From assembly GCF_002224485.1 (NCBI RefSeq), contig NZ_CP022463.1, positions 2,555,990-2,619,989 of the forward strand: DNA of 64,000 nucleotides, written 5' to 3'. This stretch comes from Sinomonas sp. R1AF57 (GTDB taxonomy: Bacteria; Actinomycetota; Actinomycetes; Actinomycetales; Micrococcaceae). The translations under genes and the position numbers were made by a program. Shown piece by piece: positions 1 to 64,000 of this stretch. The notes under the pieces are model-generated. The model saw nothing but the letters and a program-made list of their open reading frames with translations. It made no database searches and was not told where the DNA came from. Positions within the stretch are counted from its first letter, which is position 1; every line of letters begins with the position of its first letter.

Positions 1-1
1 C

Positions 2-1597
2 GGGGAACTCGAGGCGGTCGACGCCCTGCTGGCTGCGCTCGACCCGCAGGGGGAGCCGCTCGCGGTCGCGGAGCTCATGATCCGCCGCATGCACCTGCGC
101 TGGTCCACCGGGGAAGCCTTCTTCGACCCGGATGTCGCGGCGCAGGCAGTCCGGCTGGCCGAAGCGGAACCGCGCAGCTGGCAGCATGCCTACGCGCTCT
201 CGGAGCACGCCCACGCGCTCATGTGGAGGGACCGGAGGCAAGGCGGCGCCTTGGCTGAGCGCGCGCTCGCCATCGCTGTCGGCGCAGGGAATCCCCTCGC
301 ACTCACCTACGCGAGGGCTGCCTCGGCGATGGCCGCCCTGGCCGAAGGGCGGAACCAGGAAGCGGTCGAGCTGACCGCCGAGGCGATTGCGGACGCCCTC
401 AGCGCGCGGGACTTCTGGGCCGCCATCCACGCCGTGATGTGGCACGCGAACGCCCAGCTCCCCACCATGTTCCTCAGGGAGTACGCGGACATCATCGCCG
501 AGGGCCGGCGGCGGCTGGAGGCCCACGGGTCCCCGCACGCCTACACGGCGAAGCTCGCCGCGATCGAGGCCGAGAGCTGGCTTGCCGTCGGCGAGTGGCG
601 GCGCACCCTTGCAGCACTCAGGAACACCCTCGGCGCTGACCCCGGGCCCATCGCCGACGTCTCCGCACGCCTCACGGCGGCCCGGCTCGCCGCCCTCCAG
701 GGCCGGAACGACGACGCGCTCGCCCAGCTCGCACGGGCCGAGGAGCTCTCGGACAACGGGGAGGCGTACCTGAACCTGGACTTCGCCGCGATCCGGGCCG
801 AGGTGTACGCCGCCTGCGGCCGACCCGCGGAATCGTTCTCGGCGGCCATGGCAGGAGCGACACGGCCGGGTCCCCCGCCCACCATGTGCGAGTGGCTCGT
901 GATGCAGGCAGCGCGGGCCCTCGCCGACCAGGCGCAGGACGCGAGGGACGGCGGCCGCCGCGCCGACAGCTTCGTGAGCGCGGCCGACGAGCTCCAGCAG
1001 CGCTTCCCGCGGGGGCTCCAGGAAATCCACGGCGACCAGGAACTCTATCTGTCCGTGCTCACGGCGCTCCACTGCCTCTACCTCGCAGAGCTCGGGCGCG
1101 CCCGCGGAGACCGGGACAACGCCGCGGCCTGGGCCGCGGCCGCGGACGCGTGCGCAGAGGCGTCGCTGCTCTGGGAGGAGGCGTATGCCTGCCGCCGGGC
1201 GGCCGAGGCGTTCCTGCTCCACGGCCGAGCCTCCAGGGCACAGGGCAGCGCGTTCCTCCGCCGCGGCCTCGCCCTCGCTGCCGAGCTTCAGGCCCGGCCC
1301 GTCCTCGAGGCGCTCGACCAGCTCGCGTCCCAGGCGAGGATCCCCACCGGCCCGGCCGCCCAGACGCGCGACGCCGGCCCTGCCCGCCTCCCCGGGCTCA
1401 CGCCCCGCGAGGCGGCCATCCTCGACTACGTCGTCGCGGGCAGGACCTACGGCGAAATCGCGCGGGAACTCGTGATCAGCGAGAAGACCGTCAGCTCCCA
1501 CATTTCGAGCCTCCTGCGGAAGACCGGGGCCGCGAACCGCGTGGACCTCGCGCGGATGGCCGCGCGGGCGCAGCGGGACGTCACCGGGCGGGAGTGA
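2..1597 (+). CDS. LuxR-family transcriptional regulator, C-terminal part (5' end outside window)
   Basis: The frame is open from base 2 and coding-like before the first in-frame ATG at 77, so the true N-terminus lies outside the window. The last 60 or so residues form a LuxR/NarL helix-turn-helix: LTPREAAILDYVVAG begins it and EKTVSSHISSLLRKTGA is the recognition-helix region. The preceding roughly 440 residues are Ala/Arg/Glu-rich paired helices resembling the TPR-like arm of large LAL/MalT-type regulators; the ATPase domain expected in that class would be upstream and is not visible. It is convergent with map, its stop lying 4 bp from the map stop. The inducer and targets cannot be read from the sequence. 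Confidence 0.85.
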   Translation, partial: GELEAVDALLAALDPQGEPLAVAELMIRRMHLRWSTGEAFFDPDVAAQAVRLAEAEPRSWQHAYALSEHAHALMWRDRRQGGALAERALAIAVGAGNPLALTYARAASAMAALAEGRNQEAVELTAEAIADALSARDFWAAIHAVMWHANAQLPTMFLREYADIIAEGRRRLEAHGSPHAYTAKLAAIEAESWLAVGEWRRTLAALRNTLGADPGPIADVSARLTAARLAALQGRNDDALAQLARAEELSDNGEAYLNLDFAAIRAEVYAACGRPAESFSAAMAGATRPGPPPTMCEWLVMQAARALADQAQDARDGGRRADSFVSAADELQQRFPRGLQEIHGDQELYLSVLTALHCLYLAELGRARGDRDNAAAWAAAADACAEASLLWEEAYACRRAAEAFLLHGRASRAQGSAFLRRGLALAAELQARPVLEALDQLASQARIPTGPAAQTRDAGPARLPGLTPREAAILDYVVAGRTYGEIARELVISEKTVSSHISSLLRKTGAANRVDLARMAARAQRDVTGRE

Positions 1598-1601
1598 AGC
1601 G

Positions 1602-2429
1602 TCAGGCGGGGATGGGAACCGGCGTGACGCCGAGGGGCTCGAGCTCGGAGGCCCCGCCGTCGGGCGCGGTGAGCACCCAGATGCCGCCCGCGTGCCGCGC
1701 GACCGAGTGCTCCCACTGGGAGGCGTGCGAGCCGTCCGTGGTCACGACCGTCCACTCGTCGTCGAGCACCTTGGTGTCGATGGACCCGCGCACGAGCATC
1801 GGCTCGATCGCGAGGGCCATGCCCGGCTTGATCTTCGCCCCCCGGTGCCCCGTGCGGTAGTTCAGCACGTCCGGCGCCATGTGCATCTGGGAGCCGATCC
1901 CGTGGCCCACGTAGTCCTCGAGGATGCCCAGCGGGGCCCCCTCCTGGGCGGAGACGAAGTCGTCGATCGCGTCCCCGATGTCCCCCACGAAGGAGCCCTT
2001 CGCGAAGGCGGCGATCCCGTGCCACATGGCCTGGCGGGTCACCTCGGACAGCCGTGCGTCCTCGGGGTCGCCCTCGCCGACGATCACCGTCCGCGCCGAG
2101 TCCGCGTTCCAGCCGCGGACCACGCAGCCGCCGTCGATCGAGATGATGTCGCCCTCGGCGAGCACGCGGCTGCCGGGGATGCCGTGCACGACCTCGTCGT
2201 TCACGGAGGCGCAGATGTGGCGCGGGTAGCCGTGGTAGCCGAGGAAGTTGTACTGGGCGCCCGCCTCGTCCACGACCGCGGCGAAGGCCGCGTCGAGGTC
2301 GTCGGTCGTGGCCCCGGGCACGGCGGCGGCCACGGCGGCGTCGAGGGCACGGCTCAGCAGCACCCCGGCCTGGGCCATGATGCGCAGCTGCCCGTTGTTC
2401 TTGTACTCGATCTTCCGCTGGCCGATCAC
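1602..2429 (-). CDS. map: Methionine aminopeptidase type I
   Basis: Cytosolic metalloprotease that removes the initiator methionine from nascent proteins. The metal ligands of the type I family are visible: two Asp in IDGGCVVRGWNADSARTV, His in GHGIGSQMHMAP, Glu in AIEPMLV and Glu in QWEHSVA. I chose the GTG at 2429 (protein starts VIGQRKIEYKN, 275 aa) because GGAGGAAGGGAG lies just upstream; an in-frame ATG at 2471 would add 14 unconserved residues across that Shine-Dalgarno. It follows adk but is separated from it by a strong hairpin. It is the last gene of the minus-strand block here: the infA-rpmJ-rpsM-rpsK-rpoA-rplQ genes that often follow map are not in the window. Confidence 0.95.
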   Translation of the reverse strand: MIGQRKIEYKNNGQLRIMAQAGVLLSRALDAAVAAAVPGATTDDLDAAFAAVVDEAGAQYNFLGYHGYPRHICASVNDEVVHGIPGSRVLAEGDIISIDGGCVVRGWNADSARTVIVGEGDPEDARLSEVTRQAMWHGIAAFAKGSFVGDIGDAIDDFVSAQEGAPLGILEDYVGHGIGSQMHMAPDVLNYRTGHRGAKIKPGMALAIEPMLVRGSIDTKVLDDEWTVVTTDGSHASQWEHSVARHAGGIWVLTAPDGGASELEPLGVTPVPIPA

Positions 2430-2477
2430 AGCCGCTCCCTTCCTCCAGTGGGCCCATGGCCCACGCTCCACAGGACA

Positions 2478-2515
2478 AGGCGCCGCCCGCGGGGAGTGAC
2501 CCGCGGACGGCGCCT
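2478..2515 (-). terminator. Hairpin between adk and map
   Basis: Arms AGGCGCCG-C-CCGCGGG (2478-2493) and CCCGCGG-A-CGGCGCCT (2500-2515) pair over 15 bp with one mismatch and a 6-nt loop, 21 bp after the adk stop. There is no clear U tract. It could end the secY-adk transcript or merely attenuate readthrough into map. Confidence 0.6.
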
Positions 2516-2536
2516 GTCGTCGTCGTGCGCGTCCCC

Positions 2537-3121
2537 CTAGGAGGCGGAGCGCACCGTCGTCTCGATCGCCGCGAGCACACGGTCGGTGACCTCGTCGATG
2601 GCGCCGATGCCGTCGACGCGGGTCAGCGTGCCGCGCTCGTCGTACTTGGAGACCACGGCCTCCGTCTGCGTGTGGTACAGCTCGAGGCGGTGACGGATCA
2701 CGTCCTCGGTGTCGTCGCTGCGCCCGGTCTCCTTCGCACGGTTCAGCAGGCGCGCCACGAGCTCCTCGTCGTCGGCAGTGAGCTGGAGGACGACGTCGAG
2801 GGACTGGCCCTTCTCCGCGAGGATCTCGTCGAGGTACTCAACCTGCGCGACGGTGCGCGGGTACCCGTCGAGGAGGAAGCCGTTCGCGGCGTCGTCCTGC
2901 GCGAGGCGGTCGCGCACCATGCTGTTCGTCACCGAGTCCGGGACGAAGTCGCCGGCATCCATGTACTTCTTCGCCTCGATGCCGAGGGGCGTCTGCTCCT
3001 TGACGTTGAAGCGGAAGATATCGCCCGTCGAGATGGCGACGATGCCGAGGCGGTCGGAGATCCGTTCCGCCTGGGTGCCCTTGCCGGAACCGGGCGGGCC
3101 AATGAGCAGCATTCTCGTCAT
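2537..3121 (-). CDS. adk: Adenylate kinase (short-LID form)
   Basis: Catalyses ATP + AMP to 2 ADP in the cytosol. It has a P-loop GPPGSGKGTQ near residue 8, the AMP-site segment STGDIFR, LLDGYPRT, and arginines in the RHRLELY region. At 194 aa it has the short LID (RAKETGRSDDTEDVI) without the zinc-binding insertion, as usual in actinobacteria. The ATG at 3121 overlaps the secY stop by 4 bases (ATGA), implying translational coupling. A longer frame continuing upstream through secY in another frame is not part of the protein. Confidence 0.97.
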   Translation of the reverse strand: MTRMLLIGPPGSGKGTQAERISDRLGIVAISTGDIFRFNVKEQTPLGIEAKKYMDAGDFVPDSVTNSMVRDRLAQDDAANGFLLDGYPRTVAQVEYLDEILAEKGQSLDVVLQLTADDEELVARLLNRAKETGRSDDTEDVIRHRLELYHTQTEAVVSKYDERGTLTRVDGIGAIDEVTDRVLAAIETTVRSAS

Positions 3122-4434
3122 CGCAGTAGTCCTTCGTAGTGTCGCTGTTGGAGCTGAGCATCGATCTGCTTGACGGTCTCGAGGCCCACGCCGACCATGA
3201 TGAGGATCGACGTACCGCCGAACGGGAAGTTCTGGTTCGCGTTGACGAGCACGAGGGCGATCAGCGGGATCAGGGCCACGATGCCCAGGTACAGGGCGCC
3301 CGGCAGAGTGATGCGCGAAAGTACGTACTGCAGGTAGTCCGCAGTGGGCTTCCCGGCACGGATGCCGGGGATGAAGCCGCCGTACTTCTTCATGTTGTCG
3401 GAGACCTCTTCTGGGTTGAAGGTGATCGCGACGTAGAAGTATGTGAAGAAGAGGATCATCAGGAAGTAGATCGCCATGTACACGGGGTGGTCGCCGCGGG
3501 TCAGGTTGTTGTTGATCCACTCCACCCAGCCGGGGATCGGCGAGCCGTCGTGGGGCGTGTTGAACTGCGCCACGAGGGCCGGCAGGTACAGCATCGACGA
3601 GGCGAAGATGACCGGGATGACACCCGCCATGTTCACCTTGATCGGGATGTACGTGCTCGTCCCGCCCACCGTGCGGCGGCCGATCATGCGCTTCGCGTAC
3701 TGCACCGGCACGCGGCGCTGGGACTGCTCGACGAACACGACCAGCGTCATCGTGATGATGCCGATGACGATCACGAGGAAGAACGTGCCCGGGCCCTTCG
3801 AGGACCAGATCTGACCGAGCGAGGTCGGGAAGGTCGCGGCGATCGAGGTGAAGATCAGCAGCGACATTCCGTTGCCGATCCCCTTCTCCGTCACGAGCTC
3901 GCCGAGCCACATGATCAGGCCGGTGCCGGCCGTGAGCGTGATGATCACGAGGATCGTCGTGATGATGCTCTGGTCCGGGATGATCTGCAGCTGGCAGTTC
4001 GGGAACAGCTGGCCCGAGCGGACGAGCGAGACCAGCGTGGTCGCGTTCAGCAGGCCGAGGGCGATCGTGAGGTAGCGCGTGTACTGCGTGAGCTTCGTCT
4101 GCCCGGCCTGGCCCTCGTCGTACAGCTCCTGGAACCGCGGGATGACCACGCGCAGCAGCTGCACGATGATGCTCGCCGTGATGTACGGCATGATCCCGAG
4201 CGCGAAGATGGACACCTGCAGCAGCGCACCGCCGCTGAAGAGGTTCATCATCTGGTAGATGCCCTGCTGGTCGCCCGTCACCGACGGGGAGAGGCACTGC
4301 CGCACGTTCGCGTAGTTGACGCCCGGCGCGGGGATGAAGGCACCCAGGCGGAAGATCGTGATGATGCCCAGCGTGAACAGCAGCTTGCGCCGCAGGTCGG
4401 GCGTCCGGACAGCCCGGCCAATCGCAGAAAGCAC
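3118..4434 (-). CDS. secY: Preprotein translocase subunit SecY
   Basis: Ten-helix channel subunit of the Sec translocon in the cytoplasmic membrane; it works with SecE (51841-52107) and SecA. The protein begins VLSAIGRAVRTPDLRRKLLF and shows the helix-2 plug region and the cytoplasmic loop with RRVPVQYAKRMIGRR. I chose GTG 4434 (438 aa) because GGGGAGGAG lies 4 nt upstream; an ATG at 4449 has no such site and would add MGRRS. A hairpin separates it from rplO, so secY-adk may be a transcription unit with its own promoter in 4435-4650. Confidence 0.96.
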   Translation of the reverse strand: MLSAIGRAVRTPDLRRKLLFTLGIITIFRLGAFIPAPGVNYANVRQCLSPSVTGDQQGIYQMMNLFSGGALLQVSIFALGIMPYITASIIVQLLRVVIPRFQELYDEGQAGQTKLTQYTRYLTIALGLLNATTLVSLVRSGQLFPNCQLQIIPDQSIITTILVIITLTAGTGLIMWLGELVTEKGIGNGMSLLIFTSIAATFPTSLGQIWSSKGPGTFFLVIVIGIITMTLVVFVEQSQRRVPVQYAKRMIGRRTVGGTSTYIPIKVNMAGVIPVIFASSMLYLPALVAQFNTPHDGSPIPGWVEWINNNLTRGDHPVYMAIYFLMILFFTYFYVAITFNPEEVSDNMKKYGGFIPGIRAGKPTADYLQYVLSRITLPGALYLGIVALIPLIALVLVNANQNFPFGGTSILIMVGVGLETVKQIDAQLQQRHYEGLLR

Positions 4435-4656
4435 GCTTCTCCTCCCCATCCGAGGAATGTAGGGTCATTGGCTCCAGGGCATGGATGGCGGCCCGGAGTC
4501 GAGGGTCCAGCTCACGAGTTTACCGTTACCGGGCCGTGAGCAGTGAATCGGCGCCCGGGCGAGCGGCGAGCGGCACCTCCGGCGCGGCGAACGCGGAAGG
4601 CCCGCGGCGGCGTCGTGCGCCCCCTGCCCCGCGCTCTGGGCGCGCCCCAACGCGAA

Positions 4657-4704
4657 GGGCCCCCGCCGCCGTCGTGGGTGATCCACGACGGCGGCAGGGG
4701 CCTC
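4657..4704 (-). terminator. Strong hairpin downstream of rplO, before secY
   Basis: CCCCGCCGCCGTCGTGG (4661-4677) pairs with CCACGACGGCGGCAGGGG (4683-4700) around a short loop, giving about 17 bp of nearly perfect stem 40 bp past the rplO stop. It probably ends the spc transcript before secY. The rest of 4435-4739 holds no gene; it includes another copy of CGTCGTGCGC at 4611-4620. Confidence 0.7.
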
Positions 4705-4739
4705 CTCGTCTCACAGCGTCAGCTGCGCTCCTGCGAAGG

Positions 4740-5207
4740 TCAGAGGACGTTCGCGGAGCCGCCGGCGGCGGCGATCTTCTCCGAGGCGGACGCGGAGAAG
4801 GCGTGCACGGTGACATCGACCTTGACGGTGATGTCGCCCGAGCCGAGCACCTTGACCGGCTCGTTCTTGCGAACGGCGCCCTTGGCCACGAGGTCCTCGA
4901 CCGTCACGGTGCCACCCTCCGGGAACAGCTCGGAGAGCTTGTCCAGGTTCACGACCTGGAACTCGACCCGGAACGGGTTCTTGAAGCCGCGGAGCTTCGG
5001 CAGGCGCATGTGCAGCGGAAGCTGCCCGCCAGCGAAGCCGGCCTTGACCTGGTAGCGGGCCTTCGTGCCCTTGGTGCCACGGCCGGCGGTCTTGCCCTTG
5101 GAGCCCTCACCGCGACCCACACGGGTCTTCGCGGTCTTGGCGCCAGCGGCGGGACGCAGGTGGTGGACCTTCAGCGCGGAAGACTTCTCAGTCTCGTTCT
5201 CTGCCAT
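4740..5207 (-). CDS. rplO: 50S ribosomal protein L15
   Basis: Large-subunit protein that binds 23S rRNA late in assembly. The 155-aa product has the basic, Gly-rich N-terminus ([19 protein letters not shown]) and the [13 protein letters not shown] segment of L15. Its ATG at 5207 overlaps the rpmD stop by one base (TAATG). It is the last gene of the spc run and is followed by a strong hairpin instead of running directly into secY. Confidence 0.97.
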
Positions 5208-5413
5208 TACTTCGCCTCCTCAACCTTCACGAGGTGCGGAACCGTGTTGACCATGCCCACCGTCACGGCGTCGGCCTTGCGGGTGACCGTGTGGCCGATC
5301 CGCTTGAGGCCGAGCGAACGGAGGGTGTCGCGCTGGTTCTGCTTGGCGCCGATGACGCCCTTAATCTGGGTGATCTCCAACGTGGCGTCGGAGGGAGCCA
5401 GGTTCTTCGCCAT
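5207..5413 (-). CDS. rpmD: 50S ribosomal protein L30
   Basis: Small 68-aa large-subunit protein. It has the L30 core [20 protein letters not shown] followed by LKRIGHTV. It lies between rpsE (3-bp gap) and rplO (1-base overlap), the conserved spc position, so the three are almost certainly translated from one message. Confidence 0.96.
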
Positions 5414-5416
5414 GAC

Positions 5417-6118
5417 TCATGCACCTGCCTTCGAGTTCTGGAGGTTGCGCACCATGGCGGCCGGGGCGACCTCGTCCAGCGCGAGGCCACGGCGGGCAGC
5501 CACAGCCTGCGGCTCCTCAAGGCCCTTGAGCGCCTCGACCGTCGCGTGGACGATGTTGATGGCGTTCGAGGAACCCAGGGACTTGGACAGCACGTCGTGG
5601 ATGCCGACGCACTCGAGGACGGCGCGGACCGGACCACCGGCGATCACACCGGTACCCGGGGCAGCCGGGCGCAGCATGACGACGCCTGCGGCGGACTCGC
5701 CCTGCACACGGTGCGGGACCGTGGTGCCGATGCGGGGGACGCGGAAGAAGGACTTCTTGGCCTCCTCCACACCCTTGGCGATGGCCGCGGGGACCTCCTT
5801 GGCCTTGCCGTAGCCGACGCCGACCATGCCGTTGCCGTCACCCACCACCACGAGGGCGGTGAAGCTGAAGCGACGGCCGCCCTTGACGACCTTGGCGACG
5901 CGGTTGATCGTCACGACGCGCTCGATGAACTGGCTCTTCTCGGCGTCGCGGTTGTCGCGACCGCCACGGCCGCCGCGGTCACCGCGGCCCTGGCCGCGAC
6001 CCTCGCCACGACGACCGCCGCGGCGCTCCTCGGTGGCGGGAGCGGTCTCAGCAGCCTCAGCTGCATTCTGCTCGGTCACGTTCACCTTCTCTGCATTCGC
6101 TGCGTTGTCTGCGGTCAC
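5417..6118 (-). CDS. rpsE: 30S ribosomal protein S5, with RG-rich N-terminal extension
   Basis: Small-subunit protein at the mRNA entry channel, important for decoding fidelity and the site of spectinomycin-resistance mutations. The S5 core begins near residue 55 ([20 protein letters not shown]) and shows [15 protein letters not shown]. At 233 aa it exceeds the roughly 167-aa E. coli protein because of an N-terminal tail rich in Ala/Glu and then Arg/Gly (for example [16 protein letters not shown]). The GTG start at 6118 overlaps the rplR stop by 4 bases. Similar tails occur in other actinobacteria; here S3 has a comparable one. Confidence 0.97.
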
Positions 6119-6498
6119 AGTGCCAGCCCACCTTCACGTGCGCCGTCCGCGATCGCAGCCACGCGGCCGTGGTACTTGTTGCCACCGCGGTCGAACACGA
6201 CGGCCTCGATGCCAGCAGCCTTCGCACGCTCGGCGATGAGCTCGCCCACGCGCTTGGCCTTGGCGGTCTTGTCGCCCTCGAAGGAACGGAGGTCGGCCTC
6301 GAGAGTGGAGGCGGAGACCAGCGTGATGCCCTTGCTGTCGTCGACCACCTGGACGAAGACGTGGCGCGAGGAGCGGTTCACGACGAGGCGGGGACGCTCG
6401 GCGGAGCCGACGATCTTCTTGCGGAGGCGGAAGTGGCGACGAGCCCGAGCCTGCTGCTTGGACTTGGCCACGCGCTTCTTGTTGATGCCCAGACCCAT
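6115..6498 (-). CDS. rplR: 50S ribosomal protein L18
   Basis: Binds 5S rRNA with L5 and L25 to form the central protuberance. The 127-aa protein has a basic N-terminus ([15 protein letters not shown]), then [20 protein letters not shown] and the C-terminal [17 protein letters not shown] typical of L18. It lies 2 bp after rplF and overlaps rpsE by 4 bases. Confidence 0.97.
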
Positions 6499-6500
6499 GG

Positions 6501-7037
6501 TTACTTACCAGCCTTTCCGACCTTGCGGCGGATAACCTCGCCGGCGTAGCGGATGCCCTTGCCCTTGTACGGGTCGGGCTTGCGCAGCTTGCGGATGTTG
6601 GCAGCGACCTCGCCGACCTGCTGCTTGTTGATGCCGGACACGGAGAGCTTGGTGGGGCCCTCGACCGTGAACGTGATGCCCTCGGGCGCGTTCACCGTGA
6701 CCGGGTGCGAGTAGCCGAGCGCGAACTCGAGGTCCGAGCCCTTGGCCTGCACACGGTAACCGGTGCCGACGATCTCGAGCTTCTTCTCGTAGCCCTTGGT
6801 CACGCCCTCGATCATGTTGAAGATGAGCGTGCGGGTCAGGCCGTGGAGCGAGCGAGCGATGCGCTCGTCGTTCGGGCGGGTCACCGAGAGGGTCGAGTCG
6901 TCGAGGGAAACCTCGATCGGGCTGGCCACAGTGTGGGTCAGCTCGCCCTTGGAGCCCTTCACGGTCACCACGGAGCCGTCGATCTTGACCTCGACGCCGG
7001 CGGGGACGGTGATGGGGAGACGTCCAATGCGGGACAT
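6501..7037 (-). CDS. rplF: 50S ribosomal protein L6
   Basis: 178-aa large-subunit protein near the factor-binding site. It starts [17 protein letters not shown] and ends with the conserved rRNA-binding motif [13 protein letters not shown]. Two duplicated L6 folds are expected from the family. It sits between rpsH and rplR in normal spc order. Confidence 0.97.
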
Positions 7038-7056
7038 ATCTTCTTCCTTCCTTCCC

Positions 7057-7455
7057 TTACCAGACGTACGCGAGGACTTCGCCGCCCACGCCCTTCTTGG
7101 CGGCCTGACGGTCAGTCAGGAGCCCAGAGGACGTGGACAGGATGGCGATGCCGAGGCCGCCCAGCACATGCGGGAGGTTCGTGGACTTCGCGTACACGCG
7201 GAGGCCCGGCTTGGAGATGCGGCGGACACCGGCGATCGAACGCTCGCGGTTGGGGCCGAACTTGAGGTCCAGGGTCAGCTTCTTGCCGACCTCGGCGTCC
7301 TCTTCCTTGTAGGCCGAGATGTAGCCCTCGGCCTTCAGGATCTCAGCAACCCGGACCTTGAGCTTCGACGACGGCATGGTCACCGAGTCGTGGTAGGCCG
7401 AGTTGGCGTTGCGCAGACGCGTCAGCATGTCTGCGACGGGATCAGTCATAGTCAT
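7057..7455 (-). CDS. rpsH: 30S ribosomal protein S8
   Basis: 132-aa primary 16S rRNA-binding protein. It starts [18 protein letters not shown] and ends with [20 protein letters not shown], both characteristic. In many bacteria S8 also represses its own operon. Here it follows rplE directly; the rpsN gene normally found between them is missing from the 88-bp gap 7456-7543. Confidence 0.97.
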
Positions 7456-7543
7456 TGTGGGCTCGTGCCCTTCCTCATGACGGTTTCCGCCCTGCCCGGG
7501 AGCCGGCGGCTCTCGGTGCGGCGCGGACCTTTCACGTAGTGAT

Positions 7544-8122
7544 TCAGTCTTCGTTCTTGAACGGGAAGCCGAGGTGCTTCAGGAGCGCACGGCCCTCGTC
7601 GTCGGTCTTGGCGGTCGTGACGACCGTGATGTCCATGCCGCGGAGGCGGTCGATCTTGTCCTGATCGATCTCGTGGAACATCACCTGCTCGGTGAGGCCG
7701 AACGTGTAGTTGCCGTTGCCGTCGAACTGCTTGCCCGAGAGGCCGCGGAAGTCGCGGATACGGGGCAGGGCGAGGGACACGAGGCGGTCCACGAACTCCC
7801 ACATGCGGTCGCCGCGGAGCGTCGCGAAGGCGCCGATCGGCATGCCCTCACGGAGCTTGAACTGGGCGATCGACTTGCGGGCCTTGACGACCTGCGGCTT
7901 CTGGCCCGTGATGAGGGTCAGGTCGCGCACAGCGCCCTCGATGAGCTTCGAGTCCTTGGCGGCGTCGCCGACGCCCATGTTCACGACAACCTTGACCAGG
8001 CGCGGGACCTGGTTCACGTTCTCGTAGTTGAACTCGTCCTGGAGGGCCTGCTTGATGCTCTCGGCGTACTTCGCCTTGAGGCGGGGCACGACCTTGACCG
8101 GAGTCTCGACAGTCTCAGTCAT
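7544..8122 (-). CDS. rplE: 50S ribosomal protein L5
   Basis: 192-aa 5S rRNA-binding protein that contacts the P-site tRNA. Diagnostic segments are [37 protein letters not shown], the RIRDFRGL loop and [15 protein letters not shown]. It overlaps the rplX stop by one base. A short tail [11 protein letters not shown] precedes the core. Confidence 0.97.
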
Positions 8123-8484
8123 CAGATGTCCTTCCCGGTGGCCTTGGAGTAGCGGATGCGGACGGTCTTGGAGACGCCGTCCTTCTCCACGGTCTCGAGG
8201 CGGAAGCCGACGCGAGTGGGCTTCTTGGTCTCGGGGTCCACGAGGGCCACGTTCGAGATGTGGATCGGGGCCTCGACCTGCTCGATGCCGCCGGTCTTGG
8301 TGCCGCGCTGGGTCTGGCCGGCCTTGACGTGCTTGGTGACACGGTTGATGCCCTCGACGAGAACACGGTTCTCGGTCGGGAACACCTTCAGGACCTTGCC
8401 CTGCTTGCCCTTGTCACCGCCCTTGTCCTGCTTGGTGCCGGTGATGACCTGGACCAGGTCGCCCTTCTTGATCTTTGCGCCCAT
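8122..8484 (-). CDS. rplX: 50S ribosomal protein L24
   Basis: 120-aa assembly-initiating protein with an N-terminal KOW motif ([18 protein letters not shown], then [11 protein letters not shown]). A VNRVTKH-like segment and a TRVGFR motif fit L24. It lies between rplN (3-bp gap) and rplE (1-base overlap). Confidence 0.97.
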
Positions 8485-8487
8485 GAG

Positions 8488-8856
8488 TCAGAGCACCTCC
8501 GGAGCCAGCGAGACGATCTTCATGAACTTCTTGTCGCGCAGCTCGCGGCCGACCGGGCCGAAGATACGCGTGCCACGGGGGTCGCCGTCGTTCTTGAGGA
8601 TGACTGCCGCGTTCTCGTCGAAGCGGATGTAGGAGCCGTCCGGACGACGGCGCTCCTTCTTGGTACGGACGACGACGGCCTTGACCACGTCGCCCTTCTT
8701 GACGTTGCCGCCAGGGATAGCGTCCTTGACGGTGGCGACGATGACGTCGCCGATGCCTGCGTAGCGGCGGCCGGATCCACCGAGAACGCGGATGGTAAGG
8801 ATTTCCTTGGCACCCGTGTTGTCGGCGACCTTGAGCCGCGACTCCTGCTGAATCAC
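8488..8856 (-). CDS. rplN: 50S ribosomal protein L14
   Basis: 122-aa large-subunit protein at the subunit interface. It starts [18 protein letters not shown] and has [18 protein letters not shown]. It is the first gene of the spc run here: 1.7 kb and an opposite-strand gene separate it from rpsQ, so it needs its own promoter in 8857-9339. Confidence 0.97.
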
Positions 8857-9339
8857 TTTTACTCCTTACGTCTCGCCGGTTCTCGCACTGCGGTCCTGCT
8901 GCAGAGCGAGCCTTGCGGAACGGTTGATGGGGTGTCTCTCGACCCGCCTGGATGTCGCCAGAACGGGCCTGAATCGCCGTGCCACGCGCATGTGTCCCCT
9001 TCCTGCTGCGAGGAGCAGCGCCGGGGCGCTCCCCTTCGGCAGAAGGGCATTATGCGGTGGCACGATGGTTCACGAGGTTTGTCACGGCATGGCGAAGCCA
9101 GCCGTACAAGCTCAATATCGTACCACGCCGCCGCTGTCCACCCCGCATCGCCGAGGGGCCGGGGCCGTGCCCGCTAGAAGTCACGTTCTCATCGGGAAGT
9201 CGCCGTCACAGCCACTCCCGGCGCGGAACCCGACTCCCCCGCGTCGGATCTTCCCTCACCAGCTTCCCGGGCCCGCGCGTTGTCCACATGGCCCCCCGCT
9301 CGCATGCGCCCTCGCGAGCGGTGCGCCGATGCTCGGTCC
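8857..9339. other. Non-coding gap between rplN and the AbiEi-like gene; presumed spc promoter region
   Basis: No convincing gene is present. It must hold the minus-strand promoter for rplN-rplO and a plus-strand promoter for the 9340 gene. On the minus strand, CATAAT (9049-9054) could be a -10, but no good -35 is placed correctly. The base composition is a little less GC-rich around 9060-9130. Confidence 0.4.
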
Positions 9340-10377
9340 ATGGACACCATGAACGGGCTCTACGACGCTGCCTTCGCGTTCGCGCGGATCCCTCCCCCGA
9401 ATGCGTCCCGGGCCTTCGCTCGGGGCGACCTCGTGCGCCTGCGTCGAGGCGCCTATGTGCCCACGGAGCTGTGGGTGCTGCTCGACGCCCCGTCCCGGTT
9501 CGCACTCGCAGCTGCCGTGCACGCCTGGTTCGTGCCCGGTGCCGTCTTCTGCGGCGAGACATCGCTCTTCCTCCGCGGGCTCCCCGTCGTCAGGACGCCG
9601 ACAGCCATAGACGTGGCTGTCGGAACGAACGCCCAGCTGGGCACACGCCCTCCGACCTTCGAGGCACGCGGTGACACCGATGTGGCACGGCGGGCGCGGA
9701 CGCTCGCCCCGCCCCCTGTGCGGAGGCACCGCCATTCGCCCCTGGTCGCCGAGGCCGTCGGAACGCTGGATTGCATCCCGGCCCCCGACGCCCTCGTGGA
9801 GGTTCTGGCGTCGGCGAAGTTCGCGCGAGCGCTCACGGTCGCCGACGGAGTCCTCCGCCTCGACCCGGCGCAGCCACTTCTGGACAGGACACCGGTGGCC
9901 GACGCCATCGCCCGGCTCACTTTCAGGTCGCAGCGCGAGAGGGCGCAGAGCCGCGCACTGCTGGCACGCGCAGGTGCGGAATCTCCCGGTGAGTCCGTCA
10001 GCCGTGCGCTCGTGCTCATGTGGGGGTTCCCGGAGCCCGCACTCCAGACCGAATACAGGGACAGCCCGGGCCTCATCGGATTCGCGGACTTCACCTGGCA
10101 CAGCCCCTTGGTACCGCAGTCCCCTTCTGGGCGGGACCGGCTCGGCGAGTTCGACGGATGGGGCAAGTACCTCGACACTCGACTCACCCATGGGGAGGAT
10201 GCCGTCTCTGGGCTTCAGCGTGAGAAGCAGCGTGAGAACCGCCTGCTCGCGCTCGGGCATCCCGTGCTCCGCTGGGACTGGGCAGACCTCGAGCGGCAGG
10301 CGCGGTTCCGCGCGAAGCTCGTCACGTTCGGCCTCGTCCCGACGAGAAGTGCCGCTTTCATCCAGAAGTGCGCGTGA
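9340..10377 (+). CDS. AbiEi-antitoxin-like winged-helix protein with predicted nuclease-fold C-terminus; no partner
   Basis: About 345 aa. The N-terminus (FARGDLVRLRRGAYVP) resembles the winged-helix domain of AbiEi-type antitoxins, proteins that usually bind DNA. The C-terminal third has FADFTW, GEFDGWGKY and EKQRENRLLALGH, a D...E-x-D...K pattern like PD-(D/E)XK or Vsr/DUF559-like nuclease folds. No AbiEii nucleotidyltransferase partner is adjacent, so a toxin-antitoxin role is not supported. The gene lies on the opposite strand inside the S10-spc block, suggesting insertion. The start is uncertain: ATG 9340, 9349 or an upstream 9280; no clear Shine-Dalgarno decides. Its last codons overlap one arm of an inverted repeat (10346-10413). 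Confidence 0.7.
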   Translation: MDTMNGLYDAAFAFARIPPPNASRAFARGDLVRLRRGAYVPTELWVLLDAPSRFALAAAVHAWFVPGAVFCGETSLFLRGLPVVRTPTAIDVAVGTNAQLGTRPPTFEARGDTDVARRARTLAPPPVRRHRHSPLVAEAVGTLDCIPAPDALVEVLASAKFARALTVADGVLRLDPAQPLLDRTPVADAIARLTFRSQRERAQSRALLARAGAESPGESVSRALVLMWGFPEPALQTEYRDSPGLIGFADFTWHSPLVPQSPSGRDRLGEFDGWGKYLDTRLTHGEDAVSGLQREKQRENRLLALGHPVLRWDWADLERQARFRAKLVTFGLVPTRSAAFIQKCA

Positions 10378-10413
10378 CCGCGACTTCCGGTGCGCACGGG
10401 CACTCTTCGTCGC
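10346..10413. repeat. REP-like inverted repeat at the 3' end of the AbiEi-like gene
   Basis: The left arm begins GAGAAGTGCC in the final codons of the gene, and the right arm is GCACGGGCACTCTTCGTCG. The arms match with two differences over about 14 bp. The right-arm motif GCACGGGCACTCTTCGTC recurs exactly at 53914-53931, in a longer palindrome between two unrelated genes, so this is a dispersed sequence and not gene-specific. Confidence 0.5.
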
Positions 10414-10513
10414 GGCCGCGCCCGGACGGCGTCACCAGACCGGACAGGCACCCCCGACGGCGGCGACGCACCCGCCCCGGCCGGGCACCCGCCGTCGTGC
10501 GCCGCCGAGACGG

Positions 10514-10550
10514 CGGAAGGCCCGCCCCCACGAGGGGAACGGGCCTTCCG
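10514..10550 (-). terminator. Terminator hairpin downstream of rpsQ (end of S10 transcript)
   Basis: CGGAAGGCCCG (10514-10524) and CGGGCCTTCCG (10540-10550) form a perfect 11-bp stem with a 15-nt loop, 27 bp past the rpsQ stop. GCCGTCGTGCG at 10491-10501 lies beside it. It would also lie downstream of the convergent AbiEi-like gene and may serve both. Confidence 0.7.
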
Positions 10551-10577
10551 GCATGTCCGCGAGAAACGCGAGGAGGC

Positions 10578-10892
10578 TTACTTGGCCTTCTCGAGGATCT
10601 CCACGAGACGCCACCGCTTGGTGGCGGACAGCGGGCGGGTCTCCGCGATGAGAACGAGGTCGCCGATGCCGGCGCTGTTGTTCTCGTCGTGGGCCTTGCG
10701 CTTCTCGGTGCGGCGGATGACCTTGCCGTACAGCGAGTGCTTCACGCGGTCCTCGACCTCGACGACGATCGTCTTGTCCATCTTGTCGGACACGACGTAG
10801 CCGCGGGCGGTCTTGCGGTAACCGCGCTGGCGCTCGGCGGCGGCGTTCTCCGTCACGGAGTTCTCCGTCACCTTGTTCTCCTGATCGCTCAC
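10578..10892 (-). CDS. rpsQ: 30S ribosomal protein S17
   Basis: 104-aa primary 16S rRNA-binding protein. After an N-terminal extension ([19 protein letters not shown]) the S17 core reads [15 protein letters not shown], then [20 protein letters not shown]. It overlaps the rpmC stop by 4 bases and is the last gene of the S10 run, followed by a hairpin. Confidence 0.97.
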
Positions 10893-11212
10893 TTGGCGTC
10901 CTCCTCGGCCTCAGCCTTGGCGGACTTCTTCTCGGCCTTCGCCGCCTTCTTCTCGTCCTTCGCGTCGACGACGGCGGGGGCCGCCTCGGCGCGGATGCCG
11001 AGCTCACGCTCACGCATGATCGTGTAGATGCGGGCGATGTCCTTCTTCACGGCGCGCAGGCGGCCGTGGTTCTCGAGCTGGCCGGTGGCCGACTGGAAGC
11101 GCAGGTTGAACAGCTCTTCCTTGGCCTTCTTGAGCTCCTCGAAGAGGCGCTCGTTGTCCAGCTGGTCGAGCTTCTCAGCCGTCAGATCCTTCGAACCGAC
11201 TGCCATTCTCAT
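10889..11212 (-). CDS. rpmC: 50S ribosomal protein L29, with charged C-terminal tail
   Basis: L29 sits at the peptide exit tunnel near the trigger factor and SRP sites. The core has [20 protein letters not shown] and then [20 protein letters not shown]. At 107 aa it is longer than the usual 65-75 because of a Lys/Ala/Glu tail ([19 protein letters not shown]). ATG 11212 overlaps the rplP stop (ATGA) and has AAGG 6 nt upstream; ATG 11206 is the alternative. Confidence 0.96.
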
Positions 11213-11625
11213 TCACCACCTTCGCGGCGCACGATGCGCGCCTTCAACGGGAGCTTGTGGATGGCCAGGCGCAGGGCCTCGCGAGCCACCTCGTCGGACA
11301 CGCCGGAGAGCTCGAAGAGCACACGGCCGGGCTTGACGTTGGCGATCCACCACTCCGGAGAACCCTTACCGGAACCCATGCGGGTTTCGGCAGGCTTCTT
11401 GGTCAGCGGACGGTCCGGGTAGATGTTGATCCAGACCTTGCCGCCACGCTTGATGTGACGGGTCATGGCGATACGAGCGGACTCGATCTGACGGTTGGTC
11501 ACGTAGGCAGGCGTGAGGGCCTGGATGCCGTACTCGCCAAACGAGACCTTCGTGCCGCCGGTAGCAGCGCCGGAACGACCCGGGTGGTGCTGCTTGCGGT
11601 GCTTCACACGACGCGGGATAAGCAT
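11209..11625 (-). CDS. rplP: 50S ribosomal protein L16
   Basis: 138-aa large-subunit protein near the A-site tRNA elbow. It starts [14 protein letters not shown] and has [19 protein letters not shown] and [14 protein letters not shown], the classic L16 signatures. Its start follows rpsC by no gap, and its end overlaps rpmC by 4 bases. Confidence 0.98.
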
Positions 11626-12459
11626 TTAAGCCTCTCCTCCTTCTGCTGCCGGAGCAGCGGCCTCGGCGGCCGGAGCGGCGGTCTCGGCGGGAGCCGAGGA
11701 CTGCTGCTGGCGGTCGCCAGACGGACGACGGCGGCGCTCGCCACCGGGGCGACCCGGACGGTCGCCGCGGTCGCCACGGCCGCGGGACGGAGCGGCGGCG
11801 GCCTGGGCAGCCAGCTCCTTGGAGGTCACATCGCCCTTGTAGATCCAGACCTTCACGCCGATGCGGCCGAAGGTGGTCTTGGCCTCGTAGAAGCCGTAGT
11901 CGATGTTCGCGCGCAGGGTGTGCAGCGGCACACGGCCTTCGCGGTAGAACTCCGAGCGCGACATCTCGGCGCCGCCGAGACGGCCGGAGCACGCGATGCG
12001 GATGCCCTTGGCGCCGGCGCGCTGCGCCGACTGCATGGCCTTCTTCATCGCACGGCGGAACGCGACGCGGCTCGAGAGCTGCTCCGCGACGCCCTGGGCG
12101 ACGAGCTGGGCCTCGACCTCGGGGTTCTTGACCTCGAGGATGTTGAGCTGGACCTGCTTGCCGGTGAGCTTCTCGAGCTCGCCGCGGATGCGGTCCGCCT
12201 CGGCGCCGCGGCGGCCGATCACGATGCCCGGACGGGCCGTGTGGATGTCCACGCGGACGCGGTCGCGGGTGCGCTCGATCTCGACCTTGGCGATGCCGGC
12301 GCGCTCCATGCCGTTGGTCATGAGCTGGCGGATCTTGACGTCCTCACGGACGAAGTCCTTGTAGCGCTGACCCGGCTTGTTGCTGTCGGCAAACCAGTGC
12401 GAGACGTGGTCGGTGGTGATGCCGAGTCGGAACCCGTGCGGGTTGACCTTCTGTCCCAT
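11626..12459 (-). CDS. rpsC: 30S ribosomal protein S3, with RG/Ala-rich C-terminal extension
   Basis: S3 forms the mRNA entry pore with S4 and S5. It starts [20 protein letters not shown] and contains the KH domain ([16 protein letters not shown]) and the C-terminal S3 domain ending at [10 protein letters not shown]. Beyond residue about 220, a low-complexity tail ([20 protein letters not shown], then Ala/Glu/Pro) brings it to 277 aa versus 233 in E. coli. The tail shares GRGDRG with the S5 extension. Confidence 0.98.
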
Positions 12460-12825
12460 TTACCGGGCCTCCTCGTTCTCGGGCGTCGCGACGACCACGG
12501 TGATGTGGCTGGTGCGCTTCTTGATGCGGTAGGCGCGGCCCTGGGCGCGCGGCTGGAACCGCTTCATGGTCGGACCCTCGTCGACGAACGCCTCAGAGAT
12601 GTAGAGGTCGCTCTCGTCGAACGCGACACCGTCGCGGTCGGCGAGGACACGGGCGTTGGCCATCGCGGATGCGAGGACCTTGTACACCGGCTCCGAAGCC
12701 GCCTGCTGGGCGAACTTCAGGATCGCCAGAGCCTCATTCGCCTGCTTGCCACGAACAAGGTTGACGACGCGCCGGGCCTTCATCGGCGTTACGCGGATGT
12801 GGCGCGCAATTGCCTTGGCTTCCAT
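12460..12825 (-). CDS. rplV: 50S ribosomal protein L22
   Basis: 121-aa protein lining the exit tunnel; the beta-hairpin loop is the site of some macrolide-resistance changes. Segments [17 protein letters not shown], and [20 protein letters not shown] then RIKKRTSHI, are diagnostic. It abuts rpsC without a gap. Confidence 0.98.
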
Positions 12826-12879
12826 TGCTTTCCTTCTCTTTCTCAGAGCTCAGCGCTGCTGCTGCCGTGAGGCAGGGGG

Positions 12880-13161
12880 TCAGCGGCGCTTGCCCTTCTT
12901 GTCGTCCTTCACGTGGCCGCGGAAAGTCCGCGTCGGGGCGAATTCGCCGAGCTTGTGCCCGACCATCGACTCGGTGACGAAGACCGGGATGTGCTTGCGC
13001 CCGTCGTGCACGGCGATCGTGTGCCCGAGCATGTCGGGGATGATCATCGAGCGGCGGGACCAGGTCTTGATGACGTTCTTGGTGCCCTTATCGTTTTCCC
13101 TGGCGACCTTCACAAAGAGGTGCTGGTCAACGAAAGGACCCTTCTTCAGGCTGCGTGGCAT
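12880..13161 (-). CDS. rpsS: 30S ribosomal protein S19
   Basis: 93-aa protein of the 30S head that binds 16S rRNA with S13. It starts [15 protein letters not shown] and contains [20 protein letters not shown] and [16 protein letters not shown]. It lies 12 bp after rplB and 54 bp before rplV. Confidence 0.98.
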
Positions 13162-13173
13162 GTGTCCAGGCTC

Positions 13174-14013
<840 letters not shown>

Positions 14014-14043
14014 TTACCTGTTCCTCGTTAAAGTGGTCTCCGC

Positions 14044-14352
14044 TCAGGCGAGCGGACCGCCGAAGATATCGATCGTCGCGCCGTCCTTGAGGGACACGAT
14101 GGCGCGCTTCGTGCTCTTGCGCTGGCCCCAGCCGAACTTGGTGCGCTTGCGCTTGCCAGCACGGTTGAGGGTGTTGATCGAGTCGACCTTGACCGAGAAG
14201 ATCTTCTCGATCGCGAGCTTGATCTCGGTCTTGGACGAGCGCGGGTCCACCAGGAAGGTGTACTTGCCCTCGTCGATCAGGCCGTAGCTCTTCTCGGAGA
14301 CGACCGGCGCGAGGATGACGTCGCGCGGGTCCTTGTAGGTGGCTGCGCTCAC
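14044..14352 (-). CDS. rplW: 50S ribosomal protein L23
   Basis: 102-aa protein at the tunnel exit and docking site for trigger factor. It contains [35 protein letters not shown] and the C-terminal [20 protein letters not shown] 14352 overlaps the rplD stop by 4 bases. Confidence 0.97.
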
Positions 14353-14969
14353 TTGGAGCCCTCCTCGTTCTGGGACTTCGATGCGACGAACGCGTCGAAA
14401 GCGGCCTTGGTGAAGACCACATCGTCGGAGACGAGCACGTCGTACGTGTTGAGCTGGTCCGCGTACAGCGCGTGCACCTCGGTGAGGTTGCGCACCGAAA
14501 GGGCGCCGAGCTCGTCGTTGCGGTCGAGGACGACCAGCAGGTTCTTGCGCTCCGAGAGGGCGCGCAGGACGCCGAGGGCGGCCTTGGTGTTCGGCTTGTC
14601 ACCGGAGACCAGGGACTCGACGACGTGGATCCGGCCGTTGCGGGCGCGGTCCGACAGGGCGCCACGGAGCGCGGCGGCCTTCATCTTCTTGGGGGTGCGC
14701 TGGCTGTAGTCGCGCGGCACGGGGCCGTGGACGACGCCGCCGCCGGTCATGTGCGGAGCGCGGACCGAACCCTGGCGGGCACGGCCGGTGCCCTTCTGCT
14801 TGAACGGCTTGCGGCCGGCGCCGGCCACCTCGCCGCGGGTCTTCACCTTGTGCGTGCCCTGGCGTGCAGCGGCCAGCTGGGCGACGACAACCTGGTGCAG
14901 CAGCGGGACGTTCGTCTGGACGTCGAAGATCTCGGCGGGGAGATCAACCTTGACAGTTGCGTTAGCCAT
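14349..14969 (-). CDS. rplD: 50S ribosomal protein L4
   Basis: 206-aa protein whose extended loop reaches the exit tunnel. Diagnostic segments are [39 protein letters not shown] and a C-terminal Rossmann-like half. In E. coli L4 regulates the S10 operon by attenuation; whether this applies here is unknown. It lies 4 bp after rplC and overlaps rplW. Confidence 0.97.
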
Positions 14970-14973
14970 GAGT

Positions 14974-15624
14974 TCAGGCTCCCTTCACGGCGGAGCGGAC
15001 GAGGACGACCGAGCCGCGGGCACCGGGGAGGGCGCCCTTGATGAGGAGCAGCGAGTTCTCGGCATCCACGGCGTGGACGGTGAGGTTGAGCGTCGTGTGG
15101 CGCACGTGGCCCATGCGGCCGGCCATGCGGAGGCCCTTGAAGACGCGGCCCGGGGTGGCGCAGGCACCGATGGAACCGGGCTTGCGGTGGTTCTTGTGGG
15201 CACCGTGCGAGGCGCCGACGCCGGAGAAGCCGTGACGCTTCATGACACCGGCGAAGCCCTTGCCCTTGGTGGTGCCGACGATGTCGATCTTCTGGCCCGC
15301 CTCGAACTGCGCGACGGCGAGTTCCTGGCCGAGCTCGTAGGAGTCGGCGTCGGCGGTGCGGATCTCGACGAGGTGGCGGCGGGGGGTCACGCCGGCCTTC
15401 TCGAAGTGGCCGGTGAGCGGCTTGTTGACCTTGCGGGGGTCGATCTGGCCGTAGCCGATCTGGACGGCGGTGTAGCCGTCGGTCTCGGCGTTGCGCAGCT
15501 GGGTGACGACGTTGGAGTCGGCCTTAACGACAGTGACGGGGATGAGCTTGTTGTTCTCGTCCCAGACCTGGGTCATGCCGAGCTTCGTGCCCAGCAGGCC
15601 CTTCACAGTACGGGTTGCGGTCAT
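14974..15624 (-). CDS. rplC: 50S ribosomal protein L3
   Basis: 216-aa early assembly protein near the peptidyl-transferase centre. It has [34 protein letters not shown], the [14 protein letters not shown] loop (where linezolid/tiamulin-type changes can occur) and [13 protein letters not shown]. It is the second gene of the S10 operon, 21 bp after rpsJ. Confidence 0.98.
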
Positions 15625-15645
15625 AGTTCTCTCAGCACCTCCCTA

Positions 15646-15954
15646 CTAGAGCTTGATTTCGATGTTGACGTCGGCCGGCAGGTCGAGACGCATGAGCGAG
15701 TCGACGGCCTTGGGCGTCGGGTCGATGATGTCGATCAGCCGCTTGTGCGTGCGCATCTCGAAGTGCTCGCGGCTGTCCTTGTACTTGTGCGGAGAGCGGA
15801 TGACGCAGTACACGTTCTTCTCCGTCGGGAGCGGGACGGGGCCCACCACCGTTGCGCCTGCGCGCGTGACCGTCTCAACGATCTTCCGAGCCGAAGTGTC
15901 GATGACCTCGTGGTCGTACGACTTCAGCCGGATGCGGATCTTCTGTCCCGCCAT
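15646..15954 (-). CDS. rpsJ: 30S ribosomal protein S10
   Basis: 102-aa head protein that also acts as NusE in transcription antitermination. It begins [19 protein letters not shown] and has [19 protein letters not shown] and [19 protein letters not shown]. It is the first gene of the S10 operon; the promoter should lie in 15955-16369. In many bacteria tuf lies directly upstream, but here a glycosidase and a giant membrane protein intervene. Confidence 0.98.
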
Positions 15955-16369
15955 ATCGCCTGACTCGCTTTCGTCTGTCTAGCACTGCACTTTTCTGTTG
16001 GCTGTGGCTGCCGAAGCATTCAAGGTCGAGACCACCACGGGCCGCACTGCCTGAATCCGGTCCCCCGGGTTCCTCAGACAGTCGACCTCTCCGACCCCCG
16101 CGGTCGGGCGTGTCGCACTGTGTGCGCACACGTACCCCTAGCCTCGTTCGCGAAGGTGGGTCATATTTGGGCCCCAGCCTGGCCCCCGCATCCGGCATTA
16201 TCCGGATCGGGACACGAAGGAGCGCTTGAACAACTCATCTAGTTTGCCAGAGATCTGCCCAGCATGCCAATCGGGGCCACGGGGACCGTCCTGCGTGGCC
16301 GCCGGACGGAGGCCCGGGACCCGGAAACGCGATCTTGCTCTCACGGCACTCGCTGAGGATGATGGTCCC
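15955..16369. promoter_or_regulatory. Divergent control region between the S10 operon and the GH1 gene
   Basis: No gene is seen. A perfect 12-bp palindrome GTGTGCGCACAC lies at 16120-16131 and could be an operator. A small hairpin CCGACC-N5-GGTCGG (16091-16107) lies in the rpsJ leader. I could not place a convincing -35/-10 pair on either strand; the GH1 frame could in theory extend upstream to 16226, but that part is not conserved in type. Confidence 0.35.
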
Positions 16370-17857
16370 ATGCTCCCCGCGGACCAGTCGCCCACCCCGG
16401 AACCGGACCGCGACCCAACAGCGCCGGGGGCCTCCGCCGTCGAGGTCCTGGCCGCGAGGATCCCCGAGGACTTCACGCTCGGAGTGGCGACAGCCGCGTT
16501 CCAGATCGAGGGCGCCGTGGACGAGGACGGGCGAGGGCCAGCGGGCTGGGACGAGTTTACCGAACGGCCGGGGGCCATCGCGCACGGCGACAACGCCCGG
16601 CGCGCGTGCGACCACTACCACCGGGTCGGCGAGGACCTCGACCTCATCCGGGATCTCGGGGTGGACTCCTACCGCTTCTCCATCGCGTGGCCGCGCGTCC
16701 AGCCGGACGGTCGGGGCGCCTGGAACGAGAAGGGCTGGGACTTCTACGACCGCCTGATCGACGCGATGCTCGCGCGCGGCATCTCACCCATGGCCACCCT
16801 CTACCACTGGGACACCCCACTCCCCCTCGAGCACGACGGCGGGTGGCTGAGCCGGGAGACCGCGCTGCGGTGCGGCGAGTTCGCGGCCGAGGCCGGGCGG
16901 CGCTTCGGCGACCGGGTCGACCGCTGGATCACCCTCAACGAGCCCGTCTCGGTGACGCTGAACGGCTACGCGGTGGGCATCCACGCCCCGGGCAAGCAGC
17001 TCCTCTTCGACTCGATGCCAGCCGTCCACCACCAGCTCCTCGCACACGGCCTGTCGGTGCAGGCGCTGCGCGCCTCGGGCGCCCAGGGGTCCATCGGCAT
17101 CACGAACATGCATGCTCCCGTGCACCCGGCGGGCCGGAATCCCCTCGACTGGATCCACGCCCGCGTGGTCGACCTCATGGTCAACAGGCTCTACGCCGAC
17201 CCCGTCCTGCTGGGCCGCTACCCCAAGCCGCCGCTCGTGGCGCGCAAGTTCTTCCACGCCCTCAGGGACCCCCGGCCCGAGGACCTCGCGACGATCCACC
17301 AGCCGCTCGACTTCTACGGCGTCAACTACTACTACCCGGCCCGCATCCGCTCCGGCCCGGGGCCGACCCCTGAGGGGGTCAAGCCCACGAAGGCGATGAA
17401 GAAGGTCCCGTTCCACCTCGCCGACTTCCCCGAGCACGCGAGCACCGGCTTCGGGTGGCCCATCTCCCCCAAGTACTGCGGCGTGGTGCTCGGAGAGCTC
17501 AAGCAGCGCTACGGGGACGCCCTGCCGCCCGTGTACATCACGGAGAGCGGCGCGAGCTTCCCCGAGCCGGCCCAGGCGGACGGCCTGCTGTACGACGACG
17601 AGCGGATCGACTACCTCGCCTCGCATCTGGGTGCCGCGCTCGACGCCGTGGCCCCCGGCGGTCCCGCCGACGGCGTGGACCTGAGGGGCTGGTACGTATG
17701 GACGCTCATGGACAACTTCGAGTGGGCGGCCGGGTACAGCCAGCGGTTCGGCCTCGTGCACACCGACTTCGCCACGCTCGAGCGCACCCCCAAGGCCTCC
17801 TACTACTGGCTGCGGCGCCTGGCCCGGACCCGGACGGGCTCCCAGAGCGCCGCCTAG
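16370..17857 (+). CDS. GH1 beta-glucosidase / 6-phospho-beta-glucosidase-type glycoside hydrolase
   Basis: Retaining glycosidase of family 1, a cytosolic TIM barrel that releases glucose or galactose from beta-glycosides. The start of the fold is FTLGVATAAFQIEGA with GRGPAGWDEF. The acid/base Glu is in TLNEPVSVTLNGYAVG and the nucleophile Glu is in YITESGASF, a TESG variant of the commoner TENG. The C-terminal WTLMDNFEWAAGYSQRFGL holds the sugar-contacting Trp/Glu. ATG 16370 (495 aa) is preferred; an upstream ATG at 16226 would add 48 unconserved residues. No signal peptide is seen. Substrate is not determined. It stands alone, divergent from rpsJ, and its stop is 4 bp from that of the next gene. 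Confidence 0.9.
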   Translation: MLPADQSPTPEPDRDPTAPGASAVEVLAARIPEDFTLGVATAAFQIEGAVDEDGRGPAGWDEFTERPGAIAHGDNARRACDHYHRVGEDLDLIRDLGVDSYRFSIAWPRVQPDGRGAWNEKGWDFYDRLIDAMLARGISPMATLYHWDTPLPLEHDGGWLSRETALRCGEFAAEAGRRFGDRVDRWITLNEPVSVTLNGYAVGIHAPGKQLLFDSMPAVHHQLLAHGLSVQALRASGAQGSIGITNMHAPVHPAGRNPLDWIHARVVDLMVNRLYADPVLLGRYPKPPLVARKFFHALRDPRPEDLATIHQPLDFYGVNYYYPARIRSGPGPTPEGVKPTKAMKKVPFHLADFPEHASTGFGWPISPKYCGVVLGELKQRYGDALPPVYITESGASFPEPAQADGLLYDDERIDYLASHLGAALDAVAPGGPADGVDLRGWYVWTLMDNFEWAAGYSQRFGLVHTDFATLERTPKASYYWLRRLARTRTGSQSAA

Positions 17858-17861
17858 CCCC

Positions 17862-20800
17862 TCACTCCCCCGGGCGGGGAGCACGGGGCCTGCGCGCGAG
17901 CCACCAGATGGCGGCGCCGATGAGTGCGAGCCCCAGCACTCCCAGGAGCGCGTATGCGTAGGAGCGCACGGCCCACAGGATGCAGGCCAGGACGCCGAGG
18001 GCGCCCCAGACCGCGAACGGCCGCTCGCCGAAGACCACGCCCAACCCCGTGAGCGCGGCGAACCCCACGAGCAGCCAGACCTGCTCCCCCGTGTCCCCGT
18101 ACAGCGCAGTGCCGAGGCCCCAGAAGCTCAGCTGCGCCGCGGCAGCCCCGAGCCAGATCCGCGGTGCCATCGCCCGCGGCTCCTCGTCGCGGGACCGGGC
18201 AACATAGCGCAGGAGCGCCACAGCCGCGGTGACGACGACGTACCACTGGCCGAGCCAGAAGGCGCGGGCGGCGCCACGGTCCACCAGCGCCTCCCTCCAC
18301 TGTTCGAGCCAGAGGGGGCTGTGCATGTCCGCGGAGAGGATCGCACGCTGCACCGCTGCCGTGGCGAGGACCGCGCCGAGCTCCACGGCGAGTCTGCGGT
18401 GCCGGGGTGCGAGCTCGGCCGCGACCACCGCCACCAGGGCCGCCGCGAGGGCCGGGAGCACGATGCTGGCCGGCGCACTCCACGACGTCCCGCCCGCAAC
18501 GCCGAGCGCTCCGACTGCTGCTGCCAGAATCGTCCAGCGACGCAGCGGCTCGCCGAGGCGAGCGGACCGCTCGAGCCGGGTACCGGCGTCGCGCGCCCAG
18601 ACACCGGCCCAGCGGGCCGCGAGCCAGAGGCCGGCCGGCACCAGCGTCCCCACGAGCGCGACGAGCGGCTGCTGCCAGGGCGCGGTGACGCCGTCGAACG
18701 CGCTGCGGGCGGTCCAGCTGCCGGCCCCGAGGGTCAGCAGCACACCCAGCGGGAAGCTGACAGCAGCCACTGCACCCAGGCGTGCCCAGACGTTGCTGAC
18801 GGCGACGAGCACGGCCGCGCAGACGCCGTACGCGAGCCCGAGGAGCCAGTACTCGTGGAGCTCGGAACGCGGCACGTAGTCGCTCGCGACCGCGAGGGCC
18901 AGGGCGGCGAACACGGCCGCACCCGTCGTCCACGGCCGCGGCCAGCCCTCGGGCCCCGACTCGCCCCACCGGGCCATGCCGACGACATGGACCGCCGCGA
19001 GGGCAGATGCGATCAGGATGAGGCCCGTGGTAGTGACGAGCGGATCGGCGAGGGCCGTGCCCTCGGCGAAGGCCAGGAACGGGCTGGCCGCGACGAGCGC
19101 GAGCGCGGCCGCAACCACACCCACCTGAGCTGCGCCACGGTGCGTGCGGGCCGTCGCCGCGGCGCTGACCACTACCAGCAGCAGTTCGAGGAGCAGCACC
19201 CAGCGTCCGCCCTCAGGTTCACGCCAGTTCCCGGCCCCGTAGGCGAACGGCAGCGCCAGCTGCGCGGCGAGCCCCGACCAGTACGCGGCCCTCTGGAAGG
19301 GGATGTCCGCGTGCCGCCCGAGCAGGGCCCGCACCGCGTGCTGGCCCGCGAGCCCGAGCGCCAGGACGAGGTGCGTGATGGCGACCGAGGCGGCAGCGTC
19401 CCACGTGATCACAGCGGCGAGCACCAGCGGGAGGGCCCGGGCCGCGACGAGGTGCGCTCCCTTGAGCCGGCGGCTTGGGGCGAGCAGCACCATGAGCGCC
19501 GAATAGACCGTGAACAGTCCGAGCAGGACCTCGGTCAGCCGCAGGTCCTCACCCGCGAGCAGCCAGGTCGCGACGAGGCCGACCGCCCCGAAGCCCGCCG
19601 CAGCTCTGCGGGCGTGCAGCACCAGGCCGGCGGCTGCGGCGGCGCCGCCGAGTGCGACGACGAACCCCGCCGTGACCGGCGACGTCACGCGACCGCCGGC
19701 AACGCCCGCCGCGTGGAGGGCCACACCGGCGAAGAGGGCGACCGTCAGCGTGGTGGAGGAGTCCTGGAGGGCCCACTCGAACGATCCCCCGCGGGCCCGG
19801 CGCACGGCGTCGACGGCAAGCGGCACGGCCATCTGGAGCAGGGCTGCCGCGGCCACGATGTGCCACTCGGTCAGCGCCTCGCCGGCCACCGCCGGACGTG
19901 CGCCGTCCTCCAGCAGGGCGTGGAAGGCCACGGTGGCAGCGATGGTGCCGAAGGCCCGCGCGAGCCAGACATACGGCCAGAGCCGGCCAGCGCGTGCCGT
20001 GCGCCAGGCGCAGGCCCCGAGCAGGACTGCGAGCACCGTGAGCACGACGGCGGCGCCCCACCACCGCTCCTGGAGGAGCGCGGCCAGCGTGGCCGCCGTG
20101 AGCAGGAGCGGCGGTGCGAGTTCGCCGATGGTGATCGGCCCTGCCCAGACGGCGCGACGGGCTGCACCGGAGGGCACAAGCACGAGCCCTGCCGAGAGAC
20201 CCAGGCTCCCGGCGCAGACCGCCGAGACCGCGAGCGAGTACCGCCAGCTCCCCGCGTCCTGCTCGGCGGCCGCGACGACCGCCAGTGCCGCGACCGCGAC
20301 CATCCCGAGGACGGCGACGAGGCTTGGCCTCCAGCGGGCGGGCCGGTCGAGGAATCCGAGGACCGCGACGACGAGGAGCTCGGCCACGGCGGTCAGCACC
20401 ACCGACAGTGCGACGGAGGCGGCTCGCACCGCGGCGTCGCTTGAGGCGAGGCCGGCATCGACGAGCGCCGCGACCGCGACGATCGAGACCAGCCCGGACG
20501 CCGTCAGGAAGTGCCCGCGCCTCCAGTAGCCTCCACGCCCGGCCGGACGGCCGGCGCCACGGACCAGCGGAGCCGGCCAGGCCGCGCGGACCCCGAAGTA
20601 CACGGCGTAGGCCGCGGCCGCGCTGGCGAACCACGTCTCCCCCACCTCGGACCCGATGATCCACACCCCGAGGAACGCGGCCACCGGCAGGAACTCGCTG
20701 CGCATCCCGTACCACGACGCGATCAGGACGGCCGTCGCGAGGACGCTTCCCACCTCGATCCGGCCGAGCGGCGCCGTCTCGGGCGTGGCGATCGCGACCG

Positions 20801-22094
20801 AGACCGCCACGAGCATCACGAGGATCTGGAAGCCCGCCGCGACCGACTGCTCGGCCACGCCGAACCTGTGGACGCGGTCGGTGCCCTTGGCCGGCCCGAG
20901 CGCGGCAGCGAGCCGTCTGCCGAGCAGGCACACTGCCGCGGTCTCGGCGCCCAGCGCCACGATTCCCGCGGCAAGGGCTGCGTCAATGGCGCTCGGGTAC
21001 CGCAGCACGCCCGTGTCGACGGCGTCGCCGACGGCTCCCACCGCCGCCACGAACCCCAGGGCCCGGGCGCCCCACCACGCCGCCCGACGCGCACGGACTC
21101 CGCCGGGCAGGAACGTCTCGACGCCGAGGTACACGGCCATGATCCCCACCAGCAGGGCGTACTGACCCGGGGCCAGCCGCCCGGCGGACACGGTGGCTGC
21201 CACGAAGGTCGCCGGGACGACGAACGGATGGACGACGGCGATCGGCCGCAGCACGAGGGGCGGAACCCAGGCGGGGCGCACCAGGGAGACGGCGCCGAAG
21301 AGCGCCGAGACACCGAGGACGGCTCCGAGCGCCGACGCGAGCGGGCCGCCGAGGGCGGATGCCCCGGACCAGGCCCCGGAGATGAAGAAGGCCAGCGTGA
21401 GGAACACCAGGACACGGCTCTCGATCCGCAGCGCGGCCAGGCCATACGCCACGATCCCGATGAGGCTCGTCACGGCCACGGTGGCCGATGGGTCGTGGAC
21501 CGCGAGGAGGTCGAAGGCCAGCCCCGTCACGGGCAGCAGCGCCAGGCCAGTGCCGGTGAGGGCAACGGCGGCGGGGCGGAGCCTCGCATAGCGGGCATGC
21601 ACGACGAGGCCCGCGACGTAGAAGAGGGCCGTGATCACAGCCAGCCCGGCGAGCCTGGCGCCTTCGGACGTGGCGCTGTACAGGAACAGCGAGCCCGCAG
21701 CCACGATGAGGAGCGACGCCGCGTAGAGGGCGATGTTGGCGCTCTGGATCCCGCGCCGCTCGCGGCGCCTCCGGTCTGCCTCGGCCTGGGCTGCGCGCTG
21801 CTCGGGGCTGGGCGGCACACGGACCTGCAGCGGTGAGCCCTGCGCCGGTGGGGCCTGCGCCGGCGGTGCCTTCCCTGGCGGGACGAGGACAACTGCGGGA
21901 TGGGGTGCTCGAGGTTCCCGCGCCCGCAGCGGCTCGTCGGCCGTGGCGGGGTGGGGACCAGCGGGCGCGGCCGCAGCCTGCCGGGCGGCGACGCCGTCCG
22001 ACCAGCCGGCCCGGTGCCCCTCCAACCAGCCGGCCCGGTGGCCCTCGAGCCAGCCGGCCCGGAAGCCCTCGTCATAGGCGTCGCGTGTCATCAC
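17862..22094 (-). CDS. Very large polytopic membrane protein of unknown function (1410 aa)
   Basis: The first 40 residues contain an 8-residue repeat, RAGWLEGH, in two full copies and a third degenerate one, encoded by 24-bp DNA repeats. A Pro/Ala-rich cytosolic stretch follows, then a charged patch (EADRRRRERRG) leading into the first hydrophobic segment near residue 125. The rest is a long series of Ala/Val/Leu-rich helices, by eye 30 or more membrane segments, with short loops and no recognisable catalytic motif. Large membrane proteins of this general type occur in actinobacteria without an assigned role. It is monocistronic and convergent with the GH1 gene; a transporter or envelope-scaffold role would be guesswork. 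Confidence 0.85.
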   Translation of the reverse strand: MMTRDAYDEGFRAGWLEGHRAGWLEGHRAGWSDGVAARQAAAAPAGPHPATADEPLRAREPRAPHPAVVLVPPGKAPPAQAPPAQGSPLQVRVPPSPEQRAAQAEADRRRRERRGIQSANIALYAASLLIVAAGSLFLYSATSEGARLAGLAVITALFYVAGLVVHARYARLRPAAVALTGTGLALLPVTGLAFDLLAVHDPSATVAVTSLIGIVAYGLAALRIESRVLVFLTLAFFISGAWSGASALGGPLASALGAVLGVSALFGAVSLVRPAWVPPLVLRPIAVVHPFVVPATFVAATVSAGRLAPGQYALLVGIMAVYLGVETFLPGGVRARRAAWWGARALGFVAAVGAVGDAVDTGVLRYPSAIDAALAAGIVALGAETAAVCLLGRRLAAALGPAKGTDRVHRFGVAEQSVAAGFQILVMLVAVSVAIATPETAPLGRIEVGSVLATAVLIASWYGMRSEFLPVAAFLGVWIIGSEVGETWFASAAAAYAVYFGVRAAWPAPLVRGAGRPAGRGGYWRRGHFLTASGLVSIVAVAALVDAGLASSDAAVRAASVALSVVLTAVAELLVVAVLGFLDRPARWRPSLVAVLGMVAVAALAVVAAAEQDAGSWRYSLAVSAVCAGSLGLSAGLVLVPSGAARRAVWAGPITIGELAPPLLLTAATLAALLQERWWGAAVVLTVLAVLLGACAWRTARAGRLWPYVWLARAFGTIAATVAFHALLEDGARPAVAGEALTEWHIVAAAALLQMAVPLAVDAVRRARGGSFEWALQDSSTTLTVALFAGVALHAAGVAGGRVTSPVTAGFVVALGGAAAAAGLVLHARRAAAGFGAVGLVATWLLAGEDLRLTEVLLGLFTVYSALMVLLAPSRRLKGAHLVAARALPLVLAAVITWDAAASVAITHLVLALGLAGQHAVRALLGRHADIPFQRAAYWSGLAAQLALPFAYGAGNWREPEGGRWVLLLELLLVVVSAAATARTHRGAAQVGVVAAALALVAASPFLAFAEGTALADPLVTTTGLILIASALAAVHVVGMARWGESGPEGWPRPWTTGAAVFAALALAVASDYVPRSELHEYWLLGLAYGVCAAVLVAVSNVWARLGAVAAVSFPLGVLLTLGAGSWTARSAFDGVTAPWQQPLVALVGTLVPAGLWLAARWAGVWARDAGTRLERSARLGEPLRRWTILAAAVGALGVAGGTSWSAPASIVLPALAAALVAVVAAELAPRHRRLAVELGAVLATAAVQRAILSADMHSPLWLEQWREALVDRGAARAFWLGQWYVVVTAAVALLRYVARSRDEEPRAMAPRIWLGAAAAQLSFWGLGTALYGDTGEQVWLLVGFAALTGLGVVFGERPFAVWGALGVLACILWAVRSYAYALLGVLGLALIGAAIWWLARRPRAPRPGE

Positions 22095-22184
22095 GGCCCC
22101 CTTCCAGTCAGCCCCCTGGTGTGGGTGGTCCTGACTGGATTCTAGGGAGGCCCCGGGCCTCCCACGCAGAGGCCAAAGACACGA

Positions 22185-22218
22185 GAAGGACCCCGCCGCG
22201 GATGCGACGGGGTCCTTC
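22185..22218 (-). terminator. Terminator hairpin downstream of tuf
   Basis: GAAGGACCCCG (22185-22195) and CGGGGTCCTTC (22208-22218) form a perfect 11-bp stem with a 12-nt loop, 60 bp after the tuf stop. It separates the str-type operon from the membrane-protein gene, which needs its own promoter upstream of 22094. Confidence 0.75.
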
Positions 22219-22278
22219 CCGAATTAGGCCGTCAGGCCGTCAGGCCCTCGGACCAGCAGTACCTCTGAGGCGAGATGA

Positions 22279-23469
<1,191 letters not shown>

Positions 23470-23537
23470 TTGTTCCTCCTAGAACTGATTCAGAAGACTT
23501 GCTTCCAGCCGCGTCTTTCGCAACTGAAACTCTCGCA

Positions 23538-23567
23538 AGTCTACTGTGGGCTGTGTTTCTTCGTGAA
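23538..23567 (-). promoter_or_regulatory. Candidate tuf promoter
   Basis: On the minus strand a TAGACT -10 (23543-23538) lies 18 bp after TTCACG (23567-23562). The downstream leader to the GTG would be about 60 nt. It sits after the fusA-tuf hairpin, consistent with an independent strong tuf transcript. Confidence 0.5.
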
Positions 23568-23603
23568 ATCACGCGGAAGCAGGCCTTCCGCGCGGAGGGC
23601 GAC

Positions 23604-23654
23604 CCGCCGCCGTCGTGCGCGCCGGTCCGTGAGGACCGCACCCACGGCGGCAGG
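23604..23654 (-). terminator. Branched hairpin between fusA and tuf
   Basis: GCCGCCGT and ACGGCGGC form an outer stem, and inside it GGTCC-GTGA-GGACC forms a second stem. The left arm contains the recurring GCCGTCGTGCG motif. It lies directly after the fusA stop (23672) and probably reduces readthrough into tuf. Confidence 0.55.
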
Positions 23655-23671
23655 CGAGCCGCTGTCCAGAA

Positions 23672-25786
23672 CTACTCGCCGCGCGACTTCTGGATGATCT
23701 CGTCGGCCACGGCCTTCGGGACCTCGGAGTAGCTGTCGAACTGCATCGAGTAGACAGCGCGGCCCTGGGTCTTCGAACGCAGATCGCCGATGTAGCCGAA
23801 CATCTCGGAGAGCGGCACGAGGGCACGCACGACCTTGACGCCGACAGCGTCCTCCATGGCCTGGATCTGGCCACGGCGGGAGTTGAGGTCGCCGATGACG
23901 TCGCCCATGTACTCCTCCGGGGTGCGAACCTCGACGGCCATGAGCGGCTCGAGGAGCACAGGGTTGGCGCGGCGTGCGCCCTCCTTGAACACCTGCGAAC
24001 CGGCGATCTTGAACGCCATCTCCGAAGAGTCGACGTCGTGGTAGGCGCCGTCGACGAGCGTCGCCTTGACGCCCACCATCGGGTAGCCCGCGAGGATGCC
24101 GAACTGCATGGCGTCCTGGATGCCGGCGTCCACGCTCGGGATGTACTCGCGCGGGACGCGGCCACCGGTGACGGCGTTCACGTACTCGTAGAACGTGCCC
24201 TCGGAGGTATCGAGCGGCTCGAAAGTGACCTGCACCTTCGCGAACTGGCCAGAACCGCCAGTCTGCTTCTTGTGCGTGTAGTCGACCTTCTCGACCTTCT
24301 TCTTGATCGTCTCGCGGTAGGCCACCTGCGGCTTGCCCACGTTGGCCTCGACCTTGAACTCGCGGCGCATGCGGTCCACGAGGATGTCGAGGTGGAGCTC
24401 GCCCATGCCGCCGATCTCGGTCTGGCCGGTCTCCTCGTTGAGGGAGACGGTGAACGTCGGGTCCTCAGCGGAGAGCTTCTGGATGGCGGTGGAGAGCTTC
24501 TCCTGGTCGCCCTTGGTCTTCGGCTCGATGGCGACGAAGATCACCGGCTCCGGGAAGGACATCGACTCGAGGACGATCGGGTTGTTGATGTCGCAGAGCG
24601 TGTCACCCGTGGTGGTGTCCTTGAGGCCGATCACCGCGTAGATGTGGCCCGCGTGGACCTCGTCGACCGGGTTCTCCTTGTTGGCGTGCATCTGGAAGAG
24701 CTTCCCGATGCGCTCCTTCTTGCCCTTCGTCGAGTTCAGGACCTGGATGCCCGAGGTCGCCTTGCCCGAGTAGACGCGGATGAAGTTGAGCTGGCCGAAG
24801 AACGGGTGCGCCGCGATCTTGAACGCGAGAGCCGAGAACGGCTCGTCCTCGCTCGGCTTGCGGGTGAGCTCGATCGACTCGTCCTTGGGGTCGTGGCCGA
24901 TCATGGCCGGCACGTCCAGCGGGGACGGGAGGAAGTCGATGACCGCGTCGAGCATCGGCTGCACGCCGCGGTTCTTGAACGCGGAGCCACAGAAGACCGG
25001 GTAGATCTCCGAGTTGACCGTGAGCTTGCGGATGCCCGCCTTGAGCTCGTCGATGGTCAGCTCTTCGCCCTCGAGGTACTTCTCCATGAGCTCCTCGGAC
25101 GCCTCGGCGACGGCCTCGACGAGCTCGTGGCGGTACTGCTCGGCCTTCTCCTGGAGGTCAGCAGGGATCTCCTGCGTCTCGTAGGAGGCACCCATGGTCA
25201 CGTCGCCCTTGGCGTCGCCAGGCCACACGAAGGCCTTCATGGTGAGCAGGTCGACGACGCCGACGAAGTCGCTCTCGGAGCCGATGGGCAGCTGCATGAC
25301 GAGCGGCTTGGCACCGAGGCGCTTCACGATGGTGTCGACCGTGAAGTAGAAGTCGGCGCCGAGCTTGTCCATCTTGTTGACGAAGCAGATGCGCGGGACG
25401 TTGTACTTGTCGGCCTGGCGCCACACCGTCTCGGACTGCGGCTCGACGCCTTCCTTGCCGTCGAAGACGGCGACGGCGCCGTCGAGCACGCGCAGGGAGC
25501 GCTCGACCTCGACCGTGAAGTCCACGTGGCCGGGGGTGTCGATGATGTTGATCTGGTTCTTGTTCCAGAAGCAGGTGACCGCGGCGGACGTGATGGTGAT
25601 GCCGCGCTCCTTCTCCTGCTCCATCCAGTCGGTCGTCGAGGCGCCGTCGTGGGTCTCGCCGATCTTGTGGCTCACGCCCGTGTAGAAGAGGATGCGCTCG
25701 GTCGTGGTGGTCTTGCCGGCATCGATGTGCGCCATGATGCCGATATTGCGGACCTTGCTGAGGTCGGTAAGCACGTCGAGTGCCAC
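23672..25786 (-). CDS. fusA: Elongation factor G
   Basis: Translocation GTPase. GTPase motifs are [22 protein letters not shown] and [10 protein letters not shown]; domains II to V follow through [21 protein letters not shown] start at GTG 25786 ([16 protein letters not shown], 704 aa), which has AGGGAG 5 nt upstream and matches the usual N-terminus; an ATG at 25819 would add 11 residues. It lies 75 bp after rpsG and is a member of the rpsL-rpsG-fusA-tuf group. Confidence 0.98.
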
Positions 25787-25861
25787 GGTGTCTCCCTGTT
25801 TGTCCCTGATTGGCTGCACGTTCGCCGCCGGCTCACTGGGAGCCGGCGGCGAGCACTGGGT

Positions 25862-26332
25862 TTACCAGCGGTAGTGGGCGAAGGCCTTGTTCGACTCGGC
25901 CATCTTGTGAGTGTCCTCGCGGCGCTTCACCGCGGCACCGAGGCCGTTCGAAGCGTCGAGGATCTCGTTCTGGAGACGCTCGGTCATCGTCTTCTCGCGG
26001 CGGGCCTTGGAGTAGCCCACGAGCCAGCGGAGGGCCAGCGCCGTGGCGCGGCCCGGCTTGACCTCGACCGGAACCTGGTAGGTGGCGCCACCGACACGTC
26101 GGGAGCGGACCTCGAGGGTCGGGCGGACGTTGTCCATGGCCTTCTTGAGCGCGGCGACGGGGTCGCCGCCCGTCTTCTGGCGGGCACCCTCGAGGGCGCC
26201 GTAGACGATGCGCTCGGCCGTGGACTTCTTGCCGTCCACGAGGACCTTGTTGATGAGCTGCGTCACGAGCGGCGAGCCGTAGACCGGGTCGACGACGAGA
26301 GGACGCTTGGGGGCAGGACCCTTGCGAGGCAT
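25862..26332 (-). CDS. rpsG: 30S ribosomal protein S7
   Basis: 156-aa 30S head protein at the E site. It begins [20 protein letters not shown] and has [32 protein letters not shown] and [20 protein letters not shown]. Its ATG shares one base with the rpsL stop. Confidence 0.98.
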
Positions 26333-26706
26333 TACTTCTTCTCCTTCTTGGCGCCGTAGCGGCTGCGGGCCTGCTGGCGGTTCTTGACACCCTGGGTGTC
26401 GAGGGCACCGCGGACGATCTTGTAGCGGACACCCGGAAGGTCCTTCACACGACCGCCACGGACGAGCACGATCGAGTGCTCCTGGAGGTTGTGGCCGACA
26501 CCCGGGATGTAGGCCGTGACCTCGACGCCGCCGGTCAGGCGGACACGGGCGACCTTGCGGAGAGCAGAGTTCGGCTTCTTCGGGGTCGTCGTGTACACGC
26601 GGGTGCACACGCCGCGGCGCATCGGGTTGCCCTTGAGGGCAGGAGCCTTGGTCTTGGAGACCTTCGGCGTGCGGCCCTTGCGGACCAGCTGCTGAATAGT
26701 AGGCAC
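26332..26706 (-). CDS. rpsL: 30S ribosomal protein S12
   Basis: 124-aa decoding-centre protein. I chose GTG 26706 ([15 protein letters not shown]) with GGAG 5 nt upstream; the longer frame upstream is unconserved. The streptomycin-relevant regions [15 protein letters not shown] and [15 protein letters not shown] carry the wild-type lysines, so sensitivity is expected from this gene. It is the first gene of the str block and is separated from rpoC by 531 bp with a repeat element and a terminator. Confidence 0.98.
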
Positions 26707-27005
26707 TTTCGCTCCGTCTTCGTACTTGCGTACTTCGTTGAACTTCCGCCCACGCGATACCTGCAGTCGCAGGACCGGCGGACGCTGTCGGTTGCTTCGC
26801 ACTCACTGCGGCAGCCGACCGTAGGCGTGCAAAAGTGTGGCATTCGTTGCGCACCAACCCCGCAACCCGGAAACAGGCCCCGTCGCTCTTCGGTTAACAC
26901 CGGCTCTCGACGGCCTTCATCCACTGCCACACAGAAACAATCGAAGAAAGCCTATCACGGGCGGAGCCGAGGGCGTTAAACGGCCGACGCCGCGCCCCTC
27001 CCCCG

Positions 27006-27135
27006 CCGCCGAAGTAACCTCTGGTGGGCGCGAGGTCACCCCTAGTGGGCGCGAGGTCACCCCTGCGGAAAGAAGGAGGGGTGACCTCGGCGCCACAGGG
27101 GGTGACCTCGGCGCCACACGGGGTGACCCCGGCGG
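27006..27135. repeat. Inverted 21-bp-unit element, copy A (between rpoC and rpsL)
   Basis: The left half has three reverse-oriented units (GCGAGGTCACCCCTAGTGGGC type). After a short centre near AAAGAAGGA, three forward units follow (GGGGTGACCTCGGCGCCACA type). The outer ends are CCGCCGAAGT and CCCCGGCGG, an imperfect terminal inverted repeat. The two halves could fold into one long hairpin. Bases 26707-27005 contain no gene and should hold the rpsL promoter, which I could not place. Confidence 0.85.
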
Positions 27136-27191
27136 GAGGAGCTGGGACGGCAGCGGCCGGCACCCGCGGAGGGTACCGGCCGCCGTCGTGC

Positions 27192-27224
27192 GCCGGACGG
27201 GCGGCCTAGGGCCGCCCGTCCGGC
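27192..27224 (-). terminator. rpoC terminator
   Basis: GCCGGACGGGCGGC (27192-27205) and GCCGCCCGTCCGGC (27211-27224) are a perfect 14-bp stem with a 5-nt loop, 13 bp past the rpoC stop. GCCGTCGTGCG lies next to it at 27182-27192. It ends the rpoBC transcript. Confidence 0.8.
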
Positions 27225-27237
27225 AGGGGCTGGGAAC

Positions 27238-31137
<3,900 letters not shown>

Positions 31138-31193
31138 TGTGGTCCCTTATCTCTCGTGTCTCTAAGTCGTTCGTCTGCCGGTGCGGAAGGGGG

Positions 31194-34694
<3,501 letters not shown>

Positions 34695-34709
34695 GAGGGA
34701 TCCTTCCAC

Positions 34710-35045
34710 AGACCTTCAGGATTGTCCGCACCCTCCCCAGACGAGGCATGACCCACCCAACCTGTCCAGTTGAACGTGATGCCGTCCCGAGAGCCCACCG
34801 CTATATGAAGGCAACGGTTTAAAGGGAGAACGCAAAGAATCACCATACCGCAGAAAGGCACACGTGTCTAGCGCACGCAGCGGCCAAGGTCAAGTGCAAC
34901 GTTCGGTGCCCGCCGGCCGCGCGGTTCGCTCCGTCGCACGCAGACCACTGTACACCCGCAGCTGCGCCGGTTTCAGGGTGTCCGGGCTGTGCGGTGGCGC
35001 CTCCCCCGGCTGTAGCCTTTCTCACAGAGAGCAAAGGAGAGAACC
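34710..35045. other. Divergent gap between rpoB and the thiolase gene
   Basis: No gene is seen. The minus-strand rpoB promoter (34865-34893) and a leader of about 160 nt lie here. On the plus strand, AAAGGAGA precedes the thiolase ATG by 5 nt, and TAGCCT (35023-35028) is a possible -10 without a clear -35. The stretch 34796-34860 is notably AT-richer than its surroundings. Confidence 0.4.
34865..34893 (-). promoter_or_regulatory. rpoBC promoter
   Basis: On the minus strand, TTGACC (34893-34888) and TAGACA (34870-34865) are separated by exactly 17 bp, a good match to the housekeeping sigma consensus. Transcription would start near 34858, leaving a long untranslated leader before rpoB. Confidence 0.7.
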
Positions 35046-36239
35046 ATGAGCGAAGGCACCAACGACGTTGTCATCCTGTCGGCCGTCCGCACGCCGCAGG
35101 GTCGCCTCAACGGGCAGCTCGTCTCGTTCACCGCGGTCGACCTCGGCACCCATGCCATCCAGGCCGCGCTCGAGGCCAGCGGGGTCGGGGCCTCGGCGGT
35201 CGACGCCGTCATCATGGGCCAGGTCCTCCAGGCAGGGGCCGGCCAGAACCCGGCCCGGCAGAGCGCCATCGGGGCCGGGATCGGCTGGAACGTCCCCTGC
35301 GTCACGATCAACAAGGTCTGCCTCTCCGGGCTCACCGCGGTGATCGACGCCGCCCGGATGATCCGCGCAGGGGACGCGACCGTCGTCGTCGCCGGCGGAC
35401 AGGAGTCGATGTCCCGCGCCCCGCATCTGCTGCCCGGCTCGCGCCAGGGCTGGACCTACGGGACGGTCGCGGCACTCGACGTCGCCGCGCACGACGGCCT
35501 CACCGACGCCTTCGACGGCGAGTCCATGGGGCTCTCCACCGAAACCCGGAACCTGACGCTGGGGATCGACCGGAAGTCCCAGGACGAGGTCGCCGCGGCG
35601 TCCCATGTCCGCGCCGCGATCGCCCAGAAGGAGGGGGTCTTCGAGAAGGAGATCGCTCCCATCGAGGTCAAGCAGCGCAAGGGCGATGCCATCGTGATCG
35701 CCGAGGACGAGGGCGTGCGGCCCAACACATCCCTCGAGACCCTCGCGCCGCTGCGCCCCGCCTTCGCGACCGACGGCACCATCACGGCAGGCAACTCCTC
35801 GCCGCTCTCCGATGGCGCCGCGGCCCTCGTGCTGGCGAGCCGCGCGTACGCCGAGGAGCACGGGCTCGAGTGGCTCGCCGTCGTGGGCAGGCCGGGTCAG
35901 GTGGCCGGGCCGGACAACTCGCTGCACTCCCAGCCTTCGCACGCGATCCAGAACGCGCTCTCCCGTGCGGGCTGGACGACCGCGGACCTGGACTTCATCG
36001 AGATCAACGAGGCCTTCGGGTCCGTCGCGGTGCAGTCGCTCAAGGATCTGGACTACCCGCTCGAGAAGTGCAACCTCCACGGCGGGGCGATCGCCCTCGG
36101 CCATCCGATCGGCGCCTCCGGAGCGCGCCTTGCCGGGCACGCCGCGCACGAGCTCGCACGCCGCGGCTCGGGCCGTGCCGCGGTGTCGCTCTGCGGCGGC
36201 GGAGGGCAGGGCGAGGCGCTCCTGCTCTACCGGGACTGA
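35046..36239 (+). CDS. Thiolase (acetyl-CoA C-acetyltransferase)
   Basis: 397-aa cytosolic enzyme that condenses or cleaves acyl-CoA: acetoacetyl-CoA + CoA to two acetyl-CoA. The nucleophilic Cys is in NKVCLSGLTAV, with GGQESMSRAPHLL; the catalytic His is in GHPIGASGARL and the second Cys in SLCGGGGQGEALL. INEAFGSVAVQ fits the family. Length and motifs suit the biosynthetic or degradative acetyl-CoA acetyltransferase group; chain-length preference cannot be told. A good AAAGGAGA precedes ATG 35046. The YbaK-type gene follows 9 bp later, likely as one transcript. Confidence 0.93.
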   Translation: MSEGTNDVVILSAVRTPQGRLNGQLVSFTAVDLGTHAIQAALEASGVGASAVDAVIMGQVLQAGAGQNPARQSAIGAGIGWNVPCVTINKVCLSGLTAVIDAARMIRAGDATVVVAGGQESMSRAPHLLPGSRQGWTYGTVAALDVAAHDGLTDAFDGESMGLSTETRNLTLGIDRKSQDEVAAASHVRAAIAQKEGVFEKEIAPIEVKQRKGDAIVIAEDEGVRPNTSLETLAPLRPAFATDGTITAGNSSPLSDGAAALVLASRAYAEEHGLEWLAVVGRPGQVAGPDNSLHSQPSHAIQNALSRAGWTTADLDFIEINEAFGSVAVQSLKDLDYPLEKCNLHGGAIALGHPIGASGARLAGHAAHELARRGSGRAAVSLCGGGGQGEALLLYRD

Positions 36240-36248
36240 GCGGCGGCG

Positions 36249-36743
36249 GTGACGCACGACGGCGCCCCTCCCCCGGGCGCAGACGGCCACGCCCGCTTCC
36301 TGGCGGCCGCGCGGCAGCACGGGATCGACGTGGAGGTGGCCGACCGCGGCCGTGCCCGCAGCCTCGAGGAAGCCGCTGCGAACCTGGGGATCTCGCCGCG
36401 GGAGGTCGTGAAGTCCCTCGTGGTAAAGCGGCCGGACGGGACGTTCCTGTTCGCCCTCATCCCGGGCGACCGGCAGATCTCTTGGCCCAAGCTGCGCGCG
36501 CTGCTGGGGGTGAACCGGCTCTCGATGCCCCCGGCCGACGTCGCGCTCGCGGCCACGGGGTACGAGCGCGGGACGATCACTCCCCTGGGGTCCACCACGG
36601 TCTGGCCGGTCATCGCCGACGCGGCGATCAGCGGCAGGGTCTCGATGGGCGCGGGGGCGCATGGGCGCAGCGCGTTCGTGGATGCCGACCAGCTCGTGCG
36701 GGCCCTCGATGCGACGGTCGCGGACATCAGCGACCCCCTCTGA
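36249..36743 (+). CDS. ybaK: YbaK/EbsC-type aminoacyl-tRNA deacylase
   Basis: 164-aa protein of the YbaK/ProX fold, which hydrolyses misacylated tRNAs such as Cys-tRNA-Pro. Segments REVVKSLVVKRPDGTFLFAL, DRQISWPKLRALLG and GTITPLG are family-like; the Lys of VVKSLV is the usual functional residue. The start is GTG 36249, with no strong Shine-Dalgarno, so it may be translationally coupled to the thiolase. Substrate tRNA is unknown. Its stop lies 6 bp before a 21-bp repeat array. Confidence 0.88.
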   Translation: MTHDGAPPPGADGHARFLAAARQHGIDVEVADRGRARSLEEAAANLGISPREVVKSLVVKRPDGTFLFALIPGDRQISWPKLRALLGVNRLSMPPADVALAATGYERGTITPLGSTTVWPVIADAAISGRVSMGAGAHGRSAFVDADQLVRALDATVADISDPL

Positions 36744-36749
36744 AGCAAC

Positions 36750-36849
36750 GGGGTGACCTCGGCACCACACGGGGTGACCTCGCGCCCACACGGGGTGACC
36801 TCGGCACCACACGGGGTGACCTCGCGCCCACACGGGGTGACCTCGGCGG
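36750..36849. repeat. 21-bp tandem array, copy B (one-sided)
   Basis: Forward units begin at 36750, 36771, 36792, 36813 and 36834, exactly 21 bp apart. Two unit types alternate: GGGGTGACCTCGGCACCACAC and GGGGTGACCTCGCGCCCACAC (21 bases each, written here as positions 1-21 of the unit). The last unit ends in CTCGGCGG. Unlike the other copies there is no reverse-oriented left half. It lies between the convergent ybaK and rplL genes. Confidence 0.9.
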
Positions 36850-36864
36850 GGGATGGGACGCGGA

Positions 36865-36902
36865 AGGGCCCCGCCGCCGACCGGAGTCGGATGCGGGGCC
36901 CT
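36865..36902 (-). terminator. rplL terminator
   Basis: AGGGCCCCG (36865-36873) and CGGGGCCCT (36894-36902) form a perfect 9-bp stem; the loop contains CCGACCGGAGTCGG, itself able to pair. It lies 20 bp past the rplL stop, between it and the repeat array. Confidence 0.65.
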
Positions 36903-36921
36903 GGCGCAGGAAGCGCGGAGC

Positions 36922-37302
36922 TTACTTGAGGGTGACCGTGGCGCCGGCGGCCTCAAGGACCTCCTTGGCCTTCTCGGCGGTCTCCTTGTTGGCGCCCTCG
37001 AGGACGGCCTTCGGAGCACCGTCGACGAGGTCCTTGGCCTCCTTGAGGCCGAGCGACGTGAGGGAGCGGACCTCCTTGATGACCGCGATCTTCTTGTCGC
37101 CAGCGGCCTCGAGGATGACGTCGAAGGAGTCCTTCTCCTCCTCGGCAGCGGCCTCGCCGGCACCGCCGGCCGGGCCGGCAACGGCCACGGCAGCAGCGGT
37201 GACCTCGAAGACCTCCTCGAACTTCTTCACGAACTCGGAGAGCTCGATGATGGTGAGCTCCTTGAAGGCCTCGATCAGCTCGTCCTGGGTGAGCTTCGCC
37301 AT
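36922..37302 (-). CDS. rplL: 50S ribosomal protein L7/L12
   Basis: 126-aa stalk protein that recruits translation GTPases. The N-terminal dimerisation part is [20 protein letters not shown], then an Ala/Gly hinge and the C-terminal domain with [20 protein letters not shown]. It is cotranscribed with rplJ (71 bp apart). Confidence 0.98.
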
Positions 37303-37373
37303 GGTTGGCGTCCTTTCGCTAGGTGGCGCCCGCCGTCAGGCGGCGCGCCGGAGTTTGGGGTGGGGGAAGAGGC

Positions 37374-37955
37374 TCAGGCCTCTTCGGCGGCCGCCTCGGG
37401 GGCCTCGGCCGGAGCCGCAGCCTCGTCGGAAGCCTCAGCAGCGGGAGCCTCGGCGGCAGCCGGAGCGCCACCCTCCTCCTCGAGCTTGAGACGCAGGGCG
37501 TCGATGATGCGTGCAGCCGCGGCCATGGGCGCCTTGAGGACGCCGGCAACCTTGGCGAGCTGCAGCTCGCGGGACTCCAGCGCCGCAAGAGCGGCAACCT
37601 CGCCGGCGTCGAGGGCCTTGCCCTCGAAGAAGCCCGTCTTGATGATGAGCTGCTTGTTGTCCTTGGCGAAGTCGGTCAGGCTCTTGGCGGCCGCAACGGC
37701 GTCACCCTTGATGAACGCGATCGCGGTCGGACCGGCAAGCTGGCCGTCGAATGCCTCGACGCCAGCCTCCTTCGCGGCGATGGCGGTCAGGGAGTTCTTG
37801 ACGACCGAGAACTTGTTCTCAGTGCCGAGCGAACGACGCAGCTGCTTGAGCTGGGCGACGGTGAGCCCGCGGTATTCGGTCAGGACCGCAGCGTTCGACT
37901 CCTGGAAATCCTTGGTGATCTCCTCGACAGCTGCCACCTTGGTAGGCGTTGCCAT
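37374..37955 (-). CDS. rplJ: 50S ribosomal protein L10, with acidic C-terminal tail
   Basis: 193-aa stalk base that binds L7/L12 dimers and 23S rRNA. ATG 37955 (MATPTKVAAVEEI) is chosen; the frame upstream is unconserved. The core has YRGLTVAQLKQLRRSLG and FSVVKNSLTAIAAKEAG. The last 30 residues are almost only Ala, Glu and Pro. In this window rplJL is 11 kb from rplKA, although these pairs usually lie close together. Confidence 0.97.
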   Translation of the reverse strand: MATPTKVAAVEEITKDFQESNAAVLTEYRGLTVAQLKQLRRSLGTENKFSVVKNSLTAIAAKEAGVEAFDGQLAGPTAIAFIKGDAVAAAKSLTDFAKDNKQLIIKTGFFEGKALDAGEVAALAALESRELQLAKVAGVLKAPMAAAARIIDALRLKLEEEGGAPAAAEAPAAEASDEAAAPAEAPEAAAEEA

Positions 37956-38168
37956 AACCCTCCTTCCGGGGAATTGACGCCGGAGGGGGCGGTCCGCAAC
38001 ATGGAAAACGCCCCGCGCAGATGCACAGGGCGTTGGAGTCTCGGCCGGGGCCGGGAGCGTCTCGCTCGGTTCACCTGCGCAGGCCGCCCCTGTCGGGGAC
38101 CTTCGATGGGTGCCGTGCCCCGCCTTTCGGCACACGACAGCCAACGACCGGCGGTCTTTGGTCCTTCC
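37956..38168 (-). promoter_or_regulatory. rplJL leader (possible L10 leader)
   Basis: About 205 nt lie between the probable start site and the rplJ ATG, with several GC-rich self-complementary stretches, including pairs between 38005-38035 and 38041-38055. L10 leaders that bind the L10-(L12)4 complex are known in many bacteria. I did not model the fold, so the identity rests on position. Confidence 0.45.
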
Positions 38169-38197
38169 ACTGTACTGGACGCCGCCCAGCGCTCCAA
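38169..38197 (-). promoter_or_regulatory. rplJL promoter
   Basis: On the minus strand TTGGAG (38197-38192) and TACAGT (38174-38169) are 17 bp apart. The -35 lies 1 bp past the end of the ligase gene, so rplJL has its own promoter and does not depend on the nar or ligase transcripts. Confidence 0.6.
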
Positions 38198-38198
38198 A

Positions 38199-39734
38199 TC
38201 AGCGCAGCAGGGTCCGCAGCGCCTGGATCGTGTCGGCATCGTCGGGGCGCTTGTCGTCGCGGTACCGCTTGACGCGCGCGAAGCGGAGCGCGATCCCTCC
38301 CGGGTAGCGGGGCGAGCGCTGCACGCCGTCGATGGCGATCTCCACCACGGTGACGGGCTCGAGGTAGACCGTGTGCGCGTCGCGGCTGGCCTCGAGCGTG
38401 GGGAAGTGCTCGGTCTGCCAGCGCAGGAGGTCGTCGGTGAGGCCCTTGAACGTCTTCCCGACCATCACGAATCCGCCCGGTTCGCCGAACTCCCCCGCCG
38501 GGTCGTACGCGCCGAGGTGGAGGTTGGAGAGCCAGCCGCGCCGGCGGCCGCTGCCCCATTCGGCGGCGAGGACGACGAGGTCGTAGGTGTGGACCGGCTT
38601 GACCTTGATCCAGCTCGAGCCGCGTCGCCCGGCAGCGTACGGCGAGCCGATCGCCTTGACGACGACGCCCTCGTGGCCCTCGGCGAGCGCCTCACGGGAA
38701 ATCCGCTCCGCAGCCTCGGGATCGCCGGTCACCTCGCCGGGAATGACATGGTCCGGCGCGAGCCTCGCGAGCTCGGCCCGGCGCACGGCGAGCGGCTCGT
38801 CGAGGAGGTCCCTGCCGTCGACGTGGAGCACGTCGAAGAACCAGGGCCGCAGCACGGTTTCGCGCGCCTGCTCCGCACCGAATCGGGACATGGTCTCCTG
38901 GAACGGCCGCGGCGCGCCGCCCTCGTCGAGGGTGAGCGTCTCGCCGTCGAGGATGACGTCACGCACAGGCATGCCCTGCACCACCGCGACCACCTCGGGC
39001 ACGCGCTGCGTGACGTCCGCCAGGCTGCGGGTGAAGACCCGCACCTCGTCGCCGGCGCGGTGGACCTGGATCCGGGCGCCGTCGAGCTTGAACTCCACCG
39101 ACGCCTCCCCCGTCGAGGCAAGCGCCTCCGCGGGGCTCTTCGCCGAGGCGGCGAGCATCGGCAGGACCGGGCGTCCGACGACGAGCCCGACACCCGACAG
39201 GTCCTCCTCGGTCCCGGTGAGCGCGATCCGCGCGGTCTCGCGGAGGTCGCCCGAGAGCATCGCCGCCCGCCGCACGAGCGCGATGGGCCGGCCGCCTGCC
39301 GCTGCGACCGCATCGGCGAGCGCCCCCTCAAGGGCTCCCGTGCGCATCTCCCCCAGCAGGACCCCGATGGCGAACCGCTGCTCGCGCTCTGTGGCCCGGC
39401 GCAGGAAGCCGCCCAGGAGGTCGGTCCGCGCCGCCGCGGACCCTGCTCCTGACGTGCTGGAGAGCCGGTCGAGCAGCTCGTCGAAGTCGCGGACCGTGAG
39501 CGACGGCGCCTCGGCGGCTGGGATGGCGTCCCGCACCTGCGCGAGCCCCCGCCAGCCGACTCCCACCCGGCCCTGGCGCGGCTTCGCCACGAGCATCCCG
39601 ACGGCGGTGGCGACCTCCGACGGCGACTCGTCGGCGACCCGGCGCAGCAGCCGCGCGAGCGACTCGACTTTGGCCAGCCGCGACCGGGTGGACGTTACCG
39701 CCTCTGCGGTGGCGACGAGCTCGTCGAGCAGCAT
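38199..39734 (-). CDS. ligB: ATP-dependent DNA ligase (LigB-like)
   Basis: About 511 aa. The adenylated lysine is in FKLDGARIQVH (motif I, near residue 206), followed by EVRVFTRSLADVTQRVPE. LDGETLTLDEGG is motif III, and EGVVVKAIGSPYAAG with WIKVKP are motifs IV and V. An N-terminal DNA-binding domain precedes the core; the C-terminal OB fold ends with RFARVKRYRDDK. It seals nicks using ATP as an accessory to the NAD-dependent LigA. Size and order resemble mycobacterial LigB. No Ku, polymerase or phosphoesterase domain is present, so an NHEJ role is not indicated. ATG 39734 is preferred over 39767. Confidence 0.9.
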   Translation of the reverse strand: MLLDELVATAEAVTSTRSRLAKVESLARLLRRVADESPSEVATAVGMLVAKPRQGRVGVGWRGLAQVRDAIPAAEAPSLTVRDFDELLDRLSSTSGAGSAAARTDLLGGFLRRATEREQRFAIGVLLGEMRTGALEGALADAVAAAGGRPIALVRRAAMLSGDLRETARIALTGTEEDLSGVGLVVGRPVLPMLAASAKSPAEALASTGEASVEFKLDGARIQVHRAGDEVRVFTRSLADVTQRVPEVVAVVQGMPVRDVILDGETLTLDEGGAPRPFQETMSRFGAEQARETVLRPWFFDVLHVDGRDLLDEPLAVRRAELARLAPDHVIPGEVTGDPEAAERISREALAEGHEGVVVKAIGSPYAAGRRGSSWIKVKPVHTYDLVVLAAEWGSGRRRGWLSNLHLGAYDPAGEFGEPGGFVMVGKTFKGLTDDLLRWQTEHFPTLEASRDAHTVYLEPVTVVEIAIDGVQRSPRYPGGIALRFARVKRYRDDKRPDDADTIQALRTLLR

Positions 39735-39794
39735 GGGGCCCAGTCTCGCACCCGGCGCCGTCCTCACGGTACAGGGCTCGCCCGGGAGCGGGGG

Positions 39795-39855
39795 CGCGCA
39801 CGACGCCGGGTGGGCGGCACGCGTGGGCCGGTCGCCCGCCGTCGTGCGCGGGCGG
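39795..39855 (-). terminator. Inverted GCCGTCGTGCG pair downstream of narK
   Basis: CGCGCACGACG (near 39795-39804) and CGTCGTGCGCG (39841-39851) are inverted copies of the recurring motif, and between them GGTCGCCCGC can pair with GCGGGCGGTGG. The hairpin lies directly after the narK stop and before the ligase gene. Confidence 0.5.
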
Positions 39856-39864
39856 TGGCCGGTC

Positions 39865-41115
39865 TCAGGCCCGCGCCCCGGCCGGCGAGGCCGAGGCCTG
39901 CCTGCGGGCCATGAGGAGCGTCAGGACGAGGGCGACGATCGCGGTCCCGGCCAGGAGCAGGAGCCCGATCGCGTACGAGCGCTCCGCGGCGTTGTAGGTG
40001 GCGCCCATGATCAGCGGCGGGAAGTAGCCGCCCAGGCCGCCCGCGGCGCTCACGACGCCCGTCACAGCGCCGACCATCCCCGCCGGCGAGCGCCGGCCGA
40101 CCCACGCGAACACGCCTCCGGTTCCCAGGCCGAGGGCTGCGGCCATCGCGAGGAAGGTCGCGCCGGTCGCGACCTCGCCGGAGGGCTGCAGGTTCACGAT
40201 GAACGCGAGCACGGCAACCCCGGCCAGGGCGACGGCGACGACCGGCTTGGGGCCGATCCGGTCCGCGATGATCCCGCCGATGGGCCGCGCCACGACAGCG
40301 GCGAGGGCGAAGCCCGCGGTGCGGGTGCCGGCGTCGGTGAGGTTGAAGTCGTAGATGTCCCGCAGGTACGTGGGCAGGTAGGTGCTGAAGGAGACGAATC
40401 CGCCGAACACGACCGCGTAGAGGAAGCACAGCTGCCACGTCACGGGCAGCTTCGCGGCCCGGACGAGCTTGCCGAACGTCCCCGCGCCGGCAGGCCTCCA
40501 CGTCGGCGACTCGCGCATCGCGAAGTGCACCACCAGGCCCGTCACGACGAGCAGCACCGCGATCGCGATGTGCGTGGGCCAGTAGCCGATCCAGCCGACG
40601 AGGCGCGGGGTGAGGAACGCGGAGAGTGCCGTGCCGCCCATGCCCATGCCGAAGATGCCGGTGGCGAAGCCCTGCCGGGACGCCGGGTACCAGGCCGCCG
40701 AGAACGGGATGCCGGCCGTGAAGACCGTGCCGCCGACCCCGAGGAAGAACCCGAACAGCAGCATGAGGGCGAACGACTTCAGGCTCCCCGCGAGCGCCAC
40801 GAGCACGACGACGGGCGCGGTGGCGAACAGGATCCAGGTCAGCAGCCGACGCCCGCCGAACCGGTCCGTGAGGACGCCGACCGCGATGCGGCCGAGAGAT
40901 CCGACCAGGACCGGCATCGCAACGAGGAGGCCGGTCTGCGCTGCGTTGAGGCCCATGTCCTTCGCGTAGAACGTTCCGAGCGGGGCGATCACGGTCCACC
41001 CCCAGAACCCCACGACCGAGGCGAGGGTCGCGAGGGTCAGGTTGCGGGGCGCTCCGGGTCGCGCGGCGTCCGGATCGAGGTGGCCAGTGCGGGCGGGCTC
41101 AGGTGCGGTGCTCAC
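39865..41115 (-). CDS. narK: Nitrate/nitrite MFS transporter NarK
   Basis: 416-aa inner-membrane carrier of the nitrate/nitrite porter family with 12 expected helices. The two family signatures are seen: FFLGVGGTVFTAGIPFSAAW in helix 5 and GGLGGYFPPLIMG in helix 11. The motif A-like loop GVLTDRFGGRRLL is present. It starts 15 bp after narI and so supplies nitrate to, or removes nitrite from, the NarGHI enzyme of the same operon. Confidence 0.95.
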   Translation of the reverse strand: MSTAPEPARTGHLDPDAARPGAPRNLTLATLASVVGFWGWTVIAPLGTFYAKDMGLNAAQTGLLVAMPVLVGSLGRIAVGVLTDRFGGRRLLTWILFATAPVVVLVALAGSLKSFALMLLFGFFLGVGGTVFTAGIPFSAAWYPASRQGFATGIFGMGMGGTALSAFLTPRLVGWIGYWPTHIAIAVLLVVTGLVVHFAMRESPTWRPAGAGTFGKLVRAAKLPVTWQLCFLYAVVFGGFVSFSTYLPTYLRDIYDFNLTDAGTRTAGFALAAVVARPIGGIIADRIGPKPVVAVALAGVAVLAFIVNLQPSGEVATGATFLAMAAALGLGTGGVFAWVGRRSPAGMVGAVTGVVSAAGGLGGYFPPLIMGATYNAAERSYAIGLLLLAGTAIVALVLTLLMARRQASASPAGARA

Positions 41116-41130
41116 AGTCGGTGTCCCCTC

Positions 41131-41886
41131 TCAGCGGGCGCGGTCACGGTCCCGGGCGCCGGTCCGCTCCCAGCCGCGCTGGGGCGCGCGGCTCCCGGGC
41201 GCAGGCCCGACGTCGCGCGAGCGGTACACGATGTACGGGCGGAACAGGTAGTGGAACGGCGCGGTGAAGGCGTGGACGAGGCGCGTGAAGGGCCACATCG
41301 CGAAGAGGACCATGCCCACGACCGTGTGCCACTTGAACTCGAACGGTGCGGCCGCCATGGCGGCGACGTCCGGCTGGAAGACGAACAGCGACCGGAACCA
41401 GGGGCTCACGGTCTCGCGGTAGTCATAGGCGTGGGGGTTCGGGGACACTGTGCTCACGAGGGTGGTCCAGACCCCGAGCGCGATCGCGCCCACGAGGAAG
41501 ATGTACATCGCCTTGTCGTTCTTCGTGGTGGCCATGAACACCGGGCCGGTGCGGCGGCGCCGGTACACGAGCAGCACGATGCCCAGCAGCGTGCACACGC
41601 CGGCGATGAGCCCCACCGACAGGGCCAGGAAGTGGTACAGCTCCTGCGTCACCCCGAGCGCCTCGGTCCACGCCTTGGGGATGACGAGCCCCACGAAATG
41701 GCCCGCGATGACGAAGACCAGCCCGAAGTGGAACAGGGGCGAGGCGATGCGCAGGAGCCGGGACTCGTACAGCTGCGAAGACCGGGTGGTCCAGCCGAAC
41801 TGGTCGTAGCGGTAGCGCCAGATGCTCCCGGCGATGAGGAGCACCACCATGAGGTAGGGGGCCACGCCCCACAGCAGGACGTCCAT
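41131..41886 (-). CDS. narI: Respiratory nitrate reductase gamma subunit (cytochrome b)
   Basis: 251-aa membrane subunit with five expected helices that takes electrons from menaquinol through two b haems. Haem-ligand histidines are in LFHFGLVFVIAGHFVGLV and in KWHTVVGMV with TRLVHAF. ATG 41886 shares one base with the narJ stop (TGATG). A basic C-terminal tail follows the last helix. Confidence 0.95.
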   Translation of the reverse strand: MDVLLWGVAPYLMVVLLIAGSIWRYRYDQFGWTTRSSQLYESRLLRIASPLFHFGLVFVIAGHFVGLVIPKAWTEALGVTQELYHFLALSVGLIAGVCTLLGIVLLVYRRRRTGPVFMATTKNDKAMYIFLVGAIALGVWTTLVSTVSPNPHAYDYRETVSPWFRSLFVFQPDVAAMAAAPFEFKWHTVVGMVLFAMWPFTRLVHAFTAPFHYLFRPYIVYRSRDVGPAPGSRAPQRGWERTGARDRDRAR

Positions 41887-42515
41887 CAGAGGTTCCCTTC
41901 CTGGGCCATGGGGAGCAGCCGGGGGTCGTACGGGTCGAGCCCGACCGCCTCGCGCGGGGGCCCCGCGAGCGCCATGGCCTCGGCCCGGCTCGTGGGGGAC
42001 GCCCCGGGGAGGGACCGGCACACGGCCTCGAGCACGGACGCGTACGGCGATCGGGCGTCGGCGAGGGCCATCCTCAGGAGTTCCAGGCTCGCGCGGTACT
42101 CCGCCAGGAGCGCGCGGCCGGAGCGGTAGTCCGCGCGGGCCGTGAACTCGAGGACGAGGGGCAGGTAGTCCGGCAGCTCGCCGTCGAGGTCCACGAGCCA
42201 GCCGGAGTCGCGGTAGCGCCGCTTGAACGTGCCGAGGACCTCGCCCCTGCGCCTCGTGTCGCCGTCCGTCCAGTAGGAGAGGTAGAGGGCGTGCCTGCGG
42301 GACATGTCGAACGTCTCGACGTAGCAGCGGCGGGCGGCCTCGGCGTCGTCGTCCGCGATCCGGGCCGCGGCCGACTCGAGGAGCCGCGGCAGCGGGCCGC
42401 GCTGCTCGGCGAGGGCGGCGAGCACGAGCCCGAGACCGTCGCGCCAGCGCTCGTCGGGGTACTCGAGGAGGCGCGCCGCGGCGGCGTAGAGGACCGCATG
42501 CTCGTGCCGTCTCAT
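41886..42515 (-). CDS. narJ: Nitrate reductase molybdenum cofactor assembly chaperone
   Basis: 209-aa dedicated chaperone that binds the NarG N-terminus during cofactor insertion. It is all-helical and contains YCAAAARLLEYP-like LYAAAARLLEYPDE, YVETFDMSRRHALYLSYWTD and DYLPLVLEF, which match NarJ. ATG 42515 overlaps the narH stop by 4 bases. It is not part of the final enzyme. Confidence 0.94.
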   Translation of the reverse strand: MRRHEHAVLYAAAARLLEYPDERWRDGLGLVLAALAEQRGPLPRLLESAAARIADDDAEAARRCYVETFDMSRRHALYLSYWTDGDTRRRGEVLGTFKRRYRDSGWLVDLDGELPDYLPLVLEFTARADYRSGRALLAEYRASLELLRMALADARSPYASVLEAVCRSLPGASPTSRAEAMALAGPPREAVGLDPYDPRLLPMAQEGNL

Positions 42516-44239
42516 GACCCCGGTCCCTTCTCCGCGGAGGCCCCGTTCCCCTCCGGGAAGAGGCCCTCGGGCACGCCCCGGCCGTCCCAGTTGAGGAGGT
42601 TCACGCGGCCGCGCAGCGACCCGGGCTGGGACTCCCCCTCGGTGGTCTGGCGGTCCTTGAGCGCGTGGAACGTCTCGACGGCGACCGGCACGGGGCGGCC
42701 GCTGGCCTCGCCGAACGCGTCCGAGGGGTACATCCCGGGGCCCTCGTCGAAGTCGAGGGAGCAGCCGAGCTCCTCGAGGTTGTGCGCCTCCTCGACGTGG
42801 GCCTTGGGTATCACGTACCGCTCGCTGTACTTGGCGATCGCCATGAGACGGTACATCTCCTGGACGTCCGCGCCCTCCATGCCGACGCTCGCCGCGATCG
42901 ACTCGTCCGCGCCCGTGCCGAGGGAGATCCCCCGCATGTAGGCGCGCATCGCCGCGAGCCGGCGGAGCACGCGGTCGACGACGGCCGTGTCGCCTGCCGT
43001 GAACAGCTCGGCGAGGTACTCGCGCGGGATGCGCAGGGCCTCGATGGCACCGAAGAGGGTCCCGGCGTCCTCGGCGTCGTGCCCCTGGTCTGACAGGAGG
43101 TCGATGACGGGCGAGAGCGGCGGCACGTACCAGACCATCGGCATGGTGCGGTATTCCGGATGCAGCGGGAGGGCGACCTCATAGACCTTCGCGAGCCTGT
43201 AGACCGGCGAGCGCCGGGCCGCGTCGAGCCAGTCCTCCGGGATGCCGTCCCGCCGCGCGGCGGCGATGACCTCCGGGTCGTCGGGGTCCAGCATGAGGTC
43301 GAGCTGCGCGCGGTAGAGGTCCTTCTCGTCGGGGACCGAGGCCGCAGCGGTGACGGCGTCGGCGTCGTACAGGAAGATGCCCAGGTACCGCAGCCGGCCC
43401 ACGCACGTCTCCGAGCACACCGTCGGCAGCCCGATCTCCACCCGCGGGTAGCAGAAGGTGCACTTCTCGGCCTTGCCGCTCTTGTGGTTGAAGTAGATCT
43501 TCTTGTACGGGCATCCCGTGATGCACTGGCGCCAGCCGCGGCAGCGGTCCTGGTCCACGAGGACGATCCCGTCCTCGCTGCGCTTGTAGATCGCGCCCGA
43601 GGGGCACGAGGCCATGCACGAGGGATTGAGGCAGTGCTCGCAGATGCGCGGCAGGTAGAACATGAACGTCTTCTCGAACTCGAAGCGGATCTTCTCCTCC
43701 GCCTCGGCCCGCTGCTCCTGCGCCCTCTCCTGCTGGGCCCTCTCCTGCTGGCGCAGTTTTGCCACGATCGGGTCCTGCAGCCCGTGGTCAGCCGACCCGC
43801 CCAGGTTGTCGTCCCAGTTGGCGCTCCACGTGACCTTCATGTCCTCGCCCGTGATGAGGGACTTGGGCCGCGCGACGGGGAAGTCGTCGCCGAGCGGCGC
43901 CTCGACGAGGTTCCGGTAGTCGTAGGTCCACGGCTCGTAGTAGTCCTTGAGCTCGGGCTGGACCGGGCTCGCGAAGATGCCGAGGAGCTTCTTGACGCGG
44001 CCTCCGCCCTTGAGCCGCAGCCGTCCCCGCTTGTTCAGCTCCCAGCCGCCCCGCCAGCGCTCCTGGTCCTCGTACTGGCGCGGGTAGCCCTGGCCGGGGC
44101 GCGTCTCGACGTTGTTGAACCAGACGTACTCGACGCCGGCGCGGTTGGTCCACGCCTGCTTGCAGGTGACCGAGCACGTGTGGCACCCGATGCACTTGTC
44201 CAGGTTCATCACCATGCCCACCTGGGCCATGACCCTCAT
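42512..44239 (-). CDS. narH: Respiratory nitrate reductase beta subunit
   Basis: 575-aa iron-sulfur subunit transferring electrons from NarI to NarG. Four cysteine groups are seen: LDKCIGCHTCSVTCKQAW, RICEHCLNPSCMASCPSG, DQDRCRGWRQCITGCPYKK and KCTFCYPR with CSETCVGRLRYLG. The Trp in CRGWRQC marks the 3Fe-4S site. ATG 44239 (MRVMAQVGM) shares a base with the narG stop; a second ATG lies at 44230. Confidence 0.96.
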   Translation of the reverse strand: MRVMAQVGMVMNLDKCIGCHTCSVTCKQAWTNRAGVEYVWFNNVETRPGQGYPRQYEDQERWRGGWELNKRGRLRLKGGGRVKKLLGIFASPVQPELKDYYEPWTYDYRNLVEAPLGDDFPVARPKSLITGEDMKVTWSANWDDNLGGSADHGLQDPIVAKLRQQERAQQERAQEQRAEAEEKIRFEFEKTFMFYLPRICEHCLNPSCMASCPSGAIYKRSEDGIVLVDQDRCRGWRQCITGCPYKKIYFNHKSGKAEKCTFCYPRVEIGLPTVCSETCVGRLRYLGIFLYDADAVTAAASVPDEKDLYRAQLDLMLDPDDPEVIAAARRDGIPEDWLDAARRSPVYRLAKVYEVALPLHPEYRTMPMVWYVPPLSPVIDLLSDQGHDAEDAGTLFGAIEALRIPREYLAELFTAGDTAVVDRVLRRLAAMRAYMRGISLGTGADESIAASVGMEGADVQEMYRLMAIAKYSERYVIPKAHVEEAHNLEELGCSLDFDEGPGMYPSDAFGEASGRPVPVAVETFHALKDRQTTEGESQPGSLRGRVNLLNWDGRGVPEGLFPEGNGASAEKGPGS

Positions 44240-47200
44240 CAGTACTGCACCTCCTGCGAACGCCTGCGGATCGTCGCGACCATGTCGCGCTGGTTCCCGG
44301 TGGGGCCCAGGTAGTTGAAGGCGTACGCGAGCTGCGCGTACCCGCCGATGAGGTGCGTCGGCTTGACCAGGAGCCGGGTCGCCGAGTTGTGGATGCCGCC
44401 GCGCCGGCCGGTCGCCTCGGACTTCGGCACGTCGATCGTGCGCTCCTGCGCATGGTGGACATACACGACGCCGGCAGGCATGCGATGGCTCACGATGGCC
44501 CGCCCCACGAACACGCCGTTGGCATTCACGCACTCGATCCAGTCGTTGTCCTTCACGCCGATCGCCTCCGCGTCCTCGCGGCTCATCCAGCACGTGGGGC
44601 CGCCGCGGGAGAGCGAGAGCATGAACAGGTTGTCCTGGTACTCGGAGTGGATGGACCACTTGTTGTGGGGTGTGAGGTACCGGACGGTGATCTCGAGGCC
44701 GTCGCCGCCGAGCCTGGGCTCGCCGAACAGCCGGTTCATGTCCAGAGGCGGCCGGTACAGCGGCAGGGCCTCCCCCAGGTCCCGCATCCAGTCGTGGTCC
44801 AGGAAGAAGTGCATGCGCCCGGTGAGCGTGTGCCACGGCTTGAGCCGCTCGACGTTGATGGTGAACGGCGCGTACCGCCGGCCGCCGGTCTCCGAGCCCG
44901 ACCATTCCGGCGAGGTGATGACGGGGACGGGCGCGACCTGCGTGTCGGCGAACCGGATGGTCCTCTCCTCGGACCCTTCGGCGAGGTCGGCGAGCCGCCG
45001 GCCCGTGCGCACCTCGAGGTCCTTGAAGCCCTGCACCGCCAGCTCGCCGTTCGTGGTCCCGGAGAACGCGAGGATGGCCTCGGCGAGCTTCGCGTCCGTG
45101 TCGATCGCCGGCAGGCCCGCGGCCGGCCCGTGGGACATCACCCCGTTGCTGCCGGCCAGCCGGTCGAGCGTGTGCCCGAGCCGATAGGTGACGTTCTTGA
45201 CCGTGAAGCCCTTCTCGCGCGCCAGCGGCCCGACGGCAGCGAGCTTGTCCGCGATCGCCGTGTAGTCGCGCTCGACCACGGCGAAGACCGGCATCGTCTG
45301 CCCCGGCACGGCGGGGACGTCGCCGTCGCGCCAGTCGCGCACGACGCCGCCGGGCTGGGCCAGCTGCCCCGGCGTGTCATGCTGCAGGGGCACCGAGACG
45401 AGGTCCCGCCGGACGCCGAGGTGCTTGCGGGCCAGCCTCGAGAACTCGCGGGCCAGCCCGTGGAACATCTCGAAGTCGCTCCGCGCCTCCCACGGGGGAT
45501 CGATCGCGGGGGTGAACGCGTGGACGTACGGGTGCATGTCGGTCGATGAGAGGTCGTACTTCTCGTACCAGGTCGCGGCCGGGAACACGATGTCGGAGAG
45601 CAGGGTCGTGCTCGTCATGCGGAAGTCCGCGGACATGAGCAGATCGAGCTTGCCCTCGGGCGTCTCCTCGTGCCACGCGACGTCGCGCGGGCGCGGCATC
45701 CCGGGCTCTGCCGCAGTCCCCATCACGTTGTTGTGGGTGCCGAGCAGGTTCTTGAGGAAGTACTCGTTGCCCTTCGCGGAGGAGCCCATGAGGTTGGAGC
45801 GCCACAGCACGAGGGTCCGGGGCCAGTTCTGCTCGGCGTCGACGTCGTCGATCGCGGGCTTCAGCGTGCCTTGCTTGAGCTGTGCCGCCACGTACTCGGC
45901 CTCGCTGGCAGCGGCACCCGACGCGACGGCGTCGTGCGCCTCATCCGCGACCGCGAGCGGGCTGCGGTCGAACTGCGGGTAGAACGGCATCCATCCGAGC
46001 CGTGCCGACTGCGCGATCGCGTCGGCCGTGTGCATGCCGTCGAGGTGGCCCTCCGCCAGCGGAGAGGCGAGCGAGGCCGCCGAGTACCCGTCGTTGCGCC
46101 ACTGTCCGGTGTGCATGTACCAGTACGAGGTCCCGGTCATGGTGCGCGGCGGCCGACTCCAGTCGAGGGCGTTCGCGAGCGAGACCCACCCGGTGATGGG
46201 GCGGGTCTTCTCCTGGCCCACGTAGTGCGCCCAGCCGCCGCCGTTGCGGCCCATGGAGCCGGTGAGGAGCAGGAGGGCGAGGATCGAGCGGTAGGTCGCG
46301 TCGCCGTGGAACCACTGGCAGATTCCCGCGCCCATGATGACCATCGAGCGTCCTTGGGACTCCTCGGCGTTGCGGGCGAACTCCCGCGCGATCCGGATGC
46401 ACTGGGACGCCGGGACTGAGGTGATGGCCTCCTGCCAGGCGGGAGTGTAGGGGCTGGACGCTTCGTCGTACCCCGCAGGCCACTCCCCGGGCAGGCCTGG
46501 CCGCGCCACGCCGTATTGGGCCATCATCAGGTCGAACACGGTGGTCACGGTGCGTCCCCCCAGCTCGCGCACCGGGACCCCGCGCGTCAGTACCGACCCC
46601 GACCCGTCTGGGGCCTCGAAGCAGGGCAGGAGGACTTCGGCCGTGCCGCCCTCGGGATCACCGTGCAGGCTCAGGCGCGGCACGACGTCGCCGAGGTCGA
46701 GGTTCCACTTGCCCTCGCCGGAGTCGCTGTAGCGGAAGCCGATCGAACCATTGGGCACCACGGGCTGGCCGGTCGCGTCGTCGAGGAGCACGGTCTTCCA
46801 CTTGGCATCCTCGGTGCCGTCCTGGCCGCCCTGGTCCTGGCCGTCGGGGAGGTCCGCGGCGGTGAGGAACTTTCCCGGCACCAGCCCCGCGCCGTCGGGC
46901 CCCGGCACCAGCGTGATGAGGAACGGGAGGTCGGTGTACCGGCGGGCGTAGTCGGTGAAGAAGCCGACCTGCCGGTCGCGGAAGAACTCGGTGAGCAGCA
47001 CGTGGCCCATGGCCATGGCCAGGGCCGCATCGGTGCCCGCCTGCGCGGGCATCCACTCGTCGGCGAACTTCGTGTTGTCCGCGTAGTCGGGGCTCACCAC
47101 GACCACCTTCGTGCCGCGGTAGCGCACCTCGGCCATCCAGTGCGCGTCCGGGGTCCGGGTCACCGGGACGTTCGAGCCCCACATGACCAGGTAGGTGGAG

Positions 47201-47982
47201 TCCCACCAGTCGCCGGACTCGGGGACGTCCGTCTGGTCCCCGAACACCTGTGGACTGGCCACGGGGAGGTCCGCGTACCAGTCGTAGAAGCTCGTCATGA
47301 CGCCGCCGATGAGCTGGACGAAGCGTGTCCCGACGCAGTGGCTCACCATCGACATCGCGGGGATCGGCGAGAACCCCGCGCACCGGTCGGGCCCGTACGT
47401 GCGGATGGTGTGGACGTGGGCGGCCGCCGCCATCTCGGTGGCCTCGTTCCAGCTGGCGCGCACGAGGCCGCCCTTGCCGCGGGCCTGGTGGTAGCGGCGC
47501 CGCCGCTCCGGGTCCGACACGACGTCGGCCCAGGCCTCGACGGGGTCCCCCAGGCGCTGCTTCGCCTCCCGGTACATCTCCAGCAGCACGCCGCGCACGT
47601 ACGGGTAGCGCACACGCGTGGGCGAATAGGTGTACCACGAGAAGGCCGCACCGCGGGGGCAGCCCCGGGGCTCGTACTCGGGACGGTCCGGGCCCACCGA
47701 GGGATAGTCGGTCTGCTGCGACTCCCACGTGATGATGCCGTCCTTCACGTACACCTTCCACGAGCACGAGCCCGTGCAGTTCACGCCATGGGTCGAGCGG
47801 ACCACTTTGTCGTGGCTCCACCGGTCCCGGTAGAACACATCCCCTGCGCGCCCGCCCTCGCGGAACACAGCGCGCCCATCATCGGTCTCGTCCCAGCGGG
47901 TGAAGAAGCGACCCATCGCGAGCATCGCGTCGGATGCGCTTCCGTCCAGCCCGGGGCGGATTGGTCCGGCAGCCATGGCCAC
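44239..47982 (-). CDS. narG: Respiratory nitrate reductase alpha subunit
   Basis: 1247-aa molybdo-bis-MGD subunit that reduces nitrate to nitrite on the cytoplasmic side of the membrane. The N-terminal FS0 cluster region is STHGVNCTGSCSWKVYVKDG with EPRGCPRGAAFSWY. The cofactor region has YLVMWGSNVPVTRTPDAH, which holds the Asp molybdenum ligand of the NarG type. The start is GTG 47982 (MAMAAG) or ATG 47976; neither has a strong Shine-Dalgarno. With narH, narJ, narI and narK it forms one overlapping operon for anaerobic nitrate respiration. Confidence 0.97.
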   Translation of the reverse strand: MAMAAGPIRPGLDGSASDAMLAMGRFFTRWDETDDGRAVFREGGRAGDVFYRDRWSHDKVVRSTHGVNCTGSCSWKVYVKDGIITWESQQTDYPSVGPDRPEYEPRGCPRGAAFSWYTYSPTRVRYPYVRGVLLEMYREAKQRLGDPVEAWADVVSDPERRRRYHQARGKGGLVRASWNEATEMAAAAHVHTIRTYGPDRCAGFSPIPAMSMVSHCVGTRFVQLIGGVMTSFYDWYADLPVASPQVFGDQTDVPESGDWWDSTYLVMWGSNVPVTRTPDAHWMAEVRYRGTKVVVVSPDYADNTKFADEWMPAQAGTDAALAMAMGHVLLTEFFRDRQVGFFTDYARRYTDLPFLITLVPGPDGAGLVPGKFLTAADLPDGQDQGGQDGTEDAKWKTVLLDDATGQPVVPNGSIGFRYSDSGEGKWNLDLGDVVPRLSLHGDPEGGTAEVLLPCFEAPDGSGSVLTRGVPVRELGGRTVTTVFDLMMAQYGVARPGLPGEWPAGYDEASSPYTPAWQEAITSVPASQCIRIAREFARNAEESQGRSMVIMGAGICQWFHGDATYRSILALLLLTGSMGRNGGGWAHYVGQEKTRPITGWVSLANALDWSRPPRTMTGTSYWYMHTGQWRNDGYSAASLASPLAEGHLDGMHTADAIAQSARLGWMPFYPQFDRSPLAVADEAHDAVASGAAASEAEYVAAQLKQGTLKPAIDDVDAEQNWPRTLVLWRSNLMGSSAKGNEYFLKNLLGTHNNVMGTAAEPGMPRPRDVAWHEETPEGKLDLLMSADFRMTSTTLLSDIVFPAATWYEKYDLSSTDMHPYVHAFTPAIDPPWEARSDFEMFHGLAREFSRLARKHLGVRRDLVSVPLQHDTPGQLAQPGGVVRDWRDGDVPAVPGQTMPVFAVVERDYTAIADKLAAVGPLAREKGFTVKNVTYRLGHTLDRLAGSNGVMSHGPAAGLPAIDTDAKLAEAILAFSGTTNGELAVQGFKDLEVRTGRRLADLAEGSEERTIRFADTQVAPVPVITSPEWSGSETGGRRYAPFTINVERLKPWHTLTGRMHFFLDHDWMRDLGEALPLYRPPLDMNRLFGEPRLGGDGLEITVRYLTPHNKWSIHSEYQDNLFMLSLSRGGPTCWMSREDAEAIGVKDNDWIECVNANGVFVGRAIVSHRMPAGVVYVHHAQERTIDVPKSEATGRRGGIHNSATRLLVKPTHLIGGYAQLAYAFNYLGPTGNQRDMVATIRRRSQEVQY

Positions 47983-48044
47983 ACTCTAGGAAGCGGGTCA
48001 GACCGGCGTGAAGGACCAAGGACCCTAGCGAAGGAAAATCTGCG
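47983..48044 (-). promoter_or_regulatory. Short leader upstream of narG
   Basis: This is 62 bp between the membrane-protein stop and narG. I see no FNR-like TTGAT-N4-ATCAA box nor a clear sigma-70 pair, so nar may be transcribed from a promoter upstream of the 48045-49214 gene. Confidence 0.3.
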
Positions 48045-49214
48045 CTAATCGGATGCCGGATTTGGATCGGTCACGCGACTGTCCTCGACAGCGGCCGCGA
48101 CATTCCTTGTGAAGAGCACAAGCCATGAGAGAATGACGCCCGCCACGACGAGCTCCATGGCCGTCATGTTGTAGTACGCGAGGGGCCACCAGATGAGCAC
48201 GGAGAGCACGGCCGCCCCCAGCATCACGTACCCAGCGGCGTAGAACGTCCGGCCCAGCCCGGGCAGCCACGCGGGCGCGCGCAGGACGAGGAACGTGTAG
48301 ACGGCCGTCATCGCCGTCGCGAGTGTGTTGTGGAGCGGCATGAAGACGTCCACCGGAATCAGTCCGGCGCCCGCGAGGAGGACCCCGAGGAGCACGAGGC
48401 TGGCGAGGAGCGCGCGCTCGCGTGTGGGGCCCAGAGGCGAGCGGGCCCGGCGCCTGTAGAGGTCCAGCGACCTCAGGTCGCGGGTCATGTACTCCGCCAG
48501 GAGCGTGATGACGGCGCCGGCCGTGACGAGCGTCGCGTTGAACGTGAGCGAGACCCCGTAGTCGGCGGCCCCGAGCACGCTGAAGTTCACTTCCCACCAA
48601 TCGGTGCGGTTGGTGGTGACCATCGAGGTCAGCACGCCCGCCGCCAGGAAGGTCGCGAGGAGGTTGGACAGGGCGTAGCTGTCCATCCGAGAGCCGGACT
48701 GGTGCGACGAGTAGCCGGCGAGACCACCTGCCACCGCCGTGAGGAGCGAGGCGGCGAACGCGTCCAGCGTCAGGCCGGTGAACGCGCGCTGGAAGATCTG
48801 GAAGCTCGCCCACGTGACCATGAACGCGATCGCCGCGTGCGCGAAGGACAGCGCCACGAGCCCGAGGAGCCGGCGCCAGAGCGGCCGTTCCGCAAGCCAG
48901 CGGCGCTCCGGGTCGGCGTAGGAGCGCCGGTAGGCCACCGGGAAGGACAGCAGCGCCGCGGCCCCGGCCACGATCGCCGCGACGTCGCCGACCCCGTTGT
49001 CTCCCGACAGCGCCGGCCTGCGCTCGGCGAAGGCTGCGAGCGCCACGGCCACACCCACGACGGCGGCCGCCCCCGCACCGAAGAGCGCGTGGGCTTCCGC
49101 CGTGGTCGCCGGGCCCACGACGCGGCGCGGCAGGTCGGCGCTGCGGCGCGGCGCGTCAGCGCTGCGGCGCGCCGGCTCGGCGGTGCGGCGGCCGGCCTCG
49201 GCGTCCCGGCTCAT
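48045..49214 (-). CDS. Polytopic membrane protein upstream of narG, unknown function
   Basis: 389 aa. The cytosolic N-terminus has a repeated RRSAD-x-PRR pattern, then about eight to ten hydrophobic helices. Loops include PERRWLAERPLWRR and IPVDVFMPLHNTLATAM; the latter recalls the HN-containing loop of DUF998/Frag1-like families, but I cannot assign it firmly. Same strand and only 62 bp before narG, so it may be part of the nar transcript. No haem-ligand pattern or sensor domain is evident. Confidence 0.8.
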   Translation of the reverse strand: MSRDAEAGRRTAEPARRSADAPRRSADLPRRVVGPATTAEAHALFGAGAAAVVGVAVALAAFAERRPALSGDNGVGDVAAIVAGAAALLSFPVAYRRSYADPERRWLAERPLWRRLLGLVALSFAHAAIAFMVTWASFQIFQRAFTGLTLDAFAASLLTAVAGGLAGYSSHQSGSRMDSYALSNLLATFLAAGVLTSMVTTNRTDWWEVNFSVLGAADYGVSLTFNATLVTAGAVITLLAEYMTRDLRSLDLYRRRARSPLGPTRERALLASLVLLGVLLAGAGLIPVDVFMPLHNTLATAMTAVYTFLVLRAPAWLPGLGRTFYAAGYVMLGAAVLSVLIWWPLAYYNMTAMELVVAGVILSWLVLFTRNVAAAVEDSRVTDPNPASD

Positions 49215-49273
49215 GGAAGCCTCCTCATGGGCGCCAGTCTAGTGGCGCGCGGCAATGCTTCCCCGGGGAACGC

Positions 49274-49306
49274 GAGAGCCCCCTCCCGCTCGGGAAGGGG
49301 GCTCTC
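49274..49306 (-). terminator. rplKA terminator
   Basis: GAGAGCCCCC (49274-49283) pairs with GGGGGCTCTC (49297-49306), with an inner TCCC/GGGA extension and a small loop, 24 bp past the rplA stop. It separates the ribosomal genes from the nar region. Confidence 0.75.
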
Positions 49307-49329
49307 ACTGTCGAGGCGCCGTGGGCCGA

Positions 49330-50037
49330 TCAGCCCTCGAGGATCACCTTGGTCGCGTTCGGGTCGACCGGGACACCCGGGCCGAACGTCGTGGCGACGG
49401 TGGCCTTCTGGATGTAGCGGCCCTTCGACGCGGACGGCTTGAGGCGGAGGATCTCCTCAAGGGCGGCCGCGTAGTTCTCGGCCAGCTGGCGGGCGTCGAA
49501 CGAGCTCTTGCCGATGATGAAGTGCAGGTTCGAGTGCTTGTCGACGCGGAAGTCGATCTTGCCGCCCTTGATGTCCGTCACGGCCTTCGCGACGTCCGGG
49601 GTCACCGTGCCGGTCTTGGGGTTCGGCATGAGGTTGCGGGGGCCGAGGATCTTGCCGAGGCGGCCGACCTTGCCCATGAGCTCCGGGGTGGCCACGGCGG
49701 CGTCGAAGTCCGTCCAGCCGCCCTGAATGCGCTCGATGAGGTCGTCCGAGCCGACGATGTCGGCGCCGGCAGCCTCAGCCGCCGCGGCCTTGTCGCCGGT
49801 CGCGAACACGACGACGCGGGCGGTCTTGCCGGTGCCGTGCGGGAGGTTGACGGTGCCGCGGACCATCTGGTCCGCCTTGCGGGGGTCGACGCCGAGGCGG
49901 AACGCGACCTCAACGGTGGCGTCCGCCTTCGAGGAGCTGATCTCCTTGGCGAGGGCGACGCCCTCGGCCGGGCTGTACAGCTTGCCGGCCTCAATCTTGG
50001 CGGCTGCTGCCTCGTATGCCTTGCTGCGCTTTGCCAT
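49330..50037 (-). CDS. rplA: 50S ribosomal protein L1
   Basis: 235-aa L1-stalk protein that also represses rplKA translation in many bacteria. It has [35 protein letters not shown] and [18 protein letters not shown], a typical L1 signature. AAGGAGA lies upstream of ATG 50037. It is 123 bp after rplK. Confidence 0.98.
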
Positions 50038-50160
50038 GCTGCTCTTGATCTCCTTGTGCAGGTGTGGTCGTTGTGGGCCGCGCTAGGCCCTGCCACGGAC
50101 TTCTCAGGTGGGGCAATCGCCCCGGTGGTTGAGCGGAGCCGAAACCCCGGTCAGGAGGGA

Positions 50161-50592
50161 CTAGCCCTCGACGGTGATGCCCATCGAGCGGGCCGTGCCC
50201 GCGATGATCTTCTTCGCGGCCTCGACGTCGTTCGCGTTGAGGTCCTCGAGCTTGGTCTTGGCGATCTCCTCGACCTGCGCGTCGGTGAGCTTGGCGACCT
50301 TGACCGTGTGCGGCGTGGCCGAGCCCTTGCCGACGCCCGCAGCCTTCTTGATCAGCTCAGCGGCCGGCGGGGTCTTGGTGATGAACGTGAACGAGCGGTC
50401 CTCGTAGACCGTGATCTCGACCGGGATGACGTTGCCACGCTGGGATTCCGTCGCGGCGTTGTACGCCTTGCAGAACTCCATGATGTTGACACCGTGCTGG
50501 CCAAGCGCGGGACCGATCGGCGGGGCCGGGTTGGCGGCGCCTGCCTGGATCTGCAGCTTGATGAGGCCGGTGACCTTCTTCTTGGGAGCCAA
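50161..50592 (-). CDS. rplK: 50S ribosomal protein L11
   Basis: 143-aa GTPase-centre protein and partner of RelA and thiostrepton-type drugs. I chose TTG 50592 ([16 protein letters not shown]), with AGAAGGA 7 nt upstream, because L11 normally starts MAPKKK; the frame open to 50658 is unconserved. It contains [19 protein letters not shown], including the Pro residues of the thiostrepton site. It precedes rplA. Confidence 0.97.
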
Positions 50593-50649
50593 TGTAGGGT
50601 CCTTCTCTTCTTCTGGTTCCCGGTGCAGCAGGAGCGCCGCACCGGGGGT

Positions 50650-50670
50650 GACTGCCATGGCCAGGCAGTC
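50650..50670 (-). promoter_or_regulatory. Small perfect hairpin in the nusG-rplK gap
   Basis: GACTGCC (50650-50656) and GGCAGTC (50664-50670) form a 7-bp stem with loop ATGGCCA, 58 bp upstream of rplK. It may be part of the rplKA leader to which L1 can bind in other bacteria; that is inference from position. Confidence 0.3.
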
Positions 50671-50755
50671 CGCCGCCCCGCGGCCGGAAAGGCGTCCAGC
50701 CTCAGGGCGAAATCTTCAGTTGTCCTGCCCCACGCTGGGCTGCGCGGGCGGGGCC

Positions 50756-51733
50756 CTAGATCTTCGAGACCTGGTTGAACGCGAGGGTGACCGGGGTCTC
50801 GCGCTCGAAGATCGAGACGAGCACCACGAGGGTCTGCGACTCGGGCTTGATCTCCGAGATCGTCGCGGGAAGGGTCTCGAAGGGGCCCTCCTTGACGATG
50901 ACGGACTCGCCGACCTCGAAGTCGACCGCGACCGGCGCGGAGGGAACCCGCTGGCCGGCCTTGCCCGCCGCCTTCGCCTCGGCAGCCTGCTCCTGCTCGA
51001 ACACGGGCGCGAGCATCGAGAAGACCTCGTCGAGCGTCAGCGGCACCGGGTTGTGGGCGTTGCCCACGAAGCCGGTCACACCCGGGGTGTGGCGCACGGC
51101 GCCCCACGAGGCGTCGGTGAGGTCCATGCGCACGAGCACGTAGCCCGGGATGCGCACGCGGTTGACCACCTTGCGCTGGGCGTTCTTGATCTCGACGACT
51201 TCCTCCATCGGGACCTGGATCTCGAAGATGTAGTCTTCCATGTCCAGCGTCTGGATGCGGGTCTCGAGGTTGGCCTTCACGCGGTTCTCGTAGCCTGCGT
51301 ACGAGTGGATGACGTACCAGTCGCCCGGCTGGCGGCGCAGCTTGGCGCGGAACTCCTCGGCAGCCTTGGCAGCGGCCTCAGCGGGGTCAACCGGCGCTTC
51401 CGGCTCGGAGGCCTCTTCGGCCTCGGCCTCGTCAGCCTCGACCTCATCGGCCTCGGCTTCGTCGGTGCCCTCGGTGGCGAGCTCGTCCTCGGTCTCAATG
51501 TGGACGCCCGGGGCGCCGAACGCCTCGGTGGCGACAGCCTCGTCGTCGTCCGTCTCGGCCTCAGCCGAAGCGTCGTCGTCCGTCTCGGCCTCAGCCGAGG
51601 CCTCGTCCTCAAAGGTGGCCTCGTCCTCGGGGGCGGCAGGGGCAGCCGCGGAGTCGGCGGCATCGGAGAAGGCCGGCTCGAAGGCCGTCTCCTCGTGCTC
51701 GGTTCCGCGATCCTCGAGCTCGTGCTCAGACAC
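50756..51733 (-). CDS. nusG: Transcription termination/antitermination factor NusG, with long acidic N-terminus
   Basis: NusG binds RNA polymerase through its NGN domain and S10/Rho through the C-terminal KOW domain. The NGN domain starts near residue 135 ([20 protein letters not shown]) and includes [11 protein letters not shown] and [11 protein letters not shown] follows as [20 protein letters not shown]. The first 130 residues are acidic, low-complexity, with a tandem copy of [10 protein letters not shown]. At 325 aa it is far longer than the 181-aa E. coli protein. GTG 51733 has AGGAGA 4 nt upstream. Confidence 0.97.
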
Positions 51734-51840
51734 TTAGTCTCCTGCTTTCCTCATCTGCGACTTAAATGCGTCATCCGCACACCCCGGTCCGGGGTGCCGG
51801 ATCTCGTTCCAGCACCCGGGCCACGGTCTGCGGACCCGGC

Positions 51841-52107
51841 CTACCTGTCGGTGGGGGACGTCCCGTCGAAGACCCAGCCGACGCCGATCCCGAAGAGGAA
51901 GTCCAGGACGGAGACGACGACCATCATGACGACCACGAACCCCAGCACCATCAGGGTGTAGTTGAGCAGCTCCTGGCGCGTCGGCGTGACGACCTTGCGG
52001 AGTTCGCCGATGACCTGGCGGAGGAAGAGGGCAATGCGGCCGAAGAAGCCGAGCTTCCTGGCCTGCTTGGGGCGGCCCGCCGAGCTGCTCGCAGCTGTTT
52101 CGGTCAC
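51841..52107 (-). CDS. secE: Preprotein translocase subunit SecE
   Basis: 88-aa single-pass subunit that clamps SecY. It contains RIALFLRQVIGELRKVVTPT followed by one hydrophobic helix (LMVLGFVVVMMVVVSVLDFL). GTG 52107 has GAGGA 4 nt upstream; the longer open frame runs back through tRNA-Trp and is not coding. It lies between tRNA-Trp and nusG, the conserved place. Confidence 0.96.
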   Translation of the reverse strand: MTETAASSSAGRPKQARKLGFFGRIALFLRQVIGELRKVVTPTRQELLNYTLMVLGFVVVMMVVVSVLDFLFGIGVGWVFDGTSPTDR

Positions 52108-52206
52108 CGATTCCTCGCTTACTCCCTTATCGCCCGCAGGACATCCCCGCCGGATCCGTTCTGTGGGTGCTGGAAAAGCCCGGACCAGCCGGGCTATTCC
52201 TTGCGC

Positions 52207-52278
52207 AGGGTAGACAGGACTCGAACCTGCAACCTGCGGTTTTGGAGACCGCTGCGCTACCAATTGCGCCACTACCCT
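52207..52278 (-). tRNA. tRNA-Trp (CCA anticodon)
   Basis: A 72-nt cloverleaf is read on the minus strand: acceptor AGGGTAG pairs with CTACCCT, the D arm is GCGC-AATTGGTA-GCGC, the anticodon arm is GCGGT-CTCCAAA-ACCGC with anticodon CCA, and the T arm is CAGG-TTCGAGT-CCTG. The 3' CCA is not encoded. It lies 99 bp upstream of secE, a common arrangement. No integrase or duplicated 3' end is nearby. Confidence 0.97.
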
Positions 52279-52513
52279 ATGGCGGTTCACCGCCTCGACG
52301 GCGGAATCACCGTGGACCACCATACCAAGCTTCCGGGCTCGGACGCGCATCGGTCCGCGGAAGGCAGGTGGCCCCAGGAGTTCCAGCGCCGAGGATCAAG
52401 TCTACGCATATTCCGGGCCGGCGTCGAACTCGCCTCGCCACGCGCGCGGCGCGGGAGGCCGGTACCGCCTAGAGTAGAGGGCGACCCCGCCACCGCTCAC
52501 AAAGGATGCCCCC

Positions 52514-53719
52514 ATGACCTCCGCCCGCATCTCCCAGCGCATCGGATCCATCGCCGAATCCGCCACCCTTGCTGTGGACGCGAAGGCGAAGGCCCTCAAG
52601 GCGGCCGGGCGCCCGGTGATCGGCTTCGGCGCGGGCGAGCCGGACTTCCCGACCCCCCAGTACATCGTCGATGCCGCAATCGAGGCGGCTCGCCAGCCCA
52701 AGTACCACCGCTACTCCCCCGCCGCGGGCCTCCCCGAGCTCCGCGAGGCCATCGCCGCGAAGACGCTCCGCGACTCCGGGTATGAGGCCGCCGCCAGCCA
52801 GGTCCTCGTGACCAACGGCGGCAAGCAGGCCGTCTACAACACGTTCGCCACGCTCCTCGACCCGGGCGACGAGGTCCTCCTCCCCACCCCGTACTGGACC
52901 ACGTACCCGGAGGCCATCCGCCTCGCCGGCGGCGTGCCCGTGGAGGTTTTCGCCGGACCCGAGCAGGGCTACCTCGTCACGGTGGACCAGCTCGAGGCCG
53001 CGCTGACCGAGCGCACCAAGATCCTCCTCTTCGTCTCGCCCTCGAACCCGACGGGCGCCGTGTACTCACCGGAGCAGGTGGCGGAGATCGGACGGTGGGC
53101 TGCCTCGAAGGGCCTCTGGGTCGTCACGGACGAGATCTACGAGCACCTCACGTACGACGGCGTCCCGTTCACCTCGATCGCGACCGCCGCCCCGGAGCTC
53201 GGCGACAAGGTCGTGATCCTCAACGGCGTCGCCAAGACGTACGCGATGACCGGCTGGCGGGTGGGCTGGATGGTCGGGCCCGCCGACGTGATCAAGGCCG
53301 CCACGAACCTGCAGTCCCATGCCACGAGCAACGTCGCGAACGTCTCGCAGATGGCCGCTCTCGCCGCGGTGTCCGGACCGCTGGACGCGGTCCAGGAGAT
53401 GAAGGCGGCCTTCGACCGCCGCCGCCAGACCATGGTGAAGATGCTCTCGGAGATCGACGGCGTCAACTGCCCGACGCCGAAGGGCGCCTTCTACGTCTAC
53501 CCGGATGTCCGCGGCCTCCTGGGCAAGGAGATCGCCGGGGTCCGCCCCGCCACCTCGGCCGAGCTCGCGGCGCTCATCCTCGACAAGGTCGAGGTGGCGA
53601 TCGTCCCCGGCGAGGCCTTCGGCCCGAGCGGCTTCGTGCGCCTCTCCTACGCGCTCGGCGACGCCGACCTCGCCGAGGGCGTGGGCCGGATCCAGGAGCT
53701 CATCGGCACCGCCAAGTAG
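52514..53719 (+). CDS. Pyridoxal-phosphate class I aminotransferase (aspartate aminotransferase type)
   Basis: 401 aa. The PLP-binding Lys is in [16 protein letters not shown]; earlier motifs are [34 protein letters not shown] and [13 protein letters not shown]; the substrate-binding Arg is in SGFVRLSYA. These match type Ib aspartate aminotransferases, which interconvert aspartate and 2-oxoglutarate with oxaloacetate and glutamate. AAAGGA lies 7 nt before ATG 52514. It is monocistronic; the 3' end is 25 bp from a repeat element. Confidence 0.92.
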
Positions 53720-53744
53720 CCTGCGGCAGGGCGGCACGCCCAAG

Positions 53745-53828
53745 CCGCCGAAGTCACCCCTTGTGGGCCCGAGGTCACCCCGTGTGGGCCCGAAGTCACC
53801 CCGTGTGGGCCCGAAGTCACCGCGTGCC
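53745..53828. repeat. 21-bp tandem array, copy C (reverse-oriented left half)
   Basis: Starts with CCGCCGAAGTCACCCC. AAGTCACC/AGGTCACC cores begin at 53751, 53772, 53793 and 53814, exactly 21 bp apart, with linker TTGTGGGCCCG or GTGTGGGCCCG. The orientation is opposite to the array at 54034-54110, so the two form the arms of one 366-bp inverted element. Confidence 0.9.
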
Positions 53829-53865
53829 GGCACTCCGATCGGGAGAAGAACCTCCGGCCGCACCA

Positions 53866-53928
53866 GAAGTGCCCGTGTCATCCATGAGTGGCGGTTTGCT
53901 CAACTTATGGATGGCACGGGCACTCTTC
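53866..53928. repeat. REP-like palindrome inside the composite element
   Basis: GAAGTGCCCGTGTCATCCAT (53866-53885) and ATGGATGGCACGGGCACTC (53907-53925) are inverted with one mismatch and a small bulge, around a 21-nt loop. Right-arm sequence recurs at 10396-10412. It has no coding function that I can see. Confidence 0.75.
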
Positions 53929-54033
53929 GTCCAAGCCGGCCTCCTCCACGCTGTTCCGGGCGCACGACGGCGAGTGGTCGCCTGACGTGAGTTCGGCGCC
54001 CAGGCCGCCACGCGACGTCGTGCGTCCCGTGAA

Positions 54034-54110
54034 GGTGACCTCGCGCCCACACGGGGTGACCTCGCGCCCACACGGGGTGACCTCGCGCCCACACGGGGTG
54101 ACCTCGGCGG
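54034..54110. repeat. 21-bp tandem array, copy D (forward right half)
   Basis: GGTGACCTCG cores begin at 54034, 54055, 54076 and 54097, with linker CGCCCACACGG. It ends GTGACCTCGGCGG, the terminal form seen in the other copies, 12 bp before the 3' end of the response-regulator gene. The stretch 53929-54033 between the palindrome and this array has no gene. Confidence 0.9.
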
Positions 54111-54122
54111 GGACGGGGGAGG

Positions 54123-54794
54123 TCACCAGATCCGGCGGTCGGCGGCCCAGCGCGAGAGCTCGTGGCGGTTGGCCAGCTGGAGCTTGCGCAGCACGGCGGA
54201 GACGTGCGTCTCGACCGTCTTGACCGAGATGAAGAGCTCCTTGGCGGTCTCCTTGTAGGAGTACCCCCGAGCGATGAGCCGCATGACGTCGAGCTCCCGG
54301 GCCGAGAGCTTCCCCAGGTCGTCGTCCGCGACGGCGGACGTGCCGAAGGCGTCGAGGACGAAGCCAGCGAGCCGCGGCGAGAACACGGCGTCGCCGCCTG
54401 CCACCCGCAGCACCGCGTCCGTGATCTCCGGCCCCGACGCCGTCTTCGTCACGTAGCCGCGGGCGCCCGCGCGGATGACGGCAACGACGTCCTCCGCGGC
54501 GTCGGAGACGCTCAGGGCCAGGAAGCGGACCTCGCCGAGGAGCGGCGCGCAGCGGGTGAGGACCTCGCGCCCGCCCCCGCCCAGGCCGCCCGGGAGGTGG
54601 ACGTCGAGCAGGACCACCTGCGGCCGGAGCCGCTCGATCGCCTCGACGGCCTGCTCGACCGTCCCCGCCTCGCCGACCACCTCGACCGCCTCTCCGAGGT
54701 CCGCCTTGAGGCCGGACCGGAAGATCGTGTGGTCGTCCACGATGACCACGCTCACCGGCGCAGGGCGGACTCCCCCCACGGCGTTCTCGCTCAT
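54123..54794 (-). CDS. NarL/LuxR-type response regulator (LiaR/DesR-like)
   Basis: 223 aa. The receiver domain has VDDHTIFRSGL, the phospho-acceptor Asp in VVLLDVHLPGG, a Ser in LALSVSD and Lys in GYVTKTAS. The HTH at the C-terminus reads LSARELDVMRLIARGYSYKE and VKTVETHVSAVLRKLQ. It overlaps the kinase gene by 4 bases, so the two are coupled. The neighbouring PspC/LiaF-like proteins suggest an envelope-stress regulon; that is inference. Confidence 0.94.
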   Translation of the reverse strand: MSENAVGGVRPAPVSVVIVDDHTIFRSGLKADLGEAVEVVGEAGTVEQAVEAIERLRPQVVLLDVHLPGGLGGGGREVLTRCAPLLGEVRFLALSVSDAAEDVVAVIRAGARGYVTKTASGPEITDAVLRVAGGDAVFSPRLAGFVLDAFGTSAVADDDLGKLSARELDVMRLIARGYSYKETAKELFISVKTVETHVSAVLRKLQLANRHELSRWAADRRIW

Positions 54795-56071
54795 GTCTCC
54801 TCCGTTCCTGGCAGCCGCAGCCGCACCTCGGTACCGCCGGGGCCGCTCGCGATCGTCGCCTCGCCCCCGTGGCGGCGCATCCGGCCGATGATGGACTCCC
54901 GGACGCCGAGCCGGTCGGCCGGCACCGCCTCCAGGTCGAAGCCGGGGCCTCGGTCCCTCACGAACACCTCCACCGCGCCCCCGCGGGACTCTGCGTACAC
55001 GGACACCGGACCGCCGCCGCCGTGCCGGGACGCGTTCAGCATCGCCTCGCGGGCGGCCTGCAGCAGCGCGTCATAGGCACCGTTGCCCTGCTCGCCGGAC
55101 CCCGCGGCGTCGGGCGCCACGCCCACCACGACGACGTCGATCGGCGCGCCCACCGCCGTCTCGACCTCAGCGGCGAGCGCCGTGAGGCGGTCCTCGAACG
55201 ACCCGCCCGACGTCCGGGCGTCCCGGTACAGCCATTCGCGCAGCTCGCGCTCCTGGGCGCGGGCGAGCCGCACGACGTCGGCCTCGCTCCCCGCGCGCCG
55301 CTGGATGAGGGCGAGGGTCTGCAGGACGGAGTCGTGCAGGTGGGCGGCGATCTCGGCGCGCTCCTCCTCGCGCACGCGGGCGGCGCGCTCGGCGCCGTAC
55401 TCCCGCCAGAACTTGAGCCCCCACGGGAGCAGGACGAGCGCCACGCCCGCGATCACCGCGAACGACGCGACGAGCGCCGTCCCGATGACGCTCCACTGCC
55501 CCCCGGAGACAGCCAGCACCACGCCCGCGACGACCAGGGCCAGCCCAGCGCCGAGCCGCAGCCAGCCCGTCCAGCGCTCGGCCCCTGCGCCGCGCACGAG
55601 GCTCTGCCGGCGCGACTCGTCGAGCTGCATCCACGCGAGCGCCACGCCGCCGAGGATGGCCGCGATCGGGACCACCGTGTCGACCGGGACGTCCACGCCG
55701 AATACCTGGCCGCCCAGCACGAGGGCCCCGATCACGAGCACCACCCCGAGCAGGATCTCCCGCGTGTAGCGGGGCAGCTGGCGGGGGCGCGCGGGCCCGG
55801 GCTCCGCCGGAGGGGCGGCCGCCACCGCCGGTGCGATGGGCGACGCCGGTCGGCGGGCTGCGCGACGGGCGGCCTCCGCCGCCGTGGGAACCATGATCCA
55901 CAGCCACGCGTACAGGACGATCCCGGCTCCGCCGAGGAAGGCCGCCGCCACCATGCCCCAGCGGACCAGGTCCACGCGCAGGCCCAGATGGCGGGCGAGG
56001 CCGGAGCAGACGCCTGCCACCACGCGGTCCTCGCCCCTGACCAGGGCTGGGCGGACGGGCACGGTGCTCAT
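54791..56071 (-). CDS. Sensor histidine kinase with N-terminal PspC domain
   Basis: 426 aa from ATG 56071 (MSTVPVRPALVRGEDRV). Residues about 8-65 form a PspC domain (VVAGVCSGLARHLGLRVDLV and a following helix). Several more membrane helices precede a HisKA_3 dimerisation region with phospho-His in AAHLHDSVLQTL. The HATPase domain has NASRHGGGGPVSVYAE and VFVRDRGPGFD. PspC-kinase fusions occur in actinobacteria next to PspC proteins. The upstream frame to 56203 is unconserved. It is divergent from the PspC gene at 56196. Confidence 0.93.
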   Translation of the reverse strand: MSTVPVRPALVRGEDRVVAGVCSGLARHLGLRVDLVRWGMVAAAFLGGAGIVLYAWLWIMVPTAAEAARRAARRPASPIAPAVAAAPPAEPGPARPRQLPRYTREILLGVVLVIGALVLGGQVFGVDVPVDTVVPIAAILGGVALAWMQLDESRRQSLVRGAGAERWTGWLRLGAGLALVVAGVVLAVSGGQWSVIGTALVASFAVIAGVALVLLPWGLKFWREYGAERAARVREEERAEIAAHLHDSVLQTLALIQRRAGSEADVVRLARAQERELREWLYRDARTSGGSFEDRLTALAAEVETAVGAPIDVVVVGVAPDAAGSGEQGNGAYDALLQAAREAMLNASRHGGGGPVSVYAESRGGAVEVFVRDRGPGFDLEAVPADRLGVRESIIGRMRRHGGEATIASGPGGTEVRLRLPGTEET

Positions 56072-56098
56072 GCATTCATCCAAGCACGCTGCGGCCTC

Positions 56099-56150
56099 CT
56101 CAGGGACGCTCCGAGCCGCTTCCCCGGGTCCGCTCAGGGTCCGCTCAGGG
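56099..56150. promoter_or_regulatory. Repeated CTCAGGG motif between the kinase and PspC genes
   Basis: CTCAGGG occurs at 56099-56105, 56133-56139 and 56144-56150. The last two lie within direct 11-bp repeats GGGTCCGCTCA (56126-56136 and 56137-56147). The spacing of one helical turn in a divergent 124-bp promoter region fits tandem regulator binding, possibly by the response regulator itself. Confidence 0.4.
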
Positions 56151-56195
56151 GAGGCCCCCATGGGAGGGCGGCGCGCACAACGGAAGGATTGAGGC

Positions 56196-57659
56196 ATGAG
56201 CACCGAATCCCAGTCCCCTCACCCTGATCCGGACCCCGCCCCCGGCCCCCAGCCGGCTGGCGCCCAGCCGGGCCCACACGCCCCCGGCCCCCAGCCCGGC
56301 GCCTACCCGCCGCCCGCGGGCCGCCCCTCCCAGCCACCCCGCCAAAGCGGCACGGATCTATTCACCTGGGTGCGCGGGCTCGGCGTCGTGCGCGGCTCGG
56401 ACCGCTGGGTGGGCGGCGTCGCGAGTGGCCTCGCCCACCGCTGGGGCGTCGACCCGATCCTCATCCGCGGCCTGTTCATCGTCGCCGCGATCTTCCTCGG
56501 CATCGGGGTCCTCGCCTACGGCCTCCTGTGGCTGTTCCTGCCCGAGCCCGACGGGCGCATCCACCTCCAGGAAGCGGGACGCGGCCACTGGACCAGCGGC
56601 ATGACCGGCGGCCTGATCGTCACGATCCTCGGCCTCGGCGGCGCCAGGGCCGGGTTCTGGTTCGGCGAGCGCGGGTTCGGCGGCGCCTTCTGGGGGCTGT
56701 TCTGGCTCGCTGTCGTGGCGTTCGCGGTCTACAGCCTCGTGCGCGGAAGCCGACGCCGGCATGCTGTGCCCGGGGCTGTGCCGCCGGGGAGTGTGCCGCC
56801 CGCGGGCGCCTCGCCCGGCGGTGTCCCGGGAAGCACCGCCGCCCCCGCCGCGCACTACGCCGGGGCCTCGCTGCCCGAGCCGGGCGACGCCTACTACGCC
56901 AAGGCGACCAGCGCGCCGTCGTACGCGGGCCCGTACGCGCCGCCGGCAGGAAGCGAGCAGGCAGGGGGCTGGGCGCCGGTCCCCACACCCCCGCCGCTGC
57001 CCCCGCGGCCGCGCAGGCGCGGCCCGGGAGCCGGGTTCGCCACCGTGGTCGTCGGGATCGCTGCGCTCGCGGCCGGCATCCTCCTCGCGCTGACCCTCTC
57101 CGGTGCCGTGACCGTCTCCGGGGGCGCCATGTGGGCCGCCGCCGCGGTGGTGATCGGCGCGGGCATCCTGGTGGCCGGGCTCCGTGGGCACACCGCTGGC
57201 ATCCTGTCGCTCTTTGCGGTGATCGCCCTCGTCTCCGCCGCCCTGTCGCTGGGGATCGAGAGGGCCCTGCACGCGGACGGGTTCCCCTGGCGCTCGGACG
57301 GCCCGGCCCGGGTCGCCTACACGCCGTCGACCGTCACCGAGGCCGAGCACGGCTACCAGGTCACCGCGGCGCAGGGCCGCATCGACCTCAGCGCGCTCGA
57401 CGACGCCGGCCCCCTCGCCTCGGACAGGACCGTCCCGATCGACGTGAGCCTCAGCGACCTCACCATCGAGATCCCCAAGGACGTCCCCGTCACTGTCCGC
57501 GCCGACACGACCCTGAGCAGCGTCGAGCTGGGCAGCAGGAGCATCGCGGGGCTGCGGCAGTCGGGCTCGGAGAGCTACAACGCCGACCGGCCGGGCGGAA
57601 CGCTCGTCCTGGCCCTCGACACGAACCTCAGCGACGTCAAGGTCACCAAGGAGAACTGA
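56196..57659 (+). CDS. PspC-domain membrane protein with LiaF-like C-terminal domain (paralogue 1)
   Basis: 487 aa. Residues 1-50 are Pro/Gly/Gln-rich. The PspC domain (about 50-115) reads DRWVGGVASGLAHRWGVDP, then a helix and WLFLPEPDGRIHLQ. Further membrane helices lie around 145-165 and 275-345. The final 100 residues form a beta-rich domain with IDVSLSDLTIEIPKDVPV and TLSSVELGS, resembling the toast-rack/LiaF C-terminus that caps such sensors. GGAAGG precedes ATG 56196. The paralogue at 58493 has the same order. It begins a five-gene cluster. Confidence 0.88.
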   Translation: MSTESQSPHPDPDPAPGPQPAGAQPGPHAPGPQPGAYPPPAGRPSQPPRQSGTDLFTWVRGLGVVRGSDRWVGGVASGLAHRWGVDPILIRGLFIVAAIFLGIGVLAYGLLWLFLPEPDGRIHLQEAGRGHWTSGMTGGLIVTILGLGGARAGFWFGERGFGGAFWGLFWLAVVAFAVYSLVRGSRRRHAVPGAVPPGSVPPAGASPGGVPGSTAAPAAHYAGASLPEPGDAYYAKATSAPSYAGPYAPPAGSEQAGGWAPVPTPPPLPPRPRRRGPGAGFATVVVGIAALAAGILLALTLSGAVTVSGGAMWAAAAVVIGAGILVAGLRGHTAGILSLFAVIALVSAALSLGIERALHADGFPWRSDGPARVAYTPSTVTEAEHGYQVTAAQGRIDLSALDDAGPLASDRTVPIDVSLSDLTIEIPKDVPVTVRADTTLSSVELGSRSIAGLRQSGSESYNADRPGGTLVLALDTNLSDVKVTKEN

Positions 57660-57660
57660 C

Positions 57661-57993
57661 ATGAGCACCGACTACGGCGCGAGCGGCGCATCCGCCGGCG
57701 TGCAGACCGGCCCCATGGAGAAGCAGGGGCCCGCCGTGGGAACCATCGTATGGGGGGCAGTCGTGATAGCAGTGGGAGCGCTCATGCTGGCCAACCGGCT
57801 GGGATGGCTGACTGTCGACCCGGGCTTCGCGGCCGCAGGGGTGCTCCTCCTGGCTGGGCTGGGGCTCGTCATCGGCGGGCTGCTCGCCTCACGCAGGAGG
57901 CGGGGTACGGCGGACGACGCCGGCGCCTCCCCCGCGGGCGAGCATCCTTCCGAGGGTGGTCCCCATGGCGCCAGCCCGTACGCGACCGAGTGA
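57661..57993 (+). CDS. Small two-helix membrane protein (paralogue of 59778 gene)
   Basis: 110 aa starting 1 bp after the preceding stop, so coupled. GTIVWGAVVIAVGALMLANR and a second hydrophobic segment are separated by a short LTVDPG loop; the tail RRRR then becomes polar. The gene at 59778 shares the same two-helix core and the same position after a large PspC protein. Function unknown; a small partner of the PspC protein is a guess from the repeated pairing. Confidence 0.8.
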   Translation: MSTDYGASGASAGVQTGPMEKQGPAVGTIVWGAVVIAVGALMLANRLGWLTVDPGFAAAGVLLLAGLGLVIGGLLASRRRRGTADDAGASPAGEHPSEGGPHGASPYATE

Positions 57994-58009
57994 GAGACCA
58001 GGAGGAACC

Positions 58010-58306
58010 ATGGACAAATTCTTTGCCGCCATCCGCTCGAGCGGCCTGAAGCGCGGACCGCGACGGATGCTGGGAGGGGTGCTCGGAGGCCTCGCGGCCA
58101 GGGCCAACGTGGACGTCGCGTTCGTCCGGATCGGCTTCCTGCTCCTGTGCCTCCTCCCCGGGCCCGCCTTCCTCGCCTACCTCGTGGCGTGGATCCTGAT
58201 CCCCGGCCAGGACGACCGCATCATCCTGGAGGACTTCCTGAACAACAGGAGCATCGGGAAGGGCGGATCCTCGGGGCCCGGCGTCGGGACAGGCCCGACA
58301 GCATGA
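58010..58306 (+). CDS. Stand-alone PspC-domain protein
   Basis: 98 aa from ATG 58010, 5 nt after GGAGG. The PspC signature reads RRMLGGVLGGLAARANVDVAF followed by one or two hydrophobic segments and LIPGQDDRIILEDFL. It lacks the beta-rich C-terminus of its larger neighbours. PspC proteins sense membrane stress in proteobacteria; in actinobacteria the role is poorly defined. It is followed by a strong hairpin. Confidence 0.88.
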   Translation: MDKFFAAIRSSGLKRGPRRMLGGVLGGLAARANVDVAFVRIGFLLLCLLPGPAFLAYLVAWILIPGQDDRIILEDFLNNRSIGKGGSSGPGVGTGPTA

Positions 58307-58351
58307 GCTGAACCGACGCTGCGCCTGACCGCGGCTGAAAGCCCGGCCCTG

Positions 58352-58383
58352 GAGGCCCGGCCCCTCGTGAGGGGCCGGGCCTC
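58352..58383 (+). terminator. Strong hairpin after the stand-alone PspC gene
   Basis: GAGGCCCGGCCCC (58352-58364) and GGGGCCGGGCCTC (58371-58383) are a perfect 13-bp stem with a 6-nt loop, 46 bp past the stop. It divides the cluster into two transcripts or attenuates the second one. CCTCTAGAGG, a 10-bp palindrome, lies downstream near 58412-58421. Confidence 0.75.
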
Positions 58384-58492
58384 TGCCGTTGGCCGCAGGC
58401 AGAGGCCCAAGGCCTCTAGAGGGGACGGTGGCCCGGCCGGACACTGGAATCAGCGGCCCAGCCCGCCGCGTCGTGTCTGAAAGGACCGAGTC

Positions 58493-59776
58493 ATGAGCAC
58501 CCATCCAGCCCAAGGAGCCCCGGGGGCTCCCATCCAGCCCACCGGCCACGCCGGCACGGATTTCTTCACCTGGGTCCGCACGCTGGGCATCTCGCGCGGG
58601 ACCGACCGCTGGGCGGGCGGCGTCGCGAGCGGGCTCGCCCATCGATGGGGCGTGGACCCGATCCTCGTGCGGGGCCTCTTCGTCGTCGCGTCGATCCTCC
58701 TCGGAGCCGGGCTCCTCGTCTACGGGGTCCTCTGGCTCCTGCTTCCCGAGCCCGACGGCCGCATCCACCTCCAGCAGGCCATCCATGGCCACTGGACAGG
58801 GGGCATGACGGGGGCCCTCGTGGCCTCGGTCCTCGGCCTGGGCGGGACACGGACCGGCCTGGCCTACGAGGCCGGCAGTGGCGGGCCCGTCTGGGGCGCC
58901 GTGTGGGGCGTCTTCTGGCTGGCCGTCGCCGTCCTGATCGTGACCAGCATCGCCCGCTCCGCCCGCTCGCGGCGGCCGGGCAGCGTGCCGCCCGACACCA
59001 CCGTGCCGCCCGACACCACCGTGCCGCCCGACACCGCCGTGCCGCCGCCGCTCTACGCCTCGGCCGTTCCATACGGCCCGGCGTACGGAACGGCGCCAGC
59101 ACCGTCCGGGCACGCGCCCGGCGCCCCGGCCCCGACCGTGGTGCGCCCCTCCCGGCCCGGGCCCGGCGGACCGTACGCGACCGTCGTCGTCGGGCTTGCG
59201 GTCATCGTCGCCGCGGTGCTGCTCGCCTTCCAGCTCGCGGGGAACCCACTCGTCGACCCGGCCTCAGGCGCCATCTGGGCCGTCGCGGCCGCGGTGGTGG
59301 GCATCGGCATCATCGTCGCCGGGCTGCGTGGGCGCTCCAGCGGCATCCTCTCCTTCTTCGCCGTCGTAGCCCTGGCGGGAGCCGCGATCACGCAGCCCGC
59401 CTACCAGCTGAGCCAGACACCCGGGGCGGTGGACCTCTCGCCCAGCACAGTAGCCCAGGCGACCGCCGGCTACTCGCTCACGGGCGCCTCGGGGCAGCTC
59501 GACCTGCGGGCACTGGACACCGCCGGCCCCCTCGCCTCCGATGCGGTGGTTCCGGTGGACGCGACGATGAGCAGCCTCAAGATCACGGTCCCCAAGGATG
59601 TTCCCGTGCGGGTGGAGGCGGATTCCGTCCTGAGCACCGTGAACTTCGGGTCCAAGTCCCTCTCGGGCATCACGGCCAAGGACTCCGAGACGTACAACGC
59701 CGACCTGGCAGGCTCCGCCCTCGTCGTGCGCGTGCACGCGACCATGAGCAGCATCGAGATCCAACAGGAGCGGTGA
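58493..59776 (+). CDS. PspC-domain membrane protein with LiaF-like C-terminal domain (paralogue 2)
   Basis: 427 aa, a clear paralogue of the 56196 gene: DFFTWVRTLGISRGTDRWAG, GGVASGLAHRWGVDPILV and LLLPEPDGRIHLQQ align closely. A coding 18-bp repeat gives VPPDTT three to four times (near 58985-59045). The C-terminal beta domain has VDATMSSLKITVPKDVPV and VLSTVNFGSKS. AAAGGA lies 7 nt before ATG 58493. A small two-helix gene follows at once, as with paralogue 1. Confidence 0.88.
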   Translation: MSTHPAQGAPGAPIQPTGHAGTDFFTWVRTLGISRGTDRWAGGVASGLAHRWGVDPILVRGLFVVASILLGAGLLVYGVLWLLLPEPDGRIHLQQAIHGHWTGGMTGALVASVLGLGGTRTGLAYEAGSGGPVWGAVWGVFWLAVAVLIVTSIARSARSRRPGSVPPDTTVPPDTTVPPDTAVPPPLYASAVPYGPAYGTAPAPSGHAPGAPAPTVVRPSRPGPGGPYATVVVGLAVIVAAVLLAFQLAGNPLVDPASGAIWAVAAAVVGIGIIVAGLRGRSSGILSFFAVVALAGAAITQPAYQLSQTPGAVDLSPSTVAQATAGYSLTGASGQLDLRALDTAGPLASDAVVPVDATMSSLKITVPKDVPVRVEADSVLSTVNFGSKSLSGITAKDSETYNADLAGSALVVRVHATMSSIEIQQER

Positions 59777-59777
59777 G

Positions 59778-60041
59778 ATGAGCACGCAGCCCAGCACCGA
59801 GCGTGAATACCGGCAGGGACCGAGCCTGGGGACGGTCATCTGGGGCGCCGTCGTCGTCGCCCTCGCGGCGCTGATCGTGGCGGGACGCCTCGGGTGGTTC
59901 GCCGTCGACCCAGGGATGGTCGCGGTCGTCCTGCTCCTCGTCGGGGGCCTGGGGCTCGTGGTGGGCGGCGCGGTCGCGGCCGCCCGAGGCCGCCGCGGAC
60001 CGGCCGGCGCCGGAACACCGGAGGAACGCGCGGAACCGTGA
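59778..60041 (+). CDS. Small two-helix membrane protein (paralogue of 57661 gene)
   Basis: 87 aa. LGTVIWGAVVVALAALIVAG and LGWFAVDPGMVAVV align with the 110-aa protein at 57661. It starts 1 bp after the preceding stop. The pairing with a large PspC protein is conserved between the two halves of the cluster. Unknown function. Confidence 0.8.
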   Translation: MSTQPSTEREYRQGPSLGTVIWGAVVVALAALIVAGRLGWFAVDPGMVAVVLLLVGGLGLVVGGAVAAARGRRGPAGAGTPEERAEP

Positions 60042-60084
60042 CACCCGGCCTCGGCTGTGGTGTGCATCACGAAGAGGCCGCCGA

Positions 60085-60090
60085 TACAAT
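60085..60090 (+). promoter_or_regulatory. Candidate -10 for pfkA
   Basis: TACAAT preceded by GA in CCGATACAAT is a good -10, 88 bp before the pfkA ATG. The -35 (TGTGCA at 60061-60066, 18 bp away) is weak. Confidence 0.45.
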
Positions 60091-60177
60091 CGCCGTGGGC
60101 TCAACGGGGCGCCTCGAGCAAGCACGGCGGCCCTCGCACCTGCGGGGCTGGCCGTACCCACCACGGAAAGGCCCTGC

Positions 60178-61203
60178 ATGAAGATCGGCATCCTCACCTC
60201 CGGCGGCGACTGCCCCGGCCTCAACGCAGTCATCCGCGGAGCCGTGCTCAAGGGCATCGCCGTCCACGGGCAGGAGTTCGTGGGGTACCGCGACGGGTGG
60301 CGCGGCGTCGTCGAGGGCGACATCGTCGACCTCCCCCGCACGAGCGTCCGCGGCATCGCCAAGCAGGGCGGCACGATCCTGGGCACCTCCCGCACCAACC
60401 CGTTCGAGAACGGCGGCGGCCCCGAGGTCATCAAGGGCCACATGGACCGGCTCGGCATCGACGCCATGATCGCGATCGGCGGCGAGGGCACGCTCGCCGC
60501 TGCGAAGAGGCTCACCGACGCCGGGCTGAAGATCGTCGGCGTCCCCAAGACCGTGGACAACGACCTCGACGCCACCGACTACACCTTCGGCTTCGACACC
60601 GCCGTGGAGATCGCGACCGAGGCGATCGACCGGCTCCGCACCACCGGCGAGTCCCACCACCGCTGCATGATCGCCGAGGTCATGGGCCGCCACGTCGGCT
60701 GGATCGCCCTCCACGCCGGCATGGCCTCCGGCGCCCACGCGATCCTCATCCCCGAGCAGCGGGTCACCATGGACCAGGTCGCCACGTGGGTGCGTCTGGC
60801 CCACGAACGCGGACGCGCCCCGCTGGTCGTCGTCGCCGAGGGCTTCGTCCTCGAGGGCATGAGCGCCCCGCACTCCGAGCGCGGCCTGGACACCTTCGGC
60901 CGGCCGCGACTGGGCGGCATCGCCGAGCAGCTGGCCCCCGAGATCGAGTCCCGCACAGGCATCGAGACCCGCGCGACGATCCTCGGCCACATCCAGCGCG
61001 GCGGCGTCCCCACCGCGTTCGACCGCGTCCTGGCCACCCGGCTCGGCATGGCCGCGATCGACTCCGTCGTCGAGGGCCGATGGGGCACCATGGTCTCCCT
61101 CGACGGCACCGACATCGTGCACGTCGGCTTCGACGCCGCCCTCGGCCGCCTCAAGACCGTCCCCCAGCACCGCTACGACGAGGCCGCCGTCCTCTTCGGC
61201 TGA
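60178..61203 (+). CDS. pfkA: 6-phosphofructokinase
   Basis: 341-aa glycolytic kinase making fructose 1,6-bisphosphate. Conserved segments: GGDCPGLNAVIRG, IGGEGTLAAAKRL, GVPKTVDNDLDATDYTFGFD, AEVMGRHVGWIALHAG and IQRGGVPTAFDR. The Gly in GGEGT favours ATP as donor, whereas the Lys in PKTVDND is typical of the PPi-linked group; actinobacterial ATP enzymes combine both, so ATP dependence is probable but not proved. AAAGG precedes ATG 60178. The GNAT gene follows 3 bp after its stop. Confidence 0.94.
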   Translation: MKIGILTSGGDCPGLNAVIRGAVLKGIAVHGQEFVGYRDGWRGVVEGDIVDLPRTSVRGIAKQGGTILGTSRTNPFENGGGPEVIKGHMDRLGIDAMIAIGGEGTLAAAKRLTDAGLKIVGVPKTVDNDLDATDYTFGFDTAVEIATEAIDRLRTTGESHHRCMIAEVMGRHVGWIALHAGMASGAHAILIPEQRVTMDQVATWVRLAHERGRAPLVVVAEGFVLEGMSAPHSERGLDTFGRPRLGGIAEQLAPEIESRTGIETRATILGHIQRGGVPTAFDRVLATRLGMAAIDSVVEGRWGTMVSLDGTDIVHVGFDAALGRLKTVPQHRYDEAAVLFG

Positions 61204-61206
61204 GAC

Positions 61207-61923
61207 GTGGGCACTGCACAGACATTCCACCAGGGGAGCCGCGACATCGTGCGGCTCGTCTGGGCGCGCCGGCTGGGTCTCCCCGACCTGGCCTTCGCGG
61301 ACGACGGCGCGCGGCTGCTCGGGTGCCGCGACGACGCCGAGGAGCTGGTCGCCGTCGTGCTCTTCGGGCAGCTGGCCATCGCCGGGCCGACGGAACTCGT
61401 GGAGGCGGCCGCCGAGTGGCCGCCGGAAGACCTCGTATCCGGCAGCGCGCTCCTGCGGCTCGCCGGGCACGGGGCCCACGGGCTGCGGACCGCCGTCCTG
61501 GGCTTCGCGGACGATCTCCCGCTCGAGCAGCCCGACGTCGAGCCGGAGGTCTCCCGGGGGGCACCCGAGGCGATCGAGCTGGAGATGCGGTGCCCTCCCG
61601 ACGACGTGAGCTCCGCGGGCCTCACCCGGCGGGAGCACCGTTTCACGCTGATGCTCCCCGATGGCCCGGCGGCCTGTGCCGCGTACGGCGAGGAGGGTGG
61701 GCTTCTGGCCGACCTGTCCGTGCTCGTGGCACCGGCCTACCGGGGGCGCGGGTTGGGGCGGCTCGTCGCCTCGATCGCGGCGCACGAGGCCCTCGCCGAC
61801 GGCCTCGTGGTCCAAGTGGCGGTGCCGTCGCACACGACGGCGGCGCTTCGCCTCGTCGATTCGCTCGGCATCGCCCCTGCGGGCCAGCTGGCCTCGGTCC
61901 GGCTCGGACCCCGCACCCCCTGA
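61207..61923 (+). CDS. GNAT-family N-acetyltransferase
   Basis: 238 aa from GTG 61207, probably coupled to pfkA. The acetyl-CoA site is in the C-terminal third: LSVLVAPAYRGRGLGRLVAS (R-G-x-G-x-G/A type), followed by a helix and VPSHTTAALRLVDSLG. The first 110 residues show no clear domain. The acceptor is unknown; a metabolic-enzyme or small-molecule target is equally possible. The stop is 1 bp before a repeat element. Confidence 0.85.
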   Translation: MGTAQTFHQGSRDIVRLVWARRLGLPDLAFADDGARLLGCRDDAEELVAVVLFGQLAIAGPTELVEAAAEWPPEDLVSGSALLRLAGHGAHGLRTAVLGFADDLPLEQPDVEPEVSRGAPEAIELEMRCPPDDVSSAGLTRREHRFTLMLPDGPAACAAYGEEGGLLADLSVLVAPAYRGRGLGRLVASIAAHEALADGLVVQVAVPSHTTAALRLVDSLGIAPAGQLASVRLGPRTP

Positions 61924-61924
61924 C

Positions 61925-62065
61925 CCGCCGAGGTCACCCCCACTGGCGCCGAGATCACCCCTCGTGGAGCGATCTCGAGCCCAGTAAGGGTGACCTCGGC
62001 GCCACATCCGGTGACCTCGGGCACAGACGGGGTGACCTCGGGCGCAGACGAGGTGACCTCGGCGG
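61925..62065. repeat. Inverted 21-bp-unit element, copy E (pfkA-GNAT / MFS gap)
   Basis: Left half: CCGCCGAGGTCACCCCCAC and one more degenerate reverse unit (GCCGAGATCACCCC). Right half: four forward units with cores GGTGACCTCG at 61989, 62010, 62031 and 62052. Right end GTGACCTCGGCGG. The element occupies nearly all of the 149 bp between the GNAT stop and the MFS stop. Confidence 0.88.
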
Positions 62066-62072
62066 CGTGGCG

Positions 62073-63560
62073 TCAGCGCGGGGCGGGCTGCTTCGGCGCC
62101 GAAGCCGGCTTCGGCGCTGCGGGCACCTTGACGAAGAAGAACGCGACGGCGAACCCGACGAGCACCACCGCTGCCGGCAGGAGCACCGACTGGCCCATCG
62201 CCGCCGAGAAGGGCGCATGCAGCATGGGCGGCAGCGCCGCCCCGGCGAAATCACCGGCCGGGCCGGACTGGCCGCCGCCGGGCATCTCGGCCGCAAGGCG
62301 CGCCTGGATGAGGGCCGCGATCGCCGCGGACCCGAGGACTGCCCCGATCTGGCGGGTCGTGTTGTAGATCCCGGAACCCGCGCCGGCCAACTGCGGCGGG
62401 AGGCTGCGCGTGGCGAGGGTCGCGAGCGGTCCCCACAGCCCCGCGTTCGCGAGGCCGACGACCGCGCTCGGGATGAGCAGAGCCCAGATCGGCATGTCCG
62501 GGGTCAGGAGGACGGCGTAGAGCACGAGTCCGAACGCGAAGACCAGCATCCCGCCGATGTTCATGATCTTCGCGTACCCGCGGTCCACGAGCTTGCCCCC
62601 GACGGGTGCCAGCGCTCCGGACAGCACCGCCAGCGGGATCATCATGAGGGCCGACTGGGTCGGCGTCATGCCGCGCACCAGCTGGTAGTAGAAGATCGTC
62701 GGCAGCCCGAACGACGTCACAGCGAAGCCCACCGTCGTGATGCCGACGTTCGCGAGGGTGAAGTTGCGGTCCCTGAACAGGCCAAGCGGCACGAGCGGCT
62801 CCGCCCGGTTGCGCCACTGCCACACGACGAAGAGCGCCATGACAACCACGCCGGCGACGATCAGCTCCCAGACCGTGAGCGGCCCGGAGATCGCGCCCCA
62901 CGAGTAGGTCTGGCCCTCCTGGATGCCGAAGACGAGCAGGAACATGCCGACGCCGCTCAGCACGACGCCGAGCCAGTCGAAGCGGTGCGCGTGGGTCGCC
63001 AGGCGCGGGACGAGCCGCGCCGCGAGGAGGAAGCCGACGACGCCGACCGGGACGTTGATGAAGAACACCCACTCCCAGCCGGCCCCGTCCACGAGGAGGC
63101 CGCCCAGGATCGGGCCGACAAGCATCGCGACGCCCGCCGTCGAGCCCCAGATCGCCATCGCGGAGCCCCGGCGCTCCGGCGGGAAGATGCGCGTGATGAC
63201 GGCCATGGTCTGGGGCGTCATGAGCGACGCGCCGAGCCCCTGCACCACGCGGGCAGCGATGAGCGAGCCCACGCTCCCCGAGAGGCCGCACCACAGCGAG
63301 GCGAGGGTGAAGACCACGAGCCCGCCCAGGTACATGTTCTTCGGGCCGAACCGGTCCCCGAGGCGGCCGGTGATGAGCAGCGGCACGGCGTACGCGAGCA
63401 GGTAGGCGCTCGTGACCCAGATGACCGCGTTGATGTCCGCCCCGAGCGCCCGCATGATCGCGGGGTTCGCCACCGACACGATGGTCGTGTCGATGAGGAT
63501 CATGAAGAACCCGATGACGAGGGACCAGAGGGCGGCCCACGGCCGTTCGACGTTTTCCAC
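62073..63560 (-). CDS. MFS multidrug exporter, DHA2 (14-helix) family
   Basis: 495-aa inner-membrane drug:H+ antiporter. It has motif A-like GRLGDRFGPKNMY, the D1 motif LIDTTIVSVANPAI in helix 1 and the antiporter motif C STAGVAMLVGPILGGLLVD in helix 5. Fourteen hydrophobic helices are countable by eye. Substrate unknown. The start is GTG 63560 with a weak Shine-Dalgarno. No TetR-type regulator is adjacent in the window. Confidence 0.92.
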   Translation of the reverse strand: MENVERPWAALWSLVIGFFMILIDTTIVSVANPAIMRALGADINAVIWVTSAYLLAYAVPLLITGRLGDRFGPKNMYLGGLVVFTLASLWCGLSGSVGSLIAARVVQGLGASLMTPQTMAVITRIFPPERRGSAMAIWGSTAGVAMLVGPILGGLLVDGAGWEWVFFINVPVGVVGFLLAARLVPRLATHAHRFDWLGVVLSGVGMFLLVFGIQEGQTYSWGAISGPLTVWELIVAGVVVMALFVVWQWRNRAEPLVPLGLFRDRNFTLANVGITTVGFAVTSFGLPTIFYYQLVRGMTPTQSALMMIPLAVLSGALAPVGGKLVDRGYAKIMNIGGMLVFAFGLVLYAVLLTPDMPIWALLIPSAVVGLANAGLWGPLATLATRSLPPQLAGAGSGIYNTTRQIGAVLGSAAIAALIQARLAAEMPGGGQSGPAGDFAGAALPPMLHAPFSAAMGQSVLLPAAVVLVGFAVAFFFVKVPAAPKPASAPKQPAPR

Positions 63561-63628
63561 CGGACAAGGGTCTCACTTCTTCAGGACAGTGTGTGTCCTC
63601 AAGAGTTCGCCCGTGGCGAGAACCACAG

Positions 63629-64000
63629 CTACCACGTGTTGTTGTTGGTCCTCGCGCGCCCGCCCTTGCCGTCGTCGACCACTGCCCAGCCGTTGGACCA
63701 TGGGTTGATCGAGTCCTTGCCCAGGAAGCAGTACTGGTTGTTGCGGAAGTAGCCGTTGCCGTCCGTGGTGTCCCAGTACTCGGCGAAGACGTGCGGGTTG
63801 GGCGCGGAGTCGATGTAGCACTGCACGTGCACCCTCGTGTTGGGGTGGAAGTTCCGGCCCGTGACGTCGAAGTACCAGCACGCATTGGACGTGCACTGGG
63901 GGTCGTTGGCCCGTGGGCCCTGAGCCAGCGTCGCCGAGGGCGACGCCGTGCGGGCCGAGTCCGACTTCGTGGAGCAGTTCGTGGGCTCCCCCTGCACACA
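63629..64000 (-). CDS. Secreted-type protein, C-terminal fragment (N-terminus outside window)
   Basis: The frame is open to the window edge; a GTG at 63997 is a possible start, but no signal peptide follows, so the true start is probably outside. A Ser/Thr/Ala-rich linker leads to a compact domain with CWYFDVTGRNFHPNTRV, VQCYID and TDGNGYFRNNQYCFLG, with several Cys likely in disulfides. Similar C-terminal domains occur in actinobacterial cell-surface proteins and Ser/Thr kinases. Function unknown. Confidence 0.6.
   Translation of the reverse strand, partial: CVQGEPTNCSTKSDSARTASPSATLAQGPRANDPQCTSNACWYFDVTGRNFHPNTRVHVQCYIDSAPNPHVFAEYWDTTDGNGYFRNNQYCFLGKDSINPWSNGWAVVDDGKGGRARTNNNTW

Follow-up and report, generated by a model that had tools for sequence, protein, structure and literature searches.

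The 403-bp gap between an aminotransferase gene and a convergent LuxR-type response regulator gene in Sinomonas sp. R1AF57 holds several families of inverted repeats, and it raises the question of where these sequences came from and what maintains them. We addressed this question in the window (the whole stretch of 64,000 nucleotides that was analysed), in the genome to which it belongs (G000, with a chromosome of 3.94 Mb) and in sister genomes. The outer arms of the element are probably dispersed copies of a 21-bp tandem family that is kept up by one AbiEi/Vsr-like enzyme, encoded elsewhere on the chromosome.

Repeat families of the focal gap

The gap and its neighbours comprise the following features.

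52514..53719, plus strand: aminotransferase gene, left convergent neighbour (DNA match in 15/15 Sinomonas genomes)
53748..53831, plus strand: left arm, four 21-bp units with the core GA[AG]GTCACC
53866..53928, no strand assigned: palindrome
53958..54027, no strand assigned: hairpin of the CGCACGACGGCG family (motif also in the focal gap of G300 and G301)
54034..54110, minus strand: right arm, four inverted 21-bp units
54123..54794, minus strand: LuxR-type response regulator gene, right convergent neighbour

The original prediction described four 21-bp units opposing four inverted units around a central palindrome, and both were confirmed. Left-arm cores lie on the plus strand at 53750, 53771, 53792 and 53813, a spacing of exactly 21 bp, and right-arm cores on the minus strand at 54034, 54055, 54076 and 54097. 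The resulting inverted-repeat arms (53745-53821 and 54034-54110) are 77 nt long, 91% complementary and separated by 212 nt. The arms of the palindrome (53868-53889 and 53903-53924) are also 91% complementary, and its single-strand folding gave a z of -7.4. Two inverted copies of CGCACGACG had been proposed as well; the hairpin that bears them is present, with arms at 53958-53984 and 54001-54027, but its right copy occupies 54016-54024, a few bases from the proposed 54011. When secondary structure was predicted, the whole gap folded far beyond shuffled sequences on either strand (z about -14), but the single arms did no better than shuffles (z +0.5 and +1.3 for the two arms tested). Folding is confined to both arms jointly, or to the two inner elements, and the arms alone are not hairpins. 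No T-tract intrinsic terminator (GC hairpin with a T-run) was found within 53600-54200, and a search of plasmids and phages found no DNA match to the gap.

Several repeat families do share this one gap, as had been claimed, but the composite is not conserved as a unit. The whole gap was read in seven sister genomes (G297, G298, G300, G302, G303, G304 and G306); the loci of G299, G305, G251, G307, G308 and G309 have the other orientation and were left out of this reading. Among the seven, G298 has a 14-bp-period array and G306 a 42-bp run that by eye comprises about three 14-bp units, G300 has the hairpin only, and the gap is 20 bp long in G304 and 55 bp in G303. Outside the seven, G301 shows the hairpin followed by an apparent insertion, and in G305 a 14-bp array is present in the gap. 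Thus the comparison with sister strains did not recover the composite, but its components recur, the arm family genome-wide and the CGCACGACGGCG hairpin in G300 and G301. In G297 and G302 (L100, L101) the gap carries an additional gene, roughly 900 bp long, that looks lipid/diacylglycerol kinase-like by its letters only. The syntenic stretch of G307 (L230 6942-7446) contains 32-bp arrays of 3.8 and 9.9 copies that include GGGGGTCACC and GGTGACCCC.

The idea of a special, one-off assembly was not borne out, since the arm family is dispersed across the genome. In the window the core GARGTCACC was counted 25 times where 1.7 would be expected, and the tandem pattern GTCACC-N15-GTCACC gave 187 pairs in G000 (79 + 108) compared with 3 for a reversed-pattern control. 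Among the pairs listed, none on either strand fell in G000:C1:1490000-1940000, and both strands are represented beyond that region. Named matches to a strict two-unit pattern came from Sinomonas sp. ASV486 only (four stretches), a search from which records of G000 itself were possibly excluded. The window holds three further arrays of the family.

27010..27134, no strand assigned: second two-armed array, beside the 3' end of rpoC
36743..36851, minus strand: one-armed array in a convergent gap, with a 42-bp higher-order repeat
61930..62060, no strand assigned: fourth array, in a convergent gap

We sampled 26 array sites of G000, from 20 fetched regions and the window. Six lie inside genes, namely dnaX, an hrpA-type helicase gene, moeA, mazG, tilS and a tetR-type gene. 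All six keep the reading frame open, in various frames, with two running with the coding strand and four against it. Because arrays occur inside genes and in both orientations, the 21-bp unit is neither purely a 3'-end signal nor tied to one RNA strand. The moeA array is absent from all 13 aligned sister sequences, which have a short variable loop at that place. The empty moeA site of G301, a genome of a different core type, contains a single pre-existing core, and this one case fits seeding of arrays at chance cores. A CRISPR array has constant repeats and unique spacers; here, within an array, the sequences that separate the cores resemble one another, and a CRISPR-like reading was set lower.

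The array-flanked gene and its product

One gene of G000 is itself enclosed by the family.

G000:C1:1997304-1998269, outside the window: partner gene, 321 aa, AbiEi-like part plus Vsr/I-Bth0305I-like nuclease domain

The partner gene lies between the isopropylmalate dehydrogenase gene (leuB) and a glycosyltransferase gene, with inward-facing arrays of the 21-bp unit on both sides. It was found through these arrays; a PF04480 search missed it, its DUF559 score of 12.9 bits falling under the 20.6-bit cut-off that other Sinomonas AbiEi/DUF559-type genes pass. Protein searches identified orthologues with 66-77% identity in 8 of 15 Sinomonas genomes (G000, G251, G299, G301, G302, G305, G306 and G307), and all other homologues were at most 41% identical. 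Inverted tandem arrays stand on both sides of the gene in 8/8 orthologues, with a period of 21 bp (one of the 16 arrays was called as 20 bp). In an alignment test of the flanks with a threshold of 44, six of the eight passed in inverted orientation and the other two scored 33 and 42. The neighbours are leuB and either the glycosyltransferase gene or metG, and no adjacent AbiEii toxin gene was present at the locus. Phage records gave one match at 32%, and viral contigs gave none.

The AlphaFold model of the protein, built on 23 homologues, had a pLDDT of 84.9. In this predicted model, residues 210-316 matched the catalytic domain of I-Bth0305I (3r3p; Z 13.1, 97/97 residues, rmsd 2.4) and DNA-bound Vsr (1cw0; Z 11.4), and residues from about 8 to 205 matched the AbiEi antitoxin (6y8q; Z 12.3) and Rv2827c (Z 10.4), in a second PDB comparison that ranked Foldseek's own matches only. 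Foldseek itself placed AbiEi first (E 1e-6), with modest values for the nuclease domain (I-Bth0305I, 4e-3; Vsr, 7e-3). A sequence search of the PDB returned one match (E 0.97), and Pfam, read up to an E-value of 1, returned AbiEi_4 and a weak DUF559 and no transposase. Of the putative catalytic residues, E213, D244 and K261 do not vary among the 23 aligned homologues, and E255 hardly varies.

Similar bracketing extends to more distant genes. Repeats in the flanks, inverted or direct, accompanied 14 of 18 AbiEi paralogues with 33-39% identity compared with 0/119 isolated control genes; the set had 22 loci, of which L277, L279, L293 and L294 were left out, and all controls in this test together gave no inverted and two direct cases in 371. 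For DUF559, 30 loci from 50 matches were tested, and 9 were over the threshold of 44 with inverted repeats and 13 with inverted or direct repeats, against 0 and 1 of 202 controls. Several of these genes (L261, L245, L246 and L258) are bracketed by inverted arrays of 21, 14 and 22 bp. Additionally, from seven plasmid-collection records that contain distant homologues we fetched five (Arthrobacter, 2; Tsukamurella, 2; Collinsella, 1), and all five genes (L368-L372) had flank repeats, which were inverted in four cases and solely direct in the fifth. In three cases the repeat is found again in its own organism, at 20 places in eight Tsukamurella records, at 7 in Collinsella and at 10 in Arthrobacter, counts that include the query's own place and in which palindromes may count twice. 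The focal gap of G298 is likewise filled by a 14-bp unit, which resembles that of L245. A guess that the 158 GTCACC pairs counted in G251 go with the array flanking L261, the second DUF559 gene of this genome, found no confirmation: in a sample of 10 loci from G251, L261 alone carries them.

The DnaA-box-like motif TTRTCCACA was found between 150 bp upstream of the start and 30 bp inside it in 8/8 orthologues, in 14/18 paralogues and in an AbiEi-like gene of the window (23/27 overall), compared with 0/607 control-gene starts. This window gene also bears on the inner palindrome of the focal gap.

9340..10377, plus strand: AbiEi-like gene, different family (PADLOC AbiEi, E 5e-7; Pfam AbiEi_4 under its cut-off; TTGTCCACA at 9280-9288)
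10342..10411, no strand assigned: relative of the focal palindrome, which overlaps the AbiEi-like gene at its 3' end

The relative is the second match of the palindrome in the genome (73% identity, E 7e-5), and no other was found. Because a further AbiEi-like gene has its 3' end within this relative, the focal composite may consist of copies from two AbiEi-linked repeat families plus an older hairpin, a suggestion based on one match. The gene at 9340..10377 is a candidate partner of the palindrome family. It lies antisense between the genes for ribosomal proteins L14 (8488-8856) and S17 (10578-10892).

Co-occurrence, co-variation and loss

A search with one fixed core had suggested that the 21-bp family was limited to the two Sinomonas genomes of the sample searched. 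This was rejected as an artefact of that core, as the orthologous dnaX and hrpA arrays differ: in sister species the linkers of these genes have 21-bp repeats in the same position, built on other cores.

G251, dnaX array core: CGAGGTGGGGG
G301, dnaX array core: CGAGGTTGGGG
G302, dnaX array core: CGAGGTCGGGG
G307, hrpA array core: CGACATCGGG

The own core of the G000 enzyme is GAGGTCACC, and GAGGTGGGG and GAGGTCGGG represent a sister core. The GTCACC pair pattern with GAR before the second copy gave 168, 121, 106 and 61 pairs in four of the eight gene-bearing genomes and 0-13 elsewhere in Sinomonas (G251, 13; the gene-lacking G304 and G300, which retain 6 and 5; the rest at most 2). From the orthologue, dnaX and hrpA arrays of G251, G301, G302 and G307 a second core was predicted before the genome-wide search, a prediction that was partly non-blind in that one or two arrays per genome had been seen beforehand. 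The pattern GARRTNGGG-N12-GARRTNGGG then gave 125 pairs in G251, 89 in G302, 49 in G301 and 47 in G307, with 0-3 in the other 11 Sinomonas genomes and 0-2 in 103 other genomes, five of which had any.

Abundant cognate arrays were therefore seen in 8/8 gene-bearing and 0/7 gene-lacking Sinomonas genomes. The chance of this division is 1 in 6435; it becomes 1 in 3432 when G305 and G306, two of the 15 genomes that are near-identical in the proteins compared, are counted as one. On a four-protein species tree the label of gene plus arrays requires at least three changes (five by parsimony), and 288 of 500 shuffles were as low; the label is unclustered, and therefore the co-occurrence does not come from counting a single clade repeatedly. 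On the enzyme tree the three core types each form one group with two changes, the minimum, which only 3 of 200 shuffles equalled; tree support is strong for two core types and weak (75/79) for the GTCACC type. G251 and G301 share an enzyme clade and a core, whereas the species tree puts G301 in a supported clade without G251.

Loss gave a corresponding picture. In G298 and G300, which are close to the gene-bearing G299, leuB stands directly beside the glycosyltransferase gene with gaps of 79 and 115 bp, and the G298 gap retains an apparent half unit. In G304 the gene body is deleted and the promoter box, start codon and fragments of both arrays are retained. Among the other four gene-lacking genomes an empty locus was seen in G309 only, with a metG-leuB gap of 117 bp and no partner gene; the stretches taken from G308 and G303 yielded no leuB. 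Of two G299 array sites, one corresponds to a two-unit stretch in G298 and the other to none, and G300 has none at the one readable site. Such sparse sites could be remnants, or sites that never held more, and the array-free sites of G298 and G300 might never have had arrays. Both genomes retain the hrpA array without the partner gene. Together the results show that the orthologous gene and its cognate arrays occur together and are scarce or lost together, and that the core changes with the enzyme.

Array length also varies between close relatives. We paired 21 of 25 fetched G306 regions with G305 regions (flanks 95-99% identical), and unit number differed at 17 of the 21 orthologous sites. 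At one of them (L337 and L357) the site is two-armed in G306, and G305 is without the interior and most of one arm, the junction GAGGTC/ACCTC falling within the core. A clean insertion polymorphism with target-site duplication was not found.

Origin of the arrays and relation to known systems

One alternative holds that the protein is a DNA-binding regulator or chromosome organiser whose selected sites are the arrays, that its nuclease is idle, and that the arrays spread by selection and slippage. The exact 21-bp spacing, equal to two helical turns, speaks for it, as do the co-occurrence and co-variation of gene and arrays and the fact that all 24 two-armed arrays face inward and none outward (nine in G000, eight in G306 and seven in G305, which are not independent, as many G305 and G306 sites are orthologous). 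However, helical phasing is not general because the units of other DUF559-linked families measure 14 and 22 bp. Furthermore, arrays inside genes run in both orientations, and an idle nuclease sits poorly with the putative catalytic residues E213, D244 and K261 being invariant, and E255 nearly so, in 23 aligned homologues. We consider this reading unlikely.

It is less probable still that the arms are ordinary bidirectional terminators or mRNA-end hairpins with no enzyme partner. The G000 sites comprised 13 in convergent gaps, 6 in tandem gaps, 1 in a divergent gap and the 6 inside genes, by a gene caller trained on window genes; convergent gaps thus take 13 of the 20 intergenic arrays, whereas in 51 sister stretches convergent neighbours make up 87 of 746 pairs (570 tandem, 89 divergent). 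This bias and the strong folding of the whole focal gap (z about -14) are what terminators would lead one to expect. Against this, 17 of the 26 sampled arrays are one-armed and the two arms tested folded no better than shuffles; 6 of 26 lie inside genes, the focal region lacks a T-tract terminator, and the link to the gene is left unexplained. Finally, passive minisatellites that arise by replication slippage and gene conversion, with a chance association to the gene, would have units alike within an array and copy numbers that vary between close genomes, as seen here, but are very hard to reconcile with the 8/8 versus 0/7 co-occurrence over at least three separate changes, with inverted arrays at 8/8 gene copies when 0/119 isolated control genes are so flanked, or with a core matched to enzyme clade.

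The evidence gives good support to a repeat-enzyme partnership like that of REP sequences and RAYTs, with an unrelated, homing-endonuclease-like enzyme. We infer that the arrays are propagated by cutting and repair. The N-terminal AbiEi-like part would bind the array core and the nuclease domain would nick or cut there, after which repair templated on another array would add or copy whole 21-bp units. Arrays would thereby spread and homogenise, being tolerated in 3' gaps and, because 21 bp is seven codons, in protein linkers. Without the enzyme they would shrink and vanish. At the focal gap, the arms would flank an older hairpin and, as a side effect, may also help to stop transcription that arrives from either side.

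Bacteria often carry short dispersed repeats, many of them unaccounted for; to our knowledge, their known enzyme partner is the RAYT transposase. Rickettsia palindromic elements and mycobacterial MIRU, short repeats found in frame in genes or in tandem in gene gaps, resemble the 21-bp arrays by description, and we know of no comparable enzyme partner for them. The predicted C-terminal domain matches the Vsr-like (EDxHD) homing endonuclease I-Bth0305I over its full length (3r3p, Z 13.1), but in the Sinomonas protein it is joined to an AbiEi-like DNA-binding part, copying of introns or inteins was not seen, and the spreading sequence would be the array rather than the gene. Similarly, the N-terminal two thirds resemble the antitoxin of AbiE type IV toxin-antitoxin systems in fold (6y8q, Z 12.3) and in matches to AbiEi models, but the protein has an extra nuclease domain and no neighbouring toxin gene.

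In REP/RAYT systems, the enzyme gene is flanked by inverted copies of a short dispersed repeat, repeat number tracks the cognate gene, and repeat and enzyme co-evolve (PMC2817692). The Sinomonas enzyme gene has inverted flank repeats in 8/8 orthologues, and repeat abundance tracks the cognate gene in the same way (8/8 versus 0/7 genomes). The two systems differ in that the Sinomonas enzyme is AbiEi/Vsr-like by Pfam and fold, not a Y1 (IS200/IS605-like) tyrosine transposase, and in that its unit is a non-palindromic 21-bp tandem repeat that also occurs in frame within genes. Caulobacter VsrA is a DUF559 protein of the PD-(D/E)XK Vsr-like type on which the DNA-damage response of methyltransferase-lacking cells depends; there it is tied to cytosine methylation and not to repeats (PMC12907096). 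No paper linking AbiEi/DUF559 proteins to dispersed repeats was among the matches listed from open-licence PubMed Central, judged by titles and abstract openings.

We see an even chance that the Sinomonas enzyme represents a wider actinobacterial class, in which an AbiEi-type DNA-binding domain joined to a Vsr/homing-endonuclease-like nuclease, in place of a transposase, would write and rewrite short repeats along the chromosome through breakage at specific sequences and templated repair. Its products would be tandem repeats of 14-22 bp or palindromes, including in-frame seven-residue repeats in essential genes, with a separate code for each enzyme lineage.

Overall, a second and unrelated enzyme family bears the same genetic signature as RAYTs, namely bracketing, co-occurrence, co-variation and co-loss, and therefore the origin of many actinobacterial repeats becomes testable. 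Such a partnership would give orphan AbiEi/DUF559-type proteins a role, and it points to a possible route by which a nuclease supplies proteins, DnaX and HrpA among them, with in-frame peptide repeats.
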